From Pseudoclavibacter sp. AY1H1 (GTDB lineage: Bacteria > Actinomycetota > Actinomycetes > Actinomycetales > Microbacteriaceae): a stretch of DNA of 64,000 nucleotides. The position numbers were made by a program, and so were the translations under genes. Within the stretch, counting starts at the first letter, position 1; every line of letters begins with the position of its first letter. Below the pieces are notes generated by a model that was given only the letters and a program-made list of their open reading frames with translations, had not been told where the DNA came from and made no database searches. Positions 1-64,000 of this stretch are shown piece by piece. Location: NCBI RefSeq assembly GCF_002931055.1, contig NZ_PSXX01000011.1, positions 1-64,000 of the forward strand, read 5' to 3'.

Positions 1-31
1 CCCCTCGCCCCCGCCGCTCGCCCCCATCGCG

Positions 32-86
32 CAGAGCTGACTTGTGGTCGTCAACCTCGCGCGAGAACGACCACAAGTCAGCTCTG
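32..86. repeat. Long palindrome A downstream of the DUF559 gene
   Basis: Perfect 20-bp inverted arms (32-51 and 67-86) flank a 15-nt centre that contains the self-complementary CTCGCGCGAG. The arms carry the core TGACTTGTGGTCGT followed by CAA, which is also present in palindrome B (1175-1231). There is no T-tract, so it is not a classical terminator, although it could stop transcription of the minus-strand gene ending at 97. Confidence 0.85.
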
Positions 87-96
87 GGCGAAGGCC

Positions 97-1014
97 TCAG
101 CGTGGACGCATCGCCGCGCGGAGTCGGGCGAAGAGGCGCGTCGGGTCCTGGATGTCGCGTCGGGTGATCTGGATGACGGTCCAGCCGAGGCTCTCGAGCT
201 CACGTCGTCGCTCGATGTCCTCCACCGCCTTCGCCACGGTGAAATGGTGTTCTCCGTCGTATTCGAGCGCGATCTTCAGCGAGGGATAGGCGAGGTCGAT
301 CCGTGCCACGAAACGCCGCCCGTCGAAGACGCGGTGCTGCAGCACGGGTTCCGGGAAGCGGGCCGAGATGAGGGCGTGGCGAAGCCGGGATTCTCCGGGC
401 GACTCGACCTGCGGTCTGGCGAGTTCGACGGCAGCACGGAGCTGGGCGACTCCAGCACGTTTCGCCCAGGCGTCTGCGACTGCACGGAGCTCGTCCAGCG
501 TGGCCAGCGAGCCGCCGTGGCGCCGTCCGGGGTAGTTGTCTGCGCGTGTGAGAAGTGCATCCGCCTGCACGAGGGTTTCGCGCGGGCTGACCTGAGCGGC
601 GAGCTGCGCCCAGGCGACGCAGGGCGACAGCAGTCGGACACCCTCGAACTCGCGGTCGCTGAACAGGTGCGGAGCCAGCCGGATGCCCGTGACCGCGACT
701 CCCGTTGGGACGTGCCGTGGACTCCGCACGGCGACGAACGTGTGTCTGCGCGATTCGATGGCAAGCGGGAGCGGGATTCCCCAGACCCGGCAGGCGGAGA
801 CGCTGGCCAGCGCGACGTCCCGCGGTGAGGCTCTCGCGTAGGCGAGGTCGGCGTCTCGCGGTGACGTGATCTCGCGGGTGGTTCTGATGCCGCGGTGCGG
901 GCCGGTCGTCGTCGACGCTCTGACCTGACCCCGCGTGATTCCGCTCTCGAGAGCAGCGGAATAGCGGAACGTCGTGTTGGCGAACTCGGGTGGGAGCGGC
1001 GTCTTGGGTCGCAT
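97..1014 (-). CDS. DUF559 domain protein (Vsr/restriction-endonuclease-like fold)
   Basis: A protein of about 305 aa. The last 100 residues show the DUF559 pattern: EYDGEHH, then a D-x-x-R run, LESLGWTVIQIT and a final RDI. This matches the very-short-patch-repair-like PD-(D/E)XK fold. The N-terminal part resembles the AbiEi-like region common in actinobacterial DUF559 proteins, but is weakly conserved. The role is unknown; nicking nuclease, antitoxin-like or mobile-element-linked functions are all possible. The start is set at the ATG at 1014: TACCGT lies 6 nt upstream and there is no Shine-Dalgarno, suggesting a leaderless mRNA. An ATG at 1056 is an in-frame alternative, with a GGGGAG immediately adjacent. 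The gene is enclosed by two related palindromes and stands alone downstream of lysS. Confidence 0.75.
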   Translation of the reverse strand: MRPKTPLPPEFANTTFRYSAALESGITRGQVRASTTTGPHRGIRTTREITSPRDADLAYARASPRDVALASVSACRVWGIPLPLAIESRRHTFVAVRSPRHVPTGVAVTGIRLAPHLFSDREFEGVRLLSPCVAWAQLAAQVSPRETLVQADALLTRADNYPGRRHGGSLATLDELRAVADAWAKRAGVAQLRAAVELARPQVESPGESRLRHALISARFPEPVLQHRVFDGRRFVARIDLAYPSLKIALEYDGEHHFTVAKAVEDIERRRELESLGWTVIQITRRDIQDPTRLFARLRAAMRPR

Positions 1015-1174
1015 GCAGGAACGGTAGATGGATGCGCGCGGCTGCGCCCCGCCCATCTCCCCGCCTGTGGAGAGGGCACTCTCGACACCCGACGTGCCTG
1101 CAAACCGCCCCGCCCACGCGCCATCCCGCGCGCCATCCCGCCCGCCCTCGCGCCGCCCCGCGCGATCCCACGCT

Positions 1175-1231
1175 CCAAAGATGACTTGTGGTCGTCAAAC
1201 TCGAGGTTTGACGACCACAAGTCATCTTTGG
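1175..1231. repeat. Long palindrome B between lysS and the DUF559 gene
   Basis: Two perfect 26-bp arms (1175-1200 and 1206-1231) are separated by TCGAG. The arms contain TGACTTGTGGTCGTCAA, the same 17-bp core as palindrome A; the outer bases differ (CCAAAGA here, CAGAGC there). It sits 35 nt past the lysS stop, so it may also end the lysS transcript. Confidence 0.88.
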
Positions 1232-1266
1232 GAAGACTGGGGGCGGGGAGCTACCTCACGCGGGCC

Positions 1267-2766
1267 CTACTTGACGAGGGGGAACAGCACCGTCTCGCGG
1301 ATGCCGAGGCCGGTGATGGCCATGAGCAGGCGGTCGATGCCCATGCCCATGCCGCCGGAAGGAGGCATGGCGTGCTCCAGCGCAGCGAGGAAGTCCTCGT
1401 CGACGCGCATCGCCTCGGCGTCTCCCCGCGCCCCGAGCGCCGCCTGCTCGACGAAGCGGGCGCGCTGCTCGACGGGGTCGATGAGCTCCGAGTACCCGGT
1501 CGCGAGCTCGAAGCCGCGAACGTACAGGTCCCACTTCTCGACGACCCCGGGGATCGAGCGGTGGGATGCGGTGAGCGGCGACGTCTCGACGGGGAAGTCC
1601 ATGACGAACGTCGGGCGCGTGAGGCCCTCCTTCACGAAGTGCTCCCAGAGCTCTTCGACGAGCTTGCCGTGCGTGGGGTGGTCGACCTCGACCTCGACCT
1701 TCGCCGCGAGCGCCTCGAGCTCGGCGAGCGACGTCGACGGCGTGATCTCGACGCCTGCCGCCTCCGACAGCGACGGGTACATGGAGACTCGGTCCCAGTC
1801 ACCGCCGAGATCGAACTCGGTGCCATCCACCCAGGTCACGACGTGCGAGCCGGCGACGGCCTGGGCCGCGTTCTGCACGAGCTCCTGGGTGAGGTCGGCG
1901 ATCGAGGTGTAGTCGCCGTAGGCCTGGTAGGCCTCGAGCATCGCGAACTCGGGGCTGTGGGTCGAGTCGGCGCCTTCGTTGCGGAAGTTGCGGTTGATCT
2001 CGAAGACCCGGTCGAGGCCGCCGACGACGGCTCGCTTCAGGTACAGCTCGGGCGCGATGCGCAGGAACAGCTCGGTGTCGAACGCGTTGGAGTGCGTCAC
2101 GAACGGGCGGGCCGCGGCGCCGCCGTGCATGGTCTGCAGCATGGGCGTCTCGACTTCGAGGAACTCGTGGTTCGCGAAGGTCTGGCGCAGCGAGGCGTTG
2201 GTCTTGGCACGAGCGACCACCACCTCCCGGGCGACGGGTCGCTGGATGAGATCGAGGTAGCGCTGGCGGACGCGCGTCTCGTCGCTCAGTTCGGCGTGGA
2301 GGTTCGGGAGCGGCCGGACGGCCTTGGACGCCATCCGCCATTCGTCGGCCATGATGCTGAGCTCGCCGCGGCGAGACGAGATGATCTCACCGGCAGCGAA
2401 GACGTGGTCGCCGAGGTCGACGTATTCCTTCCACAGGTCGAGCTGCTCCTGGCCGACGACGGCGAGCGACAGCATGATCTGGATGCGCGACCCATCGCCC
2501 GCCTGGAGGCTCGCGAAGCAGAGCTTGCCGGTGTTGCGGAGGTGCACGATGCGCCCCGCGACGCCCGCGCGCTCGCCGGTCGACGCGCCGTCTTCCAGTT
2601 CGGTGTGGGCTGCCCGCACTTCCGCGATGGTGTGCGTGATGGGGAGCGTCAGGGGGTAGGGCGCGATGCCCGACTCCAGCATCCGCGCGCGCTTTTCGAG
2701 ACGCACCTGCTTCTGCTCGGAGGCTTCGGCCTCGGAGAGTGCGTCTTGGATGGGCGCGTCGGCCAT
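1267..2766 (-). CDS. lysS: Lysyl-tRNA synthetase, class II
   Basis: Attaches lysine to tRNA-Lys in the cytoplasm. The protein is 499 aa, the usual length. An OB-fold anticodon-binding domain lies at about residues 65-150. The class II core follows, with motif 2 around residues 255-280 ([14 protein letters not shown]) and motif 3 at the C-terminus ([18 protein letters not shown]). The ATG at 2766 has AAGGAG 6 nt upstream. The reading frame stays open further upstream, but that stretch is antisense to the phosphatase gene and has no conservation. It is the last gene of a same-strand series with panC and the PH-domain genes and is followed by palindrome B. Confidence 0.97.
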
Positions 2767-2896
2767 TCGGGCTCCTTGCGTTTCGTGCGGCTGGGTGTGG
2801 ATGCGTGTCCCGGGCGCGACGAATGGCGCTCGGAAACGCACTCCCCCAGTTTGGTGCACTTCGCGCCGTCGCGCGAACCGGCGAGCCTCGAGGAGG

Positions 2897-3592
2897 CTAC
2901 GCGGTGCGGGCCTTCGCCCAGTCGACGACGCCCTCGAGGTAGGCGATGATCGTCTCGGCCGCTGGCACGAGCTCGCGGCCCGAGCGCTGGTAGGTCTCGT
3001 CCGAGCGGCGGAACGGGTCGACCACGTCGTAGTCGGCGGCGTTCTCGAGCGGAGCGACGAGGCCGCGCAGCGGGGCGGCGGCGGCAACGGCCGCGGCGAG
3101 CGCGGCGGTGACGATGTCCTGCTCTGAGGCGCCAGCGCCGGCGCCGTCTGTGGCGCCTTCGAGCGCTTCGCGGCGCGAGCGACGCGAGCCGTGGCTCGCG
3201 CCCGGCGCCTCATAGGACTCCTCGAGGTCTTCCGCGGTGACCTGGCTCGCGATGTGCGCGAACTCGCGCAGCGTGAACGTGCGCCGGACGACGGAGGGGG
3301 CGAGCTCGACGATGCGCTGGCGGTGGTCGCGGGAGAGCGCCAGCACGAGGCCTGCTCCGCGGGCGATGTCTTCCGTGAGCTGCCTCGAGATGTGCGCTTC
3401 CGCATCCGTCACCCCGTACTGGGCTGCGAGCGCGAGTGCCTGCTGCGGCATACCGCTGCCGACGAGGGCACCTGTTCCCGCACTCTCGACGGTGACGCCG
3501 GGCAGATCCCGGAGTCCGTCTCGAAGCAGCTGCTCAGCGAGTGGCGAACGGCAGATGTTGCCCGTGCAGACCGTCAGGATGCGAAAGCTCAT
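2897..3592 (-). CDS. Low-molecular-weight protein-tyrosine phosphatase family
   Basis: Probably removes phosphate from protein tyrosine in the cytoplasm. The P-loop CTGNICRS (Cys9 to Arg15) is at the N-terminus, and the general-acid Asp is in [13 protein letters not shown] near the C-terminus. At 231 aa it is longer than the usual 150 or so. The extra residues form an Ala/Gly/Glu-rich insert between about residues 120 and 175, which is probably disordered. The ATG at 3592 follows GGGGGA with 8-nt spacing. It lies between panC and lysS and is separate from the capsule-locus phosphatase at 28672, so its substrate cannot be deduced from context. All catalytic residues of the family are present. 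Confidence 0.88.
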
Positions 3593-3706
3593 GCGTGTGT
3601 TCCCCCAGGGGTCGTGGAACGTTCAGCGTAGCAACGAGACGAGCGGGACGCGGCACTCGTGCTGTTCGCGCGCGTCCGGCTGAAGCCGGAGCCGCCCGCG
3701 AGCGCC

Positions 3707-4561
3707 TTAGCGGTACTCGCCGACGTAGGCCGGCATGTTGTCGATGAGGCGTGTGGTGCCGACGCGGGCGGCGACGAGCACGAGCGCCGTCCCGCGGTAC
3801 GCCTCATTGACGAGCACGAACGTCTCGGGATCGACGATGGAGACGTAGTCCATCTTCACGAGCTTCTCATCCATGAGGGCGCCCTGGGCCTGCGAGATCA
3901 TCTCGCGGATGCCTCGGTCGCCGTTGGCGGCGGCGGCCGAGAGCGCGCGCACGAGGCTGAGGGCCGCGCTGCGCTCGTCGTCGGAGAGGTAGACGTTGCG
4001 GCTGGAGCGCGCGAGGCCGTCTTCTTCCCGGATGATCGGCGCCCCGACCACGTCGATATCGAGGTCGAGGTCGCGGACGAGGCTCCGCACGAGGAAGAGC
4101 TGCTGTGCATCCTTCTCGCCGAAGACCGCCACGTTCGGGCGGATGATGTTGAAGAGCTTCGCGACGACCGTGAGGACACCGTCGAAGTGCGCGAGCCGGT
4201 GTGCCGCCTCGAGGATGCCCGCGGCGGGTCCGCCGACGAGGCGCGTCTGCTTGATGCCGTTGGGGTACATGTCGCTGACCGCGGGCGCGAACACGTAGTC
4301 GACGCCGGCCGCGTCGAGCTTCGCGAGGTCGTCCTCGAAGGTGCGAGGGTAGCGCTCGAAGTCCTCGCCGGGCGCGAACTGCATCGGGTTCACGAAGACG
4401 GACACCACGGTCTTCGAGGCGCTTCGCTTGGCGATGTCGACAAGCGAAAGATGGCCTTCGTGGAGAGCGCCCATCGTGGGCACCAGGGCGATCGTGTCGG
4501 TTTTCCCGACTTCCCGGAGCACTGCTTTGGCTTCGGCGATCGTGGTCAGAACGTGTGGCAA
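3707..4561 (-). CDS. panC: Pantothenate synthetase
   Basis: Condenses pantoate and beta-alanine with ATP to make pantothenate for CoA. The protein is 284 aa. The nucleotidyl-binding HIGH-like motif is in PTMGALHEGHLSL (residues 28-40). VFVNPMQFAPGEDF and the late RSSRNVYLS stretch are also typical. No ATG is available at the right place. A TTG at 4561 follows GAGGAGG with 4-nt spacing and gives the family-standard N-terminus. Further upstream the frame runs into the C-terminus of the DUF2520 gene. The gap to that gene is 28 nt, so the two are likely one operon; this pairing is common in actinobacteria. Confidence 0.95.
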   Translation of the reverse strand: MPHVLTTIAEAKAVLREVGKTDTIALVPTMGALHEGHLSLVDIAKRSASKTVVSVFVNPMQFAPGEDFERYPRTFEDDLAKLDAAGVDYVFAPAVSDMYPNGIKQTRLVGGPAAGILEAAHRLAHFDGVLTVVAKLFNIIRPNVAVFGEKDAQQLFLVRSLVRDLDLDIDVVGAPIIREEDGLARSSRNVYLSDDERSAALSLVRALSAAAANGDRGIREMISQAQGALMDEKLVKMDYVSIVDPETFVLVNEAYRGTALVLVAARVGTTRLIDNMPAYVGEYR

Positions 4562-4589
4562 GAGCCCTCCTCGGAACCTGCGGCTGCCG

Positions 4590-5327
4590 CTACGAGCGCG
4601 GGTCCGCCTCAGGAAGCGTACCGTCGAGCGGGTCGAGGCGTTGCGGGGTGGCGTCGGCGAGGGCGTTGTCTGCGGCCGAGCGCACGAGGCTGGAGAGCAT
4701 GAAGCCGGGGTTCTCGACACCGATTCCGGTGAGCAGCTCCGTGGCCTGCTTGACGATGGAGCGAGTGAACTCCGTCGCAGTGTGGAGTGCTTCCGCGTAG
4801 GTCGGGCGGTCCTGCTCGGCGATGACGACCGGCTCCGCGCCGATCTCGACGACGAGGGCCTGCGCGATGGGCAGCACCGGCCGCGGCGCGGTCACTGCGC
4901 ACCAGGCTTCCTTGAGGCGGTGCAGGTCGAGGCTCGTTCCGGTGATCTCGATCGCGGGATGCACGGCGAGCGGGATCACGCCTCGGTCGAGCGCCGTGCC
5001 GAGCACGGCAGTCCCGCGCCCGGCGACGGTGTGCAGGACCAGCTGACCCGCGACCCACGCTTTGGTCTCGGAGAGCTCGAGGACACGTGCTTCGAGCTCG
5101 TCCTCGTCGAAGGCGAGGATCACGAGCTCACTGCGCTCGATGGCCTGCCGCTGGGTGAGGTTGGGGGCCCCGGGCAGCATGGCGGATGCGCGCTCGGTCG
5201 CTTCGACGGACTCGGTGGCGACGCCGACCAGCGCGTGCCCGGCTCCGGCGAGTGCCGTTGCGACGATGAGGCCTGTGGGCGAGTCCCCCACGAGTCCTAT
5301 GCCGAGCCGTCCCTCCCGTGTGCTCAT
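4590..5327 (-). CDS. DUF2520 protein with NAD(P)-binding Rossmann-like fold
   Basis: A 245-aa protein. The N-terminal glycine-rich segment (GIGLVGDSPTGLIVATAL) starts an F420/NADP-oxidoreductase-like Rossmann domain. The C-terminal helical half matches DUF2520 (AVHPAIEITGTSLDL, then a long alpha-helical region). The family sits next to panC in many actinobacteria and has been linked to a ketopantoate-reductase-like role, but that function is not shown here. It starts at the ATG at 5327, which overlaps the stop of the PH-domain gene by 4 nt, implying translational coupling. Confidence 0.8.
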   Translation of the reverse strand: MSTREGRLGIGLVGDSPTGLIVATALAGAGHALVGVATESVEATERASAMLPGAPNLTQRQAIERSELVILAFDEDELEARVLELSETKAWVAGQLVLHTVAGRGTAVLGTALDRGVIPLAVHPAIEITGTSLDLHRLKEAWCAVTAPRPVLPIAQALVVEIGAEPVVIAEQDRPTYAEALHTATEFTRSIVKQATELLTGIGVENPGFMLSSLVRSAADNALADATPQRLDPLDGTLPEADPRS

Positions 5328-7810
5328 GCGTTGCCCTCCGGAGCCTGTCTGCTGTCGTGGCCCGGCTGCTGGTCTGGCGCGGTGCCGTTCTCCCGCTGCT
5401 CCCGCAGCTGACGTCGGGTCAGTGGCTGCGCCTGGTCGGCGGCACCCGCAGACTCTTGGGCCTGGTCGCTCGCGATCTGCGGCGCCGCCGTGGGGGCAGC
5501 CTCGCGCTCGACTGGCGGGCGGTGCGTCGGCGCGGGGGCGATCGTGGCCGGCGACTGGATGGGAGTCGGGGTCGTGTCGATCGCGGACTCCACCGACGCA
5601 GGCGGCGCGGCGACGGGTTCCCAGGAGACGGGGGCCCAGGCGCCGTTCGCCGGCGGCCCTGGGACGGGACCGATGGACGTGGGCGAGGGCGCCGGAGCCA
5701 GAGCCGGAGACGGAGACGCTGAAGGACCGGGGGTGGTCGCAGGCGGGCCTGCGCTCTCGGGAGGAGCAGAAGGGCCGACGCCAGCTGAGGGCATGGATCC
5801 TGCTGAGCTGGCTGAGCCGAACTGCGCCGGGATCCTCGAGAGATCCGGCGCGGGCGTGGCCCGCTGGGCGGCGACCGGTTCCGCGACGGGCGGTGTGGAG
5901 GTGCCGTCCACACCGCTCTGAGCGAGAGCCTGCTGATATTCGCGTTCGGCCTGCAGCACGGCGATCGTCTGACTGTCGACGGCGATCCCGCGGCTTTCCG
6001 CGTCGGCAACGCGCATGCGCGCGGTTGCGATGGCGCTGAGCGTGGCGGCCTCGCGCCAGCGGTGGGACGTGTCGAGGCTCGCGGCGCGAATGGCGACGGC
6101 GGAGACGTCGTCGAAGAGTCGGACGCCGATGTCGCCGTCGACCATGCCGATGCGGGTCGTGACGCCCATGCCGAGCACGGTGTGGGCGTGGAGGTTGACG
6201 ACGTTCGCGAAGTAGCCCACTGGGCCGCGGTCGAGTCCGATGGACTGCATCCGCTCAGCGGGCACGATGGTGAGCTTGCGTGACCAGGCGCCGAAGCGCA
6301 GGTAGAGGGCGCGGCTGTCGAGGCGGAAGCCGTGTCGCCGCCACGAGAAGGGCCGCATCCACGCCGCGCGCTTGGGGGCCGTGACGAAGTAGTCGTCGTC
6401 GCCCTTGCTGTACATGCCGAGCTCGATGAGACGGCGCACCTCATCGTTGACGAGCATCGGGAGGAGGAGCGCGAGCACACGCTCGGTCTCAGCTCGCGTG
6501 CCGACAGGGAGCACGAGGTTGCGGGTGAGCGCTGCCTGGTTCTGCGAGCCGTCGGAGGAGACCTGCTCGGTGCCTGCGCGGGTGATGCGGACCATCCACC
6601 AGTCGAAGGGGCGCCAGAAGAGGGGCTGGGAGACCTGGACGGCGTGGATCCGGCCGGGCGGGACCGTGTCGTTGCTCGTGGTGAGGAGCCCTCGCCCGAC
6701 GCGCACGCCGTCGGGCGTCGCGGCGATGCTGTAGTTGAGGGATGGCAGGATCTGACCGGCCGTGATGGCGAAGAACACCGCGCCGAGAGGCAGGATCGAG
6801 AAGAGCAGCCACCAGAACTCGAAGGTGAAGGTGATGATGAGCCCCGCGATGAGCGTGAGGATGACGACGACGAGCCACGGGTTGACGAGGTTGGCGACGA
6901 CGAGGCGCCACGGCGGGAGGCGCACCACCGACTGCGGCGCCACTTCTCCGGGGGCGAGCTCGGGGCTCGTGAGCTCCTCGACTCGCTGCGCGAAGAACTC
7001 GGAGGCTCTCGTGCGCAGCTGCTCGGCGGTCGGCGGGCGCTGGGCCGCTCCCTGGCCCACTGCCCCGGCACCGCTCGGCTGGCCTGCGCTCGTCGGCATG
7101 TGCATGCCGCCGTTGGCACCTGCGAAACCGGGCTGAGCGGGGCCCTCGAACGACTGGCCGTGGGCTGCGCGCTCGTTGCGCTTCGCCCCCGATGCGCGTT
7201 GCAGGATGCCGGCGCGAATGCCGTCGGCGTCGCGGGTGCGGACATAGACGAGCTGGATGTTCGCGTTCTCGCCGGCGACGCCGATCTCGATCTTGGACGC
7301 CCCGACGATTCTCGCGACGAGCGGGCGCTGAATGTTGATGTCCTGCACTCGATCGAGTCGCGCCTGACGGCTCTTCCGGAACAGCACGCCGCTCTGCAGC
7401 TCGATCGTGGTGTCGCTGACTCGGAACTGCGCGAAGCGCCACGAGAGGTAGCTGAAGAGTCCCAGGAGGATGATGACGAGGAGCGTCCCGAGCGCGGCCC
7501 AGAGCAGCCAGGTCTGGTTCTCGAAGACCATTCTCGTGGGGTCGTACTCGGCGCCGCTGTACTCGTCGAGCTGCGGGAAGATGAAGCTCGTGATCGTCTG
7601 CCAGGACTGGTTGATGAGGAAGGCGCCGATCGCGATGACGAACACGCCGACTTTGAGGAGCGGTGTGAGCGGGTGGAGTCGATGCCACTCACCGTCGATC
7701 AGGTCGGAGCCCTGGCCGAGCGCCGGCCCCGGAGGCTGCGCCTGTGGCGCCCCAGACGGCGGGCCCCCGAACTGGGCGCCGGGTGACTGAGGCGGGAGGT
7801 GGGCACTCAT
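5324..7810 (-). CDS. Bacterial PH-domain membrane protein, YdbT-like, with long Pro/Ala/Ser tail
   Basis: An 828-aa membrane protein. After a Pro/Gln-rich leader there are two hydrophobic segments near residues 55-75 and 100-120. The first bPH2 domain follows (FRVSDTTIELQSGVLFRKSRQA). A second membrane pair and two further PH-like repeats are next (ISIAATPDGVRVGRGLL and the RALYLRFGAWSRKLT region). This is the YdbT arrangement of three PH modules. About the last 190 residues are low-complexity Pro/Ala/Ser ending in a basic LTRRQLREQRE patch, unusual for the family. In bacilli the YdbS/YdbT pair affects resistance to antimicrobial peptides; the role here is unknown. The start overlaps the upstream YdbS-like stop by 1 nt. 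Confidence 0.85.
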   Translation of the reverse strand: MSAHLPPQSPGAQFGGPPSGAPQAQPPGPALGQGSDLIDGEWHRLHPLTPLLKVGVFVIAIGAFLINQSWQTITSFIFPQLDEYSGAEYDPTRMVFENQTWLLWAALGTLLVIILLGLFSYLSWRFAQFRVSDTTIELQSGVLFRKSRQARLDRVQDINIQRPLVARIVGASKIEIGVAGENANIQLVYVRTRDADGIRAGILQRASGAKRNERAAHGQSFEGPAQPGFAGANGGMHMPTSAGQPSGAGAVGQGAAQRPPTAEQLRTRASEFFAQRVEELTSPELAPGEVAPQSVVRLPPWRLVVANLVNPWLVVVILTLIAGLIITFTFEFWWLLFSILPLGAVFFAITAGQILPSLNYSIAATPDGVRVGRGLLTTSNDTVPPGRIHAVQVSQPLFWRPFDWWMVRITRAGTEQVSSDGSQNQAALTRNLVLPVGTRAETERVLALLLPMLVNDEVRRLIELGMYSKGDDDYFVTAPKRAAWMRPFSWRRHGFRLDSRALYLRFGAWSRKLTIVPAERMQSIGLDRGPVGYFANVVNLHAHTVLGMGVTTRIGMVDGDIGVRLFDDVSAVAIRAASLDTSHRWREAATLSAIATARMRVADAESRGIAVDSQTIAVLQAEREYQQALAQSGVDGTSTPPVAEPVAAQRATPAPDLSRIPAQFGSASSAGSMPSAGVGPSAPPESAGPPATTPGPSASPSPALAPAPSPTSIGPVPGPPANGAWAPVSWEPVAAPPASVESAIDTTPTPIQSPATIAPAPTHRPPVEREAAPTAAPQIASDQAQESAGAADQAQPLTRRQLREQRENGTAPDQQPGHDSRQAPEGNA

Positions 7811-8295
7811 CAGAGCCCTGCTCGACGAGTCTCGGCGAGTGCGACGAGGTCGTCCCGGAGCTTCTCGGCGTCGCGCCAATCGAGGCCGGGAATGGTCACG
7901 TTGGTGATCGCGGCGGCGGTGACGACCTTGAGCGAGGAGAGCCCGAAGATGCGGGTGACCGGACCGCGTTGGATGTCGACCAGCTGCAGACGGCCGTACG
8001 GGATCGCGACCATGCGGCTCCAGAAGAGACCACGGCGGAAGACGAGGTCGTCCTGGCGCAGCTGGTAGCCGATGGCGCGCACGCGTCGCCATTCGAAGGG
8101 GATGGAGATGAGGATCAGCAGGAGGATGGCACCAGGGGCCAACGCGATCCAGTTCGAAACGTCCGGGATCACGAGGAGAACGATGACTCCCGCGAGCGCC
8201 ACAAGCGCCCAGAAGAACGCCCCGAGGAGTTCAGACCAGATGTACTTCGCGGAAACCCTGCGCCATTGCACGGTGGTGTGGTCAAGCGCGGTCAT
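7810..8295 (-). CDS. Bacterial PH-domain membrane protein, YdbS-like
   Basis: A 161-aa protein with two adjacent transmembrane helices at about residues 25-70. One bPH2 domain follows (YQLRQDDLVFRRGLFWSR, then VAIPYGRLQLVDIQRGPV and LSSLKVVTAA). This is the usual small partner of a YdbT protein and the two probably form a membrane complex. The ATG at 8295 follows GAGGGGG with 4-nt spacing. It is the first gene of the coupled YdbS-YdbT-DUF2520-panC run. Confidence 0.85.
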   Translation of the reverse strand: MTALDHTTVQWRRVSAKYIWSELLGAFFWALVALAGVIVLLVIPDVSNWIALAPGAILLLILISIPFEWRRVRAIGYQLRQDDLVFRRGLFWSRMVAIPYGRLQLVDIQRGPVTRIFGLSSLKVVTAAAITNVTIPGLDWRDAEKLRDDLVALAETRRAGL

Positions 8296-8346
8296 GCTGC
8301 CCCCTCGTTGCGACGTGTCGTCATGCGCCTACCGTATCGAGAACGA

Positions 8347-8358
8347 CCGACATGTCGG
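8347..8358. promoter_or_regulatory. Short perfect palindrome upstream of the YdbS-like gene
   Basis: CCGACATGTCGG lies about 50 nt before the YdbS-like start codon, in the 102-bp gap after the DUF218 gene. Its size and place would suit a dimeric regulator, but nothing else supports this. Confidence 0.2.
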
Positions 8359-8397
8359 GTCGCCCTGCCTGGCATCGGCCGAACTGCACTGTCCGCG

Positions 8398-8955
8398 TCA
8401 GCAGGTCGGTGCGACCAGCGCCTTGATGAATGCCCCGGATTGGTACAGGTACTGCCAGGCCCAGTTGGAGTCGCCGATGCCGACGCCGTCGTCCGTGGCG
8501 AGCACTCCCCCACCAAGGCAGTCGGTGAAGATCATGCGGGCGCGGGAGATGTGGGTGACGCTCGTGACGATCATGACCGACTCCCATCCTTCCGCGGCGG
8601 CCAACCGCTTGACCATGAGCGCTTCCCCTGCCGTGGTGAAGGGTTCCGGGATGAGGCACCGCGTGACGGGCGCGGTGGACGCGTGGTCCGCTCCGACCTC
8701 GCACGCAGGGATGTTGATGGCGGAGTCGATGCCGTAGTCGTCGACGGCGATGACGACCGTGTCGCTGTAGCCGTCGGCGGCCAGTTGCTGGGCGGCCTGG
8801 ATGCGTGCCTCACGCGGCGGACCGAGCACGATGATGGCGTCGACCTCTCGGGGTTCGTCCGTGGAGGGGAAGACGAAGAGGGGAAGTCCGGCTGCGATGA
8901 CGACGACGAGCAGAGCAAGCGCCACGCCTGCCATGGACGCCACCCGTCTCGCCAT
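8398..8955 (-). CDS. YdcF/DUF218 family membrane-anchored protein (ElyC/SanA type)
   Basis: A protein of about 185 aa with one N-terminal transmembrane anchor. The extracytoplasmic DUF218 domain follows: DAIIVLGPPREARIQAA, then TAGEALMVKRLAAAEGW and VTSVTHISRARMIF. Members of the family affect envelope integrity in enterobacteria; the reaction is not established. The start is placed at the ATG at 8955, which has AGGACGGGG upstream. A GTG at 8982 is an in-frame alternative adding nine residues. It is separated from the PH-domain operon by 102 nt. Confidence 0.8.
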   Translation of the reverse strand: MARRVASMAGVALALLVVVIAAGLPLFVFPSTDEPREVDAIIVLGPPREARIQAAQQLAADGYSDTVVIAVDDYGIDSAINIPACEVGADHASTAPVTRCLIPEPFTTAGEALMVKRLAAAEGWESVMIVTSVTHISRARMIFTDCLGGGVLATDDGVGIGDSNWAWQYLYQSGAFIKALVAPTC

Positions 8956-9055
8956 CCCCGTCCTGCTTCCGCTCACCAGCACAGGCTACGTGAGCGGCGG
9001 GACCCGCCTCCGCCAGGCGCCGCGTCTCACTGCCGCGCGCGGTCCGAGCACACCC

Positions 9056-9202
9056 TCACCCCGGCACCTCGTGGGTGGACGCGGCCTGAGCTGGCGCCGC
9101 CACGGCGATGGCGATGATCGGAGTGGCCCATGCGACAGCGCCCAGTAGGCTGCGCCGTTCAGCGCCCCGCTCCGACTCTGCAGCTGATTCGTGTGTGGAC
9201 AT
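9056..9202 (-). CDS. 48-codon secretion-leader peptide gene, probably a truncated surface-protein gene
   Basis: The ATG at 9202 has AAGGGGG 7 nt upstream. It encodes a twin-Arg-containing leader (RRSLLGAVAWATPIIAIAVA), a signal-peptidase-like APAQAAS site and then only five more residues to a TGA. Leaders of this type in Microbacteriaceae normally introduce secreted proteins of 100-200 aa; here the mature part is missing. The strong ribosome site and intact leader make translation likely. It is either a decayed gene or a leader-only product. Confidence 0.55.
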   Translation of the reverse strand: MSTHESAAESERGAERRSLLGAVAWATPIIAIAVAAPAQAASTHEVPG

Positions 9203-9446
9203 CGTCGTTCCCCCTTGCTCTCGTGCGCGGGGCGTTTCCCTCGCACCAGGTCGGCCGGCGACTGACCCCCGTCGAGTTCCGACCTCCCGAATCCCCGACC
9301 CTACTCGGATTGGCTCGGTCCAGGTATGGGCAGAACTCCCCTGTGGATGCTTCGAGCCGGTGGCCCGTCCGAACGTCGCCGCCGGGCAGGTGCGGTCACG
9401 CAGGAATCAGGGGCAGGGCGCCTGCTCCGTCGATCGCGCAGGGCAA

Positions 9447-9458
9447 TAGCATTGGCCC
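9447..9458 (+). promoter_or_regulatory. Candidate leaderless promoter (-10 box) of the 9459 gene
   Basis: TAGCAT (9447-9452) is followed by 6 nt and then the ATG at 9459, with no Shine-Dalgarno. The same hexamer and spacing occur before the GTG at 32326. No convincing -35 is seen. Confidence 0.4.
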
Positions 9459-10148
9459 ATGAATGTCCCGGCGGAGCCGCCTCCAAGACGCTTCCTCGGC
9501 GCTGTCGAGCGGCGGCTTCCTGCCACGCTCGTCGAGCATCCGTTGCGCTGGAGCTGGGCGTGGTTCGTGGTCCTGGCGTCCGCGACGATCCTGGGCTGGG
9601 TCGCCGACTGGCCGATGCCCGTGTGGGCGGCGGTGGTCGTCGTGGGATCGCTGCCCTCGCTGACGGCGACGGTCGCTCTCCTCCTCCGCACTCCTCGCAG
9701 CCACCTCGACGAGCACGACTCGGTCTTCGGTCATTTCTTCGTCCGATTCGTGACGCTCGTGGTGGGGTTCGCGGCGTGGACGATCTCGGTGGTCATGAGC
9801 GCGAGCCTCTCGACGCTGCTGCAGCTCATGGCGGAGAACCGCGAGGACGAGATCACCTACTCGGGCATCCAGCTCTTCGCAGGCCTCATGCTCCCGGTCG
9901 TGCTGGCGATCTGGCTCGTCTTCCTGCTTCGCTGCGCCTGGTTCCTCGCCAAGCTCCGCGGATGGCGGGAGCACCCATCCCCTGAGCGCTCGCGTGTGCC
10001 AAGCACGTTCCTCGCCGAGTTCCCGAGGATGCGCCACGTGGTCGTCGGGTTTGCGCACCCCGGTGCGCTGCTCGCATCCGCTGGGCTCTCGTCGGCTGCA
10101 GTCCTCACGGAGGAGACGCTGCGCCTGACCTTCACGATGCTCTTCTAG
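9459..10148 (+). CDS. Uncharacterised integral membrane protein, four predicted helices
   Basis: A 229-aa protein that I do not recognise. Hydrophobic segments lie at about residues 32-52, 55-78, 92-122 and 138-165. A soluble C-terminal part of about 60 residues includes a moderately hydrophobic stretch. There is no catalytic motif. It stands alone, divergent from the short leader gene and convergent with the first glycosyltransferase, so context gives no role. Codon use is typical of the window and the frame has normal third-position GC bias, so it is a real gene. Confidence 0.65.
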   Translation: MNVPAEPPPRRFLGAVERRLPATLVEHPLRWSWAWFVVLASATILGWVADWPMPVWAAVVVVGSLPSLTATVALLLRTPRSHLDEHDSVFGHFFVRFVTLVVGFAAWTISVVMSASLSTLLQLMAENREDEITYSGIQLFAGLMLPVVLAIWLVFLLRCAWFLAKLRGWREHPSPERSRVPSTFLAEFPRMRHVVVGFAHPGALLASAGLSSAAVLTEETLRLTFTMLF

Positions 10149-10156
10149 ACCTCTCG

Positions 10157-10174
10157 GGCCGTGCGCGCGGCCCA
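10157..10174. terminator. Short GC-rich hairpin after the 9459 gene
   Basis: GGGCC and GGCCC arms enclose GTGCGCGC, 9 nt after the TAG of the membrane-protein gene. There is no T-run, so confidence is limited. The remaining gap to 10321 holds no supported gene. Confidence 0.35.
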
Positions 10175-10320
10175 GGCGACAAGGGCACCACCGAGGAGCA
10201 GGACAAGAGAGGCCCCTGAACCCAACCCGCCCAAGACGCGGTCGACGATCGGAGCGAGCCGCTCAGGGCCTCGCCGAGCCCTGGCCGGGCATCGTCCTGA
10301 CAGATAGCCAGTCAAAGCGA

Positions 10321-11445
10321 CTACGCCGCATTCCGCCCCGCTCCCGGGGAACGGCGACGGGCCCCCGGCGAGTTCTCCACCCGATCGCGCTCGAGCTGCT
10401 CGGCGATCGACTTCCACATCTGGTCGAAGGTGTACCGGTCCTCGACGGCAGCTCGCGCCCTGCGGCCCACCTCGAGCAGCTCGGCTGGCCGGGTGAGAAC
10501 CCTCTCTATCACCGCGGCAACCCCCTGCGGGTCATGGAGGGGCATACCGAAGTTGCTCACGCCCTCGTCGATGTACTCGCGCATCGCCTCCGTCTCGGTC
10601 ACGACGCAGGCTTTGCCAGACGACATGGCCTCGAGCAGCACGCTCTGGCCAGTGGGGTAGGCGAGGTCATGGGTCGGGGTGACGACGAGCTGGGCCGCGA
10701 GGAGATTCTGCCGGTGGGTCTGCCCGTCGGTGGGGCCGCTCGTCGTGACGTTCTTCGGCAGGTCCATCTGCTGGAATCGGTGGAGGTGCGAGACGAGGTG
10801 GAAGTCGACGTGTGGGAGGAGCCGTGCGGCCTCGACGAGGGTCTCGAAGTCGCGGCCAGCATCGAGGCCTCCGCTGAAGACCTGGAATCGCTGCTCGACC
10901 GAGGAGTCCGGCACGTACTTCGTGTGCTCGACCCCGAAGTTGATGGGAGCGACTTTCCCACCGGCGCCGATCTGAGCGAAGAGCTCGACTTGGTTCCGTG
11001 AGAAGACGAAGATGCGATCCACACCCGCCACCGTTCGCGCGATCTCCTCGCGCCGCGCAGCCGAGCCGGTCTTCAGCTCCTCCCCCCACCAGCAGGAGAC
11101 GGCGGCGAGTCTCGTCTTGGCATACGCGGTCAGACCCCGGCGCTTGAGCGCGGCCGGAAGCACAGACTTGTCTTCGAGGATCGCCAGGACAGCATCCGCC
11201 CGCCGCGCCGATGCCAGCCCCCGGATCGCGAGGTCGGCGGGGACACCCGTTCGGTGCTCGACGACGTCCTTGACCTTTCGGTGCACCCGAGAGCTCGGCA
11301 TGCGAACCGTGACCAGGTTGGCGTACTGGCCGAGCAGCTCCGCGCAGTAGGGCCCTCGCAGCTGATCGCCGGGCGAAGTCCCCGAACGGATCGAGGGCAG
11401 CCCGTCGTGGTCGAAGAGGCCCAGGATGGTGATGTTGTTGTTCAC
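10321..11445 (-). CDS. Glycosyltransferase, GT-B fold (GT4-like)
   Basis: A 374-aa protein. The C-terminal GT4 domain is clear: a beta-strand/loop at FQVFSGGLDAGRDFETLVEAA and the nucleotide-sugar EX7E-type region VVTPTHDLAYPTGQSVLLEAMSSGKACVVTET. The donor and acceptor are unknown. The GTG start at 11445 lacks a good ribosome site; TAGGCT lies 6 nt before it, so the message may be leaderless. It is the left boundary of the polysaccharide locus, divergent from the acyltransferase gene. The C-terminal tail is Arg/Gly-rich and probably disordered. Confidence 0.85.
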   Translation of the reverse strand: MNNNITILGLFDHDGLPSIRSGTSPGDQLRGPYCAELLGQYANLVTVRMPSSRVHRKVKDVVEHRTGVPADLAIRGLASARRADAVLAILEDKSVLPAALKRRGLTAYAKTRLAAVSCWWGEELKTGSAARREEIARTVAGVDRIFVFSRNQVELFAQIGAGGKVAPINFGVEHTKYVPDSSVEQRFQVFSGGLDAGRDFETLVEAARLLPHVDFHLVSHLHRFQQMDLPKNVTTSGPTDGQTHRQNLLAAQLVVTPTHDLAYPTGQSVLLEAMSSGKACVVTETEAMREYIDEGVSNFGMPLHDPQGVAAVIERVLTRPAELLEVGRRARAAVEDRYTFDQMWKSIAEQLERDRVENSPGARRRSPGAGRNAA

Positions 11446-11503
11446 AACCTCAGCCTAGAGACACCGCGGCCATTTTCTCCCATCTTGTATGCTCGGGCGC
11501 ATC

Positions 11504-11540
11504 TTGTTGCACACCAGGCGCTAGCCTGAGTGCGCAAACG
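11504..11540. promoter_or_regulatory. Imperfect inverted repeat in the divergent glycosyltransferase/acyltransferase promoter region
   Basis: TTGTTGC...CCAGGC and GCCTG...GCGCAA form imperfect arms around a GCTA centre, midway between the divergent genes at 11445 and 11584. It could be an operator for the left edge of the locus. A GCTAGC-TGAG string recurs near 39194 upstream of the initiating transferase gene, which may be chance. Confidence 0.3.
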
Positions 11541-11583
11541 CGTCCACCCCCCTGAAGGCGCGCGTACTTCTTGAGGGGGATCC

Positions 11584-12645
11584 ATTTCATCGACACGATT
11601 CAGAGAACTCGATGGGCTGCGCGGCCTTGCGGCTGCTGCGGTCGTCGTAGGTCACTTCACGACCACATTCTCCGTTCACTACCCGACGGCGCCGGCAAGC
11701 TCCTTCGAGCTGCATCACGGCCAGTTCGGAGTTCAGCTCTTCTTCCTCATCAGCGGGTTCGTCATCCTCATGACCGCTGATCGGGCCAAGCGCGCTTCCG
11801 ACTTCGCAATCTCACGGTTCGCCCGTCTCTACCCGGCCTACTGGATAGCCGTGGTCATCTCGGTCGTCGTGGGCGCGCTCGCGAACGTTCCGGGAACGCA
11901 GCTGACGCCGCTCCAGACGCTCCTCAACTTCACGATGATCCAGCGGCTGCTGCTCGTTCCTGACGTCAACGGCGCCTTCTGGACGCTGGCGGTGGAGATG
12001 CAGTTCTACATCATCGTCTTCCTCGTGCTCTTGCTCACCAAGTGCAGGCTGACGGACGTGCTCCTGCGATGGTTGGTGGCGGCCTGGCTCGTCATCGCGG
12101 TCGGTTCGGCCGTCGTGGCGGCAGTCCTTGCCCCCGGCATCGACATCACGGCCGCTCCAGTTCTTGTCCGCGCGATGGTCAACGTCACCCTCGCGGAGTA
12201 CGGGCCGCTGTTCTGCCTCGGAATGCTGCTCTTCATGGCCCGCAGGAACCAGCGGTTCGAGTGGCTGACGATCCCGGCCTTCCTCGCCGTCGTCGTGTCT
12301 GCCGCCCTGCTCCACTCGCCGAGCTACGCCGCGATCGTTGCCGGCATCAGCGTCTTCTTCGCTTTCGTCGCGCTGCGCACGTCGACTCCTCCGCTTCGGC
12401 TGAGTCCCCTGCTCTGGCTCGGAAAGATCAGCTACTCGCTCTACATCGTGCACGTCGTCGTCGGCTACGCGACGATCGATCTCCTCTGGCCGCTCATCGG
12501 ACGCGACCTCGCGGTGCTCGTGGCGATGCTCGTGGTCACCGTTCTGGCCTGGGGCCTGTACTCGCTCGCCGAAACCCGCATCACGCCAGCTTTGCGACGT
12601 TCATTGCTGCGCCGGGCTGACGGACGAGGAAGGACCGCGACGTGA
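11584..12645 (+). CDS. Acyltransferase family 3 (OafA/YrhL-like) membrane protein, ATT start
   Basis: Integral membrane O-acyltransferase expected to acylate sugars of the surface polysaccharide. About ten hydrophobic segments are visible. The family's N-terminal motif FRELDGLRGLAA with the catalytic His24 (VVVGH) is intact, as is FFLISGFVI and the following RFARLYPAYW. No ATG, GTG or TTG exists in frame between the upstream TGA (11572) and this conserved motif. The only site with a ribosome-binding sequence (TTGAGGGGG, 11571-11579) leads to ATT at 11584. The first ATG, at 11770, would delete the catalytic His. Unless there is a sequence error, ATT is used, giving 353 aa. Confidence 0.8.
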   Translation: MSSTRFRELDGLRGLAAAAVVVGHFTTTFSVHYPTAPASSFELHHGQFGVQLFFLISGFVILMTADRAKRASDFAISRFARLYPAYWIAVVISVVVGALANVPGTQLTPLQTLLNFTMIQRLLLVPDVNGAFWTLAVEMQFYIIVFLVLLLTKCRLTDVLLRWLVAAWLVIAVGSAVVAAVLAPGIDITAAPVLVRAMVNVTLAEYGPLFCLGMLLFMARRNQRFEWLTIPAFLAVVVSAALLHSPSYAAIVAGISVFFAFVALRTSTPPLRLSPLLWLGKISYSLYIVHVVVGYATIDLLWPLIGRDLAVLVAMLVVTVLAWGLYSLAETRITPALRRSLLRRADGRGRTAT

Positions 12646-12821
12646 GCCATGTGAACACGTTGGCCATGGCCGTTGGCGCCAGTCTCGGGCCGACCTGCTC
12701 CTTGGCGCGTTCTCGCCGGCGCCTCAAGCTGCACGAAGGCCGGCCTCCGCGACGATCTGCCGAACGCCGCGGCGCTCCTCTCCCGAGTCGGGGCCCGGAT
12801 GTAAACCGCGACTTCTGGAAA

Positions 12822-12849
12822 TTGCACGTGATTTCGCGGGTGATATCCT
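12822..12849 (+). promoter_or_regulatory. Candidate promoter of the ABC exporter / glycosyltransferase operon
   Basis: TTGCAC and TATCCT are separated by 16 nt and lie about 55 nt before the exporter start. The rest of the 258-bp gap (12646-12903) shows no gene. Confidence 0.4.
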
Positions 12850-12903
12850 CCGTTCGGGGCCAGCTGATGCTGTCGGCTCTTCACACACCGAAGTCCACTT
12901 GAG

Positions 12904-14733
12904 GTGACTACGATCTTGCTATCTAAACTGCAGCTCATCTTCTCCAAGGGGGCTCGCCGGAAGTTGATCATCGGGCTGATCGGCTCGGTGATCGTCGCAC
13001 TCGCTGAGACTGGGTCGGTGCTCCTCGTCGGTCCGCTCTTGGCCATCCTCGCCGGCGGCTCCACGACAGAGGGCATGCTGGGCACCGTCGCGACGCTCTT
13101 CGGGAACCCCACGCCGGAGGTACTGATCATGTACCTGCTCGGAGGGGTGGTCGTCGGCTTCGTGCTGAAGGACATCTTCTCGATCGCGTTCCGCTGGTGG
13201 ATTCTGGGCTTCATCAACCGCGAACAGGCCCGAACGGCCACTCGAATCCTCAACTACTACCTGCATGCGCCGTACAGCCTCCATCTCGGTCGAGGCACGG
13301 CTGATCTCCTGAGGACCATGGGCACCTCCGTCGGTCAGCTCTATTCGCTCGGCGTGATCGCGGCGCTGAACGCCATTACCGACAGCATCACGATCGTGGC
13401 GCTTCTTGTGTCGATGCTCATCGTCATGCCCCTGCCCACGCTGATGGCCTTCGTCTACTTCGGCATTGCCATGTTCGTCTTCGCCCGAGTCATCCGTCCG
13501 CGTGCGGAAGCGGCTGGCCGGATGAAGATGGATGCAGCAACACATGGCTATCGCGCGGCCCTGCACGCCCTTGGCGGCGTCAAGGAGATCAAGATCCGCA
13601 GCGCTCAGCCGCACTTCGTCAACGTCTACGAGAAGGTCGAGCTCCAGCACGCGCAGGCTCTCCGCCTCGTCGGCTTCCTCGCGGAGGTTCCGAAGTACTT
13701 GCTGGAGGCGCTGTTCATCCTGGGCCTGGGCGGGCTCATCATGTTCCTGCTGAACACGGGTGGAGGCATTGCAGCGGTGACCTCGATCGGTCTCGTCGGA
13801 GCCGCTGGCTTCAGGCTCCTCCCGTCGCTCTCTCGTCTCCTCGCCTCGATCTCGAACCTGCGCGTCGGAGCCCCCGCGCTCGACGAGGTCTGCACCGAAC
13901 TCGAACGCGCAACAGAGTACGAGACGAGCGCGAACCTCGCGGCCGCCAACGACGGCACGCTCGATTTCTCTCACACTCTCGAGGCGAAGAATCTCGGCTT
14001 CCGCTACGAAGACGCCTCGGAGAATGTCCTGAGCGACATTAACCTGACCATCCCAGCAGGTTCGACGCTCGCGCTCGTCGGATCAAGCGGTGCAGGCAAG
14101 AGCACACTCGTCGACATCATCCTCGGGCTCCATCGCCCCACCGCAGGCACGCTCACCGTTGACGGGCAGGACCTGCGCGACGACCTCGTCAAGGCCTGGC
14201 AGCACCACGTCGCGATGGTTCCGCAGGAGGTCTTCCTCCTCGACACCAGCCTGCGGGAGAACATCGCGTTCGACGCCACGGCCGATGAGATCGATGAGGA
14301 GCTCCTCGCCGAGGTCGTGCAACGAGCACAGCTGCAGGACCTTGTCGATTCTCTGGAGGGAGGCCTCGACTCCTCTGTCGGCGACCGAGGCTCACGGCTT
14401 TCCGGCGGTCAGAGGCAGCGCGTGGGCATAGCTCGTGCCCTCTACCGGCGCCCTTCGCTTCTCGTGCTGGATGAAGCGACTTCAGCTCTCGACAATGAGA
14501 CAGAACACAAGATCATCGAGACCATCGACGGGCTCAAGGGCGAGGTGACCGTCGTCATCGTCGCTCACCGGTTGTCCACGGTCCGCGAAGCAGACGCGCT
14601 CGCCTACATGAAGAACGGGCAGGTCGCCGGATACGGCACCTTCGAAGAAGTGCGCTCCAGCAACGCTGATTTCGCTCGTCAAGTCGAGTTGGGCCTGCTG
14701 AAGGTCACCGACAGCGATCCCGTGACTCCGTGA
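12904..14733 (+). CDS. ABC exporter, fused membrane/ATPase (MsbA/PglK-like flippase)
   Basis: Half-transporter of about 609 aa, expected to act as a homodimer. Six transmembrane helices occupy residues 1-320. The ATPase follows with Walker A GSSGAGKST (393-401), signature LSGGQRQR, Walker B LLVLDEATSALD and the H-loop AHRLS. PglK and MsbA relatives flip lipid-linked glycans. As the first gene of an operon with three glycosyltransferases, it is the best flippase candidate in a locus that has no Wzx. The GTG at 12904 has GAGG directly against it. A TTG at 12916, 9 nt after GAGGTG, is an equally good start. The stop overlaps the next start by 4 nt. Confidence 0.9.
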   Translation: MTTILLSKLQLIFSKGARRKLIIGLIGSVIVALAETGSVLLVGPLLAILAGGSTTEGMLGTVATLFGNPTPEVLIMYLLGGVVVGFVLKDIFSIAFRWWILGFINREQARTATRILNYYLHAPYSLHLGRGTADLLRTMGTSVGQLYSLGVIAALNAITDSITIVALLVSMLIVMPLPTLMAFVYFGIAMFVFARVIRPRAEAAGRMKMDAATHGYRAALHALGGVKEIKIRSAQPHFVNVYEKVELQHAQALRLVGFLAEVPKYLLEALFILGLGGLIMFLLNTGGGIAAVTSIGLVGAAGFRLLPSLSRLLASISNLRVGAPALDEVCTELERATEYETSANLAAANDGTLDFSHTLEAKNLGFRYEDASENVLSDINLTIPAGSTLALVGSSGAGKSTLVDIILGLHRPTAGTLTVDGQDLRDDLVKAWQHHVAMVPQEVFLLDTSLRENIAFDATADEIDEELLAEVVQRAQLQDLVDSLEGGLDSSVGDRGSRLSGGQRQRVGIARALYRRPSLLVLDEATSALDNETEHKIIETIDGLKGEVTVVIVAHRLSTVREADALAYMKNGQVAGYGTFEEVRSSNADFARQVELGLLKVTDSDPVTP

Positions 14734-16910
14734 CGCGGCCTCAACCTCTTGAGACGCGCGTCGTCATGCTCGGCGGCGCGGTCCCGTACCCCGGTGTTCG
14801 CCACGCGGGCGGCCTGTACGTCCACCACCTGACGCGGTCGTTGTCGGAACACGGTGTGGTCGAGGTGATCGCTCCGGACCACACCGCGAACCAGAAGGCG
14901 CTCGAGCATGTGGACACGCGCGTCGCAGCGCACCTGGTCGGCCGATGGGCGTCCCCCAGCTCACGACAGCGGCTGCTGCAACGCGGCGTCGGGATCGTCG
15001 AGAGGGGCTGGAGGCGCGTCGATCCTGCAGCACCCCCACTCGGCATCCTCGTGAGCCTCTACTTCGATCCGCGGGTGCGCGAGTCCGTCGCGAGCGCCGA
15101 CCTCGTCGACCTGCAGTGGTTCGAGTTCATTCGCCTCGCCCCGCACATCCGACGTCTCAATCCGAGCGCACGGATCGTGGGCACCTTCCACGATGTGCTC
15201 TCGCAGCTCTACGCGCGTCGCGCTGACGACGGAGGCCTCGGGCGGTGGCGGCGCGCTGAGACCGTGGCCATCGCCGCGGAACGTCGCTCCCTCCGGCACC
15301 TCGACAGCGTCCTGACTCTGAACGAGAAGGATGCGGAGCTGCTGAGGCGACGCGGAGCGACCGAGGTCGAGGTCATCGACCCGCCTCTCTCCCCAGTTGC
15401 ACTGCCGAATCGTGACGTGGACAGCGCCTCCCCGGAGGTCGTGTTCGTCGGATACTTCGCGCGGCAGGTGAACGTCGATGCGGCGACCTGGTTCATCGAT
15501 CAGGTCTGGCCGGAGGTCATCGCCGCGGTTCCCCACGCCCGGCTCACGCTGGTCGGCCTCGACCCGGATGGGGCTCTGGCTCCTCTCGTCTCGCGGGCGG
15601 TCCAGGTGACCGCGGCGGGATTCGTCGACGAGCTGTCGCCGGTCTACGCGCGAGCCGCTGCTGTGGTCGTTCCGCTCCTCTCAGGCTCGGGTGTGAAGTT
15701 CAAGACCATCCAGGCGATGACGCACGGCGTGCCGACGATCTCGACCTCCGTGGGCGCCGAGGGGATTGCGCACAGCGACGAGCTGGAGGCGGTGACGGAC
15801 AACCCCGCAGCGTTTGCGGGGGCCGTCGTCGGGGTCCTGCGCGACCAGCGAGGCGCCGACCTCCGAGCCGACGACCTCGCCGGGAGACTCTCGGCGACCT
15901 ACGGCGAAGAACGGTTCAGGGAGACAGTGAAGAGAATCTACGGCCAAGACGAGCCACAGGCAGCCATCGACAGGGACTCCGTGACGGTGGTCATTCCCTA
16001 CTACGGGGAGCCGACGGACACGCTCAACCTCATCGAGCAGCTGCGCGGGCAGGACGGTCTCGCCGAGATCATCGTCGCCGATGACGCGTCTCCCGTCCCC
16101 TTCCCCCAGCAGCCGGGGGTACGACTCGTGCGCCGCGAGGCCAACGGCGGGTTCGGCGCCGCAGTGAACACCGGCTCAGAACTGGTGGAGACCGACCTGA
16201 TGCTGGTCCTGAACAGCGATCTGGAGGTGGGCGCAACGTTCATCCGCGACCTGCTCTATGCCGCTGGACCACTTCCTACCGCGGTCGTCAGCCCTCAGGT
16301 GGTGAAGTCGAACGGTGAGCCGGAGTGGACCGCTCGCCAATTCCCACGCATCAGACACCACGTGGTCGAGTGGCTCTCCCCGCTCGCGCGCTGGCGCCAC
16401 CTTCCTGCACTGCAGCGTGCCGTTGGGCACGTGACTGCGCTCACACCAGGGGGCAGCGACCGAGTCGACTGGGTCATCGGTGCCGCGATGCTCCTTCCCG
16501 TCAGGGATTTCAGGAGTGTCGGAGGTTTCGACGAGCGGTACTTCATGACGTCCGAGGAAGTCGATCTGCAGAGGCGTCTCCTCGCACGGGGCGTTCCCTC
16601 CTACGTGGCGAATACCGTCACCGTCACGCACGTCGGTGGCGGATCGTCGGACACTTCTCTGCGGCGGCAGTGGCTTCTGACTGCTCGGCAGCGCTACGTG
16701 AACAAGTGGGGCGGTTCGGTCGCCTTCACGACATCCCTGGCGCTGGCGAGCCTCGTCAACTTCGCGGTGAACGCCCCCCGGCAGCTGACCGGACGTGACC
16801 TCGACGCGCGCGCGACGCTGCGATACGAACTCGGCCTCCTCCGGGCAGCGAGGCAGCAGGCGAGCCAACCGTCGCACCCGTCGACCCGTATCCGAGCGGA
16901 GCACGCATGA
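14730..16910 (+). CDS. Bifunctional glycosyltransferase: GT4 domain fused to GT2 domain
   Basis: A 726-aa protein. Residues 1-400 form a GT4-type GT-B domain (GGAVPYPGVRHAGGLYVHHL near the start, VVPLLSGSGVKFKTIQAM as donor-site region). Residues 410-720 form a GT2/GT-A domain opening with VTVVIPYYGEP, with the DDAS motif, the NGGFGAAVNTG stretch and LNSDLE (DXD-like). A rhamnosyltransferase-like ending follows. It probably adds two consecutive sugars. It is translationally coupled to the exporter by a GTGA overlap and to the next gene by ATGA. Confidence 0.9.
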   Translation: MTRPQPLETRVVMLGGAVPYPGVRHAGGLYVHHLTRSLSEHGVVEVIAPDHTANQKALEHVDTRVAAHLVGRWASPSSRQRLLQRGVGIVERGWRRVDPAAPPLGILVSLYFDPRVRESVASADLVDLQWFEFIRLAPHIRRLNPSARIVGTFHDVLSQLYARRADDGGLGRWRRAETVAIAAERRSLRHLDSVLTLNEKDAELLRRRGATEVEVIDPPLSPVALPNRDVDSASPEVVFVGYFARQVNVDAATWFIDQVWPEVIAAVPHARLTLVGLDPDGALAPLVSRAVQVTAAGFVDELSPVYARAAAVVVPLLSGSGVKFKTIQAMTHGVPTISTSVGAEGIAHSDELEAVTDNPAAFAGAVVGVLRDQRGADLRADDLAGRLSATYGEERFRETVKRIYGQDEPQAAIDRDSVTVVIPYYGEPTDTLNLIEQLRGQDGLAEIIVADDASPVPFPQQPGVRLVRREANGGFGAAVNTGSELVETDLMLVLNSDLEVGATFIRDLLYAAGPLPTAVVSPQVVKSNGEPEWTARQFPRIRHHVVEWLSPLARWRHLPALQRAVGHVTALTPGGSDRVDWVIGAAMLLPVRDFRSVGGFDERYFMTSEEVDLQRRLLARGVPSYVANTVTVTHVGGGSSDTSLRRQWLLTARQRYVNKWGGSVAFTTSLALASLVNFAVNAPRQLTGRDLDARATLRYELGLLRAARQQASQPSHPSTRIRAEHA

Positions 16911-18223
16911 CCGCCAAGACTCCACGCACGGTGGCCCTTCTGGGGACCAGGAAGGCCGCGCACCTCGCGAAGGGTGCGCTCGGCAAGGTCCACGGCGCAC
17001 TCGCGGACGTGGAGGCCCACCTCAGCAGGCGTATAGATGCGGGTGCGGGAGCCTCCGTCACGCCGGACGAATTGCTGGCGAGTCGCTTCGCCGCCTTCCG
17101 CCCACTCCACGCAGCCCCGCCAGCGCCCGGTCAGCGCCCGTCGGTCACGGTGTTCGGCTTCTTCAACAGCAGCGGCTTCTTCGGCGGCATCGCGACCCTG
17201 CTCAATTTCAGTGCGACCGTCGCCAACCACCTCGACTACGACCTGCGCTTGGTGCACACCACCTCGTTCGACGGTGACCCGGACGTCGCCGGCTTCCTCA
17301 GGAACCAGGGCATCGATGTCGACCCCTCGCGCATCCACTTCGTGAACGCAGCTCACCGCCGGGCCGCCGGTGCCTCGCTCCCCCTGCACCCCGACGATCT
17401 GCTGGTGGTCAGCGCCTGGTGGGACGCATTCGCGGTGGATCGACTGGCACACGACCGCCCGTATGTGTACCTCATCCAGGACTACGAGCCGATCTTCTAC
17501 AACAACGGCGACCAGCAGCTCTGGGCTTCGTCGACGTACGAGTCAGTGAAGTTCGTGCCCGTCCTCAACAGCTCGATCCTGCACGACTACTTCCGGACGA
17601 CTCCGCACCATCGCGTCGCGGCCGAGGCGCTTGTCTTCGAGCCAGCGGTGCGAGTCCCCAAGCGAGAGTCGACGCTCGTCGAGCGACCTGGCAAGAAGCG
17701 CCTCTTCTTCTATGCCAGGCCAGAGACTGATCGGAACCTCTTCTACACCGGCCTGCTCGCCATCGACCAGGCATTCGAGGAAAGCGCCGAGCTTCGTGAC
17801 AACTGGGATGTCTGGCTCGGCGGAACCCACACGATCCCCCCGCTGCGGCTCAAGAGCGGACTCGAGTTGCAGCGGCTGGGGAAGATGTCGTTCGAGGACT
17901 ACCAGCAGTTCACGCTGACCGCAGACCTCGCCATCTCCCCGATGCTGGCACCCCACCCGAACTACCCGACCCTCGAGTTCTCCCGCCTCGGGACGCCAGT
18001 CATCACAACCTCCTGGGAGACGAAGATCGACCTCGACCGCTACTCCGAGATGATCACGCTCGTCGAACCGACCGTGGCCGCGATGTCGCAGGCGATCATC
18101 GAGCGCGCGACGCGCGAGACAGCGCAGGAGGGCGCGGTTCCGAAGACCGAGGAGTCCTGGACACAGGCACTCGCTGAAACTGCCGCGACCGTGACCGCTC
18201 TGCACAGAGGCGCTCTCGGATGA
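16907..18223 (+). CDS. Glycosyltransferase, WsaF-type rhamnosyltransferase-like
   Basis: A 438-aa protein. The segment LIQDYEPIFYNNGDQQ and the later FFYARPETDRNLFY and APHPNYPTLEFSRLGTPV match the WsaF-like GT4 family, whose founder is a beta-1,2-rhamnosyltransferase of S-layer glycan assembly in Geobacillus. The rhamnose assignment is by family only; no dTDP-rhamnose genes are present in the window. The ATG overlaps the preceding stop by 4 nt. Confidence 0.82.
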   Translation: MTAKTPRTVALLGTRKAAHLAKGALGKVHGALADVEAHLSRRIDAGAGASVTPDELLASRFAAFRPLHAAPPAPGQRPSVTVFGFFNSSGFFGGIATLLNFSATVANHLDYDLRLVHTTSFDGDPDVAGFLRNQGIDVDPSRIHFVNAAHRRAAGASLPLHPDDLLVVSAWWDAFAVDRLAHDRPYVYLIQDYEPIFYNNGDQQLWASSTYESVKFVPVLNSSILHDYFRTTPHHRVAAEALVFEPAVRVPKRESTLVERPGKKRLFFYARPETDRNLFYTGLLAIDQAFEESAELRDNWDVWLGGTHTIPPLRLKSGLELQRLGKMSFEDYQQFTLTADLAISPMLAPHPNYPTLEFSRLGTPVITTSWETKIDLDRYSEMITLVEPTVAAMSQAIIERATRETAQEGAVPKTEESWTQALAETAATVTALHRGALG

Positions 18224-19176
18224 TCGCGCACGATCTGACCCTCGTCATCGTGGGCTACAAGCACGAGCGCTACGTCGGAGACCTGCTGCTCTCTCTCCAG
18301 CAGCAGACGATCTTGCCCAGCCGGATACTGCTCATCGACGACGACCCAGCAGGAGAGACCGCGGACGCCGCCGAGGTGTACCTCGAAGAGAACCCTCTTC
18401 ACGTGTCCATTCAACGCAACCGGGTCAATCGAGGGCTCTGCGCGAGCCTGAATTCCGCGCTGTCGACGATCGACACAGAGTTCTACGCATACATCTCTGC
18501 CGACGACTGGATGCTCCCGACCCGCTTCGAGCGCCAACTCGAAGCGATGGCCGGCGCCTCCGCAGATGTCGCTGTCGTCTACTCGAACGCACTCCGAGTC
18601 GATGAGCACGGAAAGCAGCTCGAGCGCGACTTCAAGACTGAATACGCGTGGCCTCCTCGACTGAGCGGGTCTGTCTACAGTGAGCTCTGCGAGTACAACT
18701 GGTTGCCTGCGCCCTCGGTCATGCTCCGGACTCAATCGGTGAAGGAAGCAGGAGGCTACGACCCCGATCTCTTCTTCGAAGACCACGACCTGTGGATCCG
18801 GCTCGCACTGAAGTCGGACTTTCTCTGCGTCGACGAGCCTCTCGTCGCTTTCCGCGAACTCGGGTCGTCGCTTGGACACCAGCAGTTCCACACCACGAAT
18901 CCCCGCTTCGTCATGGCGTATCTCCAGATATTCTCGAAACAACTCGGGATCACGCCCGAACTCGACGCTGAGATGGAGAATCGCATCTGGACGCTGGCTC
19001 TGCGTCTCTGGCGCATTGAAGGACCGACGCCACGAGTCGTCGACTACCTGAAGACCTCCTTCCGTTCAGCTCCGAACCGGGTCACCGCACGGGTGTACGT
19101 TCTCTTGGCTCGTGCAGGGGTTCGAGCAACGGCAGTGGATCGCGTTCGAGGGTTCCTCCGCGCTCCGCGCGCCTAG
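18220..19176 (+). CDS. Glycosyltransferase family 2
   Basis: A 318-aa GT-A protein. It opens with LTLVIVGYKHERYVGDLLLSL, followed by LLIDDDPAGETAD and ISADDWMLPTRFERQLEAM; the DD and ADDW pairs are the metal/nucleotide ligands. HDLWIRLAL fits the acceptor-base region. It is the last gene of the plus-strand operon with the exporter and two other transferases, overlaps the preceding stop by 4 nt and is followed by a hairpin. Confidence 0.9.
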   Translation: MIAHDLTLVIVGYKHERYVGDLLLSLQQQTILPSRILLIDDDPAGETADAAEVYLEENPLHVSIQRNRVNRGLCASLNSALSTIDTEFYAYISADDWMLPTRFERQLEAMAGASADVAVVYSNALRVDEHGKQLERDFKTEYAWPPRLSGSVYSELCEYNWLPAPSVMLRTQSVKEAGGYDPDLFFEDHDLWIRLALKSDFLCVDEPLVAFRELGSSLGHQQFHTTNPRFVMAYLQIFSKQLGITPELDAEMENRIWTLALRLWRIEGPTPRVVDYLKTSFRSAPNRVTARVYVLLARAGVRATAVDRVRGFLRAPRA

Positions 19177-19189
19177 GTGTACTCGGCCG

Positions 19190-19206
19190 TTCGCCTCGGA
19201 GGCGAA
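19190..19206. terminator. Bidirectional hairpin between convergent transferase genes
   Basis: TTCGCCT and AGGCGAA arms around CGG fill the 31-bp gap between the plus-strand gene ending at 19176 and the minus-strand gene ending at 19208. Confidence 0.6.
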
Positions 19207-19207
19207 G

Positions 19208-20350
19208 CTACGACGCGCCAGCGATCGCTCGAAAGTGGTTCACTCGCTCGTCGAAGGTGGTCTCGAAGGGGACAGCCTCCATGAACGAGAGTCCACGGCG
19301 GGCCTGAACCTCGAGCTCCATCGGCCCGGTCGCGAGCCGTTCAGTCACTGCTGCCGCCGCGACCACGTCTGGTCTTGCTACGGCCCAGCCACCACCGCCA
19401 GCGGCCAGCAGCGGCGTGAGCGTCCTGTTGTGAAAACCGAGGACAGGAACCCCCGAACCCATCGCCTCGAAGTACGTACTCGCCGAATCCCCCTGAACGT
19501 GCGGCAGGAACATGAGGTCGACCTCGCTCCGCACAAAGGGCTTCCAGTCCTTCTCGAAGTCCATGAATCCCGCGAAGCGCACATTCTTCGACTCGAGCCG
19601 GCGGAGCTCCGGTTCCAGATTTCCTGATCCGATTATCGTGAACTCGAAGCTGATCGATCTCCGTTCGAGTTCCGCGATGAACGGCTCGATCAACTTCACT
19701 CCCTTGATCTCGGTCAGACGGCCCGAGTACGCGATTCGCAACGGCCGATCGCCGTGCCAGTGCTCCCGACGGCTTGCGGCAGCCATGTCACCTGCACGCA
19801 TCCTGTGATCGAAGTACATATGCGTGGAGGGGTTCACGACCTTGTAGTGCTCGGCTGCCGAGTGACCGTTGCACTGAAAACCATCGGCTCGGGCCGCGAG
19901 GGCATCCAGACGCCTCGTGCGCCGAAGCGCGCCGACTCTGATGCGGGCCCGGTCGACAGCTCCACGGGCCGTGACGAGACCAACCTCAAGGCGAACGGCG
20001 GGGGACCAGTCGTCAGTGAAGATGACCTTGAAGTGATGGCCGAGAAGCGACTGACTCAGCGGTCCCACCACTGAATGCATGACCAGGTCAGCCCCGAGTC
20101 GGGAGAGGGCGGGCGCGTCAACTTGCGGGATGAATTCCAGGTCAGCGGCGAGATCGTGATCGGCCCACATCATCTGGGGGTCGTCTTCCTCGGCGAGAAG
20201 AGGAGCCTCGAGCGAGGACACGAGCACCTTGCCCGGCCACCTCTTCGCGTACTCGGCCAAGCCCGTCATGGATTTCGCGAATATGCCGAGCTTGCCATCC
20301 GCAGTCACACGAAGCGGGCTGTCGTTGAGGTAGAAGAATCTCACGGGCAT
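19208..20350 (-). CDS. Glycosyltransferase, GT4-like
   Basis: A protein of about 380 aa with a GT-B fold. The Rossmann-like C-terminal half has IAYSGRLTEIKGVKLIEPFI, FTIIGSGNLEPELRRL and FLPHVQGDSASTYFEAMGSGVPVLGF, the family's donor-binding region. The ATG at 20350 is directly preceded by AAGGA. A GTG two codons later (20344) has better spacing and may be the real start. It is likely cotranscribed with the upstream transferase genes, 74 nt away. Confidence 0.85.
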   Translation of the reverse strand: MPVRFFYLNDSPLRVTADGKLGIFAKSMTGLAEYAKRWPGKVLVSSLEAPLLAEEDDPQMMWADHDLAADLEFIPQVDAPALSRLGADLVMHSVVGPLSQSLLGHHFKVIFTDDWSPAVRLEVGLVTARGAVDRARIRVGALRRTRRLDALAARADGFQCNGHSAAEHYKVVNPSTHMYFDHRMRAGDMAAASRREHWHGDRPLRIAYSGRLTEIKGVKLIEPFIAELERRSISFEFTIIGSGNLEPELRRLESKNVRFAGFMDFEKDWKPFVRSEVDLMFLPHVQGDSASTYFEAMGSGVPVLGFHNRTLTPLLAAGGGGWAVARPDVVAAAAVTERLATGPMELEVQARRGLSFMEAVPFETTFDERVNHFRAIAGAS

Positions 20351-20423
20351 TCCTTGGAGAAGGAGGTGGACAGGATGGGTGTCGACATTCGATGTTCACC
20401 AGCACGGCGATGAAACGCAGTGC

Positions 20424-21440
20424 TCACTTCGACGTGGAAGCCGAGCGTCGCCGCTGGAGTCGATTCGAGATCTTCACGGTGAGGATGCGCAACACACGCT
20501 GCCACCGCTCCAGCGAGCCGATGCGCTGACGCTCGACTCGACCACAGAGGGCTGCCCACTCGTCGACGAGCTTCACAAGCGAGTACTCATCGGCGCGGCG
20601 TGCCGCCCCGAGGCGGATACGCTCGAACGCCTCGGGTTCAGCCCGCAACCGTGCGAGCGTCGCTGGAAGCTCTCGAGCGTCGTTGATCAGCAGGCTGTCC
20701 TCTCCCGGGCTCGCGAGCTCGAGATACGAGGCCTCGCCGCTGATAATCGGCACCGTGCGGGCATTCCATGCGTTGATGAGCTTCGTGGGCGGCTTCCGCA
20801 CATCGGCGTTGTCGACCATGCTGCCCCGGATGCACAAGGTGAGATCAGCGTTGCTGAAGTCATGCCAGGTCTGATCGCTGCCGTTTGTCGTGCTTGGAGA
20901 ATCTATGTGCAAGCTGAAGCCGCTTGCGACGATGCCTGCAACCATGTCGGGCTCAAGGAGAACCTTCGGCACATGCTCCGGATTGCATTTCAGCGTGATC
21001 GCCTCGAAGACCGTCCTCGTCTGATCCCTTGGTATCAGCCCCCTCTGCGGGAGCGCAGGAAGGTACTCGGCGTCAGCACCGTAGCGCTGAATCCAGTACG
21101 CCGAACGATTCGGCACGATCACACGGTCTGGTCGGAATGGTGCGTCGAATTGCAACGCGGAATCACTGCGGATCATCAGACACGGGAATCCCGACAGCAC
21201 CAGCGCCGTCCGGAGGTTGACGAAGTCCGAGATGAAGGCGACGACAAGAGATGTGCCGCCCGGCACATCCGGTCCGAGCGTGACGTCGTACCCCCGATCA
21301 CGGAAACGCGCGAAGAGCTCGAGGATGTTGTGCCCGAATCCCGATGCGAACTTCTCGGGATCCTCGTCCGGTCTCCAGTGCCGGGCAACGCTTGCTACCT
21401 CTGGATCTTCGCAGTAGAAGTGCCAATTGCCATCGTTCAC
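20424..21440 (-). CDS. Putative glycosyltransferase, GT-B-like, family uncertain
   Basis: A 338-aa protein. It lacks a clear GT4 EX7E motif. RTVPIISGEASYLELASPGEDSLLI with the following DARELPATLARL resembles the C-terminal half of GT-B enzymes of surface-glycan clusters, and the N-terminal half has FARFRDRGYDV and a single Rossmann-like pattern. The start is GTG at 21440, overlapping the stop of the tandem transferase by 4 nt. Context strongly supports a glycan role; the exact family is unsure. The C-terminus is Arg-rich. Confidence 0.65.
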   Translation of the reverse strand: MNDGNWHFYCEDPEVASVARHWRPDEDPEKFASGFGHNILELFARFRDRGYDVTLGPDVPGGTSLVVAFISDFVNLRTALVLSGFPCLMIRSDSALQFDAPFRPDRVIVPNRSAYWIQRYGADAEYLPALPQRGLIPRDQTRTVFEAITLKCNPEHVPKVLLEPDMVAGIVASGFSLHIDSPSTTNGSDQTWHDFSNADLTLCIRGSMVDNADVRKPPTKLINAWNARTVPIISGEASYLELASPGEDSLLINDARELPATLARLRAEPEAFERIRLGAARRADEYSLVKLVDEWAALCGRVERQRIGSLERWQRVLRILTVKISNRLQRRRSASTSK

Positions 21441-23590
21441 GCTGACCTCGACTTCCCGAGCGGCTGACCTACCAGCACCAGACGCAGGAGTTCACTCACC
21501 GAAGCCGCGCCGGCACTCGGGGAGTAGTGGTCCTGCCAACGCCGCGCGTTCGCGTCCACGTTGCCGTCAAGCCCACGCTCGATTTTCCGCTCGATAGCTG
21601 CCGCGAGTGCGAGTGCGTCGCCGGCAGGAAACACGTCGCCGCTCTGCGGCGGAACGATCTCCGGCAAGGCCCCAGCGTCGCTGACGAGCACCGGGACTCC
21701 CGCGGCCATCGCTTCGGTCACGACGAGTCCGAACGGCTCGGGCCACACCGAAGGGACCACAAGCAGGTCGATGCGATCGAAGAACGCAGCTGGCGCCACC
21801 CAGCCCGGCCGGTCGGTGAGGTGCGCGACGGGCTGCAGCGCCTTCTCCACGGCCAGCTGAGCCTGTTTCGAGACGAACCGTGGCTCGCCGGCGAGCAGCA
21901 GCCGATAGCGCCCAGGTTTGCGCGCCTCCAGCTCCTGCACGGCGGCGGCCAGCACGTCCACGCCCTTGTCGATGGATGGCCTGCCCAGGAATCCGAGCAC
22001 GATCGGCGGTCCGCTCGACACCCGGTTGCGTGTGCCGGGGCTCTGGCTCCAGTTCGGCAGCACCTCTGCATTGCCGACGGCGGCCGCCATCGACGCGGAT
22101 GGCACGAGCGTCGTGAGCGCCTTGAAGCGCGCCAAGGGCTCGAGGACGCGCAGCGCACCCAGTGGGCGTTGGTGGAGGTGCACGATTCGACCGGGGTGCC
22201 CTGCTGTCGCGGCGGCGGGTACGAGCCCGTTGCACCAGAGGACTCCCCGTCGCTGTGCGGCATCCCAGCGGCGGAGCGCGAGCATCCAGGATCTCCGCCC
22301 GGCCGCCTCGAGTTCCACCACGCGATGCCCGGCGCCCCGCGCCGCAGCGACCAGCTCGCCCGGTTCGGAGGGGCCGACGATGGTCACGTCGACGCCGAGC
22401 TCCTCGAGCACGGCGGCGATGTTGAGGAGCATCACCTCTCCCCCGCCGATGTCGCCGTTGTTCGTGGCGATGGTGATGTGGTCCGGGAGGCCGCCCGGCA
22501 GCTCGGACGTGACTCCCGCCTCGGCATAGACACCGGCGATGGCTGAGGTCATGTCGGAGACCGACGGCCAGTCGTCGAGCGTCGTGACGGCGTCGGCGTC
22601 CAGGAGCGCACGCGCGACCTGCGCGACATCTTCGGCGTCGACGAGTCCGGCCTCCGCGACGATCTCCGGGTTCCCGCCGACTCTGGAGGCCACGACGCGC
22701 ATCCCGCGATTGGCCGCGTCGAGCAGCGAGTAGGAGCAGTTCTCCCAGACCGACAGCTGCGCCAGCACGTCGGCTTCCGCCATGGCCGCGTCGGGGTCCA
22801 CGAACCCTGGGAAGTCGACGGCGTCGGCGAGGCCGAGGTCGCTGACCCGACGTCGCAGCTCCGCGTCCAGCTCGCCGACCCCGGCGATCGTCAGCCTGGC
22901 GCCCGGTCTCTGCGCGTGCACGCGAGCGAACGCATCGATGAGCTGCGGGATGCGCTTCTCGGGAGAGAGTCGCGCGAGGGCGAGCACGCGCAGGGAGTCG
23001 GAGGCGCGCGCCGCGTGCGGGGGAAGCCGGTCGACGCCGTTGTGCACGACGTGCACGTGCTGCTTCGGACCCCACTTCGCGAGCATCGCCTGCTTGGTCG
23101 CCTCGGAGACGGCGATGACGCCCTCGAACCGACGCAGCCGCGCTCCGTGCACCCGAGCCATGAGCTGCGACTTCCAGGAGGACCCGTGATAGACGCTGTC
23201 CTCGCCGGCGATACCGTGCTCGCTCGTGACGCGCACGGTGCCAGGTGGCAGGGGCGTGGCGGCCACGACGACATCCGCGTACGCGAGATGCGAGTGCACG
23301 ACAGCAGGCCGGAGGCGGCGCGCCGCCGACCTGAGGGTCCGGATCGACCGGCTCAGGCCGGCGTCGGGCCCGACCCTGCCCACGGCGAGGCGTGCGCCGA
23401 CGGCACGGAGACGATCGACGAGAGGCCCCTCCGGGCAGAGCACGACGAGCTCGAAGCCGGGAATGCCCGCCTCGACCACGTCCAGGACGTGACGCGCGAC
23501 CCCGCCCAGGTCGGCAACAGGAATCACCCAGAGCGCGATCGGCCGCGAAGAGCGGCCTCCGTCAGGTGCTGCCCGTGCCTCTAGAGCCAC
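21437..23590 (-). CDS. Tandem glycosyltransferase with two GT4 domains
   Basis: A 717-aa protein. The first GT4 domain (about residues 15-360) contains PVADLGGVARHVLDVV, VHNGVDRLPP, LALARLSPEKRIPQLIDAF and VLAQLSVWENCSYSLLDAANRGMRVV. The second (about 370-715) contains NNGDIGGGEVMLLNIAAVL, LGFLGRPSIDKGVDVL and VVPSVWPEPFGLVVTEAMAAGVPVL. Both halves look catalytically complete, so two sugar transfers are likely. The start is GTG at 23590, overlapping the NeuB-fusion stop by 10 bp with only a weak GAGAA upstream. Coupling to nonulosonate synthesis suggests its sugars neighbour that residue. Confidence 0.88.
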   Translation of the reverse strand: MALEARAAPDGGRSSRPIALWVIPVADLGGVARHVLDVVEAGIPGFELVVLCPEGPLVDRLRAVGARLAVGRVGPDAGLSRSIRTLRSAARRLRPAVVHSHLAYADVVVAATPLPPGTVRVTSEHGIAGEDSVYHGSSWKSQLMARVHGARLRRFEGVIAVSEATKQAMLAKWGPKQHVHVVHNGVDRLPPHAARASDSLRVLALARLSPEKRIPQLIDAFARVHAQRPGARLTIAGVGELDAELRRRVSDLGLADAVDFPGFVDPDAAMAEADVLAQLSVWENCSYSLLDAANRGMRVVASRVGGNPEIVAEAGLVDAEDVAQVARALLDADAVTTLDDWPSVSDMTSAIAGVYAEAGVTSELPGGLPDHITIATNNGDIGGGEVMLLNIAAVLEELGVDVTIVGPSEPGELVAAARGAGHRVVELEAAGRRSWMLALRRWDAAQRRGVLWCNGLVPAAATAGHPGRIVHLHQRPLGALRVLEPLARFKALTTLVPSASMAAAVGNAEVLPNWSQSPGTRNRVSSGPPIVLGFLGRPSIDKGVDVLAAAVQELEARKPGRYRLLLAGEPRFVSKQAQLAVEKALQPVAHLTDRPGWVAPAAFFDRIDLLVVPSVWPEPFGLVVTEAMAAGVPVLVSDAGALPEIVPPQSGDVFPAGDALALAAAIERKIERGLDGNVDANARRWQDHYSPSAGAASVSELLRLVLVGQPLGKSRSA

Positions 23591-25827
23591 TTCTCGAGCC
23601 GATCGAGCGCCGTCCAGAAGCCCTGGCCGTTGTCGATGTGACCCTGCCAGATCTCAGGGATGAACGGGGCACCCGGCGCGAACTCGTCGAGCTGGCCCGC
23701 CAGCAGCGGCCAGTCGACCTCGCCATCGCCGACCTGGACGCCCTCGCCGTCGACCCCCGTCGCGTCGACGAGGTGCAGGTGGATGCTGTGCGGCGCGACG
23801 AGCTCCGTGTAGTCGGAGAACTGCATCCCGAGGAAGTTCGCCGCGAGCTTCGAGTGAGACACGTCGAAGCAGAGCTTCGTCCCCGTCGTCGCCGAGAACT
23901 CCGCAGTGTCATGAGGATCGAGGAAGAGGTTGTGGAACTGCTGGCCTCCCATGAGCCACGGGAACGGCGGAAGCGTCTGCGCCGCGATCCGCACGCCGTC
24001 CGTGTCGAGACGCTGCACTGCATCCGCGATCCGCGCGTACATGGCGGTGCGCGCCTGAGCGGGGACGTGCTTGTCCTTCGTGAAGCCGCCCATCGTGACG
24101 ACCATGATCGGCTCGCTCGAGCGCGTGAACCACTTCTTCAGGCTGCGGGTCGTGTCGATGGTCCGCTGCACCTCGCGGATCGACCGTTCCCAGTGCTCGT
24201 CGTCCGTCGATGCGAGGTCGACGAGGAAGTCGCCGGAGAACAGGTCTGGCAGGTGCGTCGTGAAGTCCATGTCGAGGGGCTCCGTGAAGAAGCTGCCGAT
24301 GTCGACCTCGAGGTCCTTGTACGAGAAGTGGAACTCCAGGAAGTCGGGAGTCGAGTTCTCGATGAGCTTCTTGTAGTCGTGGTACCGAACAGGGAGGCCC
24401 CACGGGCGACGGAACTCGAACTCTCGCCCGACGGAAGCGGTGTCGGTGAGGTCGCTCTCGAAGAAGAACTCGCCTTCCGCCATGTCGTGGTTCACCGCGC
24501 GACCCACGAGCTCGTCGAGACGGTTCGGCTGCAGTCCGCGACCGGGGCTCTTCACGGCGATGTCCTCAGGTCGGAGCACCTCGCCCTCGCGCAGCTCTCG
24601 CGCCGCGACCAGCGACTTCGCGAGCGTCGTCCGGTTCATGAGCTCGCCCGTGGACACCTCTCGCGGTGCCGCGTCGCCCAACGAAAGCTCGATGTCTCGG
24701 ATCTGCTCGACCATCTGCGCGAACTCGTCCGGGAGCAGCGAGACCGTGTGGTCATTGCCCTCCATGCCGCGATCGACGGTGAAGTGCTTCTCGATGATGC
24801 GCGCCCCGCGTGCGACCGCAGCGACGGGCACGTGCCAGCCGCGCTCGTGGCCCGAGTAGCCGACGATGCTGTCGCCGATCTCCGCGAGCCGGTCGAGGTA
24901 GGCGAGGTTGATGTCCTTGAACGGTGCCGGATATGTCGACTGGCAGTGGAGCAGCGCGAAGCTGGAACCCAGGGAGCGCATGAGCCCGACGGTCTCGAGG
25001 ATCTCCGACTCCCGGGACATTCCGGTCGACAGGATGAGCGGGAGCCCACGCGAGCCCGCATCGCGGAGCAGCTCGTGGTTGGTGAGGTCGGCGGAGGCGA
25101 TCTTGAGCCCCTCGATGCCGTAGTCGACGAGCGCCTGGACGCTCGGTCCGTCCCACGGCGTGCACATGAGGTCGACACCGCGGTCGCGCGCATGGTCGAA
25201 GACCGTGAACAGCTTCTCCGCGGGGAGCGAGACGCGCGAGAGGAGATCCAGCGTGTACTGCGCTCCGAGGTCTTCGCCTGCCGTCGACCCGCCGCTCTGG
25301 CGGTACAGCGCGTCCATGTCCCGCAGCTGGAACTTCACGGCGTCGGCGCCCGCGTCGGCGGCGAGGTCGACAAGTCGCTTCGCGAGGTCGACATCGCCGT
25401 TGTGGTTGTTGCCGATCTCAGCGATGACAAACGCGGGGTGGCCGGCGCCGATCTCGTGCCGACCGATGCGCAGCACATCGTTGCGGTCGATGGCGACGGC
25501 GATCAGGTGGCCCGTCTCGTCGACGAGCGGCAGGTGCGTGATGCCGCCGTGCCCGAGCAGCGGAGCCAGCTCGGACGGCGTCGACGTCGCCGGCGCGGTG
25601 CGGGTGCTCGTGTTGGCGACTTCGACGCACGTGACGTCGAGCGAGGCCGTCGGGTTCGCGACGATCCAGCGACGGAAGTCACCGTCGGAGAGCGAGCCGC
25701 GCAGACGACCGTGCTCGTCGACGCAGAAGACGATGCGCTGCTGGTTCGCGCTGATCTTCTGCAGGCCGACGACGATCGGGTCCTCCGCGAAGACGATGTA
25801 CGGGGTGAGGTTGCGCTCGAAGATCAC
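23581..25827 (-). CDS. Four-part nonulosonate synthase: CBS pair - NeuB - SAF - xylose-isomerase-like TIM barrel
   Basis: A 748-aa protein. Residues 1-125 are a CBS pair (RGSLSDGDFRRWI, HGGITHLPLVDETGHLIAV). Residues 130-380 are a NeuB-type synthase that condenses PEP with an aldose (IAEIGNNHNGD 135-145, KFQ 165-167, HCQSTYPAPF, GYSGHERGW, IIEKHFT). Residues 402-460 are the SAF/antifreeze-like lid of NeuB enzymes. Residues 476-748 form a second TIM barrel of the sugar-phosphate isomerase/epimerase class (CFDVSHSKLAAN, IHLHLVDATG, FIPEIWQGH). The last part might supply or modify the aldose substrate; this is inference. The GTG start overlaps the neuA stop by 4 nt. Product could be a Neu5Ac-, Kdn- or legionaminate-like acid. 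Confidence 0.88.
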   Translation of the reverse strand: MIFERNLTPYIVFAEDPIVVGLQKISANQQRIVFCVDEHGRLRGSLSDGDFRRWIVANPTASLDVTCVEVANTSTRTAPATSTPSELAPLLGHGGITHLPLVDETGHLIAVAIDRNDVLRIGRHEIGAGHPAFVIAEIGNNHNGDVDLAKRLVDLAADAGADAVKFQLRDMDALYRQSGGSTAGEDLGAQYTLDLLSRVSLPAEKLFTVFDHARDRGVDLMCTPWDGPSVQALVDYGIEGLKIASADLTNHELLRDAGSRGLPLILSTGMSRESEILETVGLMRSLGSSFALLHCQSTYPAPFKDINLAYLDRLAEIGDSIVGYSGHERGWHVPVAAVARGARIIEKHFTVDRGMEGNDHTVSLLPDEFAQMVEQIRDIELSLGDAAPREVSTGELMNRTTLAKSLVAARELREGEVLRPEDIAVKSPGRGLQPNRLDELVGRAVNHDMAEGEFFFESDLTDTASVGREFEFRRPWGLPVRYHDYKKLIENSTPDFLEFHFSYKDLEVDIGSFFTEPLDMDFTTHLPDLFSGDFLVDLASTDDEHWERSIREVQRTIDTTRSLKKWFTRSSEPIMVVTMGGFTKDKHVPAQARTAMYARIADAVQRLDTDGVRIAAQTLPPFPWLMGGQQFHNLFLDPHDTAEFSATTGTKLCFDVSHSKLAANFLGMQFSDYTELVAPHSIHLHLVDATGVDGEGVQVGDGEVDWPLLAGQLDEFAPGAPFIPEIWQGHIDNGQGFWTALDRLEKWL

Positions 25828-26579
25828 TGAGCGGAGTCCTTGTCTGTCGATGCTGCGGTGTGCGCTGACGGAGCGGCGGCCGCGTCAGGATGAAGCTGGG
25901 AGAGCTGGTGGTCTGCGATGGAGAGATCGAGCTCGGTGTCGATGTCGACGCCTTCGAGGTCATCCATCTCGAAGATGCCGATCGTGCCACCGAGCCGGTT
26001 GTGCTCCCGCTCGTAGATCTCGGTCTTCGTGAGGTAGAGCGAGCCCGTCTCGCGGTAGAACATCTGCGTGCGCTGCAGCTCCTGGCGGCGGGGCCTCGCG
26101 CCGATCGTGAAGTGCGCCTTCGGCTGGTCCCCCTCTGCCGCTCCGTACTGCCAGAGGAACGGCGTCTGGGGCACGGCACCCACCATCGAATCGACGCCCG
26201 TCGCCGCGAACTGCGAGATCGCACGGTCGAGGGTGCCCGGAAGCCGCACGGGCGAGGTCGCCTGCAGGAGCATGACGGCATCCGGTCGTCGCCCGGCGGC
26301 CGTGTACTCGGCGATGGCGTGCTCGACCACCGGCTCGGTCGCCGTCGTGTCTTCAGCGAGGTGCGCGGGGCGCAGCCACGGCACCTGCGCGCCGGCTTCC
26401 CGTGCGATGGCGGCGAGGGCCTCGTCGTCGGTGGAGACGAGGACATCCATCTGGGGACGCGCCGCGAGGGCCTGCTCGATGGTCCAGGCGACCAGTGGCT
26501 TGCCGGCGACTCGGCGCCTGTTCTTGCCCGGGATGCCTTTGGAGCCTCCCCGCACGGGGATGACGCACAAGATCCTCAT
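25824..26579 (-). CDS. CMP-nonulosonate cytidylyltransferase (NeuA/KpsU-like)
   Basis: Activates the NeuB product with CTP. The protein is 251 aa. It begins MRILCVIPVRGGSKGIPGKN, containing the nucleotide-binding R-G-G-S-K-G-I-x-x-K-N motif. LVSTDDEALAAIA and LLQATSPVRLPGTLDRAI are the usual substrate-site segments, and DIDTELDLSIAD closes the core. A tail of about 25 Ala/Ser/Asp-rich residues is extra. The ATG at 26579 has GGAGG 7 nt upstream and overlaps the upstream stop by 4 nt. CMP-Neu5Ac specificity is not certain. Confidence 0.9.
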   Translation of the reverse strand: MRILCVIPVRGGSKGIPGKNRRRVAGKPLVAWTIEQALAARPQMDVLVSTDDEALAAIAREAGAQVPWLRPAHLAEDTTATEPVVEHAIAEYTAAGRRPDAVMLLQATSPVRLPGTLDRAISQFAATGVDSMVGAVPQTPFLWQYGAAEGDQPKAHFTIGARPRRQELQRTQMFYRETGSLYLTKTEIYEREHNRLGGTIGIFEMDDLEGVDIDTELDLSIADHQLSQLHPDAAAAPSAHTAASTDKDSAQ

Positions 26580-27616
26580 ACTGTTTCCTCCAGAATCCGC
26601 GAGATGCTCGCGGCTATCAACTGTGCTGGCTCTGTCTGGGGAACAGGAGGGGCAGGAGTCGAATCGCTGCCCCACTGCGAAAGACCATACCGTGTCCAGA
26701 AGTCGCGCACCCACTCGGGCGGGTCGACGCACGTCACCCAGGCATCCTGGCCGGCGGCGGCGGCCTCGAGGACCCCCGTGGAGAAGACGGAGACGACCGG
26801 CCGGTCGAGGGTCGCGAGCGACTGGCCCGAGCTCTCGAAACGCACTCCGCGCCGCTGCCAGGCGCGGTGCTGCAGACGCGACAGGCGGTCGGTCTCCGCT
26901 GGGTGCGGACGATACTCGGCACCGGTCGTCGTGCAGAACGTCCGGGCGGTCCTCGCCGACGTCCACCGAGACAGCTCAGCACCGTGCAGCTGGCCGAGGA
27001 AGACGGGAGTCGCGTCTCCGGGACCTTCGGGACGCCCGCGGTTGCGACGCGAGGCATGCCAGAGCAGCTGCGCACCCACGACCTCATGCGTGACATCACC
27101 TCGTCCCGACTTCCAGAACTCGGCGTCGTCCTGGGAGAACGCGAGCAGGTGACTGCCGCGAGCCAACGGCGGCGCGAACGGCGTCGTCAAGCCATGCTGG
27201 GCCACGACGAACCGTGCCCCGAGCTGCCTGCTCCAGCGGTAGCCGACGGCCCCAGCGGGAAGGAAGTGACCTGCTGCGAAGACGGCACGAACGCCGCGGA
27301 GCTCCCCCGGGAGGTCCAGCCCCTTGAGCCGACGGCTCGTCCAGCTGCCGTCGAGCATCCCGCTGAGGTCTTTCGGCGCGAGAACGGCGACCTGTTCGCC
27401 TTCGAGGAACCGCAAGGGCTCCGCGTAGGCCGCGACCGCACTGGGGGTGGGCACATCGATGAGGACAAGCAGACGCGGTTCGGGCCCGTTGACCATGAGC
27501 GTGAACTCCGGCTCCGCAGAGGGACGCCGCACACGGGTCATGATCTGGCGTTTGAGGGACCTCGAATTCTGCCAGCGCTGCCACGCCTCGAGGTCCTCCG
27601 GAATGTTCAGTCCCAC
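26576..27616 (-). CDS. Putative nonulosonic-acid transferase (sialyl/polysialyltransferase-like GT-B)
   Basis: A protein of about 346 aa without a family I can name firmly. Features recalling bacterial sialyl- and polysialyltransferases are an HP motif in YRPHPAETDRL and a Ser/Thr-rich SVFSTGVLEAAAAG near the C-terminus; in those families the HP and S/T motifs bind CMP. FVVAQHGLTTPFAPP fits a GT-B inter-domain region. Coupling to neuA (4-nt overlap) supports the idea; function is inferred. The start is GTG at 27616, 4 nt after GGAGG, overlapping the upstream stop by 10 nt. The frame stays open further upstream, but there it is antisense-like shadow within the next gene. Confidence 0.6.
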   Translation of the reverse strand: MGLNIPEDLEAWQRWQNSRSLKRQIMTRVRRPSAEPEFTLMVNGPEPRLLVLIDVPTPSAVAAYAEPLRFLEGEQVAVLAPKDLSGMLDGSWTSRRLKGLDLPGELRGVRAVFAAGHFLPAGAVGYRWSRQLGARFVVAQHGLTTPFAPPLARGSHLLAFSQDDAEFWKSGRGDVTHEVVGAQLLWHASRRNRGRPEGPGDATPVFLGQLHGAELSRWTSARTARTFCTTTGAEYRPHPAETDRLSRLQHRAWQRRGVRFESSGQSLATLDRPVVSVFSTGVLEAAAAGQDAWVTCVDPPEWVRDFWTRYGLSQWGSDSTPAPPVPQTEPAQLIAASISRILEETV

Positions 27617-28602
27617 AGCGCCTCCAATGCTCGAGCGCGGTGCTCGAGGGTGTGCTCGGCCAACGTCCGTCTGCGAGCTGCCTCGCGCACCTGGGCGGCC
27701 CACGCGGGCTCGCGCTGCGCGCGACGCGCCGACTCCACGATCTCCTCGACGCTCTCGAACACCAGCACCTCCTTGCCGACGTCGTAGAACTCGCTCACAT
27801 CGGGCCTGTCCACGAGCTCGAGCCCGCCGACGCCTGCGGCCTCGAAGGTGCGCATGGTGAAGCCGTCCTGATTCGCGTGCACGTTCAACGTCGCGAGGCT
27901 TCCCGCCATCACGCCGTACGCGGCGCCCCGCGTCAGGTCTCCGCTGGCAGGCACGCCTGCCGACCGGAAGCGTCGCGTCCTCACGACGTCGGAGAGCTTC
28001 CGTGACCAGTCGCGGCCGTACGCGCGCACGGGAACTCCAGAGCCCTGGATGCCGCGCACCAGCTGCTCGCGATTCGGGTAGCGGGCACCGACCAGCGTCA
28101 CCGCCGGCACCTCGACGCGCGCGAACGACTGGCTCGAGTCGAAGCCGAGGGGAACGAAGACGGCATCCGCGCCGTGTTCTCGAAGGAGGCGCACGTCGTC
28201 GTGGCTGTAGCTCGCGACGCGACCGGTCGACGCCAGGAACTCCGGCGTGTACCTGGTCCTGCGGATCTCGTCGTACAGCCAGACGACGGACGGTACCGAC
28301 TGTGCGCCCAGGGCCTCCCACCAGGCGTCGCCGAGCTGGTCGCCCTTGATGACGAGGACCGCCTCGAAGGTCTCTGCGCGCAACTGCTCTACTGCGCGCG
28401 AGGTGGCCTTCTCCGCCGCGGCACGAGACCGCATCGACTCCGGGAGGTCATGGAGCAGCTTGTTCTGGAACCGATCGGCGAACGTCGCGTGACTGTCGTA
28501 GCGGTGCACCCTCACCGAATAGCCGATCGACTCGAACGCCGAGGCAACCGCCTTCCAGTACCCGTGGAAGTCGGGACTCACGATGAGCAGGCGCTTCAGC
28601 AT
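27607..28602 (-). CDS. Glycosyltransferase, CgeB-like (GT1_2 domain)
   Basis: A 331-aa protein. The order LIVSPDFHGYWKAVASAFESIGYSV, VVWLYDEIRRTRY, VFVPLGFDS, VTLVGARYPNREQLV and the C-terminal TLNVHANQDGFTMRTFEAAGVGGLELVD is typical of CgeB-like transferases, where the final segment contacts the sugar nucleotide. ATG 28602 has GGGAG 7 nt upstream; a TTG at 28620 would add six residues. It shares the operon of the nonulosonate genes. Confidence 0.83.
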   Translation of the reverse strand: MLKRLLIVSPDFHGYWKAVASAFESIGYSVRVHRYDSHATFADRFQNKLLHDLPESMRSRAAAEKATSRAVEQLRAETFEAVLVIKGDQLGDAWWEALGAQSVPSVVWLYDEIRRTRYTPEFLASTGRVASYSHDDVRLLREHGADAVFVPLGFDSSQSFARVEVPAVTLVGARYPNREQLVRGIQGSGVPVRAYGRDWSRKLSDVVRTRRFRSAGVPASGDLTRGAAYGVMAGSLATLNVHANQDGFTMRTFEAAGVGGLELVDRPDVSEFYDVGKEVLVFESVEEIVESARRAQREPAWAAQVREAARRRTLAEHTLEHRARALEALWD

Positions 28603-28671
28603 GCGCCAGCTCCCGCGCAACCCGCACTCGCGCGGCGCCAGCGTGACATGTCCACGTTCATTCCCTCGAGG

Positions 28672-29214
28672 TCAGGTCGTTTGCAGACGGGGAGTCCGTG
28701 CGATCGCGTCGATGCCCGGGAGGATGGTCGCCAGGAGGGCGTCGATCTCGGCGACTGCCTGCTTGGCCACCGCGGGGCCGCGGCCGTACGGATCCGCGAA
28801 GTCGAGGTCGCCGCCCGGGGGGGTCTTGACATGCGCGAGGAATGGCAGCGGCGCCGCGCGCCGGGGAATGGTCTCGAGCAGCCGTGCCGCGCTGCGGATC
28901 GTGAAGGTGTTTCGAACGGCCTTGGGCGATTCGCTGAGCATCCACGATCGGTGCGCGCCCTCGAACGCGAGCACCAGGTCTGCCTCCTTCAGCATGGAGA
29001 CGTCGACCTGCCGCGCCGCGTGGGGCGTCGGCTCGACGCCCAGCTCACGGACGGCCGCCGAGATCGTCGGGTCGATGTCCTCGCCGACGAGAGCACGGAC
29101 GCCAGCGCTCGACACCTGCCAGTCGCTCTCAGGCCCGAGCTGCGCACGCGCGAGGAACTCGGCCGCGGCCGAGCGCGCGATGTTCGCGTGGCAGACGAAG
29201 AGCAGGCTCGGCAC
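28672..29214 (-). CDS. Low-molecular-weight tyrosine phosphatase of the capsule locus (Wzb-like)
   Basis: A 180-aa protein. The P-loop is CHANIARS (Cys8 to Arg14) and the acid is Asp141 in FADPYGRGP, so the family's active-site residues are present. It starts with GTG overlapping the autokinase stop by 1 nt (TAGTG). That coupling makes it the likely partner that dephosphorylates the BY-kinase next door, the usual Wzb/Wzc arrangement controlling chain length and export. Confidence 0.9.
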   Translation of the reverse strand: MPSLLFVCHANIARSAAAEFLARAQLGPESDWQVSSAGVRALVGEDIDPTISAAVRELGVEPTPHAARQVDVSMLKEADLVLAFEGAHRSWMLSESPKAVRNTFTIRSAARLLETIPRRAAPLPFLAHVKTPPGGDLDFADPYGRGPAVAKQAVAEIDALLATILPGIDAIARTPRLQTT

Positions 29215-30812
29215 TAAGCGCCTCTGCGCGATCGACGGCTCTGTGGCTGCTCGGTTGCGACGGCAGTCGGAGCCGAGGACGGAACGGGGCCCGCCTGCGG
29301 CTGCGAGGGAGCGGCCTGCTCGGCGGCCGGCTGGGCCGGGCGGGAGGGCGAGAGCGACTCCCGCTGCGGTGCGGCCACGTCAGGCTGGGCACCGAAGTGC
29401 TCCGAGGGGTCGGTGTGCCCCTTGACCGCCTTGAACTTCGGCATGCCCTTCTTGTCTGCGGTGACGTAGTAGCTGCGGTTGCGGCGGTACTCGTAGCCGT
29501 CTGCGCTGTCGCGCGGGGGCACCATGTTGAGCACCGTTCCGAGCATGCGGCTGTGCACCTGCTTGAGCATGTCGCGCGCGGCCATCACGTCCTCCCGGCG
29601 GGTACGACCCGCGGAGGCGACGAGCACGACGCCGTCGACGCGCGTGGACAGCACGGCGGCGTCGGTCACGGGCAGCAGCGGGGGCGCGTCGATGACGACG
29701 ATGTAGTCCTTGGAGAGCAGGCTCACGATGGACTTCATCGCCTCCGAGCCGAGCATCTCCGACGGGTTCGGGGGGATGCGCCCGGACGGCAGTACGTAGA
29801 GCCCGGGGATCTTCGAGCCGACGAGCGCATCCTCGAGCGACACCTGGCCGCTGAGCACCTCGCTCAGACCGATCTTGCCGTCGATGCCGAGGACGGTCGC
29901 GACGGTCGGACGACGGAGGTCCGCGTCGATGAGGATCGTCGGCGTGTTCGACTGCGCCAGGACCTGCGCGAGCGAGGTCGCGACGGTCGACTTGCCCTCA
30001 CCCGCGTTGGCGCTGGTCACGACGATGGAGCGGATCTCCTCGTCGACGCTCGCGAAGCGGAGATTCGTGCGCAGACGCCGGAAGGACTCGGCGGCGATGG
30101 CGTCGGCGTCGTTCGTGCCCCGGTTCTTGCCCATGAGCTGCGGCGACTTCGGGATGCGACCGAGCGTTCCGGCGCCGGAGGCCGTTGCGAGGTCCTTCGA
30201 GTCGCGGACCTTGACGTCGAGCGAGCGACGCAGGAGCGCGAAGGCGTAGGCGAGCACGAGGCCGATGGCACCGCCGATGATGAGATTGTTGCGGAGGTTG
30301 GGGCTGACCGGCGACGTTGGCTCGACGGCGTTCTGGAGGGGAACGACGGTGACTCCGGAGGTTCCGCCCCCGACCTGCGTCTCGATCTCCGTGATGACGT
30401 CGGCCATCGCCTGCAGCGCCCCGTTGGCCAGCGCGACCGCCGATGAAGGCGTGCTGGCACTGGCGCTGACCTGGATGAGGTTGCTGTTGGGTGCGACCGT
30501 CGCGGAGAGGCGACCGGTCAGCGTCTCGCCCGCGGCGAGTCCGGAGTTGGGGTTCTCGGCGATCTTGGCGTACACGGGCTGGCTCGTGATGAGGGGAAGG
30601 TACGAGTTCGCCTTGGTGATCGCCTGCTCCGAGCCGTCGATGGACGAGAACTCTCCGGAGCTGCCGGCGATGACGAATCCTGCGGAGTCGGCTTCGTAGA
30701 CCTTCGGCTGGATCTGCGTGTAGCCGAACGCGGCCAGCAGCCCGACGATGACCCCGATAGCGAGGATCTTCCAGCTCTTGCCGGTGAGACGCAAGAAATC
30801 GAGTACCGTCAC
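29214..30812 (-). CDS. Polysaccharide co-polymerase fused to tyrosine autokinase (Wzc-like)
   Basis: A 532-aa protein. A Wzz domain is bounded by membrane helices at about residues 15-32 and 177-194. A cytoplasmic BY-kinase follows with Walker A SANAGEGKST (267-276, Lys274), Walker A' ILIDADLRR (293-301) and Walker B IVVIDAPPLL (371-380). Tyrosines 440, 442, 448 and 449 form a cluster for autophosphorylation, followed by about 80 Pro/Gln/Ala-rich residues. It controls chain length in Wzy-dependent assembly. The GTG at 30812 follows GAGAGG by 10 nt; a GTG eight codons upstream (30836) is the alternative. Both modules are in one chain, unlike the split firmicute form. Confidence 0.93.
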   Translation of the reverse strand: MTVLDFLRLTGKSWKILAIGVIVGLLAAFGYTQIQPKVYEADSAGFVIAGSSGEFSSIDGSEQAITKANSYLPLITSQPVYAKIAENPNSGLAAGETLTGRLSATVAPNSNLIQVSASASTPSSAVALANGALQAMADVITEIETQVGGGTSGVTVVPLQNAVEPTSPVSPNLRNNLIIGGAIGLVLAYAFALLRRSLDVKVRDSKDLATASGAGTLGRIPKSPQLMGKNRGTNDADAIAAESFRRLRTNLRFASVDEEIRSIVVTSANAGEGKSTVATSLAQVLAQSNTPTILIDADLRRPTVATVLGIDGKIGLSEVLSGQVSLEDALVGSKIPGLYVLPSGRIPPNPSEMLGSEAMKSIVSLLSKDYIVVIDAPPLLPVTDAAVLSTRVDGVVLVASAGRTRREDVMAARDMLKQVHSRMLGTVLNMVPPRDSADGYEYRRNRSYYVTADKKGMPKFKAVKGHTDPSEHFGAQPDVAAPQRESLSPSRPAQPAAEQAAPSQPQAGPVPSSAPTAVATEQPQSRRSRRGA

Positions 30813-30843
30813 AGCGCGTACGCCTCTCCTAGACACAACATTC

Positions 30844-30870
30844 CGCGCACGGGCATGAGACCCGTGCGCG
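30844..30870 (-). terminator. Hairpin between the GT4 gene and the autokinase gene
   Basis: CGCGCACGGG and CCCGTGCGCG enclose CATGAGA, in the gap after the minus-strand gene ending at 30963 and before the autokinase start. It probably separates two transcription units. Confidence 0.65.
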
Positions 30871-30962
30871 AGGACAACTCACAGTAACAACTGGACGCAC
30901 CGAACGCCATCCGCTGGCCGTTCATGCGGTCCAGGGATGCGGCATCGCGCGACACGCGCATG

Positions 30963-32105
30963 TCACTTCTCCCCACGGCGCGTGGCCGCTTCGTCGACGA
31001 GTTCGTGCAGCCGCCGCGCGAATGCCTGTTCGGAGAATCCGTGGGCGTGGGCCTTGATGGCCGCGACGTCCCAGACCTGGAAGCGCGAGGCCGCGACGGC
31101 GTCCGCGATCGCGGCGGCGGTCGGCACGTCGAAGAAGCGTCCAGTGGCCCCTTCGCGCACGGTGTCGAGGTACCCGCCGGCCCGGAGGGCGATGCTGGGC
31201 TTGCCCCACGCCGCCGCCTCGATCACGGTCAGTCCGAAGTCTTCATGCGATGGCGCGATCAGCGCGCGGCTCCTGGCGTACAGCCAGCGAAGGTGCTCGT
31301 CGCTGATGCCGGAGACGAGGCGGACGTTGTCCGGCAGCATCGCCGACAGCTCAGCCCGCTGGGGACCGTCGCCGACGATGACGAGGCGCTCGTTCGGCAG
31401 GCCCGCCACGGCTCGGATCGCGGCGTCCACGTTCTTGTAGGGAAGCAGGCGCGACACGAGCAGGAGGTGCCCACCGCCGCCGACGAAGTCAGCGAGTTCT
31501 GGCATTGCGGTTCTCGGCCCGCTGATGTCGACGCTGTGCGGTGGGAAGAGCAGCTCTGACGAACGCCCGTACACATCGGAGACTCGCTGCTGCACGATGG
31601 ACGAGTTCGTGAGGTAGGTATCGACGCTGGCTGCCGCCTTCTGGTCCCAGCGCTTGAGGAACGGCGTGAGCATGCGCAGGCCCATTCGCGCAGGGGAGAG
31701 ACGGCCAGCGCCGCCGAGGTACTGGTCGCTCAGGTAGAGATAGCGGGCGGGCGAATGGCAGTACGCGATCGTTCTTCCGGTGGTTCGAAAGCCGTGCGCC
31801 CACCCGGTTGTCGATGCGATGACGACGTCGGCGTCGATGTGCATGCCGGAACTCGCGGCCGCCAGGAGCGGCAGCGCCTTGCGGTGGTCTCTCCGGAGCG
31901 GCCCGACCTTGTTCAGCGGGGACGTGACGATGTCGATGTCGCGGAACTCGGGGAACGTCGTCTCCGGCTCGTAGAGCGTCGTGAAGACCTGCGCCTCGGG
32001 GAACGCTCGGCTGAGGGAGAGCACAACACGTTCTGCGCCTCCGCGCTGCGTGATGTAGTCGTGGGCGATCGCGACGCGGGGACGCGGAGAGCCAGTCGCG
32101 CGCAT
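30963..32105 (-). CDS. Glycosyltransferase family 4
   Basis: A 380-aa protein with complete GT4 landmarks: AIAHDYITQRGGAERVVLSLS at the N-terminus, LLLVSRLLPYKNVDAAI, LVIVGDGPQRAEL and the donor-site region LIAPSHEDFGLTVIEAAAWGKPSIAL. The family includes mannosyltransferases of the WcaC/PimB kind; specificity is unknown. ATG 32105 has GAGGTGG 4-6 nt upstream; an ATG at 32129 is less well supported. It is divergent from the polymerase gene, with about 220 bp between them. Confidence 0.9.
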   Translation of the reverse strand: MRATGSPRPRVAIAHDYITQRGGAERVVLSLSRAFPEAQVFTTLYEPETTFPEFRDIDIVTSPLNKVGPLRRDHRKALPLLAAASSGMHIDADVVIASTTGWAHGFRTTGRTIAYCHSPARYLYLSDQYLGGAGRLSPARMGLRMLTPFLKRWDQKAAASVDTYLTNSSIVQQRVSDVYGRSSELLFPPHSVDISGPRTAMPELADFVGGGGHLLLVSRLLPYKNVDAAIRAVAGLPNERLVIVGDGPQRAELSAMLPDNVRLVSGISDEHLRWLYARSRALIAPSHEDFGLTVIEAAAWGKPSIALRAGGYLDTVREGATGRFFDVPTAAAIADAVAASRFQVWDVAAIKAHAHGFSEQAFARRLHELVDEAATRRGEK

Positions 32106-32290
32106 TCCACCACCTCGGTTTTCGTTCATGGGCCACCAATGGGAGGTGAAATGCAGATTCCCCGAATGCGGATCCTGGAATTCCAGAAACCCGACTCCCC
32201 ACATTCTATGCAGGCCGGCTCAGCCCTGTGGCCGAGGAGCAACGATCCCGCAGAATCGCTTCCCCCCGGAACCGCTCTGCAGCGGCGCTG

Positions 32291-32325
32291 TTGGACAGCA
32301 CCGGCAAACACCGTAGCATCGGAAC
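32291..32325 (+). promoter_or_regulatory. Well-formed promoter giving a leaderless polymerase mRNA
   Basis: TTGGAC (32291-32296) and TAGCAT (32314-32319) have an ideal 17-nt spacer. Only six bases separate the -10 from the GTG at 32326, which has no ribosome-binding sequence, so transcription should begin at or next to the start codon. Confidence 0.7.
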
Positions 32326-33546
32326 GTGACAGAGCATTCTCCGTTGGCAGGGGCCATCAGCAAAACTCCGGACTTCGTTCGAGATTCCATCTTTGCCGTC
32401 GGCAGCACTCGCATCATCGATGCCGTGCTGATGATGTTCTTCGTCGTCCGCATCGCGACACCCGGCATCGGGCTCCCCGTGAACGACGTCGCCGGACTGC
32501 TCCTCGTCGCCGTCGCCGCCTTCCGCCGGCCCACCAGGCAGCTGAGCGGCACGACCTGGTTCGCGGCGATCAGCGTCCTCCTCGTCACGTTCCTCGTCAT
32601 CGTGGCGATCGCGACGGGCCCGAATCAGGCAGACATCACCCGCCTCGGCCGAATCCTCATCCTGTTCTTCCTGGCCGGCTTCATCGCCAGCGGACGCATC
32701 GACATCGTCTCGGGCCTCAAGGGATTCTCGGTCGGGCTGCTCGCCAACATCCCGCTCTTCTACGCAGGGCTCGCCCCGGACACCTACGGCGGGCTCCTCA
32801 CCGGCTTCCTCAACGACAAGAACGTCGCCGGATTCACGTACGCGATCATGACCGTGCTCCTCTTCCTGATCTACAGGCGCCTCTGGACCCGAATCGCCCT
32901 CACCGGCCTCGGCCTGGGGGCAGTGGTGCTGACCGACTCTCGGACCTCGATGGCCGCACTTGCCGCAGCCATCATCTGGCTGGTCCTCGCGCGCTTCCTC
33001 GGCCCGTTCTTCCGCGTCGTCCTCGCCGGAGTGCTGCTCGGCGGGTTCTTCTATGCAGAGAACAACCTCTCGCAGGTCGGCGCCTACGCCGCACGTTCCG
33101 GATCAGACGAGCTGCGCGACCGAATCGATGCCGCATCGCTCGAGAAGACACTGGCTGCGCCCTGGTACGGCCACGGACTCGGAGAGGCGACCACCGAGGT
33201 CGCCGGGGATGTCTGGTTCTTCCACAACTCCTACTGGGGCCTCATCACGGAGGGCGGCTACGCCTTCCTGCTCGCCATCCTCGCGCTCCTCGCGTTCGCT
33301 GGATTCCAGTTCCTGGGGAAGGGCAAGCAGACGCCTGAAGCCCGCATCGTCGAGGCCGCGACGATCGTCATCCTGCTCTGCTCGTTCCGCCTCGGAGAGG
33401 TGTTCATCACCCTCCCGACCTTCATCGCCATCGGCATCGGCCTCGGCATCTACTCGCAGCGACACTCTGACTGGCTCGTCCGTCAGGCGGCAGCGGGCCC
33501 GGAGGTCGAAGGGGCGCTCTTCCCCATCCAGCAGCGCGTCAGCTAG
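32326..33546 (+). CDS. O-antigen ligase/Wzy-like polysaccharide polymerase
   Basis: A 406-aa integral membrane protein with about ten helices. The Wzy_C/WaaL signature region is LAAPWYGHGLGEATTEV followed by WFFHNSYWGLITEGGYAFL, including the conserved His-Asn-x-Tyr of the large periplasmic loop. It likely polymerises lipid-linked repeat units outside the membrane, matching the co-polymerase at 29214. No other polymerase candidate is in the locus. The GTG start has the leaderless promoter described separately. The gene is alone in its orientation and ends before a strong hairpin. Confidence 0.87.
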   Translation: MTEHSPLAGAISKTPDFVRDSIFAVGSTRIIDAVLMMFFVVRIATPGIGLPVNDVAGLLLVAVAAFRRPTRQLSGTTWFAAISVLLVTFLVIVAIATGPNQADITRLGRILILFFLAGFIASGRIDIVSGLKGFSVGLLANIPLFYAGLAPDTYGGLLTGFLNDKNVAGFTYAIMTVLLFLIYRRLWTRIALTGLGLGAVVLTDSRTSMAALAAAIIWLVLARFLGPFFRVVLAGVLLGGFFYAENNLSQVGAYAARSGSDELRDRIDAASLEKTLAAPWYGHGLGEATTEVAGDVWFFHNSYWGLITEGGYAFLLAILALLAFAGFQFLGKGKQTPEARIVEAATIVILLCSFRLGEVFITLPTFIAIGIGLGIYSQRHSDWLVRQAAAGPEVEGALFPIQQRVS

Positions 33547-33587
33547 GTCGCCGACCCGGCAGCGTCCGGCAACCCACGAGACGACGA

Positions 33588-33620
33588 AGCGCCCGACCCG
33601 CACGAGGCGGGTCGGGCGCT
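33588..33620. terminator. Strong hairpin after the polymerase gene
   Basis: Perfect 14-bp arms (AGCGCCCGACCCGC at 33588-33601 and its complement at 33607-33620) enclose ACGAG. It is located 42 nt beyond the polymerase stop, in a 310-bp gap between convergent genes. Confidence 0.8.
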
Positions 33621-33622
33621 GT

Positions 33623-33710
33623 GCTTCCAGCGCAGGGGGCCGAGCTGGAAGCGTCTGGGCCGGGACGCGTCTCCCCAGACACGAGACCCGACCTGCGCCG
33701 CGAAGCGGCG
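33623..33710. repeat. Three further consecutive hairpins in the convergent gap
   Basis: GCTTCCAGC/GCTGGAAGC (33623-33652), GTCTGGG/CCCAGAC (33653-33680) and CGCCGC/GCGGCG (33696-33710) follow the main terminator. The rest of the gap, to 33856, shows nothing recognisable. The array might terminate the signal-peptidase operon or be a structured RNA; neither can be decided here. Confidence 0.5.
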
Positions 33711-33856
33711 GCCGGTGCCCCCAGGCGCCAGCATCGCGACAGCACGTCCATTGTGCTGCGAACGCGGATACCGCTCACGCGAAAGGGAGATTCTGGCGCA
33801 AGTGGGGCACGAAACGGCAGCAGATGCCGCGCCCACCGCGCCGGGCCGCTGACGGG

Positions 33857-34591
33857 TCAGACGGCGCCGAACCGCGGAAGCGGCCACACGATGGAGAAGA
33901 CCTCGCCCACGACGTCGTCGTCGCGGACCGTGCGCAGGCAGGAGGCGTCCACTCCTCCGCCGCGGCACGCGGCGAGCGAATCGGAGGAGTTGGTGCGGTT
34001 GTCTCCGAGGACCACGATCTGGCCTTCCGGCACGGTGAACTCGTCGAAGCAGCGCAACGAGGCGGGAGACGTGGAGCAGTCGAGCGTGCCTGGCACGAAC
34101 TCGAAGTCGAGGTCGACGTAGGAGCTCTCGTCGAGCGCGGTTCCGTCCACGACGATGCCACCTGTCGCCGGGTCGACCGCCATCGTCTGACCTCCGGTCG
34201 CGATGACGCGCTTCACGAGGATGTGCGAGAAGCCCTGGCCGATGCCGAAGACCTCCCCCACCACGCGTGCGGCGAATCGCAGCGGATCGCTGGGAGCCTC
34301 GGGCGGCGCCTCGTCCCACGTGTCAGAGGCCGCGAACACGACGATGTCACCAGTGATCGGTTCGGCGTCACCCAGGTACGCGAGGCGATTGACCAGGATG
34401 CGGTCACCGACGGCGAGCGTGTCGTCCATGGAGGCGGACGGGATGGCGTACACCTTCACGAAGAACGCCTGCACGAGCGCGAGGACCGCGAACGCGGCGA
34501 CGAGATGGAAGAGCGGATGCGACGTCACACGTCGCAACCGCGATCGCGGCGCCCGTCTGCCAGGGGCGTCCGCGAGGTCGCCGTCGCTCAC
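33857..34591 (-). CDS. lepB: Signal peptidase I (type S26)
   Basis: A 244-aa protein with one membrane anchor at about residues 28-46. The catalytic Ser54 is in YAIPSASMDDTL, the catalytic Lys127 in ILVKRVIATGG, and the box E GDNRTNSSDS region is present. It cleaves signal peptides outside the membrane. The start is GTG at 34591, overlapping the stop of the HprK-like gene by 4 nt. Translational coupling to a kinase within a glycan locus is unusual, as housekeeping lepB is usually near rplS and rnhB. It may therefore be a dedicated peptidase for the adjacent module. Confidence 0.92.
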   Translation of the reverse strand: MSDGDLADAPGRRAPRSRLRRVTSHPLFHLVAAFAVLALVQAFFVKVYAIPSASMDDTLAVGDRILVNRLAYLGDAEPITGDIVVFAASDTWDEAPPEAPSDPLRFAARVVGEVFGIGQGFSHILVKRVIATGGQTMAVDPATGGIVVDGTALDESSYVDLDFEFVPGTLDCSTSPASLRCFDEFTVPEGQIVVLGDNRTNSSDSLAACRGGGVDASCLRTVRDDDVVGEVFSIVWPLPRFGAV

Positions 34592-35736
34592 TGACCCGCC
34601 GTATTGCCGACGACCGCGGCTTGCACGCGTTCGACGAGATTCGCCTCCACGAGACCTTCGAGGGCCACCTGCACCAGGTGACGCGCGTCCGGGACCTCAC
34701 CGTACTGCTCGATGAGCGCAGCCGTGAGGCTCGTGAGGGTCGTCCAGTCGCCGAGAAGCTCCCACAGACCAGGCGCGATGCCGGCCAGTTGCCTGACGAT
34801 GCGCGATTCGAGCGTGACCGCCTCGTTCTCGAACAGCAGCCAGTGGACGCCAGAGGCGCGTCGGTAGGAGTCCTCTCGGACGGTGGCCGAGGGTGTCCTC
34901 GTGTCTGCCACGCTGTGACCCGATGTCCACGGCTGGAGGTCGCCCTGAGCGGCGAGGATCTCGGGGACCAGCGCAACGACCTGCGAGGCCTCTGAATACG
35001 TGACCCGTCGCACGCCGTCGGTGGCGTCGATGAGCTCCGCAAGCTGCACCAGCGGATCCGGCAGGGCGGGCAGGTAGCTCAGCTCCGGGACCATCGAGCC
35101 GATCGCACTGCCGGTCGCCACTGGCGAGAGCTGCGGGCCGTCGACGAGCTCGTGCTCGTCGACACGGTGCAGGAGCACGATCGCGGCGATCTTGAGCGGC
35201 GCCTGCGGGAGGGGGCGCAGCCCGAGCTTCGCGGGTGAGAGCTGCGCCTTGGGCCGAGCCGAGTCGACGATGACCGAGAGCGGCTTGCGGTACGGCAGGA
35301 CGGTGCCGTCGAAGTCGACGGCGAGGGTCTCGTCGGTGACATAGCCGAATTCGCGGCCGAGGGTCTTCGCGAGGGTCGTCTTGCCGCGCCCAGAAGGACC
35401 GACGAACGCGATGACCCGACCGTCGTCGAGCGCGACGCCCGCCGCGTGGAGCATCACGAGGCGACCGCCGTTGTGCTCGATCGCGTCGAGCGTCACCGTG
35501 GTCGAGATCTGCGAGGCCAGATCGGCTGCCGAACCGCTCACCACGTCGGTTGCCTCGGGTTCGCTCAAGGGAGCGAGCGCAAGACGATGTGATTCGTCAG
35601 GCTCACCTTCCCCGGGCTGGCCAGTCACGTCGGCCCAGGACTCCCGCAGATCCGCCTCGAACTCCGCCGAGATGCTCTCATCGAGGCGAAGTTCTACGTC
35701 TACGCCAAGTGGATTCAGGCGCAGTGTTCTCGTCAT
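34588..35736 (-). CDS. HprK-like kinase (HPr kinase/phosphorylase-related P-loop protein)
   Basis: A 382-aa protein. An N-terminal region of about 80 residues precedes an HprK-type core: AAGVALDDGRVIAFVGPSGRGKTTLAKTL with Walker A GPSGRGKT (113-120, Lys119), followed by the GYVTDETLAVD strand and a late IAAIVLLHR. The last 100 or so residues are helical with a winged-helix look. Such kinases act in lasso-peptide tailoring (phosphorylating a C-terminal Ser) and in the uncharacterised 'HPr-rel-A' sets beside glycan or exosortase genes. No HPr is present nearby. The ATG at 35736 has no ribosome site, but TACAGT lies 7 nt before it, suggesting a leaderless message. Coupled to signal peptidase I. 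Confidence 0.82.
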   Translation of the reverse strand: MTRTLRLNPLGVDVELRLDESISAEFEADLRESWADVTGQPGEGEPDESHRLALAPLSEPEATDVVSGSAADLASQISTTVTLDAIEHNGGRLVMLHAAGVALDDGRVIAFVGPSGRGKTTLAKTLGREFGYVTDETLAVDFDGTVLPYRKPLSVIVDSARPKAQLSPAKLGLRPLPQAPLKIAAIVLLHRVDEHELVDGPQLSPVATGSAIGSMVPELSYLPALPDPLVQLAELIDATDGVRRVTYSEASQVVALVPEILAAQGDLQPWTSGHSVADTRTPSATVREDSYRRASGVHWLLFENEAVTLESRIVRQLAGIAPGLWELLGDWTTLTSLTAALIEQYGEVPDARHLVQVALEGLVEANLVERVQAAVVGNTAGQ

Positions 35737-35959
35737 GCTGGCAACTGTACCAAGCAGGCGCGGCCTGGGACGGCTCAGGGGAGCACTCCCCATTCCCGCG
35801 CCTCGAGCTGTCGCCCGAAAGGGAGGCTTCGAGCACACCTTCGAGGCGGTCCGAACGTGCCGTCCGACGCCTCGGAAGTGCACGCCCACACACTCGCAGA
35901 CCTCGATATGCTCGCTCTTGCGAGTTCTCTCGGCTCGCGACGCAGATCTAAGGACCCCA

Positions 35960-36949
35960 GTGACCGCAGCAGCCGCGTCCCCGGACGCCGCGACCATCGC
36001 GTTCTCGGTGAACGATGGAGTCGCGCTGTCGACGGCGCTCACGCAGCATGTCGCCCGCGAGCAGGGCATCCGCATGCTCGTCATCAAGGGGCCGATCTCC
36101 GCCGATCTCGGACTGCGCACTCGCCGGTACTCCACCGACGTCGACATCATCGTCGAGCCCGGCCGCGCGAAGGACCTCATCGAAGCGCTCCAGGCGTACG
36201 GGTGGCGCCCTCGCCCTTGGCCCGACTTCCCGAAGCTGCTCGAGCAGCACTCGCGCACCCTCATCCACGAGTCCTGGCCGAACGACATCGACGTGCATCA
36301 CTACTGGCCTGGTTTCCTCGGCAGGCCGCAGGAGGCATTCGATCGCCTGTGGGCGCACCACATCCAGGTCACCGTGGCCGGCCACCCCATCGACACTCCC
36401 GATCGGGCGGGCAGCGCCCTCGTCCTCGCGCTGCACTCCCTCCGCGAGGAGGGCCAGGTCTCAGCGGACTCCCGCCAGATGACCGAGTACAGCGAGCTCG
36501 TCAGCGCGCTGAAGAAGATGGATGGCTCCGACACGCAGTTCGTCTCGGACGCGCGCTCGACCGCGTCCCTCACGGAGCAGATCCTGCAGGACGCGGTCGG
36601 AACGGACTCGACGCAGACCGCGCGACGCTTCCTCACAGACCTCGGACACGATGTCCCGCTCGTCCCGAACTCGAACGCCAGCGAGGCGCTGCGCCTGTGG
36701 CGTCTCAACGCCAAGGCTGAGCACGCGATGACGGGCTGGATGCTCAAGCTGCAGCGGGCTCCCCTCCTCGAGAAGCCGGGCATCGCGGCCCGCGCGTTCT
36801 TCCCCTCTCGCGCGGATCTCGCGGCCATCGACCCCGAGCTGCGCAACGGCACGATCAGCGTCGTCAGGGCCTGGTGGAAGCGAGCGAGCCGAGGGCTGCA
36901 CGGTCTTGTGCAGGCCAGGCGCGATCTCAAGGCGTTCGACAAGCGCTAG
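35960..36949 (+). CDS. Nucleotidyltransferase family protein (PF14907-like), glycan/RiPP-associated
   Basis: A 329-aa protein. Its nucleotidyltransferase core has LVIKGPISADLGL, then RRYSTDVDIIV with metal-binding Asp60 and Asp62. IDVHHYWPGF and ALVLALHSLREEG are also characteristic of this PF14907-type family. Members accompany HprK-like and PqqD-like proteins in lasso and exosortase-linked clusters; the transferred group and acceptor are unknown. The GTG at 35960 has AAGGA 5-6 nt upstream. The frame is open further upstream, but that part is antisense to the kinase gene. It is divergent from the kinase and convergent with the PqqD gene. Confidence 0.8.
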   Translation: MTAAAASPDAATIAFSVNDGVALSTALTQHVAREQGIRMLVIKGPISADLGLRTRRYSTDVDIIVEPGRAKDLIEALQAYGWRPRPWPDFPKLLEQHSRTLIHESWPNDIDVHHYWPGFLGRPQEAFDRLWAHHIQVTVAGHPIDTPDRAGSALVLALHSLREEGQVSADSRQMTEYSELVSALKKMDGSDTQFVSDARSTASLTEQILQDAVGTDSTQTARRFLTDLGHDVPLVPNSNASEALRLWRLNAKAEHAMTGWMLKLQRAPLLEKPGIAARAFFPSRADLAAIDPELRNGTISVVRAWWKRASRGLHGLVQARRDLKAFDKR

Positions 36950-36991
36950 CGGCGTCGGCCACCCCGATGCTGACGGCGTACGTCGCGACTG

Positions 36992-37333
36992 CTACGCGGA
37001 GGTGTGCGAGTCGAGGATCTGCAGCAGGTGGGCGTCCAGCAGCTGCGTCACGAAGCCGAGCACCTGCTCACCGATGACCTGCTCGTCGAGCCCGTAGTCG
37101 GCCGAGAGCTCGCGCACGATGAGCTTCAGCGAGCGGACGCCGTCGAGCTCGTCCCAGATGACGGCCGCCGTCCCGCTGAGCACCAGCGGCTTGCAGCTCG
37201 TGTCGACGAGCGACAGGACGGTCAGGTCTCCGCTCTCATCGTCGCGGACGAGGGCCAGAGCAGGCGCCGGGGTGATCACGGCCTCGAAGAGCTGCCCGCT
37301 CTCACGACGCTGATCGCCTATCGCCTGATCCAT
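36992..37333 (-). CDS. PqqD-like peptide-binding protein (RRE fold)
   Basis: A 113-aa protein. The winged-helix RiPP-recognition-element pattern is clear: LVLSGTAAVIWDELDG (51-65), LIVRELSADYGLD, then VLGFVTQLLDAHLLQ. PqqD proteins hold a precursor peptide for modifying enzymes. Its partners should be the HprK-like kinase and nucleotidyltransferase nearby. No leader-type peptide gene was found in the flanking gaps. The ATG at 37333 lies after a strong terminator of the next gene on its other side. Confidence 0.8.
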   Translation of the reverse strand: MDQAIGDQRRESGQLFEAVITPAPALALVRDDESGDLTVLSLVDTSCKPLVLSGTAAVIWDELDGVRSLKLIVRELSADYGLDEQVIGEQVLGFVTQLLDAHLLQILDSHTSA

Positions 37334-37393
37334 CCCGCCAGCCTACTGTTCGGCTGAGATCCACTGCGTGCAACAGACCGGCGCACACAAAGA

Positions 37394-37428
37394 AGCAGCG
37401 GCGACCCACCTGGTGGGTCGCCGCTGCT
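37394..37428 (-). terminator. Strong hairpin after the initiating-transferase gene
   Basis: Perfect 17-bp arms (37394-37410 starting AGCAGCGGCGACCC, complement 37412-37428) lie 19 nt past the stop of the minus-strand gene at 37447. Confidence 0.85.
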
Positions 37429-37446
37429 CACTGTGCGTGATTCGCC

Positions 37447-39063
37447 CTAGTAGGCGCCCTCACTGGCGACGACTGCACGAGCAGTGCGGAAGAGGATGAC
37501 GAAGTCGCCGGCCATGGACCAGTTCTCGACGTAGTAGAGGTCGAGGCGCACCGTCTCCTCCCAGGTCAGGTTGGAGCGTCCGCTCACCTGCCAGAGGCCC
37601 GTGATGCCGGGCTTCACCATGAAGCGACGGTGCACGTGGTCTTCGTACTGCTTGACCTCTCGGTCCAGCGGCGGACGGGGGCCGACCAGCGACATGGAGC
37701 CGCCGAAGACGTTGAACAGCTGCGGGAGCTCGTCGATCGAGTAGCGACGGATGAACTTGCCGACCTTCGTGATGCGAGGGTCGTCCTTCATCTTGAAGAG
37801 GATGTCGTTGCCCGCGTCACGGCGCTCGCTCTGCAGCTTCTTCAGCACCTCTTCGGCGTCGGCTCGCATGCTGCGGAACTTCCACATCGTGAATCGGCCG
37901 CCGCTGTAGCCAACGCGCTCCTGCTTGAAGAACACGCCGCCAGGCGAGGTGACGGCCACGGCGATCGCCGTTCCGACCAGGAGGGGCGAGAGGACGAGGA
38001 TGAGGAGGCCGGAGACGAGGATGTCGAAGGCGCGCTTGAGCAGGAGCCCCATGCGCGTGAACTTCGGGGAGTCGACGTGCAGCAGCGGCAGGCCGGCGAC
38101 CGGGCGCGTGACGATGCGCGGGCCACCCACGTCGAGCAGGCCTGGCGCGACGATGAGGAAGTGGCGGTCCGGGTCGAGGTCCCAGCCGACTTCGCGAAGC
38201 CACTGCGTCGAGGTGACGTCGTTGCCTGCGATGACGACGGTGTCGGCGCCGATGGCGTCGAGCGAGCCTGCCAGGTCCTCCGGGTTGCCGCCGATGGGGA
38301 CATCCGTTCCCGGCAGGAAGTCGGGAGAGTTGGGGTCGAGCTCGCCGCTCTTGCCGTCGATGAGGCAGGCGCCGACGACGTTGTAGCCGGCGGCTTCACG
38401 ACGCGAGAGGTCGCGGTTGAGGTCGAGCACCGAGTAGCGCGAGCCGACGAGCAGCACACGTGCCTGCAGGTTTCCGCCCTTGCGCTGGCGGACGAGCCAC
38501 TGGCGACCGATCCAGCGGGAGAGGAGGAGCGCGACGGTGCCGACCGGGAAGGCGATGAGCACGTATCCACGGGCAAGCTCGAATGCCGAGAGGTAGGCGA
38601 AGATCGAGACGATTCCCGCGAGCATGAGCGAGGCGTTGAAGATGCCGCGGTACTCCTCGAACCCTGAGCCCAGGATGCGGTAGTCACGGGTGTCGAAGAG
38701 GGAGAGCATCCAGGCCCAGCCGACGACGATGACGGTTGAGACGAGCCAGTAGGACACTTCGCTGCTGATGAAGCCGCTGCCGCCGGCGGGAACGGCCGCG
38801 TTGCCGCCGCCGAGCCAGACGAGCTGGGCTCCCACCATGACGACCGCCAGAATGGCGAGGTCGGTCAGAACGAGGAGCTGCGCGTACCCCTGGCGCCAGT
38901 TGGCGCGGCGTTTGTTGCTTCGCTGGACCCGAGCGTTCTGTTCTGAGGAGGTCTGCGCGAAGTGCGGTTCGACCGAGGGCAGCATGTCGCTGTCTCGCGA
39001 ATCGTCAGTCGCGGTTGCGACTGGGATCTGCGAGGTAGCGGGCCCTGAGGTGGGTGGCGTCAC
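37447..39063 (-). CDS. Polyprenyl-phosphate sugar-1-phosphate transferase (WbaP/CpsE-like)
   Basis: Starts the lipid-linked repeat unit by moving a sugar phosphate onto undecaprenyl phosphate at the inner membrane face. The protein is 538 aa: four N-terminal helices (about residues 65-190), a nucleotide-binding-like domain (ARVLLVGSRYSVLDL), one more helix before the catalytic part, and the bacterial sugar transferase domain with GGRFTMWKFRSM, IRRYSIDELPQLFNVF and MSLVGPRPPL. Galactose or glucose is usual; the sugar cannot be read from sequence. The GTG at 39063 follows TTGGAGC by 4-6 nt; the frame is open upstream but without a ribosome site. Confidence 0.93.
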   Translation of the reverse strand: MTPPTSGPATSQIPVATATDDSRDSDMLPSVEPHFAQTSSEQNARVQRSNKRRANWRQGYAQLLVLTDLAILAVVMVGAQLVWLGGGNAAVPAGGSGFISSEVSYWLVSTVIVVGWAWMLSLFDTRDYRILGSGFEEYRGIFNASLMLAGIVSIFAYLSAFELARGYVLIAFPVGTVALLLSRWIGRQWLVRQRKGGNLQARVLLVGSRYSVLDLNRDLSRREAAGYNVVGACLIDGKSGELDPNSPDFLPGTDVPIGGNPEDLAGSLDAIGADTVVIAGNDVTSTQWLREVGWDLDPDRHFLIVAPGLLDVGGPRIVTRPVAGLPLLHVDSPKFTRMGLLLKRAFDILVSGLLILVLSPLLVGTAIAVAVTSPGGVFFKQERVGYSGGRFTMWKFRSMRADAEEVLKKLQSERRDAGNDILFKMKDDPRITKVGKFIRRYSIDELPQLFNVFGGSMSLVGPRPPLDREVKQYEDHVHRRFMVKPGITGLWQVSGRSNLTWEETVRLDLYYVENWSMAGDFVILFRTARAVVASEGAY

Positions 39064-39201
39064 GTGTGCTCCAATAAGAGATGAGTACTTCTTGGTGCGC
39101 AGACCGCGTCGGTTCCGGGAATGCGCTTCGGGTCTCCGTGGCCACGGGCCACGCTCTGTATGGGCCTGTGGGCTCATCGTAGAGATCCTGGGTGCTAGCT
39201 G

Positions 39202-39229
39202 AGACTATCTCAACGTTCCCGCATAACAA
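39202..39229 (-). promoter_or_regulatory. Candidate promoter of the initiating-transferase gene
   Basis: On the minus strand TTGTTA (39229-39224) and TAGTCT (39207-39202) are 16 nt apart. TGAGA/TCTCA arms around the -10 could be an operator. This is in the AT-richer 314-bp divergent gap (39064-39377), which contains no gene. Confidence 0.35.
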
Positions 39230-39364
39230 AAGGGTCACCCAGGTATTTTTTCCGCATCTCTGGCGTGTTTTCCTGACCGAAACACACTTGTTGTGCATTT
39301 GGGTTTCATTTCAGGGAAGCGAGACATCGCTCGGCCCGACTCGTGCTCGAAACTTGCGCCGTGT

Positions 39365-39377
39365 CATACTCGCCTGC
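39365..39377 (+). promoter_or_regulatory. Candidate leaderless promoter (-10) of the LCP gene
   Basis: CATACT (39365-39370) is followed by 7 nt and the ATG at 39378, and no Shine-Dalgarno is present. The -35 region is not convincing. Confidence 0.45.
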
Positions 39378-40490
39378 ATGGAGCAGACCCCAGGACAGCC
39401 TTCGTCGCGCCCTCGAAGCGACGACGACGCCCTCACAGATCTCTTCGAGCACGAGGCCGATAGCGGTTCCGGCGGCACACGCCGCGCGGCACGCGAGCAC
39501 GGCAAGAAGAAGCGTCGTGGGCCGAAGATCCTGCTGTGGACACTCGTGGGCGTCCTCATCGTCGCAGTGGCAGGTGCCGGCATCATCTGGTGGAACGTGA
39601 ACCAGGCGTTCAACAACATCGAGAAGATCGATGACGCCCTCCCCGGAGACTACGAGGGACGCCCGGAGCAGGTCGTCACCGAGGCGGGCTCGCCCATGAA
39701 CATCCTCCTGCTCGGAAGTGACTCGCGCGTCAGCGGGAGCACATCGATCATGACCGACCTCGGCAGCCGCAGCGACACGATGATGCTCGTGCACATCCCC
39801 GCCGATCGCAGCGACGTGCAGGTCATCTCGATCATGCGCGACAGCTGGCTCGCGATCCCGGGCCACGGCGAGGCCAAGATCAACGCCGCACTGTCCTTCG
39901 GTGGCGTCCCGCTCGTCGTCCAGACGGTCGAGGGCCTGCTCGGACTCCGCATCGACCACGTCGGGGTGGTCGACTTCGACGGCTTCGCGGGCATCACGGA
40001 TGCGCTCGGTGGCGTCACCATCAACAACGACGTCGCCTTCAACTCGTCGCACATGCAGGGCAAGACCTTCGAGGCCGGGCCCATCACGCTGACGGGCGAT
40101 GAAGCGCTCGCCTTCGTGCGAGAGCGCTACGCCTTCACCGACGGCGACTACCAGCGCGTGCGGAACCAGCAGGCCTGGGTCAAGGCGGTGCTCGACAAGA
40201 TGCTCACGGCGGAGACCCTGACGAACCCGGGCAAGGTGCAGGAGATCATCACGAAGTTCTCCCCCTTCATCGCGGTCGACAGCACCTTCGACCTGCAGAC
40301 CATGCTCAACCTCGGCCTCTCGATGCGGGACATCCGCGGGAGCAACGTGCGCAGCTTCACCCTGCCGACCAACGGCACCGGCATGGTCGGCGACCAGTCG
40401 GTCGTATTCCTCGACACGGTCAGCATCGGGGAGCTCAAGAAGCACCTCGTGACCGACACCGTCAGCGAGTACCAGCCCACCGGGCGATAG
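39378..40490 (+). CDS. LytR-CpsA-Psr (LCP) family glycopolymer transferase
   Basis: A 370-aa protein with a basic cytoplasmic N-terminus (KKKRRG) and one transmembrane helix at about residues 51-73. The extracellular LCP domain is at about 105-290: NILLLGSDSRVSG, GSRSDTMMLVHIP, VQVISIMRDSWLAIPG, KINAALSFGG and ALAFVRERYAFTDGDYQRVRNQ. The Arg and Asp residues that hold the polyprenyl pyrophosphate are present. It probably links the polymer made by this locus to peptidoglycan. It is divergent from the initiating transferase and closes the locus. Confidence 0.94.
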   Translation: MEQTPGQPSSRPRSDDDALTDLFEHEADSGSGGTRRAAREHGKKKRRGPKILLWTLVGVLIVAVAGAGIIWWNVNQAFNNIEKIDDALPGDYEGRPEQVVTEAGSPMNILLLGSDSRVSGSTSIMTDLGSRSDTMMLVHIPADRSDVQVISIMRDSWLAIPGHGEAKINAALSFGGVPLVVQTVEGLLGLRIDHVGVVDFDGFAGITDALGGVTINNDVAFNSSHMQGKTFEAGPITLTGDEALAFVRERYAFTDGDYQRVRNQQAWVKAVLDKMLTAETLTNPGKVQEIITKFSPFIAVDSTFDLQTMLNLGLSMRDIRGSNVRSFTLPTNGTGMVGDQSVVFLDTVSIGELKKHLVTDTVSEYQPTGR

Positions 40491-40509
40491 CAGGGCCGCT
40501 CCGCCTCCT

Positions 40510-40541
40510 CGCCCCGCGCATCCGACTGGATGCGCGGGGCG
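40510..40541 (+). terminator. Strong hairpin after the LCP gene
   Basis: CGCCCCGCGCATCC and its exact complement enclose GACT, 20 nt after the LCP stop. Confidence 0.8.
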
Positions 40542-40847
40542 ATCTGCGTCTCCGCATCCGGATCCACGCATCACCGAATCCGCCCGAGTCTGCGAACACC
40601 AACATGTCCGAGGCACATGCTCGGGACTGAAGCACGTCTCCGTCGCGAGACCCGAGCAGCAGTCCACGACAATCGCCAGAACATGGCATCTCCCGCCGAA
40701 AAGTGCGACGTATTTTCTGGTGATGCGGCAAAGAGTGAGACTCGATACAGCTTCGTTCAACCCGCAGATCCTTCCGCGGTCACAGCAGGGGTTCTCCCCG
40801 TTCCACCGAAGCCCGCCGTGATGTGAGTCGGAAAGGAGATGACAGGC
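40542..40847. other. Intergenic stretch before the AraC gene, no gene seen
   Basis: About 300 bp of somewhat lower GC content. Short open frames lack ribosome sites and coding bias. It must hold the AraC promoter, but no -35/-10 pair stands out. Confidence 0.5.
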
Positions 40848-41837
40848 GTGATCTCGGAGCTCGATGTCGCACTTCGTGGTGAGAGGGCCGTCGATTGGCT
40901 CCAGTCACGTGGCCTCCAGGTCGTCTCAGCGGACGGCGAAGTGAAGATCTTCGCCGACCTCGCGACGTGCCCCACGATCGTCATCGGCCGCATCTGGGTG
41001 ACCCCGATGGTGGTCCAGATCAAGCCGCGCCCCCAGGACGACAACGGCTTGGTCTTCCTGAGCTTCGCGATGCGCGGCACGTCGAGGCTGAACGGTCAGA
41101 ACGAGTCCGAGGGTTCCGTGCCGTCGCCGTTCTACGTCCACGAGTCCTCGGAGCCCATGCGCGTCGAATCCTCGGACGCCTCGACTCGACTCCTGTTCGG
41201 GATCCGACGGTCGAAGATCAAGGCGGTGCTCGGGAACGAGCTCAACTACACCGGCCCGCGCACACCGAACGCGCACCTGCGCAAGGTCCTGACCAGCGCC
41301 GCCATGGCGTCGCTCGACGGCTCGATCGACGAGGACAACCCGGGGTTCCCCGCCTGGCGGACCGCGATCGAGAACCTGGTGATCGCCGTGCTGCGCTCGT
41401 CGATTCGCGAGAGCACCGTGGCCGGCCCCTCGAAGACCCTGCTGATGCGCGCGCACCGGCTGATCGCGGAGCAGGCCCACGACGCGAACTTCTCGGTGGT
41501 CGATCTCGGCCAGCAGCTGGGCATCTCGCAGTCGCACCTGCACAGGGTGTTCAGGGAGACGGGCACGACGCCCGCGAGGCTCCTGCGCGAGACCCGTCTC
41601 GCGTTGGCGGAGGACTTCCTCGGAACCGGCGACCCGACGGTGCAGGACTTGAAGGCAGCAGCCGCCTACAGCGGGTTCAGAAATCTCCGCATGTTCCGCC
41701 GGGCAAGCGCAGAAGAGTCAGGTCAGGCCGAGGCGCAGACCGGAGGAGTCCAGGGCGCACAGCCGACCTCGGAGGATGGCCCGGAGAGCTCGTCTGAGGA
41801 CGCTTCCGAGAACGCGTCGGGGTCGGCCCTGGTCTGA
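40848..41837 (+). CDS. AraC-family transcriptional regulator
   Basis: A protein of about 329 aa. The C-terminal AraC domain has two helix-turn-helices: FSVVDLGQQLGISQSHLHRVFRETGTTP (about residues 225-255) and a second through LKAAAAYSGFRNLRMFRRA. The N-terminal 190 residues are a ligand- or partner-binding part of the AraC-binding-like type without a recognised ligand. An acidic Ser/Glu-rich tail of about 45 residues is unusual. GTG at 40848 lies 9 nt after AGGAG; an ATG at 40839 touches that site and is less likely. It may control the convergent lipoprotein gene or loci outside the window. Confidence 0.85.
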   Translation: MISELDVALRGERAVDWLQSRGLQVVSADGEVKIFADLATCPTIVIGRIWVTPMVVQIKPRPQDDNGLVFLSFAMRGTSRLNGQNESEGSVPSPFYVHESSEPMRVESSDASTRLLFGIRRSKIKAVLGNELNYTGPRTPNAHLRKVLTSAAMASLDGSIDEDNPGFPAWRTAIENLVIAVLRSSIRESTVAGPSKTLLMRAHRLIAEQAHDANFSVVDLGQQLGISQSHLHRVFRETGTTPARLLRETRLALAEDFLGTGDPTVQDLKAAAAYSGFRNLRMFRRASAEESGQAEAQTGGVQGAQPTSEDGPESSSEDASENASGSALV

Positions 41838-41840
41838 GGG

Positions 41841-41858
41841 ACTCCCCCGACGGGGAGT
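41841..41858. terminator. Bidirectional hairpin between convergent AraC and lipoprotein genes
   Basis: ACTCCCC and GGGGAGT around CGAC, three nucleotides after the AraC stop and 23 nt before the end of the minus-strand gene. Confidence 0.65.
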
Positions 41859-41881
41859 GACCTCCAGGCGCGGAGGAGGAC

Positions 41882-42730
41882 TCAGCACTGCATCCGGAAG
41901 TAGTCCGGCACGTCCGGTGCGAGGAGATCACGGTCGCGGATGACCGTGAGCGGAGCGCGGCTGTCGTCAGCGCAGACCTCCTCAGGTGTTCCTGCGAGAG
42001 CATCGGTGTACTCGATCTGCAGGACGAGATCGCCGTAGGCGCTCGAGTACGCGGCGCATTCCCCGTAAACACCGCACTCCTCCGCGACGGCGAAGTCGAA
42101 GCCCAGCTCGGCTCGGCCGCGATCGGCGAGCTCTGCCGCGTTCTTCTGCCCGATCGCGAGGCCAGCAGTGTGGGCGGCTTCGACGTAGGCCGCCGCGAGC
42201 TCGAGTGCCCCGCTCTCGTCGATGCCGGCTCCCCCACCGCTCGTGGACGCGTCGAAGCGCGTGAAGGTGTCGAGGTTGTCGATCTCGACGGCGTCGAAGC
42301 CCGACTCGGCGCAGCCCGTGATGATCGGGGCCATCACGGCGAGGATGCCGTCGCGCTGCTCGGCCGTCGACGGGTCGAGGATGTACTCGTCGGGCCAGTC
42401 CGGGTCGACGACCGGATGACCGGCGTCGTCGTGGAGCAGCAGCTCGCTGCGTTCGTCGAGCCAGGTGGCAGATTCCCCGGGCTGCGTCTGGAAGCCGTTC
42501 ACGTAGCAGATGCTGTACGCCCCGGAGTCGGGGGCGGCAGTGGAGTCTCGGGCGACGACGTCGAGGCCACCGTCGATCTCATACGGCTCGCCGAGCTGGT
42601 AGTCGAAGGTGCCGTTTGTCGGCGGGAGGGGCACGTACGACCCGGTGTATTCCACCACCCCGCCCTGCGCGCATCCGCTGAGGACGAACACACTCACGAC
42701 GAGGAGCAGAGCTGCTGGAGAGACGCGCAT
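41882..42730 (-). CDS. Lipoprotein, endo-alpha-1,4-polygalactosaminidase-like (GH114/TM1410 type)
   Basis: A 282-aa protein with a lipoprotein signal (ALLLVVSVFVLSGC, lipid on the Cys). The TIM-barrel domain has SICYVNGFQTQPGES, FDAVEIDNLDTFT with the likely catalytic acids, and GLAIGQKNAAELADR. GH114 enzymes cut galactosamine-rich exopolysaccharides, so it may trim the cell's own or a neighbour's surface polymer. ATG 42730 is the best start although the GGAG lies 12 nt upstream. It is a single-gene unit. Confidence 0.8.
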   Translation of the reverse strand: MRVSPAALLLVVSVFVLSGCAQGGVVEYTGSYVPLPPTNGTFDYQLGEPYEIDGGLDVVARDSTAAPDSGAYSICYVNGFQTQPGESATWLDERSELLLHDDAGHPVVDPDWPDEYILDPSTAEQRDGILAVMAPIITGCAESGFDAVEIDNLDTFTRFDASTSGGGAGIDESGALELAAAYVEAAHTAGLAIGQKNAAELADRGRAELGFDFAVAEECGVYGECAAYSSAYGDLVLQIEYTDALAGTPEEVCADDSRAPLTVIRDRDLLAPDVPDYFRMQC

Positions 42731-42781
42731 GACGTCATCATGCTCCACGGCAGGTCTCGGTTCTGTGTGCATCCACGCCGA

Positions 42782-42820
42782 TTTCACCTCGCCTTTCACC
42801 TCGAGAACCTTTCTCTCGAG
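42782..42820. promoter_or_regulatory. Direct repeat and palindrome upstream of the lipoprotein gene
   Basis: TTTCACCTCG occurs twice at a 12-bp period (42782 and 42794). CTCGAGA/TCTCGAG arms with a 7-nt loop follow (42800-42820). A regulator site is plausible, for either the lipoprotein or the small plus-strand gene. Confidence 0.35.
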
Positions 42821-42959
42821 AAGAGGGCCGCGCCTAGGCTTGTTGGCCTCACCACGAAGGAGTGCCGGTGTCCCCCAACACGCCCCGCGGCCCATCCCCC
42901 GATGCACGCGCCGCCGACCGCCCGGCGTCGGCGTAGGCCGGACAGGCGACGGTCGCTGC

Positions 42960-43181
42960 GTGGTTCACCAGCCAGACACGGTCCTGCAGCTCGTCGGGTG
43001 GATGCTCCTCGCCTGCGGTGCTGCGCTCTTCGCGCTCATGATCGTGGCGGCGGTGCTCGCAGCTCGACGGCAGGACTCCTCGAAGCGCAGGCTGCAGGCG
43101 CTCAGCGTGATCCTGGCGACGCTGGGCAGCCTGAGCGTCGTCATCGGCGGCGTGAGCCTCGCTGCCGGGACCTTCGCGTGA
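42960..43181 (+). CDS. Small two-helix membrane protein, start uncertain, possibly frameshifted
   Basis: About 73 aa with two hydrophobic helices (LVGWMLLACGAALFALMIV and ILATLGSLSVVIGGVSLA) separated by a basic loop. The GTG at 42960 has only a weak ribosome site. A much better site, AAGGAG, precedes a GTG at 42868, but that frame stops after 22 codons in a Pro/Ala/Asp-rich stretch. Joining the two frames by a single-base shift would give a normal cytoplasmic tail plus two helices. It is either a short gene with a weak start or a frameshift. Confidence 0.45.
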   Translation: MVHQPDTVLQLVGWMLLACGAALFALMIVAAVLAARRQDSSKRRLQALSVILATLGSLSVVIGGVSLAAGTFA

Positions 43182-43203
43182 TCTCCCGTGCCGCCGAGAC
43201 GAC

Positions 43204-44061
43204 CTAGCTCGCGAACACCGTCGTGAGCTCGCCGATCCCCTCGACTCGGATGCGCACCGAGTCGCCGTCGGCGACGGCGCGGTGGCCGCGGAGTGCATCC
43301 GGCAGCTTCTGCGGGGTGCCTGTCGCGATGACGTCACCCGGCTGGAGCGTGATGGACTGCGAGATGTACGAGACGAGCTCCGCGAACGGGAAGATGAGGG
43401 TCGACGTGCTCTGCGACACGGTCGTCTCGCCGTCCCGGATGACCTCGACGAGCAGGTCTGCGGGGTCGTCGATCTCGTCCGCCGTCACGATGGCGGGCCC
43501 GAGCGGCGCGAAGCCGTCGAAGCACTTTCCGAGCGTCCACTGGCTGGTGCGGTTCTGCCAGTCACGGGCAGACACGTCGTTGACGAGGGTGTAGCCGGCG
43601 ACGTGCGCCAGCGCGTCCTCGGCGGATACGGCGTGCGCCGCCCGTCCGATGACCAGACCGATCTCGCCCTCGTAGTCCACGTCGCTGCTCTGTGGGGGCA
43701 GCCTCACGGCGTCGTCTGGTCCGAGCAGCGTGTTCGCGGTCTTCACGAACACGTCGGGGCGTTCGGGGTCGGGCTGTCCCTCCCCGCCCGCGACCACATG
43801 GCCGCGGTAGTTGTAGCCGACGCAGAGCAGCACCCGCGGCGTCACGGGCGCGAGCAGTCGCTCCCCGTCGCGCAGCGGCAGGCCACTGACGTCGGCCGAC
43901 GCGACCGCGGCGCGTGCATCCGCGAACAGCTGCTCGTCGGAGAGCAGCTCGAGTGTCGATGCGACGAGACCGGCCAGGTCGAGGAGCCGATCACCCTCTG
44001 GCGACTCGACGAGGGCCGCGGGCACGCTCTGCCCGGCACGATCCCAGGTGACGATTCTCAT
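43204..44061 (-). CDS. Fumarylacetoacetate-hydrolase family protein
   Basis: A 285-aa protein. The C-terminal FAH domain (from about residue 75) has LLCVGYNYRGHV, the metal-binding DVDYEGEIGLVIG and GYTLVNDVSARDWQ, and the closing QPGDVIATGTPQ. Members split or hydrolyse 2-keto acids, for example 2,4-diketo-3-deoxy sugar acids. As the last gene of an unsaturated-uronate operon it probably processes a keto-deoxy acid; the exact substrate is unknown. ATG 44061 has GGGGGAG upstream and lies 16 nt from the GH88 stop. Confidence 0.88.
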   Translation of the reverse strand: MRIVTWDRAGQSVPAALVESPEGDRLLDLAGLVASTLELLSDEQLFADARAAVASADVSGLPLRDGERLLAPVTPRVLLCVGYNYRGHVVAGGEGQPDPERPDVFVKTANTLLGPDDAVRLPPQSSDVDYEGEIGLVIGRAAHAVSAEDALAHVAGYTLVNDVSARDWQNRTSQWTLGKCFDGFAPLGPAIVTADEIDDPADLLVEVIRDGETTVSQSTSTLIFPFAELVSYISQSITLQPGDVIATGTPQKLPDALRGHRAVADGDSVRIRVEGIGELTTVFAS

Positions 44062-44077
44062 GCGCCTGCTCCCCCGC

Positions 44078-45247
44078 TCACCAGTACCGCTGCCAGTCGG
44101 GACGCGACGCGCGCGTCAGCGCCTCCAGGAAGAAGTAGTCGCCCCAGAGTGTTCCCTCGTCGACGCCCACGAGCTTCGGCATGTCGTACACCCCGTGCAG
44201 GAGGAGCGCGTCAGAGGACTCGGCCGGCCGCGGCGTGGCCTCGGCGATGAGCGCGTCGAGCTGCGCGTACGCGGCTGCGCGGGCGCGCGCCGACCGCTCG
44301 GGGTCCGGCTCGACCGCGGCGAGCTCGAAGAACCCGCAGGCGGCGATCGCGGCGGCAGAGCTGTCGCGGGGAGCGTCGCTGCCCTCGGTGTAGACGAGGT
44401 CCCAGTAGGGGATGCCGTCGCTCGGCAGGTGCGCGAGGTAGTAGTCGGCGCACCTCCAGGCAGCCTCGAGCTGCCTCGGGTCGCCAACGGCCTGCGAGTT
44501 GAGCGCGAAGCCGTAGATGCCCCAGGCTTCCCCGCGCGCCCAGCACGACTCGTCGAACGCGCCCTGCTCGGTGCCCCCGCGCAGGGGCTCGCCGGTCTCC
44601 GCGTCCCAGTAGAACGTGTGGAACGTGGAGTCGTCGGCACGGAAGATCTGCGTGCGCAGCTGCTCCGTGTGGCGCCGGACCGCATCCGCGTATCGGGGGT
44701 CGCCCGTCTGCTCGCCGACCCACGTGAGCAGCGGCATGTTCATGAGGCTGTCGATGATGGCGCGGCCACGCTGCGCTGGGTCGCTGAGGTCCCCCCAGGC
44801 CTGCAGGATCCCGGCAGGCTCGAGGAAGCGCGTCATGAGCCGCTCCCCGGCCTTGACCCCGGCGGTGCGCCAGCGCTCATCGCCGGTCTGCTTCCATGCG
44901 GTGACGACCGAGAGCGAGTAGAGGAATCCGAGGTCGTGGGTCTCGAGGTCCTCGTCCCCGTAGAGGCGGCGCTCGAAGTCGGCGGCGTGCGCGAGGGCGG
45001 CTTCGTGGAAGGCCGCGTCGCCGGTGACATCGCCGGCGAGCCACATCATGCCCGGCCAGAAGCTCGTCGTCCAACCGCGGTTGGCTCCCTCGGCGAATGC
45101 CTCGGTCGCGGGTCGCAGCAGGTAGCGGCCGTCGGTGGTCGTGTCGTCAGGGTAGGCGGCGCCGAACGCGACGATGTTGCGTCGGACGGTTTCGGTGGCC
45201 GCTGCCAGCGCGTTCTCCACGGTCGTGGATGCGGGCGCGAAAGTCAT
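44078..45247 (-). CDS. GH88-type unsaturated uronyl hydrolase
   Basis: A 389-aa cytoplasmic (alpha/alpha)6 enzyme; no signal peptide. NRGWTTSFWPGMMWLAGD, the catalytic-type Asp in ETHDLGFLYSLS and the second Asp in IIDSLMNMPLL are seen, with ARGEAWGIYGFAL and SSAAAIAACGFFEL later. GH88 enzymes hydrate the 4,5-unsaturated uronic acid left by polysaccharide lyases and release it from oligosaccharides. ATG 45247 follows GAAGGA. It is in one operon with the ABC importer and fits lyase-like enzymes at 49232 and 51310. Confidence 0.92.
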   Translation of the reverse strand: MTFAPASTTVENALAAATETVRRNIVAFGAAYPDDTTTDGRYLLRPATEAFAEGANRGWTTSFWPGMMWLAGDVTGDAAFHEAALAHAADFERRLYGDEDLETHDLGFLYSLSVVTAWKQTGDERWRTAGVKAGERLMTRFLEPAGILQAWGDLSDPAQRGRAIIDSLMNMPLLTWVGEQTGDPRYADAVRRHTEQLRTQIFRADDSTFHTFYWDAETGEPLRGGTEQGAFDESCWARGEAWGIYGFALNSQAVGDPRQLEAAWRCADYYLAHLPSDGIPYWDLVYTEGSDAPRDSSAAAIAACGFFELAAVEPDPERSARARAAAYAQLDALIAEATPRPAESSDALLLHGVYDMPKLVGVDEGTLWGDYFFLEALTRASRPDWQRYW

Positions 45248-45279
45248 GGGAATTCCTTCGAGTGAGTTCGTGGTGTCCG

Positions 45280-45942
45280 TCAGGCCGCGGCGTGTGCCGG
45301 GGTCTGCTGCAGGGTGTAGCGGCCGCCAGCCCAGACGACGTAGAGGCAGGCGGCGGCCGAGAGCCCGATGGCGATGGCCGGGGCCGCGGTGAGCACCGCG
45401 GCCTGGACGGCGACGATCGCGAAGGACGCGAAGGTCATCGGCCAACGGCGCACGGCGAGGAAGAGGGATGCGCGCACCAGCACGAGCAGGCGCGTGTCGT
45501 CGGCCTGCGTGATCGCGACGAGCGACACCGCTGCGGTCGCGAGCGTCAGGATCGCGACGACGGCCAGCAGCGGGACGATGAGGACGCCGATGCCGGTGGG
45601 AACGAGGACGAACACGTCCACGAGCGCGACCGTGACGACGGCGGAGGTGACCGCCGAGATCACGAGTGCACGCTTCCAGGTGCGGCGAACACCGCGGAGG
45701 AACGCGCGGATCACGTCGCTGTCGCCCTCGGCATGCGCGCGGAAGGTCGCGAATGCACCGGCGATGCCCGGGCCCGTGAGTGCCGCGCTCGCCGCGAGCA
45801 GCGGCCACGACAGCGATGGGTCCGTCGTCACGAGCAGCACGAGGAACGGCAGGCTCATGATGGCGAGCATGGCGTTCACGCCGAGGGCGAGGTACGCGAC
45901 GTTGAACGCCGTCGAGTAGATGCTGTGCGGGATGCGCTTCAT
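45280..45942 (-). CDS. YesL/DUF624-like membrane protein
   Basis: A 220-aa protein with five to six hydrophobic segments and the DUF624-like opening of Asn/Leu-rich helices (AFNVAYLALGVNAMLAIMSLPF), TGPGIAGAFATFR and FLRGVRRTWKRAL. Such proteins accompany uronate or rhamnogalacturonan ABC importers (YesL beside YesMNOPQ in Bacillus); the function is not established. It starts 2 nt after the second permease stop. Confidence 0.8.
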   Translation of the reverse strand: MKRIPHSIYSTAFNVAYLALGVNAMLAIMSLPFLVLLVTTDPSLSWPLLAASAALTGPGIAGAFATFRAHAEGDSDVIRAFLRGVRRTWKRALVISAVTSAVVTVALVDVFVLVPTGIGVLIVPLLAVVAILTLATAAVSLVAITQADDTRLLVLVRASLFLAVRRWPMTFASFAIVAVQAAVLTAAPAIAIGLSAAACLYVVWAGGRYTLQQTPAHAAA

Positions 45943-45944
45943 GA

Positions 45945-46862
45945 TCAGCCCTTCAGTCCGCTCGTGGCGACGCCTTCGACGAAGTACCGCTGGCCGAGGA
46001 GGAAGACGATGGCGATCGGGATGACCGAGATCGTGAGCCCCGCGAAGAGCACGCCGTAGTCGACGTCGTACAAGCTGGAGACGAAGTTCTTCAGACCGAG
46101 CTGCATGGTCCAGAGGCTCGGGTCGCGCAGGTAGATGAGCGGTCCGAGGTAGTCGTTCCACGTGTTCACGAAGGTGAGCAGCGAGAGGCTGGCGATGGCG
46201 GGAATCGAGAGCGGCAGCATGATGCGCCGCCAGATGCCGTACTCGCTGAGGCCGTCGAGGCGTGCTGCCTCGGAGAGCTCCATGGGGATGGACTCGTAGA
46301 ACTGCTTCATGAGGAACACGCCGAAGGCGCCGAAGGCCTGCAGCAGGATGATCGCCCAGAGCGTGTTCGAGAGGTTCGCGTTCGAGAGCATGATGAACTG
46401 CGGGATCATGTACGACTGCCACGGCACGGCGATCGTTCCGACGTAGAGCAGGAACAGCGCATCGCGGCCGGGGAACTTCACTCGCGAGAAGCCGTAGGCG
46501 GCGAACGAGCCGGTGAGCACCTGCAGCGCCGTGACGGTGACCGACAGGAACAGCGTGTTGCCGATCCAGGTCATGATGTCCGACTTGGTCCAGATGTCGA
46601 CGTAGTTCTGCCAGACGAAGACCTCGGGGATCCATCTGACCGGCACCGAGAAGACCGCGTTCGCGTCCTTGAGGGAGCTCATGATCATCCAGAAGAACGG
46701 CGTGAGCATGGCTGCCGCGGCGATGATCAGCGCGATGTAGAGCAGCGCCTTCGCGAGCCCGGCCTTCTTCTTCTTGCCGGCTGCCGCGGGGTGCGCGGGC
46801 GGGTCGATGAGGAGGCGACGTGAGTCCTCTTCCGGGAGGACGACTGCCATGGTCTGGGACAT
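45945..46862 (-). CDS. Sugar ABC importer permease 2 (MalG/LacG type)
   Basis: A 305-aa protein with six transmembrane helices. The ATPase-contacting EAA loop is EAARLDGLSEYGIWRRIMLP. YGFSRVKFPGRDALF and NTWNDYLGPLIYL are typical of CUT1 MalG-like subunits. A stop/start overlap of 1 nt ties it to permease 1. No ATPase is in the operon, so a shared MsiK-like ATPase elsewhere is probably used, as in many actinobacteria. Confidence 0.93.
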   Translation of the reverse strand: MSQTMAVVLPEEDSRRLLIDPPAHPAAAGKKKKAGLAKALLYIALIIAAAAMLTPFFWMIMSSLKDANAVFSVPVRWIPEVFVWQNYVDIWTKSDIMTWIGNTLFLSVTVTALQVLTGSFAAYGFSRVKFPGRDALFLLYVGTIAVPWQSYMIPQFIMLSNANLSNTLWAIILLQAFGAFGVFLMKQFYESIPMELSEAARLDGLSEYGIWRRIMLPLSIPAIASLSLLTFVNTWNDYLGPLIYLRDPSLWTMQLGLKNFVSSLYDVDYGVLFAGLTISVIPIAIVFLLGQRYFVEGVATSGLKG

Positions 46863-47809
46863 CAGTTGTCCTTCCGCTTGTTCCACAGGAACTGGATGAT
46901 CGTGACGACGATGCAGAGGAAGAACAGCACGACGGAGGCCGCTGACGCGTATCCGAACTCGTTCTCCTCGAAGCCCTTGCGGTAGATGAACTGTGAGATG
47001 ACAGTCGTGGACTGTCCCGGCCCGCCCTCGGTGAGCACGAGGATGAGGTCGAAGATCTTGAAGGAGTTGATCGTCAGCATGACGGTGACGAAGAACATGG
47101 TCGGGCGCAGGCACGGGAGGGTCACGTTCCAGAAGCGCTGCCAGGCGTTGGCGCCGTCGACGCGGGCGGCCTCGTGCAGCTCGGGCGGCACCGTCTGGAG
47201 GGCCGCGAGGAAGAGCACCATGTAGTAGCCCATGTCGCGCCACGTGCTGATGATGACCACCGCCGGCATCGCCCACTCCGTGGAGGTGAGCCAGCCGGGC
47301 GGGTTGTCGATGCCGATGAGGCGCAGGCCCTCGTTGATGGGGCCGAAGTCCGGGCTGAAGAGCAGGTTCCAGACGAGCGCGATCGCGACGATCGACGTGA
47401 TGTAGGGGAAGAACGCGGCGGTGCGGAAGAACGCGACGCCCCGGAGCTTGTTGTTGAGCAGCAGGGCGAGGCTCAGCGACACGACGATCGTGAGCGGGAT
47501 GTGCAGCACCGAGTAGTAGATGGTGTTGCCGAAGGCGACCTGGAAGCTGCCGTCGTTGAAGAGGCGCGTGAAGTTGTCGAAGCCGATGAACGTGGACGTG
47601 CCGAAGATGTTCCAGTTCGTGAGAGACATGTAGAACATCACGATGACGGGCACGAGCGTCAGCGTCGCGAACCCGATGAAGTTCGGCAGGATGAAGCTCC
47701 ACCCGACGAGGGTTGTCTTCCGTCGCAGGCGGTTGCGCTGCTTGCGCGCCTCGGCTGTCAACTCCGGCGGGGCTGCCGACGGCGGCGTCGGTTCCGTGGT
47801 GGTGGTCAT
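46862..47809 (-). CDS. Sugar ABC importer permease 1 (MalF/LacF type)
   Basis: A 315-aa protein with six helices after a charged Pro/Thr-rich N-terminus. The EAA loop is HEAARVDGANAWQRFWNVTLP; IFDLILVLTEGGPGQST is a standard MalF-type region. It pairs with the downstream permease and the substrate-binding protein. A GGAG lies 3 nt before the ATG at 47809, and a stem-loop separates it from the binding-protein gene. Confidence 0.93.
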   Translation of the reverse strand: MTTTTEPTPPSAAPPELTAEARKQRNRLRRKTTLVGWSFILPNFIGFATLTLVPVIVMFYMSLTNWNIFGTSTFIGFDNFTRLFNDGSFQVAFGNTIYYSVLHIPLTIVVSLSLALLLNNKLRGVAFFRTAAFFPYITSIVAIALVWNLLFSPDFGPINEGLRLIGIDNPPGWLTSTEWAMPAVVIISTWRDMGYYMVLFLAALQTVPPELHEAARVDGANAWQRFWNVTLPCLRPTMFFVTVMLTINSFKIFDLILVLTEGGPGQSTTVISQFIYRKGFEENEFGYASAASVVLFFLCIVVTIIQFLWNKRKDN

Positions 47810-47832
47810 GATTCTCCTGGAGAGAGGGTGCC

Positions 47833-47862
47833 GGTCGGCCGGTGAGAGAGCACCGGCCGACC
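47833..47862 (-). terminator. Intercistronic stem-loop between binding-protein and permease genes
   Basis: Perfect 12-bp arms, GGTCGGCCGGTG and complement, enclose AGAGAG. No T-run follows, so partial termination or protection of the binding-protein mRNA is more likely than full stop. Confidence 0.6.
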
Positions 47863-47875
47863 GACGGCAAGGGGG

Positions 47876-49168
47876 TTAGTCGAGGCCGACTTCGTTGGCC
47901 ACGCGGCCTTCGGCTTCAGCGATGGAGTCCTGCACCGACTTGGAACCGGAGAGGATCGAGGAGTGCATGTCGTTCAGGATGTTCTGGACGGCTGCGGTCT
48001 TCGAGTTGGTCGGGCTCTCGGGGAGCGTCTCGTGCGTCTGCACGGCGAACGCGGAGAGCTCGTCCTGCGGGGCGCCCTCGACGGCGAAGTACGCCTCGAC
48101 GACGGGGTCGCTCAGGAGCGCCGGCGTGATGCCGATGCCAGCGAGCTTGGTTGCCGCCTCTTCGCTCGCGGCGTAGGCGAGGAAGTCCTTGGCGGCCTGC
48201 GTCTTGCCCTCGTCGATGTTGGCGTTGATGCCGAACCCTGCCGGGTCACCGAACGTGACGGGAGTGTTGTCCATGCCGGTGGTGGATGCATCCATCTGCG
48301 GGACGGGTGCGATGCCCCACTCGAAGTCGTCGGCTTCGCCGGAGGCCTGCTGCGAGATGAGGGTCGCAACGAACCACGAGCCCATGGGGATCATCGCGGC
48401 CTTCTGCTTGCCGAACTCGCCCTGGTAGGTGAGCTTGTTGGCCGTGACCGTGTTGAAGGAGGCCTGCGCGCCGTCGTCCTGGAGCTTGAGCGACTTGTCG
48501 TAGTAGGGCGCGAAGTAGTCGTACTCGCCGCTGAAGATGTCGCCGCCGGCCTGCGCGTTCGCGAAGCCCTGCACGGTCGACTGCCAGCTGTGCTGGTGAG
48601 CGCCCTTGGCGGTCGAACCCGCACCGGCGAGGTTCGTGGTCAGGAGGTCGGCGTTCTCGACGTAGTCATCCCAGGTCCAGCTGCCGTCGGGGTAGGCGAC
48701 ACCTGCCGCGTCGAAGAGGGCCTTGTTGTAGTAGAGCACCCACGAGTCCTGGCGGTAGGGAACCGCCCACGTCGTGCCGTCGATGTTGTACGACTCGGCA
48801 CCGCTGATGCCCTCGGGGAGCGCGACATCGGAGACGTCGAGGAGCTGTCCGCCCTCCTGGAAGGTCGTGACGAACTTGATCTCCTTCTGGGTGATGATGT
48901 CCGGCCCGGAGCCCGCCGCGAGGTCCGCGGTGATGAGGGTGTTGTACTCGGCGGGGTCGTAGTCGACGACCTCGACGGTCACGTCGGGGTACTTCTCCGT
49001 GAAGCCGTCTGCGAGCAGCTGGAACTCGGGGGTGGATGCGACGCTCCAGCCCGACACCGACAGCGTGATGGGGCCGTCAGGGTCGACGCTCCCGCCGCCG
49101 CTGCATCCGGTGAGGGCCAGTGCGGCGGCGGCGAGGCCCGCAGTGGCGATCATGGTGCGCTTCTTCAT
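47876..49168 (-). CDS. Sugar ABC importer substrate-binding lipoprotein (CUT1)
   Basis: A 430-aa protein. The lipoprotein signal (IATAGLAAAALALTGC) is followed by a Gly/Ser linker and an SBP_bac_1 domain: ITLSVSGWSVASTPEFQLLADGF at the start, WAVPYRQDSWVLYYNKALFDAAG and AAKDFLAYAASEEAATKLAG. It captures an oligosaccharide outside the membrane for the two permeases. ATG 49168 has AAAGGAG 7 nt upstream. Neighbours imply a uronate-containing oligosaccharide. Confidence 0.93.
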   Translation of the reverse strand: MKKRTMIATAGLAAAALALTGCSGGGSVDPDGPITLSVSGWSVASTPEFQLLADGFTEKYPDVTVEVVDYDPAEYNTLITADLAAGSGPDIITQKEIKFVTTFQEGGQLLDVSDVALPEGISGAESYNIDGTTWAVPYRQDSWVLYYNKALFDAAGVAYPDGSWTWDDYVENADLLTTNLAGAGSTAKGAHQHSWQSTVQGFANAQAGGDIFSGEYDYFAPYYDKSLKLQDDGAQASFNTVTANKLTYQGEFGKQKAAMIPMGSWFVATLISQQASGEADDFEWGIAPVPQMDASTTGMDNTPVTFGDPAGFGINANIDEGKTQAAKDFLAYAASEEAATKLAGIGITPALLSDPVVEAYFAVEGAPQDELSAFAVQTHETLPESPTNSKTAAVQNILNDMHSSILSGSKSVQDSIAEAEGRVANEVGLD

Positions 49169-49231
49169 GGTGCTGCTCCTTTGCTGCAATGAACGAGATC
49201 CGCTTCGAATCTCTGAGAACCGACGCCCGGG

Positions 49232-51160
49232 CTACGAGAGGCGGTAGTTGGTGAGGTCGACGGCGCTGTGGGCTCCGTCTGACCAGGTGATGGCGGCTCG
49301 CTCTTCGGTGAGCTCGACGCCGGTGGTGCTGCTGGGGGTGTGGTCTGCGCCCGCGAGGGTGAGGTGCGCGGCGACCCAGGTGTCCGGTTCGACGGGGGCG
49401 TCGAGGATCGGGACCCGGGTGGATGCGCCGAGCGGGCTCGCATCCGTCCTCGTCACGGTCCGGGCCGTTGTGCCTGCTGTCAGCCCGCGGAGCGCGCTCG
49501 TGACCTGCGCGTCCTGTCGGCTCGTGACGGGCCAGCCGCCCCAGCGGAGCCGCCAGTCGGCCGCGTCGACCCCTGCCTCGGTATCGGTGACCCGGGCGAG
49601 GCGCACTTCCTCGGCGCCGCGGACGACGGAGACGACCGTGAGCCGCGCGATGACGCTCGCGTCGCCGTCGAGGCCCGAACCGTGACGCTGCTGCTGCAGC
49701 GCTGGCTGCAGCGTGTGGGCGAGCCAGGTGGATGCGGCCACTCCGGCGGCGCCGTCCTCGCTCGTGCTGAGGAGCTCCATCGCGGCGCGGTGGGTGGCCG
49801 TGCCGGTTCCGTCGACGAGCGCCACCGACTGCTCGAGGGGCTCGTGCCAGGCGAGGTCGTCGAGCAGCGGGCTCGTTGCGCTCGAGTAGGCGAGGCGGGC
49901 GTAGAGGGGTGAGTCGCCGACGAGGGTGTTCGGCTTCGCGTGGTCGGTGCCGTGGTTGGCGATGCGAACGATGCCGTCGCGGCTCGTGCCGGTGACCACC
50001 CAGCCGGGGGCCGCGATCGTGCGCACGAAGTCGCCCTGCTCAACCGGGAGTGGCTCGGCCTCGGCGGCCCAGACGGGGTGGTCGGCGGGAAGCAGCACAC
50101 CCAGGAGTCCCTTGGAGGCCCAGTACGGTGAGGCCGGCCCGGAGTAGGCCTGCGCGAGCTGCCGCCATTCACCGTGCCAGCCCATCGTGAGGAGGCCGCG
50201 CTCATCGGGAACACCGCGCTCGTCGAAGTGGGTGACGACCTTCTCGGCCGCGTGCCGAAGGGCGCCGAGCGACACGGAGGGGACCTCCGCGAGCGCGCCG
50301 ACCCAGAACGGGGCAGCCGCCGCGAAGCGGTAGATGAGGCTGCGGCCCTGGAGCAGGGGCGAGCCGTCTCCGCCGATGAGGTGCACGGCGTCCTGCAGGA
50401 AGCGGTCGAGCGCGGCGACGTCGCCCGCCAGGCGGTCGCCTGCCAGCTCGTCGGCGCCGCGCATCCGGGCCCAGAGCACCGGGTAGATGTGCAGCGCCCA
50501 GCCGACGTAGTGGTCGTAGGAGCGCTCTTCCCCGTCGGACAGCCACCCGTCGGCACGCACGAAGGAGTCGTGCAGCGCGAGGTCCGCGGTGACGTCCTCG
50601 GGCGACCACGGGCCGCCGACGGAGCGGAGGAAGGTCTGGACGACGAGGCGGAACCACAGCCAGTTGGTGCGCGGATAGGTGTCGTCGCCAACGGCGGGAG
50701 CGAAGTAGTCGACGACACGCTGCTGCGTGAGCTCGTCGAGCGAGTCCCAGATCCAGGGACGGGTGAGGTCGAGGATGAGGGCGAGCGACGCCGCCTCGAC
50801 CTTCGCCTGGGGGTGCTCCTCGAGCCGCACCCATCGGTCCGCGGCCTCGGGGTCGACACCGGTTCGGATGCCCTCGGAGAAGAAGGAGATCAGCTCGTCG
50901 ACGCCCTGACCGCGCTCCCCGGCGATGCGGAATCCTGCGAGGAGAAAGGTGCGTGCGAAGCCCTCGAGGCCGTCGATGTCGTGGCCGTAGCCGCCCTCGG
51001 CGCCGGGAGGCGTGATGCGCGCCTTGCCCGGTGAGGCCCAGGCCATGGCTCCGGCAAGGAGGCGGTCGGCGTAGCCGGTCCAGTCGTCGCGGGTCCATGC
51101 CGACTGCGACGCTGACTGCGCCGCGGTGGCGGGCGACGCGGGCGTGAATGCAGTGGACAC
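49232..51160 (-). CDS. DUF2264 family protein, putative polysaccharide-degrading enzyme
   Basis: A 642-aa protein with no signal peptide. The DUF2264 region occupies about residues 20-380: WTRDDWTGYADRLLAGAMAWASPGKA, DIDGLEGFARTFLLAGFRIAG, DDTYPRTNWLWFRLVVQTFLRSVGG and DGWLSDGEERSYDHYVGWALHIYPVLWAR. An alpha/alpha barrel followed by a beta-rich C-terminus is expected, as in some polysaccharide lyases. Activity is not established for most members. The GTG start has AAAGGAG 5 nt upstream. It is the first gene of the minus-strand operon, divergent from the heparinase-like gene. Confidence 0.83.
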   Translation of the reverse strand: MSTAFTPASPATAAQSASQSAWTRDDWTGYADRLLAGAMAWASPGKARITPPGAEGGYGHDIDGLEGFARTFLLAGFRIAGERGQGVDELISFFSEGIRTGVDPEAADRWVRLEEHPQAKVEAASLALILDLTRPWIWDSLDELTQQRVVDYFAPAVGDDTYPRTNWLWFRLVVQTFLRSVGGPWSPEDVTADLALHDSFVRADGWLSDGEERSYDHYVGWALHIYPVLWARMRGADELAGDRLAGDVAALDRFLQDAVHLIGGDGSPLLQGRSLIYRFAAAAPFWVGALAEVPSVSLGALRHAAEKVVTHFDERGVPDERGLLTMGWHGEWRQLAQAYSGPASPYWASKGLLGVLLPADHPVWAAEAEPLPVEQGDFVRTIAAPGWVVTGTSRDGIVRIANHGTDHAKPNTLVGDSPLYARLAYSSATSPLLDDLAWHEPLEQSVALVDGTGTATHRAAMELLSTSEDGAAGVAASTWLAHTLQPALQQQRHGSGLDGDASVIARLTVVSVVRGAEEVRLARVTDTEAGVDAADWRLRWGGWPVTSRQDAQVTSALRGLTAGTTARTVTRTDASPLGASTRVPILDAPVEPDTWVAAHLTLAGADHTPSSTTGVELTEERAAITWSDGAHSAVDLTNYRLS

Positions 51161-51226
51161 GGATTCTCCTTTGAATTGCCGTCCGAGGGAGGGCGAACCG
51201 TCTCCTCGGGGGTGGTGACATTTCCG

Positions 51227-51289
51227 AGCGTAGCAATCATTCTCGATCACAACAATGCGGTTATGATCGTGCATGATCGTTTACGATCG
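51227..51289. promoter_or_regulatory. Divergent promoter with 10-bp-phased GATCG repeats
   Basis: On the minus strand TTGTTG (51255-51250) and TACGCT (51232-51227) are 17 nt apart and point to the DUF2264 gene. GATCGT at 51265, GATCGT at 51275 and GATCGA at 51285 recur every 10 bp. A further CGATCA at 51244 pairs with TGATCG as an inverted repeat (CGATCACAA/TTATGATCG). This is the likely operator of the DeoR-type regulator at 53478. Confidence 0.65.
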
Positions 51290-51309
51290 ATTTGTGAAAG
51301 AGGTCAACG

Positions 51310-53481
51310 ATGACAGACACCAGGCCTAAGCCGACGCTTCGCGCTCCCCTGCTGCACGCCTTCACGGCGCAGCTCGGGCTTCGAGGCGACCTCGATCTCG
51401 CAGCCGCCCTCCGCGCGATACTCGCCGACCCGAACGACGCCCTGCCCGTGCCACCCGCATCCTCGTGGGAGCCGGACGGACCAGACCCGATGACACTCGC
51501 CGCCCTGAGCGCGCGCGCCCGCACTGAGCGGGGCACCCCCTGGCCGCAGCCGCTCGCCAGCGACGCCGCCCGCTACCACGGCGACGGCGACCGCCTCGCC
51601 TGGGAGACGCCCGCCTTCGCGCGGCAGGAGCGCCTCACCCGCGTCGCCGTGGCCGCCACCGCCGACCCGGCGATGCTCGGTGACGTCGTCGACGGCATCA
51701 CCCTCCTCTGCGAGCAGAGCTCCTGGTGCTGGCCCGCCCACGACGACACGCTCCAGCGCCACGGCTCGGTCCTCGCCACCGTCACCGACCCGTACCTCGA
51801 CCTCGGAGCAGGCGAGGTCGTGGGCCAGCTGGCCTGGGTCGACCAGCTGCTGGGCGACCAGCTCGACGCCCGCTACCCCGGCGTGCGAGCCCGCATCCGC
51901 CACGAGGCGCGCGTGCGGGTCTTCGAGCCGTTCACGCGCCGCCGCGACTGGCACTGGCTCGGCCTCGACGGCGACGCCCACAACTGGAACCCGTGGATCC
52001 ACGGCAACGTGCTCGTCGCCGCGCTGCGCCTGCTCGACGACCCGACGGAGGCCGACGAGCGCGCCCGCATCCTCGCGCTCGTCATCGAGGGACTCGACCG
52101 GTACGTCGCCGTGCTCCCAGAAGACGGCGCCATCGACGAGGGCTACGCCTACTGGTGGAACGGCGCCTGCCGCCTTCTCGAGGCCCTCGACCTGCTCACC
52201 TCCGCGACCGGCGGCCGCCTCGACCCTGTGCCGAGCATCCGGGCGCTTCGCGAGACCGTGGCCTTCCCCCACCGCATGCACCTCGGCGCCGGCTGGTTCG
52301 TGAACGCCGCAGACGGACAGGCGAAGCCGAGCGCCGACCAGCCCTGGCACTCCCTCCACCGCGCCGCGGTGCGCGCCGGCGACCTCGACGCGCAGCGCTT
52401 TGCCGCCTCCCATCGGCGTCCGGATTCGCCAGCGGCCGTCGAGGCCGAGGGGCTCGGCCGGGTGCTGCGCGGCATGACGGATGCGGCCTGGCTGCGGGCG
52501 AGGGCTTCGACTCCCCCGACCCCCGCCGCGACCTGGCTCCCGTCCACCCAGATGCTCGTCGCCCGCGAGCGCGAGGGCTCGTCTTCTGGCTTGTCTGTCG
52601 CGGTCAAGGGCGGGCACAACAACGAGCACCACAACCACAACGACGTCGGCAGCTTCCTGCTCGCCTCCGACGGGGTGCCCGTCATCGTCGACGCCGGCCG
52701 CCCGAGCTACGACGCCCGCACCTTCAGCGAGCGCCGCTACGAGCTGTGGCCGATGCAGAGCGAGTGGCACAACGTGCCGTTCGTCGCCGGGCGCGGCCAG
52801 CCGACCGGCCGCGAGCATGCCGCCACCGTCATCGACGTGCAGACGGGGGATGCCCCCTCGCTCGAGCTGGAGCTCGCTGGCGCCTACGACGTCGCCGAGC
52901 TCGAGTCCTGGCGCCGCGAGGTGCGCCTCGACCGCGAGCGTGCCGAGGTCCGCATCCACGACGCCTGGCGCTTCGCGCAGCCGGCCGCCCCGGCGGCCGC
53001 CCCGGCGGCCGCCCCGTCCCCCGCACCCCACGCGGGCCCCGCTCTCGCCGCGCCCGCCGAGCCCTCCGCGCCCGCAGAGTTGTGGCCAAACGCGATCGCC
53101 CGCGACGCGAACCCCACTTCGCCACAACTCTCCGCAGCGGAAGCCGCCGGTGCGACGCAGCTGCGGCTTCTGCTCGCCGGGGAGGTCGCGCTCGACGGCG
53201 ACGAGGACAGCGCCAGCGCCAATGCCGGCCCCGCTCGCCGCGGCGCGACGGTGACCCCGCTCGCCGGCGCTCCGCGCATCCGCATCACATGGGACGAGGG
53301 CGTGCACGCGAGCCTGACGCCCATCGAACTCGACGATCCGATGCTCACGGACGTGTGGGGCCCTAGACTCGTGCGACTCGACCTCGACGTCGCACACCGG
53401 TCAACGCTGACCGTCACCGCGCGACAAGAGCACTCGACACTGCCCCTCGGGCAGACAGAAGCTGTGGGGGTCACAGAATGA
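51310..53481 (+). CDS. Heparinase II/III family protein (polysaccharide-lyase-like)
   Basis: A 723-aa protein with no signal peptide. An alpha-helical toroid lies at about residues 60-390, with DAHNWNPWIHGNVLVAAL and DEGYAYWWNGACRLLEAL. The heparinase II/III beta-domain follows with HNNEHHNHNDVGSFLLASDG and PVIVDAGRPSYDARTFSERR; the His/Asn cluster is the metal/catalytic region. It would cleave uronic-acid polymers or oligomers. Residues of about 557-615 form an Ala/Pro-rich insert that interrupts the beta-domain and encodes an inverted repeat (53076-53131). The ATG has GAGG 7 nt upstream. The stop overlaps the regulator start by 4 nt. Confidence 0.88.
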   Translation: MTDTRPKPTLRAPLLHAFTAQLGLRGDLDLAAALRAILADPNDALPVPPASSWEPDGPDPMTLAALSARARTERGTPWPQPLASDAARYHGDGDRLAWETPAFARQERLTRVAVAATADPAMLGDVVDGITLLCEQSSWCWPAHDDTLQRHGSVLATVTDPYLDLGAGEVVGQLAWVDQLLGDQLDARYPGVRARIRHEARVRVFEPFTRRRDWHWLGLDGDAHNWNPWIHGNVLVAALRLLDDPTEADERARILALVIEGLDRYVAVLPEDGAIDEGYAYWWNGACRLLEALDLLTSATGGRLDPVPSIRALRETVAFPHRMHLGAGWFVNAADGQAKPSADQPWHSLHRAAVRAGDLDAQRFAASHRRPDSPAAVEAEGLGRVLRGMTDAAWLRARASTPPTPAATWLPSTQMLVAREREGSSSGLSVAVKGGHNNEHHNHNDVGSFLLASDGVPVIVDAGRPSYDARTFSERRYELWPMQSEWHNVPFVAGRGQPTGREHAATVIDVQTGDAPSLELELAGAYDVAELESWRREVRLDRERAEVRIHDAWRFAQPAAPAAAPAAAPSPAPHAGPALAAPAEPSAPAELWPNAIARDANPTSPQLSAAEAAGATQLRLLLAGEVALDGDEDSASANAGPARRGATVTPLAGAPRIRITWDEGVHASLTPIELDDPMLTDVWGPRLVRLDLDVAHRSTLTVTARQEHSTLPLGQTEAVGVTE
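53076..53131. repeat. TTGTGG-type inverted repeat inside the heparinase-like gene
   Basis: AGAGTTGTGGC (53076-53086) and its exact complement (53121-53131) are separated by 34 nt. They lie in the segment encoding the Ala/Pro-rich insert. The TTGTGG core recalls palindromes A and B at the start of the window, though the flanks differ. Confidence 0.55.
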
Positions 53482-54578
53482 TGGAACAGGGATCACGACT
53501 CGCGACCGAGCGCCGGGACCTCATCCTCGAGCGACTGCTCGCGTCCGGCGCGGTGCGGGTCGCCGAGCTCACCGACGCTCTGGATGTCACCCCCGTCACG
53601 CTGCGACGCGACCTGCAGCAGCTGGAAGCGGAGGGGCTGCTCGTGCGCGTGCACGGCGGCGCGGTGCTCCCGCCCGACGGCGCACCGGCCCTGCAGGCGC
53701 GCCAGGCGAACAACGGCGCGCAGCAGACCATCGGCGTGCTCGTGCCGTCACTCGACTTCTACTGGCCACGCGTCATCCGCGGCATGGAGCAGGCGGCCCG
53801 CGAGCAGGGCGCGAAGCTCCTGCTCCGCGGCACGTCCTACGAGATGCAGGATGAGCGGCCCGTGCTCGAGCGCATGGTCGAGCACGAGGGCGTCACCGGC
53901 CTTGTCGTCGCGCCCAACACCGATACCGACCACGCGCGCGAGGTCATGGAGTGGCTGCACGAATCCGGTCTGCCGTTTGTGCTCGCCGAACGCGACGCCG
54001 TCGTCGGCCCCGACCGCACCCCGGCCGAATCGGTCACCACCGACCACGCGCTGGGGGCCGTGCTCGCGGCCCGGCACCTCGCGCAGCTCGGGCACCGCAA
54101 GGTCGGCCTCTTCATCTCGCGGAACTCCCCCACCTCGCGCAAGATCATCGCGGGCTGGTCCGCCGCGTGCCGCGAGCTCGGCCTCACGCCAGGTGAGCAT
54201 GTCGAGCGCATCCTGCCCGACCGCCGCGACCCGCGATTCTCGGGGGCAGTGGATGCCGTGCTCGACGCGGTCCTCGAGGCGGGCGTCACGGCCCTCCTCG
54301 TGCACTCCGACCGGGAGGCGATGGCGATCATCGACGTCGCCCTCGCCCGCGGGCTGAGCGTGCCGGAGGACCTGTCGGTGGTCGCCTACGACGACGAGGT
54401 CGCCGACCTCTTCACCCCGGCGCTGACCGCGGTCACGCCGCCCCGGTCCTCACTCGGGCGGGCCGCCGTGACGACCCTGCTCGCGCGCATCGCCGACCCG
54501 ACGCGCCCCGTGCACCGCACCGTGCTCAGCCCGAGCTTCAACTCGCGACTCTCCACGGCGCCGCCTCGCGACAGCTGA
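53478..54578 (+). CDS. Hybrid regulator: DeoR-type DNA-binding domain with LacI-type sugar-binding domain
   Basis: A 366-aa protein. Residues 8-63 are a DeoR HTH ending in the family's VRVHGGAV (RRDLILERLLASGAVRVAEL, TPVTLRRDLQQLEAEG). Residues 83-360 are a periplasmic-binding-protein-like effector domain as in LacI/GalR (TIGVLVPSLDFYWPRVIRGM, RHLAQLGHRKVGLFIS, DLSVVAYDDEVADLF). Most DeoR regulators carry a sugar-phosphate isomerase-like sensor instead. Coupling to the heparinase-like gene suggests it senses an oligosaccharide and controls the divergent promoter at 51227-51289. Confidence 0.88.
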   Translation: MMEQGSRLATERRDLILERLLASGAVRVAELTDALDVTPVTLRRDLQQLEAEGLLVRVHGGAVLPPDGAPALQARQANNGAQQTIGVLVPSLDFYWPRVIRGMEQAAREQGAKLLLRGTSYEMQDERPVLERMVEHEGVTGLVVAPNTDTDHAREVMEWLHESGLPFVLAERDAVVGPDRTPAESVTTDHALGAVLAARHLAQLGHRKVGLFISRNSPTSRKIIAGWSAACRELGLTPGEHVERILPDRRDPRFSGAVDAVLDAVLEAGVTALLVHSDREAMAIIDVALARGLSVPEDLSVVAYDDEVADLFTPALTAVTPPRSSLGRAAVTTLLARIADPTRPVHRTVLSPSFNSRLSTAPPRDS

Positions 54579-54635
54579 GCCGCTTGCGGGCGTTCTCCCA
54601 GCCTTCCTGCCCGCACATCCCCCTAAGCTCTTCCG

Positions 54636-54757
54636 AAGCAAGGGGAGTACTCCCGTCTGCGGTGTGCCCGTCAATACGAGCGTGATTCCACGTTCCGGGG
54701 CATCGGCTCCACCATGTCAGCGTCGCTGATCTGGTCGGGGCGGAGGAGACCTTGGTG
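54636..54757 (+). promoter_or_regulatory. Probable yybP-ykoY manganese riboswitch upstream of terC
   Basis: CAAGG followed by GGAGTA near 54639-54649 matches the conserved GGGGAGUA loop of the yybP-ykoY class. GGAGGAGACCTTG at 54742-54754 supplies the closing CCTTG strand, complementary to CAAGG, and the GAGAC-type loop. Internal GC-rich hairpins fill the middle. A pyrimidine-rich CAATCCCCC stretch between the element and the terC ribosome site could act as the switch sequence. TerC-family exporters are classic targets of this Mn2+ sensor. Confidence 0.7.
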
Positions 54758-54794
54758 TCGTTGTCGAACACCAATCCCCCTTTGGAGTACCCCC

Positions 54795-55907
54795 ATGCAG
54801 GTCACGACCTCTGTCTGGCTGATCACGATCGCGGTGACGATCGGATTCTTCGTCTACGAGTTCTTCGCGCACGTGCGGAAGCCGCACGAGCCGACCATCC
54901 GCGAATCCGCTCGCTGGTCGGCGTTCTACATCGGCCTCGCGCTGCTATTCGGCGTCGGCATCGGCTTCGTCACCGACTGGCGCTACGGCGGCGAGTACTT
55001 CGCCGGCTACCTGACCGAGAAGGCGCTGTCGCTGGACAACCTCTTCCTGTTCCTCATCATCATGACCGGCTTCGCGGTGCCCAAGATCTACCAGCAGAAG
55101 GTGCTCATGATCGGCATCGTCATCGCGCTCATCATGCGCGGTGGCTTCATCGCTGTGGGGGCCGCCCTCATCGAGAACTTCTCCTGGGTGTTCTACCTGT
55201 TCGGCGCGCTGCTGTTCGTGCTCGCCTACCAGCAGATCAAGGGCGACCACGGAGACCCCTCGAACAACGCCTTCATGCGCTTCGTACGCCGCATCCTGCC
55301 CGTCACGGATGAGTACCACGGCGACAAGATGACCGTGAAGAAGGACGGCAAGCGCTTCGTCACCCCGATGCTCCTCACGATCGTCGCGATCGGCTTCATC
55401 GACCTGGTCTTCGCGCTCGACTCGATCCCCGCGATCTACGGGCTCACCAACGAGGCGTACATCGTGTTCACCGCGAACGCCTTCGCGCTCATGGGCCTGC
55501 GTCAGCTGTTCTTCCTCATCGGCGGACTGCTCGAGCGCCTCGTCTACCTCAGCCAGGGCCTCGCCGTGATCCTCGGCTTCATCGCCGTGAAGCTCGTCTT
55601 CCACGCCCTGCACGTCAACGAGGTGCCGTTCATCAACGGCGGCGAGCCGCTGCTGTGGGTGCCGGAGATCCCGATCTGGTTCTCGCTCACGTTCATCGGA
55701 GCGACCATCGCGGTCGCCACGATCGCGAGCCTCCTCAAGACGCGGAACGACCGCAGCAAGTCCGAGCGCTCCACGGTGCAGGACGAGCCCATCGAGACGG
55801 CGGCCGACGCTGCGGATGCGCCCCGCGCCGCCAGCGCGGGCCGCGCCGCGAGCGACGCGACCTCGAGCGGGTCCCCCGTCTCCGGCGGCGACTCCCGCGA
55901 CGCCTAG
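54795..55907 (+). CDS. TerC/Alx-family membrane protein, probable Mn2+ exporter
   Basis: A 370-aa protein with about nine membrane helices. The TerC signatures YLTEKALSLDNLFLFLII and IGFIDLVFALDSIPAIYG hold the paired acidic residues thought to bind metal. The C-terminal 55 residues are a soluble Ala/Ser/Asp-rich tail. TerC/YkoY/Alx proteins export manganese, some to load secreted enzymes. ATG 54795 has GGAG 8 nt upstream; the frame is open further upstream, but there it crosses the riboswitch. It is a single-gene unit, followed by a long palindrome. Confidence 0.92.
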   Translation: MQVTTSVWLITIAVTIGFFVYEFFAHVRKPHEPTIRESARWSAFYIGLALLFGVGIGFVTDWRYGGEYFAGYLTEKALSLDNLFLFLIIMTGFAVPKIYQQKVLMIGIVIALIMRGGFIAVGAALIENFSWVFYLFGALLFVLAYQQIKGDHGDPSNNAFMRFVRRILPVTDEYHGDKMTVKKDGKRFVTPMLLTIVAIGFIDLVFALDSIPAIYGLTNEAYIVFTANAFALMGLRQLFFLIGGLLERLVYLSQGLAVILGFIAVKLVFHALHVNEVPFINGGEPLLWVPEIPIWFSLTFIGATIAVATIASLLKTRNDRSKSERSTVQDEPIETAADAADAPRAASAGRAASDATSSGSPVSGGDSRDA

Positions 55908-55932
55908 CCGCCGCAGAACCCAGACACCGCAA

Positions 55933-55992
55933 ACGCTGCCCGGCGTTTCACCCTCTGAGACCACTCTCAGAGGGCGAAACGCCGGGCAGCGT
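55933..55992. repeat. Long near-perfect palindrome downstream of terC
   Basis: Two 28-bp arms (55933-55960 and 55965-55992) with one mismatch enclose CCAC. The inner arm part is CCCTCTGAGA, the outer part ACGCTGCCCGGCGTTTC. It lies 26 nt after terC and may terminate it, but is far longer than needed and has no T-run. Confidence 0.85.
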
Positions 55993-56051
55993 CGCAGATG
56001 GGGCGAAAGCTACGATGCGATGCCTCGGCGAGGACAGGGCCAGCGCTCCAG

Positions 56052-56080
56052 TTGACGCGCGTTAGTCAGTGTCGTACTGT
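56052..56080 (+). promoter_or_regulatory. Promoter of the LacI regulator gene
   Basis: TTGACG (56052-56057) and TACTGT (56075-56080) are separated by exactly 17 nt, about 50 nt before the ATG at 56131. Confidence 0.75.
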
Positions 56081-56113
56081 GCTCCTATCGCTCGCATTAA
56101 CGCGAGTTAGTCA
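56052..56113. promoter_or_regulatory. Two 17-bp operator copies for the LacI regulator
   Basis: TTGACGCGCGTTAGTCA (56052-56068) covers the -35, and TTAACGCGAGTTAGTCA (56097-56113) lies just after the expected transcription start. The two differ at two positions and share the pattern TTRACGCGMGTTAGTCA; the ACGCG centre and TAAC/GTTA symmetry suit a LacI dimer. Occupancy of both would block the gene, so autoregulation is likely. Confidence 0.7.
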
Positions 56114-56130
56114 ACGAAGACAGGATTCCA

Positions 56131-57186
56131 ATGAGCGGTCAGAATGCGTCGGCACACGGGGGTCCCGTGCGTGCGAAGGCAGTCACGATGGCCGACGTGG
56201 CACGCCACGCGGGCGTCAGCCGGACGGCAGTCTCCTTCGCTCTGAACGGTACGGACGCGGCCATCCCGGAGGGCACCAGGCGCCGCATCCGCGATGCCGC
56301 AGCCGAGCTCGGGTACCGCCCGAACGCGGCAGCCAGAGCACTCGCCGTCCAGCGCACCGGATGGTACGGCCTCGTCACGGAGATCGTGACGGCCCCGTTC
56401 GCCGTCGACATCGTGAAGGGCGCCCAGGCCGCCGCGTGGGAGCTCGGCAGCTTCCTCCTCATCGCCCCGAGCGATGAGGAGCCGACCATGGAGTCGCTCG
56501 CGATCGAGAAGCTGCTCGAGCAGCGGGTCGAGGGCATCATCATCGCCGCGACCTGGCATCGCGGCATCCGCGTGCCGGACAACGCGCACGACGTGCCCTG
56601 CGTGCTGGTGAACTGCTACGACCTCGACAATCGAGTGCCGAGCATCGTCCCCGATGAACGCCAGGGCGGGCGCACGGCAGCTCGCGCGCTCCTCGACGCC
56701 GGACACGAGCGCATCGGCCACATCACGCTCTCCCCCGGCATCGCGGCGACGGTCGGCCGCCTGGCGGGCCTCCGCGACGAGATGCGCCTGGCGGGGCTCC
56801 CCCTCGGCGACGAGCTCATCGAGTCGAGCGACGGGACAGCGGATGGTGGCTACGCCGCGGCCACCAGACTCCTCGATCTGCCCGAGCGACCGACCGCGAT
56901 CTTCTGCGGCAACGACCGCGTCGCGATGGGCGCCTATGACGCCATCAAGGAACGCGGGCTCCGGATTCCCGAGGACATCTCCGTCGTGGGCTTCGACGAC
57001 CAGGAGATCCTGGCCGGCTACCTGCGACCCGGCCTGACCACCGTCGCCCTTCCCTTCGAGGAGATGGGCGCGGCAGGGGTGACCATGCTCACCTCGCTGG
57101 CAGCGGGCGAGACGATCACCGATCGACAGATCGAGATCGCCTGCCCGCTGCGCTCGCGCTCGTCCATCGGAGGTCGAATCCGATGA
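56131..57186 (+). CDS. LacI-family transcriptional regulator
   Basis: A 351-aa protein. The N-terminal HTH VTMADVARHAGVSRTAVSFALNG (18-40) and the hinge region YRPNAAARAL are followed by a sugar-binding domain (VPSIVPDERQGGRTAARALLDAGHERIGHI, FCGNDRVAMGAYDAIKERG, VVGFDDQEI). ATG 56131 has ACAGGA 5 nt upstream. It is followed 52 nt later by the importer operon, and tandem operators lie in its promoter. It presumably represses the GH32 operon in the absence of its sugar. Confidence 0.92.
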   Translation: MSGQNASAHGGPVRAKAVTMADVARHAGVSRTAVSFALNGTDAAIPEGTRRRIRDAAAELGYRPNAAARALAVQRTGWYGLVTEIVTAPFAVDIVKGAQAAAWELGSFLLIAPSDEEPTMESLAIEKLLEQRVEGIIIAATWHRGIRVPDNAHDVPCVLVNCYDLDNRVPSIVPDERQGGRTAARALLDAGHERIGHITLSPGIAATVGRLAGLRDEMRLAGLPLGDELIESSDGTADGGYAAATRLLDLPERPTAIFCGNDRVAMGAYDAIKERGLRIPEDISVVGFDDQEILAGYLRPGLTTVALPFEEMGAAGVTMLTSLAAGETITDRQIEIACPLRSRSSIGGRIR

Positions 57187-57238
57187 TCGAGCAAATCCCT
57201 GCCCTGCGAACTCCTACGCACGCGAAGAAAGAGACACC

Positions 57239-58888
57239 ATGACCCTATCCATCAGACAGCGCGTCGTCACCGTGGTCGGCATGGGCGCCGTTGCCGCGGT
57301 CGCCATGTCCGGCTGCACTGCGTCCGCTTCCGGCGCCGGTGAAGCACTCCTGACGATCCCTCGCGAGGACATGGGGACGTTCAGCCAGAACTTCAACCCG
57401 TTCTCGCCGACCGCCGCCCCGATGACGCAGCAGGCGATCTACGAGTCGATGCTCATCTACAACCCCGCCGCTGGGGACACCGTGCCGTGGCTCGCCGAGT
57501 CCTGGGAGACGAGCGGTGACGGCCTCACGCAGACCTTCGACCTCCGCGACGGCGTGCTGTGGTCCGACGGCGAGGCGTTCACCGCCGACGACGTCGTGTT
57601 CACCGTCGACCTGCAGCGCGAGCTGCTCGGCGGATTCGACTACCTCGCCGACGCCAAGGCCGTCGATGCGGACACAGTCGAGTTCACGCTCTCGAAGCCG
57701 TACAGCCCGGCGCTCTACGAGCTGGGCCAGCTGACGCTCGTCCCCGAGCACATCTGGGCGGCCGAGGAAGATCCCGGCAACTTCGAGAACCCTCTGCCCG
57801 TCGGCACCGGCCCCTACACGGAGGTCACGAACTTCCAGGCGCAGTCGTTCGACCTCCTGCCGAACCCGAACTACTGGCAGGAGGGCGCCCAGAACATCCC
57901 CGGCATCCGGATGCTGGCGTTCGCCGGAAACGACGGGGCCAACCTGGCGGCCATCAACGGCGATGTCGATTGGGCCCCGCAGTACATTCCGAACATCCAG
58001 ACCGCGTTCGTCGACCGCGACCCCGAGAAGCGGCACTACTGGTTCCCGCCGACGGGATCGATGATCAACTGGCAGCTCAACACGACGCTCCCGATGTTCT
58101 CCGACGTCCGCGTCAGGCAGGCGCTGTCCATGGCACTCGACCGCGAGCAGATCGTCGACGTCGGCATGTCCGGCTACACGAAGGCGGCGGACTGCACCGG
58201 GCTCTCTGGCGCGTATGACACCTGGCGCGACGAGGCGGTCGCGAGCTCCTGCGGCTGGGCCTCGCTCGACCTCGCAGCGGCGGCAGACCTCCTCGACGCG
58301 GCTGGATACCCGGAGGGCGCAGACGGGACGCGGACCACCCCGGACGGCCAGCCGTTCTCCTTCACCATCTCGGTCGGCTCGACGTCGAGCGACTGGCTCT
58401 CGGTCGCGAACATCATCGCGCAGAACCTGGGCGAGCTCGGCATCCAGGCGACCGTCGATTCGCCAGACTGGGCCTCGGTCGTCGCCGGATACGAGACCGG
58501 CGACTTCGAGACCGGCATCGTCTGGAGCGCCGCCGCGCCGACTCCGTACCAGTACTACCGCAACACGATGTCGACGGAGACCGTCGTTCCCGTCGGCGAG
58601 CAGACCTTCGACAACTACCACCGCTTCGGCAGTGCGGACGCCGATGCGCTGCTCGCCGAGCTGGCCAGCGCGTCCGAGCCGGAGCAGCAGGCAGCCGCGA
58701 CCTCGGGCCTGCAGCAGCTCTTCGCGGAGCAGACCCCGGTCGTCCCCCTATTCTCGGGCCCTGAATGGGGTGCGTACACGACCGAGCGCTTCGTCGGCTG
58801 GCCGACGGAGGAGGACCCGTACGCGACCCTCGCGACCCGTTCCTCCACCACCGTGCTCGTGCTCACGAAGCTGACACCCGCCGAGTAG
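57239..58888 (+). CDS. Opp/Dpp-type substrate-binding lipoprotein (SBP_bac_5)
   Basis: A 549-aa protein with lipobox MSGC after a short hydrophobic leader (VVGMGAVAAVAMSGC). The family-5 binding domain shows WETSGDGLTQTFDLRDGVLWSDGEAFTADDVVF, GTGPYTEV and DVRVRQALSMALDREQIVDVG. Family 5 proteins mostly bind peptides, but several bind oligosaccharides, as in cellulose, chitin or xylan systems. Beside GH32 and LacI, a fructo-oligosaccharide ligand is the better guess here. The second start-proximal gene of the operon. Confidence 0.92.
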   Translation: MTLSIRQRVVTVVGMGAVAAVAMSGCTASASGAGEALLTIPREDMGTFSQNFNPFSPTAAPMTQQAIYESMLIYNPAAGDTVPWLAESWETSGDGLTQTFDLRDGVLWSDGEAFTADDVVFTVDLQRELLGGFDYLADAKAVDADTVEFTLSKPYSPALYELGQLTLVPEHIWAAEEDPGNFENPLPVGTGPYTEVTNFQAQSFDLLPNPNYWQEGAQNIPGIRMLAFAGNDGANLAAINGDVDWAPQYIPNIQTAFVDRDPEKRHYWFPPTGSMINWQLNTTLPMFSDVRVRQALSMALDREQIVDVGMSGYTKAADCTGLSGAYDTWRDEAVASSCGWASLDLAAAADLLDAAGYPEGADGTRTTPDGQPFSFTISVGSTSSDWLSVANIIAQNLGELGIQATVDSPDWASVVAGYETGDFETGIVWSAAAPTPYQYYRNTMSTETVVPVGEQTFDNYHRFGSADADALLAELASASEPEQQAAATSGLQQLFAEQTPVVPLFSGPEWGAYTTERFVGWPTEEDPYATLATRSSTTVLVLTKLTPAE

Positions 58889-58906
58889 CAGCCGCCTCCT
58901 CCCGCC

Positions 58907-58938
58907 GCCGCCGGCCGGGCCATACCCCGGTCGGCGGC
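58907..58938 (+). terminator. Intercistronic stem-loop after the binding-protein gene
   Basis: GCCGCCGGCCGGG (58907-58919) pairs with CCCGGTCGGCGGC (58926-58938) with one G-T wobble. It lies in the 127-nt gap between the binding-protein and first permease genes, as in the other importer operon at 47833. Confidence 0.55.
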
Positions 58939-59015
58939 CCAGCCGCCGCCTGCCCTGAAGGGGCCGCGCCGCCATCCCATCAACTCCACCCGCTCCATCC
59001 ATCGAGGAGGATGTC

Positions 59016-59993
59016 GTGAGCTTCATTCTGCGCAGGCTCGGGTTCTACCTGCTGGCCTTCTGGGTCTCCATAACCCTCAATTTTCTCCTCCCGCGTCTCA
59101 TGCCGGGAGACCCCGTGACGCGCATGCTCTCGCGTTCTCAGCAGCGGCTCGACCCTGAGCAGGTCGATTCCCTTCGCGAGATGCTCGGCGTCAACGGCGG
59201 CCCATGGTGGCAGGAGTACCCCGAGTACCTGGTGCGCATCCTCACCGGCGACTTCGGCGTCTCCATCTCGAGGTTCCCGACCCCCGTGACGGAGGTCATC
59301 GCCCAGCAGCTGCCGTGGACGCTGCTCCTCGGCGCCGTGTCCCTGTTCATCGCCGTGATCATCGGCAACCTCCTCGGCATCCTGGCCGCGTGGCGTCGGG
59401 GCGGCGTGCTCGACTCGATCGTCCCGCCCCTACTGGTCTTCATCGGCTCGTTCCCCTACTTCTGGCTCGCGATGGGCGCGCTCTACGTCTTCGGAGTCAT
59501 GCTCGGGTGGGCCCCGCTGCGGCACGCGTTCAGCGTCGGCCTCACGCCTTCGTGGGATCCGGTGTTCATCAGCGACGTCGCGGCGCACCTCGTCCTGCCT
59601 GCGCTCTCGATCGTGCTCGTGTCGATCGGCGGGTGGATGCTCGGCATGCGCAACACGATGATCGCCACGAACTCGGAGGACTACATCCTCATGGCGGAGG
59701 CGAAGGGGCTCAGCTCCTCACGTGTCATGCTCCGGTACGGGGCCAGGAACGCGCTGCTCCCGAGCGTCACCTCCATCGGGATGAGCCTCGGCTTCATCGT
59801 CGGCGGCGCCCTGCTCACCGAGGTCGTCTTCGCCTACCCGGGCGTCGGCTACCAGCTGCTCGCTGCCGTCCAGGGCCTCGACTACCCGCTCATGCAGGGC
59901 CTGTTCCTCACGATCACCGCCGCGGTGCTCCTCGCGAACTTCCTCGTCGACCTCATCTACGTCCGACTCGACCCGCGCGTTCGCGTGCGCTGA
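59016..59993 (+). CDS. Opp/Dpp-type ABC permease (DppB-like)
   Basis: A 325-aa protein with six helices. RRLGFYLLAFWVSITLNFLLPRLMPGDPV is the N-terminal signature of DppB/OppB subunits, and the EAA-like loop is MAEAKGLSSSRVMLRYGARNALLP. The GTG start has GAGGAGG 5 nt upstream. It forms the pore with the next gene. Confidence 0.93.
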   Translation: MSFILRRLGFYLLAFWVSITLNFLLPRLMPGDPVTRMLSRSQQRLDPEQVDSLREMLGVNGGPWWQEYPEYLVRILTGDFGVSISRFPTPVTEVIAQQLPWTLLLGAVSLFIAVIIGNLLGILAAWRRGGVLDSIVPPLLVFIGSFPYFWLAMGALYVFGVMLGWAPLRHAFSVGLTPSWDPVFISDVAAHLVLPALSIVLVSIGGWMLGMRNTMIATNSEDYILMAEAKGLSSSRVMLRYGARNALLPSVTSIGMSLGFIVGGALLTEVVFAYPGVGYQLLAAVQGLDYPLMQGLFLTITAAVLLANFLVDLIYVRLDPRVRVR

Positions 59994-60002
59994 GAGGTAC
60001 CC

Positions 60003-61022
60003 ATGTCGATCCAAAGCCCCGAGTCGCTCGCGCACGCCTCAGCCGTCCGCGACGCGAGCCAACCGCCGAGCACCAGCTCGATCGCCACCCGTGAGCCGGA
60101 TGCGCAGAACCGCTCGCGCGGACGTCAGCTGACGCGCCTGCTCCGCGCCCTGCTGCGTAACAAGAAGGCGCTGTCCGGGCTCATCATCCTGCTGGTGTTC
60201 GTGGTGCTCGCGCTCACCGCACCCGTGATCTTCCCAGGTGACCCGTCCCGGATCGGGTCGGGCGGAGCAACGCCACCCAGCGCGGATCACCTGCTGGGCA
60301 CGACCGCGAAGGGGCAGGATGTGCTCGCGCTCACCGTCTGGGGAGCTCGCTCGAGCCTGCTCGTCGGGTTCGTCGCGGGTGTGCTCTCGACGCTCGTCGG
60401 CATCGTCGTCGGGCTCACGAGCGCCTTCTTCGGCAAGCGCGTGGACGATGCGCTCTCGCTGGTGACGAACGTCTTCCTCCTGATTCCCGGCCTCCCGCTG
60501 CTGGTGCTGCTCGCCGCGTTCCTCCCGCCGGGACTCGGCACGGTCATCGCTGTGCTGGTCATCACGGGCTGGGCTGGCAGCGCTCGGGTGCTCCGCGCTC
60601 AGGGCCTCTCGATCCGCGGCAAGGACTACATCGGCGCCGCCATCACCTCCGGAGAGCGACCGCTGTCGATCATCCTGCGGGAGATGCTGCCCAACGTGGC
60701 ATCGATCGTGATGACCACGCTCCTCGCCTGCATCATCGGGGCGATCGGAGCGCAGGCCGGCCTCGAATTCCTCGGGCTCGGCGACCCGAACACCCTCTCG
60801 TGGGGCACCAACCTGTTCTGGGCGTCCAGCGACGGCGCGCTCATGATCGGCCAGTGGTGGATCTTCGTCCCCTCCGGTCTCGCGATCGCGCTCGTCGCTT
60901 TCGCCCTCGCCCTCTGCAACTACGCGGTCGACGAGGTCACCAACCCACGGCTCCGGAGGCCGCGCACCGCGCGGACCGCAACGGCACCCACGACCGTCGA
61001 CCGCAAGGAGCAGGCACGATGA
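60003..61022 (+). CDS. Opp/Dpp-type ABC permease (DppC-like)
   Basis: A 339-aa protein with an N-terminal cytoplasmic tail of about 45 residues and six helices. ALLRNKKALSGLIILLVFVVLAL and LLGTTAKGQDVLALTVWGARSSLLVG match OppC/DppC; the EAA loop is GAAITSGERPLSIILREMLPN. ATG 60003 follows GAGAGG, 9 nt after the previous stop. Overlaps the next gene by ATGA. Confidence 0.93.
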   Translation: MSIQSPESLAHASAVRDASQPPSTSSIATREPDAQNRSRGRQLTRLLRALLRNKKALSGLIILLVFVVLALTAPVIFPGDPSRIGSGGATPPSADHLLGTTAKGQDVLALTVWGARSSLLVGFVAGVLSTLVGIVVGLTSAFFGKRVDDALSLVTNVFLLIPGLPLLVLLAAFLPPGLGTVIAVLVITGWAGSARVLRAQGLSIRGKDYIGAAITSGERPLSIILREMLPNVASIVMTTLLACIIGAIGAQAGLEFLGLGDPNTLSWGTNLFWASSDGALMIGQWWIFVPSGLAIALVAFALALCNYAVDEVTNPRLRRPRTARTATAPTTVDRKEQAR

Positions 61023-61924
61023 GCGTCCTCGAAGTCCGCGACCTCACGGTCGACTACGTCAGCGACGAGCGGTCCGTCCGCGGCGCCGACCGCGTGTCCT
61101 TCTCGATCGCGCAGGGTGAGATCCTCGGCCTCGCCGGGGAGTCCGGCTGCGGGAAGTCGACGTGCGCGAACGCCATCATGCGGCTGCTGAAGGAGCCGGC
61201 CCGGATCACGGGCGGCAGCATCCTCTTCGACGGCCAGGATGTGCTGAGCATGGACGCCGGGCGCCTTCGCGATTGGCGCTGGCGGGAGGTGGCCATGGTC
61301 TTCCAATCGGCGATGAGCTCGCTCAACCCGGTGATGCGCATCGGCGACCAGCTCGTCGACACGCTGCGGGCTCACGAGCGCATCTCGAAGCGCGACGCAT
61401 GGCGCCGCGCAGGGGAGCTCCTCGAGATGGTCAGGGTGGGCGCGGACCGTCTCCGCTCGTACCCGCACCAGCTCTCCGGTGGCCAGCGACAGCGGGTGGT
61501 CATCGCGATGGCCTGCTCGCTCCGCCCCCGCCTGCTGATCCTCGATGAGCCCACGACGGCCCTCGATGTCGTGGTGCAGCAGGACATCCTGCAGCAGATC
61601 CGGGACCTCCAGCAGGAGCTCGACTTCGCCGTGCTGTTCATCACCCACGACATGTCGCTCATGCTCGAGCTGTCCGATCGCATCGGCATCATGGTCGCCG
61701 GCCGCATCGTGGAGGTCGCGCCCGCCGCGGTCATCCGGGACGGCGCGCGTCATCCGTACACCCGGGCGCTGCTCGGGGCGTTCCCACCGATCAGCGGCCC
61801 GAGGACGAAGCTCTCCGGCCTGGCTGAGGGTGTGCGCTTCACCGATGTCCCCGACCTCGTCGAGGTCGCCCCTAGCCACCTCGTCGCTCCGAGCGGCGCA
61901 CTGATCGAGGAGGAGACGCGATGA
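61019..61924 (+). CDS. Opp/Dpp-type ABC ATPase 1 (DppD-like)
   Basis: A 301-aa protein. Walker A GESGCGKST, signature LSGGQRQR, Walker B LLILDEPTTALD and H-loop THDMS are all present. The C-terminal oligopeptide-type extension begins at HPYTRALLGAFP; its Cys cluster is absent, which is common in sugar-type members. Coupled on both sides by 4-nt overlaps. Confidence 0.93.
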   Translation: MSVLEVRDLTVDYVSDERSVRGADRVSFSIAQGEILGLAGESGCGKSTCANAIMRLLKEPARITGGSILFDGQDVLSMDAGRLRDWRWREVAMVFQSAMSSLNPVMRIGDQLVDTLRAHERISKRDAWRRAGELLEMVRVGADRLRSYPHQLSGGQRQRVVIAMACSLRPRLLILDEPTTALDVVVQQDILQQIRDLQQELDFAVLFITHDMSLMLELSDRIGIMVAGRIVEVAPAAVIRDGARHPYTRALLGAFPPISGPRTKLSGLAEGVRFTDVPDLVEVAPSHLVAPSGALIEEETR

Positions 61925-62859
61925 GCGTCGTCACCGAGCACGAACCCGTCCTGCGCGTGCGGGGCCTCTCCAAGCGGTTCCCCGGTGCCGGCCTCTTCGG
62001 CCGCCGCGGCGCGGTGGATGCCCTGTCCGACGTCGACCTGTCGATCGGCCGCGGTGAGATCGTCGCGCTCGTCGGCGAGTCCGGGTCGGGCAAGTCGACG
62101 CTGGCGCGGTGCGTCGCGCGCCTCGAGCAGCCGACGTCGGGAACCGTCGAGCTCGACGGAGTGGATGTCCTGCGCTCCGAGCGCCGCTCAGCCTCCCGCG
62201 CCTACCGGAACCGCGTGCAGATGGTGTTCCAGGACCCCTTCGGATCGCTCAACCCGGCCCACCGCGTCGGGGCGGTCCTCGAGCGGACCTTCCAGCTGCA
62301 CGGCATGGGCCAGGGCGACGTGCACGAACGCTGCGCCCAGCTCGTCGAGTCGGTGGGCCTGGATCGCCAGGTCCTGAGCGCATTCCCGCACGAGCTCTCG
62401 GGCGGCCAACGGCAGCGCATCGCCATCGCACGCGTGCTGGCCGTTGAGCCCGATGTCATCCTCGCCGACGAACCGACGTCGATGCTCGACGTCTCCGTGC
62501 GCATCGGCGTGCTGAACCTGCTCGCCGGGCTCAGGGACGAACGCGGCATCGCCATGCTCTACGTCACGCACGACCTCGCCTCGGCGAGGTACCTCGCCGA
62601 TCGGATCCTGGTCATGCACCGCGGACGGATCGTCGAGGGCGGCGAGTCGACCACGCTGCTCGCCAACCCCAGCCACCCCTACACGCGCCTGCTCGTCGGC
62701 GCCGTCCCCGACCCCAATCGGAGCTCCGCGCCGGATGTCGGCGTTCGCGCCCGCCTGCGGGAGGAGATCGCCGCGTGGACCTCCGCGCCAGCGCTCTCGC
62801 GCCGCATCGTCGACGCCGACAACGACCACTGGGTGCTCGCACCCGAGGAGAACGAATGA
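61921..62859 (+). CDS. Opp/Dpp-type ABC ATPase 2 (DppF-like)
   Basis: A 312-aa protein. Walker A GESGSGKST, signature LSGGQRQR, Walker B VILADEPTSMLD and H-loop THDLA are complete, followed by the HPYTRLLVGAVPDP extension. It pairs with the preceding ATPase as a heterodimer. The stop overlaps the GH32 start by 4 nt. Confidence 0.93.
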   Translation: MSVVTEHEPVLRVRGLSKRFPGAGLFGRRGAVDALSDVDLSIGRGEIVALVGESGSGKSTLARCVARLEQPTSGTVELDGVDVLRSERRSASRAYRNRVQMVFQDPFGSLNPAHRVGAVLERTFQLHGMGQGDVHERCAQLVESVGLDRQVLSAFPHELSGGQRQRIAIARVLAVEPDVILADEPTSMLDVSVRIGVLNLLAGLRDERGIAMLYVTHDLASARYLADRILVMHRGRIVEGGESTTLLANPSHPYTRLLVGAVPDPNRSSAPDVGVRARLREEIAAWTSAPALSRRIVDADNDHWVLAPEENE

Positions 62860-64000
62860 CCGACACCACCGTCCGCGCCGACGAGCAGCTCGTAAGGGCT
62901 CAATCGGACCGGCTTCGCCCCGCCTTCCACTTCACCTCGCCGGCCGGCTGGCTCAACGACCCGAACGGGGTCGCGCAGATCGACGGCCTCCACCACCTCT
63001 TCTACCAGCACAACCCGGAAGCTCCGGTGCACAACCGCATCCACTGGGGTCACGCCGTCAGCGACGATCTCGTGCACTGGCGCGATCGTCCGATCGCGCT
63101 CCGCCCCGGAGAGGGCGCCGACGGCGACGGCTGCTGGTCCGGCGTGCTCGTCGACGACGCTGGCACGCCGACACTCGTCTACTCTGGCCGCCAGGGGCTC
63201 CGCGAGCTGCCGTGCCTCGCCGTCGGCTCGGCCGATCTCGAGGAGTGGTCGCCGCTGCCTGAGCCGGTCATCTCGACCCCTCCCGAAGGTGACCTCACGG
63301 CGTACCGCGACCACTGCGTGTGGCGCGAGGGCGACGTGTGGCGCCAGCTCATCGGCTCGGGGGTGCGCGGGGACGGTGGGTGCGCATTCCTCTACGAGTC
63401 CACTGACCTCCGCGAGTGGCGGCTCATCGGCCCGCTCGCGTCGCTCCCCGCTGGCCAGATCGCCCTCGACGACCCGGACTGGACGGGAACGATGTGGGAG
63501 TGCGTCGACTTCTTCCGGCTGCTCCCCGGCGACTCAGCTGGAACCGCGGCGACGGCAGCGCCGGACGCCGCGAGCGGCGACCCGCACGCGCTCATCTTCT
63601 CCGCATGGCACGAGGGCGCGACCCTGCATCCGCTGATCGCCCTCGGGAGCTATCGGGGTGACCGGTTCCAGATCGACCGTGTCCAGCGGCTCGATCTCGG
63701 GAGGCGCCACGCCTACGCCCCGCAGACGTACCGCGACGAGGCGGGCCGACGCATCCTCTGGTCGTGGATGCAGGAGGGGCGCACCGACGAGGCCATGATC
63801 GCCTCGGGCTGGTCGGGGGCCATGGCCCTCCCCCGGACCCTGTGGCTCGACCGTGACGGCGTCGTCCGACAGGAGCCGGTTCCGGAGTTCGCCGCCCTGC
63901 GAACGCACGAGCTCGCCGGCGACTGGTCTGGCGACACCCTCGACATCGAGGTGGATGCGCTCGTCGGGGACGGTCAGCGGCTCGCCGTGACCGTTCTCGC
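62856..64000 (+). CDS. GH32 family fructosidase/invertase-like, 3' end beyond the window
   Basis: 381 complete codons are present and the frame is open at the window edge. WLNDPNG (32-38) holds the nucleophile Asp35, MWECVDFF the acid/base Glu215, and RDHCVW (from 151) the transition-state Asp152; the usual RDP reads RDH here. YAPQTYRDEAGRRILWSWMQ and GWSGAMALPRTLWL end the five-blade propeller, after which the beta-sandwich begins. There is no signal peptide, so it acts inside the cell on imported beta-fructosides such as sucrose, inulin or levan oligomers. Overlaps the ATPase stop by 4 nt. Confidence 0.93.
   Translation, partial: MTDTTVRADEQLVRAQSDRLRPAFHFTSPAGWLNDPNGVAQIDGLHHLFYQHNPEAPVHNRIHWGHAVSDDLVHWRDRPIALRPGEGADGDGCWSGVLVDDAGTPTLVYSGRQGLRELPCLAVGSADLEEWSPLPEPVISTPPEGDLTAYRDHCVWREGDVWRQLIGSGVRGDGGCAFLYESTDLREWRLIGPLASLPAGQIALDDPDWTGTMWECVDFFRLLPGDSAGTAATAAPDAASGDPHALIFSAWHEGATLHPLIALGSYRGDRFQIDRVQRLDLGRRHAYAPQTYRDEAGRRILWSWMQEGRTDEAMIASGWSGAMALPRTLWLDRDGVVRQEPVPEFAALRTHELAGDWSGDTLDIEVDALVGDGQRLAVTVL

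Follow-up and report, generated by a model that had tools for sequence, protein, structure and literature searches.

A probable leader-guided modification module in Pseudoclavibacter and a genome-wide family of secreted proteins as its probable clients

What do a signal peptidase, an HprK-like kinase, a nucleotidyltransferase and a PqqD-like protein act upon when they are encoded side by side in a glycan locus with no visible substrate? This arrangement occupies positions 33857 to 37333 of a 64,000 nt stretch of the Pseudoclavibacter sp. AY1H1 genome, referred to here as the window, and all four of the predicted genes proved to be real and correctly placed. The first encodes a signal peptidase I of the bacterial type, belonging to a kinase-linked subfamily (33857-34591, reverse strand; Peptidase_S26, E 6e-27; TIGR02227); the second a 382 aa HprK-like kinase (34588-35736, reverse strand), recognised from sequence motifs and a predicted fold of the PEPCK/HPrK class; the third, on the opposite strand to the others, a nucleotidyltransferase of the NTP_transf_5 type (35960-36949, forward strand; PF14907, 42 bits, cut-off 31.2); and the last a stand-alone RRE of the PqqD family (36992-37333, reverse strand; PF05402, 42 bits, cut-off 23.4). 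Four bases are common to the kinase ORF and the GTG start of the peptidase, hence the proposed translational coupling of these two genes is plausible, and 223 bp separate the kinase from the nucleotidyltransferase. None of the four genes encodes an MsbA-like exporter; the wider locus has an ABC-transporter ORF with a membrane region at 12904-14733, 19 kb from the module.

Both enzymes retain catalytic-type residues: H97, a Walker A motif PSGxGKTT (114-121), D135-E136, K151-P-L-S154, K163 and R191 in the kinase and, in the nucleotidyltransferase, K43-G44, D60-x-D62 and D111-x-H113, which do not vary among 21 aligned sequences. A comparison of the nucleotidyltransferase with solved structures gave no match at E ≤ 0.1. 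The structure model of the kinase (mean pLDDT 68) suggests a fold of the PEPCK/HPrK class. HPr kinase/phosphorylase has the same P-loop fold, and Foldseek lists HPrK chains with E values of 1.8e-3 or weaker; in a second structure comparison, PEP carboxykinases fill the best 50 entries listed, HPrK chains not being among these 50, a difference to which we attach no importance. The RRE-like domain described below is a difference from HPr kinase/phosphorylase, and an identity as HPr kinase proper was rejected because just one of 30 kinases matches Hpr_kinase_C (E ≤ 0.01) and the PDB matches of the kinase part, judged from the best 60 of 396, are mostly generic P-loop ATPases. HPr-rel-A kinases are likewise grouped with PqqD and nucleotidyltransferase genes, and kinship to these systems had been suggested. 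Membership of the same kinase class stands, 28 of 30 kinases matching TIGR04352 at E ≤ 0.01, but the relationship is remote, the window kinase itself scoring 22.4 bits against a cut-off of 200.

Further analysis corrected the description of the module, in that the C-terminus of the kinase (residues 289-371; 34624-34872, reverse strand) is a second RRE/PqqD-like domain. Matches of the kinase profile over this part include 9x8z (LppB, E 3e-5), 5v1u (TbiB1, E 5.5e-5) and 9x90 (PbaB1, E 2.3e-4), and Foldseek paired it with 5v1v_A at E 1.3e-3 and a TM-score of 0.79 normalised to target length; Pfam alone gave 20.8 bits, below the cut-off of 23.4. A profile seeded with the domain of the window kinase itself and with eight short ORFs from kinase loci found such a domain in 42 of 56 kinases, and four of the remaining 14 have an RRE-like ORF called immediately downstream. 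The stand-alone protein is itself homologous to solved RREs, the best being 9x90 (PbaB1; E 7e-10), with 5v1u at E 1.8e-6; by the account of Popov et al. 2026 (PMC13381572), the former is an RRE of the kind favouring Trp-type WxxP leaders.

For the wider distribution of the genes, 60 kinase regions were picked by hand, 59 taken from the kinase-search list, with the crowded genus g16 thinned, and one from the congener G006; some counts below cover further genomes or loci. As had been anticipated, the genes are co-conserved, and the lack of co-conservation that would have spoken against the module was not found: PF14907 occurs in 77 of 85 kinase genomes, and six-frame profiles place the nucleotidyltransferase no further than approximately 10 kb from the kinase at 37 of 65 loci (22 of 63 by a home-made gene caller, which may miss some genes). 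The signal peptidase is present in only 11 of the 65. In the window it is clearly bacterial (TIGR02227, 95.8 bits, cut-off 47) and falls below threshold for the archaeal, SipW-like type (TIGR02228, 14.7 bits, cut-off 51.85), and inspection by eye reveals PSASM serine and VKR lysine motifs. It is 44-51% identical to the peptidases of seven kinase loci in other genera, and 37% identical to the other signal peptidase of its own genome. The idea of a dedicated signal peptidase is supported, and with two Peptidase_S26 matches in the Pseudoclavibacter sp. AY1H1 genome, to which this count is confined, it is not the sole lepB of the cell.

The module does lie between a Wzy_C-type polymerase (32344-33546) and a sugar transferase (37447-38985), as the original prediction held, but that it belongs to the glycan locus did not hold up. 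Of 63 loci, 42 have a Wzz-type kinase, sugar transferase or GT4 no further than approximately 10 kb from the kinase; a glycan locus was rejected as the defining context in general because these markers were not found in the other 21, although gene calls may miss some. The expected absence of lasso protease and cyclase families was borne out across nine ORFs scanned at 25.8-41.8 kb (excluding those at 26576-27616 and from 41882 onward), all of which match other Pfam families. A separate lasso-type cluster, as read from its ORFs, is found on contig C9 of the genome. A short lasso-like peptide encoded within the four-gene locus was also considered as the substrate, and no candidate was found among its ORFs.

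That no substrate is visible is true of the immediate locus in Pseudoclavibacter sp. AY1H1, whose genome has no intact client near the module, but not elsewhere. Small secreted proteins encoded next to the kinase in relatives have a common leader, SRRxVLxGAAWxxPxI...PAxAAS, bearing out the suggestion that the client is a protein with an export signal; in three Pseudoclavibacter relatives (loci L005, L006 and L007) such a protein, of 215-229 aa, is encoded between PqqD and the kinase. A leader model (A1) was built from 59 of 69 unique segments, one false positive and nine near duplicates or poorer ones having been removed by hand; four of the five kinase-bearing congeners contributed rows to it, the window's genome none. 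This genome nevertheless contains 33 matches at E ≤ 1e-5, hence the client is a genome-wide family rather than invisible. The sole match in the window is a 48 aa leader-only ORF (9056-9202, reverse strand; E 1.1e-11), in which the leader is intact through the Ser and is followed by six residues and a stop. It may be a client remnant or a short peptide; it looks like a remnant, since a relative (L049) has two full-length clients (13397-14056 and 14344-15003) between the same neighbour genes.

Amongst 81 leaders, Trp is conserved in 95%, Pro in 100% and Ser in 93%, with mostly I, V, L or A two positions after the Pro. Like twin-arginine signal peptides, they have RR ahead of a hydrophobic core and an A-x-A site; RR is found in 81 of 81, the seeding pattern having required R[RK]. 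They differ in the near-invariant W-x-x-P, the second Pro and the +1 Ser, which to our knowledge fall outside the Tat consensus. The WxxP motif sits within the hydrophobic core and is of the [Y/W]xxPx[L/V/I/F/A] type, given in PMC13381572 as the ligand of lasso RREs, and is here a predicted RRE ligand. The leader can consequently be read as a twin-arginine signal and a WxxPx[I/V/L/A] RRE ligand at once. Tat or a peptidase alone could demand such a leader, and the +1 Ser could serve cleavage.

Beyond the leader, the clients have little in common. Twenty-nine aligned full-length proteins, of 152-374 aa, have no conserved core, and just the leader positions M, RR, W, P, P and S are invariant; the Ser after A-x-A, 17 residues after the Trp, is the only invariant hydroxyl residue. 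By a crude control, Ser occupies this position in 4 of 54 other signal-like ends. A conserved client fold was rejected, as none of the 29 had a Pfam match at E ≤ 0.01 and NCBIfam gave one weak match, to choice-of-anchor C (E 0.001); a client structure model with a mean pLDDT of 52 was left unused.

The link between kinase and leader is well supported. In an order-wide sample of 396 genomes, 80 have both, five the kinase only (no leader at E ≤ 1e-3), nine the leader only and 302 neither. Kinase-positive genomes were those with a match at E ≤ 1.2e-15, plus G038, added by hand on the basis of two collinear pieces (E 1.8e-9); the search scored the best four candidates per genome, and the matches of any strength in 358 of 396 genomes, mostly P-loop stretches, were disregarded. 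Leader counts, from the best 19 candidates per genome, are lower bounds. As the leader was found beside kinases, the model rests on kinase loci, and therefore the tests were rerun without the 24 genomes that gave leader rows, a list compiled by hand; the counts were then 56, 5, 9 and 302 (Fisher 1e-50). Within genera, 33 genomes with both were observed against 18.3 expected (z 7.3), with strata partly incomplete because 18 unlisted kinase-negative genomes had no genus assignment. In the genus itself, five of five kinase genomes have the leader (34, 16, 41, 11 and 25 copies) and none of five others does. In a phylum sample of 376 genomes, searched with the best five and best 20 candidates per genome, the leader was found in three, the same three having a strong kinase match. 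Of 63 kinase loci, 34 have a leader no more than 5 kb from the kinase, 19 of them no more than 1 kb away, and 29 have none at the 5 kb range; these are the same loci that gave the leader model. In the nine leader-only genomes, two of which are weak cases (G247 and G266) and one of which has 10 leaders (G329), the kinase profile, scoring as many as 150 candidates per genome, finds just short P-loop stretches; among the regions of five of them, an RRE ORF and a short kinase-like fragment occupy the syntenic place in G099 only.

The closest parallel is found in the Bacillota linear polyphosphorylated peptides (LPPs; Popov et al. 2026, PMC13381572). In that account, LppK phosphorylates core Ser3, a signal-peptidase-like enzyme is presented with the precursor by the RRE, a heterologous test of LppN showed no visible effect, and LPPs and paeninodins are described as restricted to Bacillota. 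As in those clusters, an HprK-like kinase, a discrete RRE, an NTP transferase and a leader peptidase of signal-peptidase type are present together, embedded in or near capsule loci; precursors have an aromatic-xxP motif and variable C-termini, and the acceptor Ser, 18 residues after the Tyr in LPPs, would be 17 after the Trp here if the +1 Ser is the acceptor. The module would thus work like an LPP system, yet departs from it in two defining features. The peptidase is bacterial rather than archaeal (SipW); the leader has W-x-x-P-x-I without the HQ or FET of YxxPxVLxHQxIxFETxxS; the RRE motif lies inside a twin-arginine signal; the clients are proteins of 152-374 aa rather than one to three precursors of 35-200 aa per cluster; leaders number 33 in this genome and 11-41 in kinase-bearing congeners, mostly unlinked; and the kinase is usually RRE-fused. 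Paeninodin and pseudomycoidin systems (PMC9266682) also combine an HprK-like kinase having an essential His-Lys-Asp-Asp motif with a nucleotidyltransferase and an RRE (B1), and paeninodin-type RREs favour WxxP (PMC13381572). However, their acceptor is a C-terminal Ser (PMC9266682), and the B2 protease and macrolactam cyclase (C) of paeninodin-type lasso clusters were not found at this locus. In pseudomycoidin, PMC9266682 reports, PsmN is required for a hexose on the phospho-Ser, the partner kinase being PsmK.

We consider that the module is probably a leader-guided protein-modification system, whose logic is next to that of the LPPs: the four genes would dock on the export tag of around 30 secreted proteins, probably adding phosphate and perhaps sugar. 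These proteins would be made with the dual leader, which the two RREs, one kinase-fused and one stand-alone, would bind in the cytosol, bringing kinase and nucleotidyltransferase to the precursor. Given the domains and their co-conservation, such docking seems quite likely. The kinase may then phosphorylate, perhaps repeatedly, the Ser right after the A-x-A motif, a step for which the chances appear slightly short of even. More tentatively, the nucleotidyltransferase might add a nucleotide or sugar to this phosphate by analogy with PsmN, a step weakened by the lack of visible effect of LppN. The RREs would finally release the signal, allowing export via Tat and cutting after A-x-A by a signal peptidase, which in this genome is probably the one encoded in the module.

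The position of WxxP also lends itself to another reading, since an RRE bound within the hydrophobic core would hide the signal: the RREs might be export chaperones performing Tat-signal quality control, the kinase and nucleotidyltransferase spending ATP or NTPs on timing release, with clients unmodified or transiently modified. The absence of invariant client features beyond the leader accords with this, and 8 of 56 kinases carry a fused LMW-phosphatase domain, which would fit a reversible switch. However, the related RRE-partnered HprK-like kinases of lasso and LPP systems do modify their precursors (PMC9266682, PMC13381572), and two NTP-using enzymes would, in our judgement, be unusual for chaperone timing; we regard this reading as unlikely.

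Lower probabilities attach to two further readings. It is rather improbable that the module regulates or decorates exopolysaccharide, both it and the leader proteins being surface traits only indirectly tied: glycan genes flank the module in the window, the markers accompany two-thirds of the loci, and LPP and paeninodin clusters often lie in capsule loci too (PMC13381572), but a third of the loci yielded no marker, and glycan regulation would explain neither the tracking of kinase by leader within genera nor the RRE motif. Marginally less probable again is a short RiPP cut from the client N-terminus or a small ORF, the large proteins being mere carriers; homologous enzymes make RiPPs and the 48 aa ORF could encode one, against which stand its remnant-like appearance and the 29 full-length clients without a conserved core.

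A literature search, mostly without subscription journals and without bioRxiv preprints, found no publication on an actinobacterial system of this kind. Returning to leader-guided modification, a more speculative extension is that RiPP-type enzymes form a general surface-protein system of actinomycetes, in which one Tat-signal/RRE leader would direct dozens of proteins per genome to (poly)phosphorylation and phospho-glycosylation in the cytosol. The residue so modified would become the N-terminus once the protein has been exported and cut by a dedicated signal peptidase, and may then join the protein to cell-surface glycan. If leader-guided modification is borne out, a mechanism familiar from peptides would apply to entire secreted proteins and be coupled with Tat export, and a large actinobacterial secreted-protein family would gain a function and a defined acceptor site. 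Because a single motif suffices to find the numerous clients, the targets of RRE-kinase-nucleotidyltransferase sets in glycan loci would become directly testable.

The four genes of the original prediction are present, as it described them, at 33857-37333: a signal peptidase I (33857-34591, minus strand), an HprK-like kinase (34588-35736, minus strand) whose end runs 4 bases into the start of the peptidase gene, a nucleotidyltransferase of the NTP_transf_5 family (PF14907; 35960-36949, plus strand) and a PqqD protein (36992-37333, minus strand). The window (contig C3, 1-64000) belongs to a 4.2 Mb genome, and the predicted glycan-locus setting also holds, the flanking genes encoding a Wzy_C-type polymerase, a GT4, a tyrosine-kinase-like ATPase, a LMW phosphatase, a sugar transferase and a LytR-CpsA-Psr protein. 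Kinase neighbourhoods were read in 65 loci, five from a related-locus search and 60 as fetched regions. Within about 10 kb of the kinase, a Wzz-type kinase, sugar transferase or GT4 was found in 42 of 63 loci; of 65 loci, 37 have a nucleotidyltransferase and 26 a PqqD-type match in the same range. The wider glycan locus includes an ABC-transporter ORF with a membrane region (12904-14733, plus strand), for which glycan or module products are possible cargo. Elsewhere, near 59.6 kb of contig C9, the ORFs indicate a separate lasso-type set (20-2129 of the region read): an asparagine-synthetase-like ORF, PqqD/B1, a B2-like ORF and then a membrane ORF.

Small secreted proteins conserved beside the module, which the original prediction had proposed looking for, do adjoin the kinases of relatives. 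In three Pseudoclavibacter loci, with kinases 86-88% identical to that of the window, PqqD and kinase are separated by the gene for a secreted protein of 215-229 aa. Kinases of other families also adjoin secreted proteins, with dissimilar bodies but a common leader. Among 81 unique leaders of kinase loci, the profile gave RR in 100%, Trp in 95%, the following Pro and a second Pro each in 100%, and Ser after A-x-A in 93%; the seeding pattern had required R[RK], Trp and the first Pro, leaving the second Pro and Ser free. A profile model of the leader (59 rows, drawn from 69 unique segments), containing no row from the window genome, matched there 34 times at E <= 0.01, 33 of them at E <= 1e-5. 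Aligning 29 full-length clients of this genome (152-374 aa) revealed M, RR, W, P, P and S as invariant columns. The sole match inside the window is a 48-aa leader-only ORF (9056-9202, minus strand); in a relative (L049), the corresponding neighbour genes enclose two full-length clients. In an Aeromicrobium locus, the gene after the kinase (4123-4779 of that locus, plus strand) encodes a secreted protein with a twin-arginine leader lacking WxxP, hence the leader code may be variable outside the group.

In the order, 396 genomes were searched, with the leader detected in 89 (E <= 1e-3) and the kinase, at a cut of our own, in 85: 80 had both, five the kinase only, nine the leader only and 302 neither (Fisher 1e-66). 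As these genomes are non-independent lineages, the association was also stratified by genus, which, with the own genus kept in, gave 59 genomes with both where 34.5 were expected; removing the own genus and the 24 genomes contributing to the leader model left 33 against 18.3 (z 7.3). Within Pseudoclavibacter, kinase genomes had 34, 16, 41, 11 and 25 leaders, and the other five none. In the congener with 11 (L049, 8648-10414), the lowest of these counts, the kinase lacks an internal stretch and the nucleotidyltransferase is fragmented; its module is perhaps in decay. In 376 genomes of the phylum, searched by scoring 5 and 20 candidates per genome, the leader (E <= 1e-5) was confined to three, the very genomes whose kinase match was strong (E <= 1.6e-72); it was absent from the 11 with weaker matches (E 8.7e-13 to 5.1e-23). 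The kinase-nucleotidyltransferase part of the proposed co-occurrence survey was likewise borne out: of the order's 85 kinase genomes, 77 have PF14907, versus 48 of the remaining 311, and 76 genomes combine it with both kinase and leader. In the nine leader-only genomes the kinase profile matched only short P-loop stretches, and PF14907 was found in two (G099 and G329). G099, one of five such genomes with regions read, retains, at the syntenic position, an RRE (RiPP recognition element) ORF together with a short kinase-like fragment. G329 has 10 leaders and PF14907, with no kinase found by profile.

The kinase C-terminus is a second RRE-like domain of the module: with a profile of 30 kinases, the solved RREs LppB (9x8z), TbiB1 and PbaB1 matched over this stretch, and a structural model built from six sequences (mean pLDDT 68) shows the fold of the PEPCK/HPrK class, closing with a part that resembles TbiB1. 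The domain is present in 42 of 56 kinases. Eight of the other 14, all of one genus, instead begin with an LMW protein tyrosine phosphatase domain; for four of these eight, the gene calls place an RRE-like ORF immediately downstream. The kinase residues H97, K119, D135 and E136 are near-invariant, similar to the essential His-Lys-Asp-Asp of lasso kinases (PMC9266682). The closest solved relative of the stand-alone PqqD is PbaB1 (E 7e-10), of the paeninodin kind that prefers Trp-type WxxP leaders (PMC13381572). The nucleotidyltransferase retains K-G, D-x-D and D-x-H; two relatives (L053, 3023-4132, and L077, 15444-16538, both minus strand) have N-terminal extensions of about 90 aa, PqqD-like by eye, with no Pfam call.

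The module peptidase is not the cell's only lepB, a situation that the original prediction had named among its refuting results: the genome holds another signal peptidase, 37% identical to it. The module peptidase is 44-51% identical to those of seven kinase loci from other genera, and its family occurs in 11 of the 65 loci.

In the linear polyphosphorylated peptides (LPPs) of Bacillota, PMC13381572 describes a YxxP leader bound by an RRE, one to four phosphates added at core Ser3 by an HprK-like kinase, and presentation of the precursor by the RRE to a signal-peptidase-like enzyme. For pseudomycoidin, PsmK is the phosphorylating kinase, and hexoses on the phosphorylated Ser require PsmN, annotated as a nucleotidyltransferase (PMC9266682). 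The module shares their enzyme classes and a leader RRE motif of the same kind; unlike them, it has this motif inside a twin-arginine signal and a whole protein as cargo. The invariant Ser lies 17 residues after Trp in the clients, versus 18 after Tyr in LPPs. Peptidase type and leader motif set LPPs apart from the module, and LPPs and paeninodins are called restricted to Bacillota in PMC13381572. The literature searched, mostly without subscription journals and preprints, yielded nothing closer to such a system than that paper. The data show the parts of the module, the leader motif and their co-conservation. From these we infer that an RRE would dock on the leader motif of the client, the kinase phosphorylate the invariant Ser and the nucleotidyltransferase then elaborate it, the client leaving by Tat export before cleavage. 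The module would work like the LPP system, yet is not itself an LPP.
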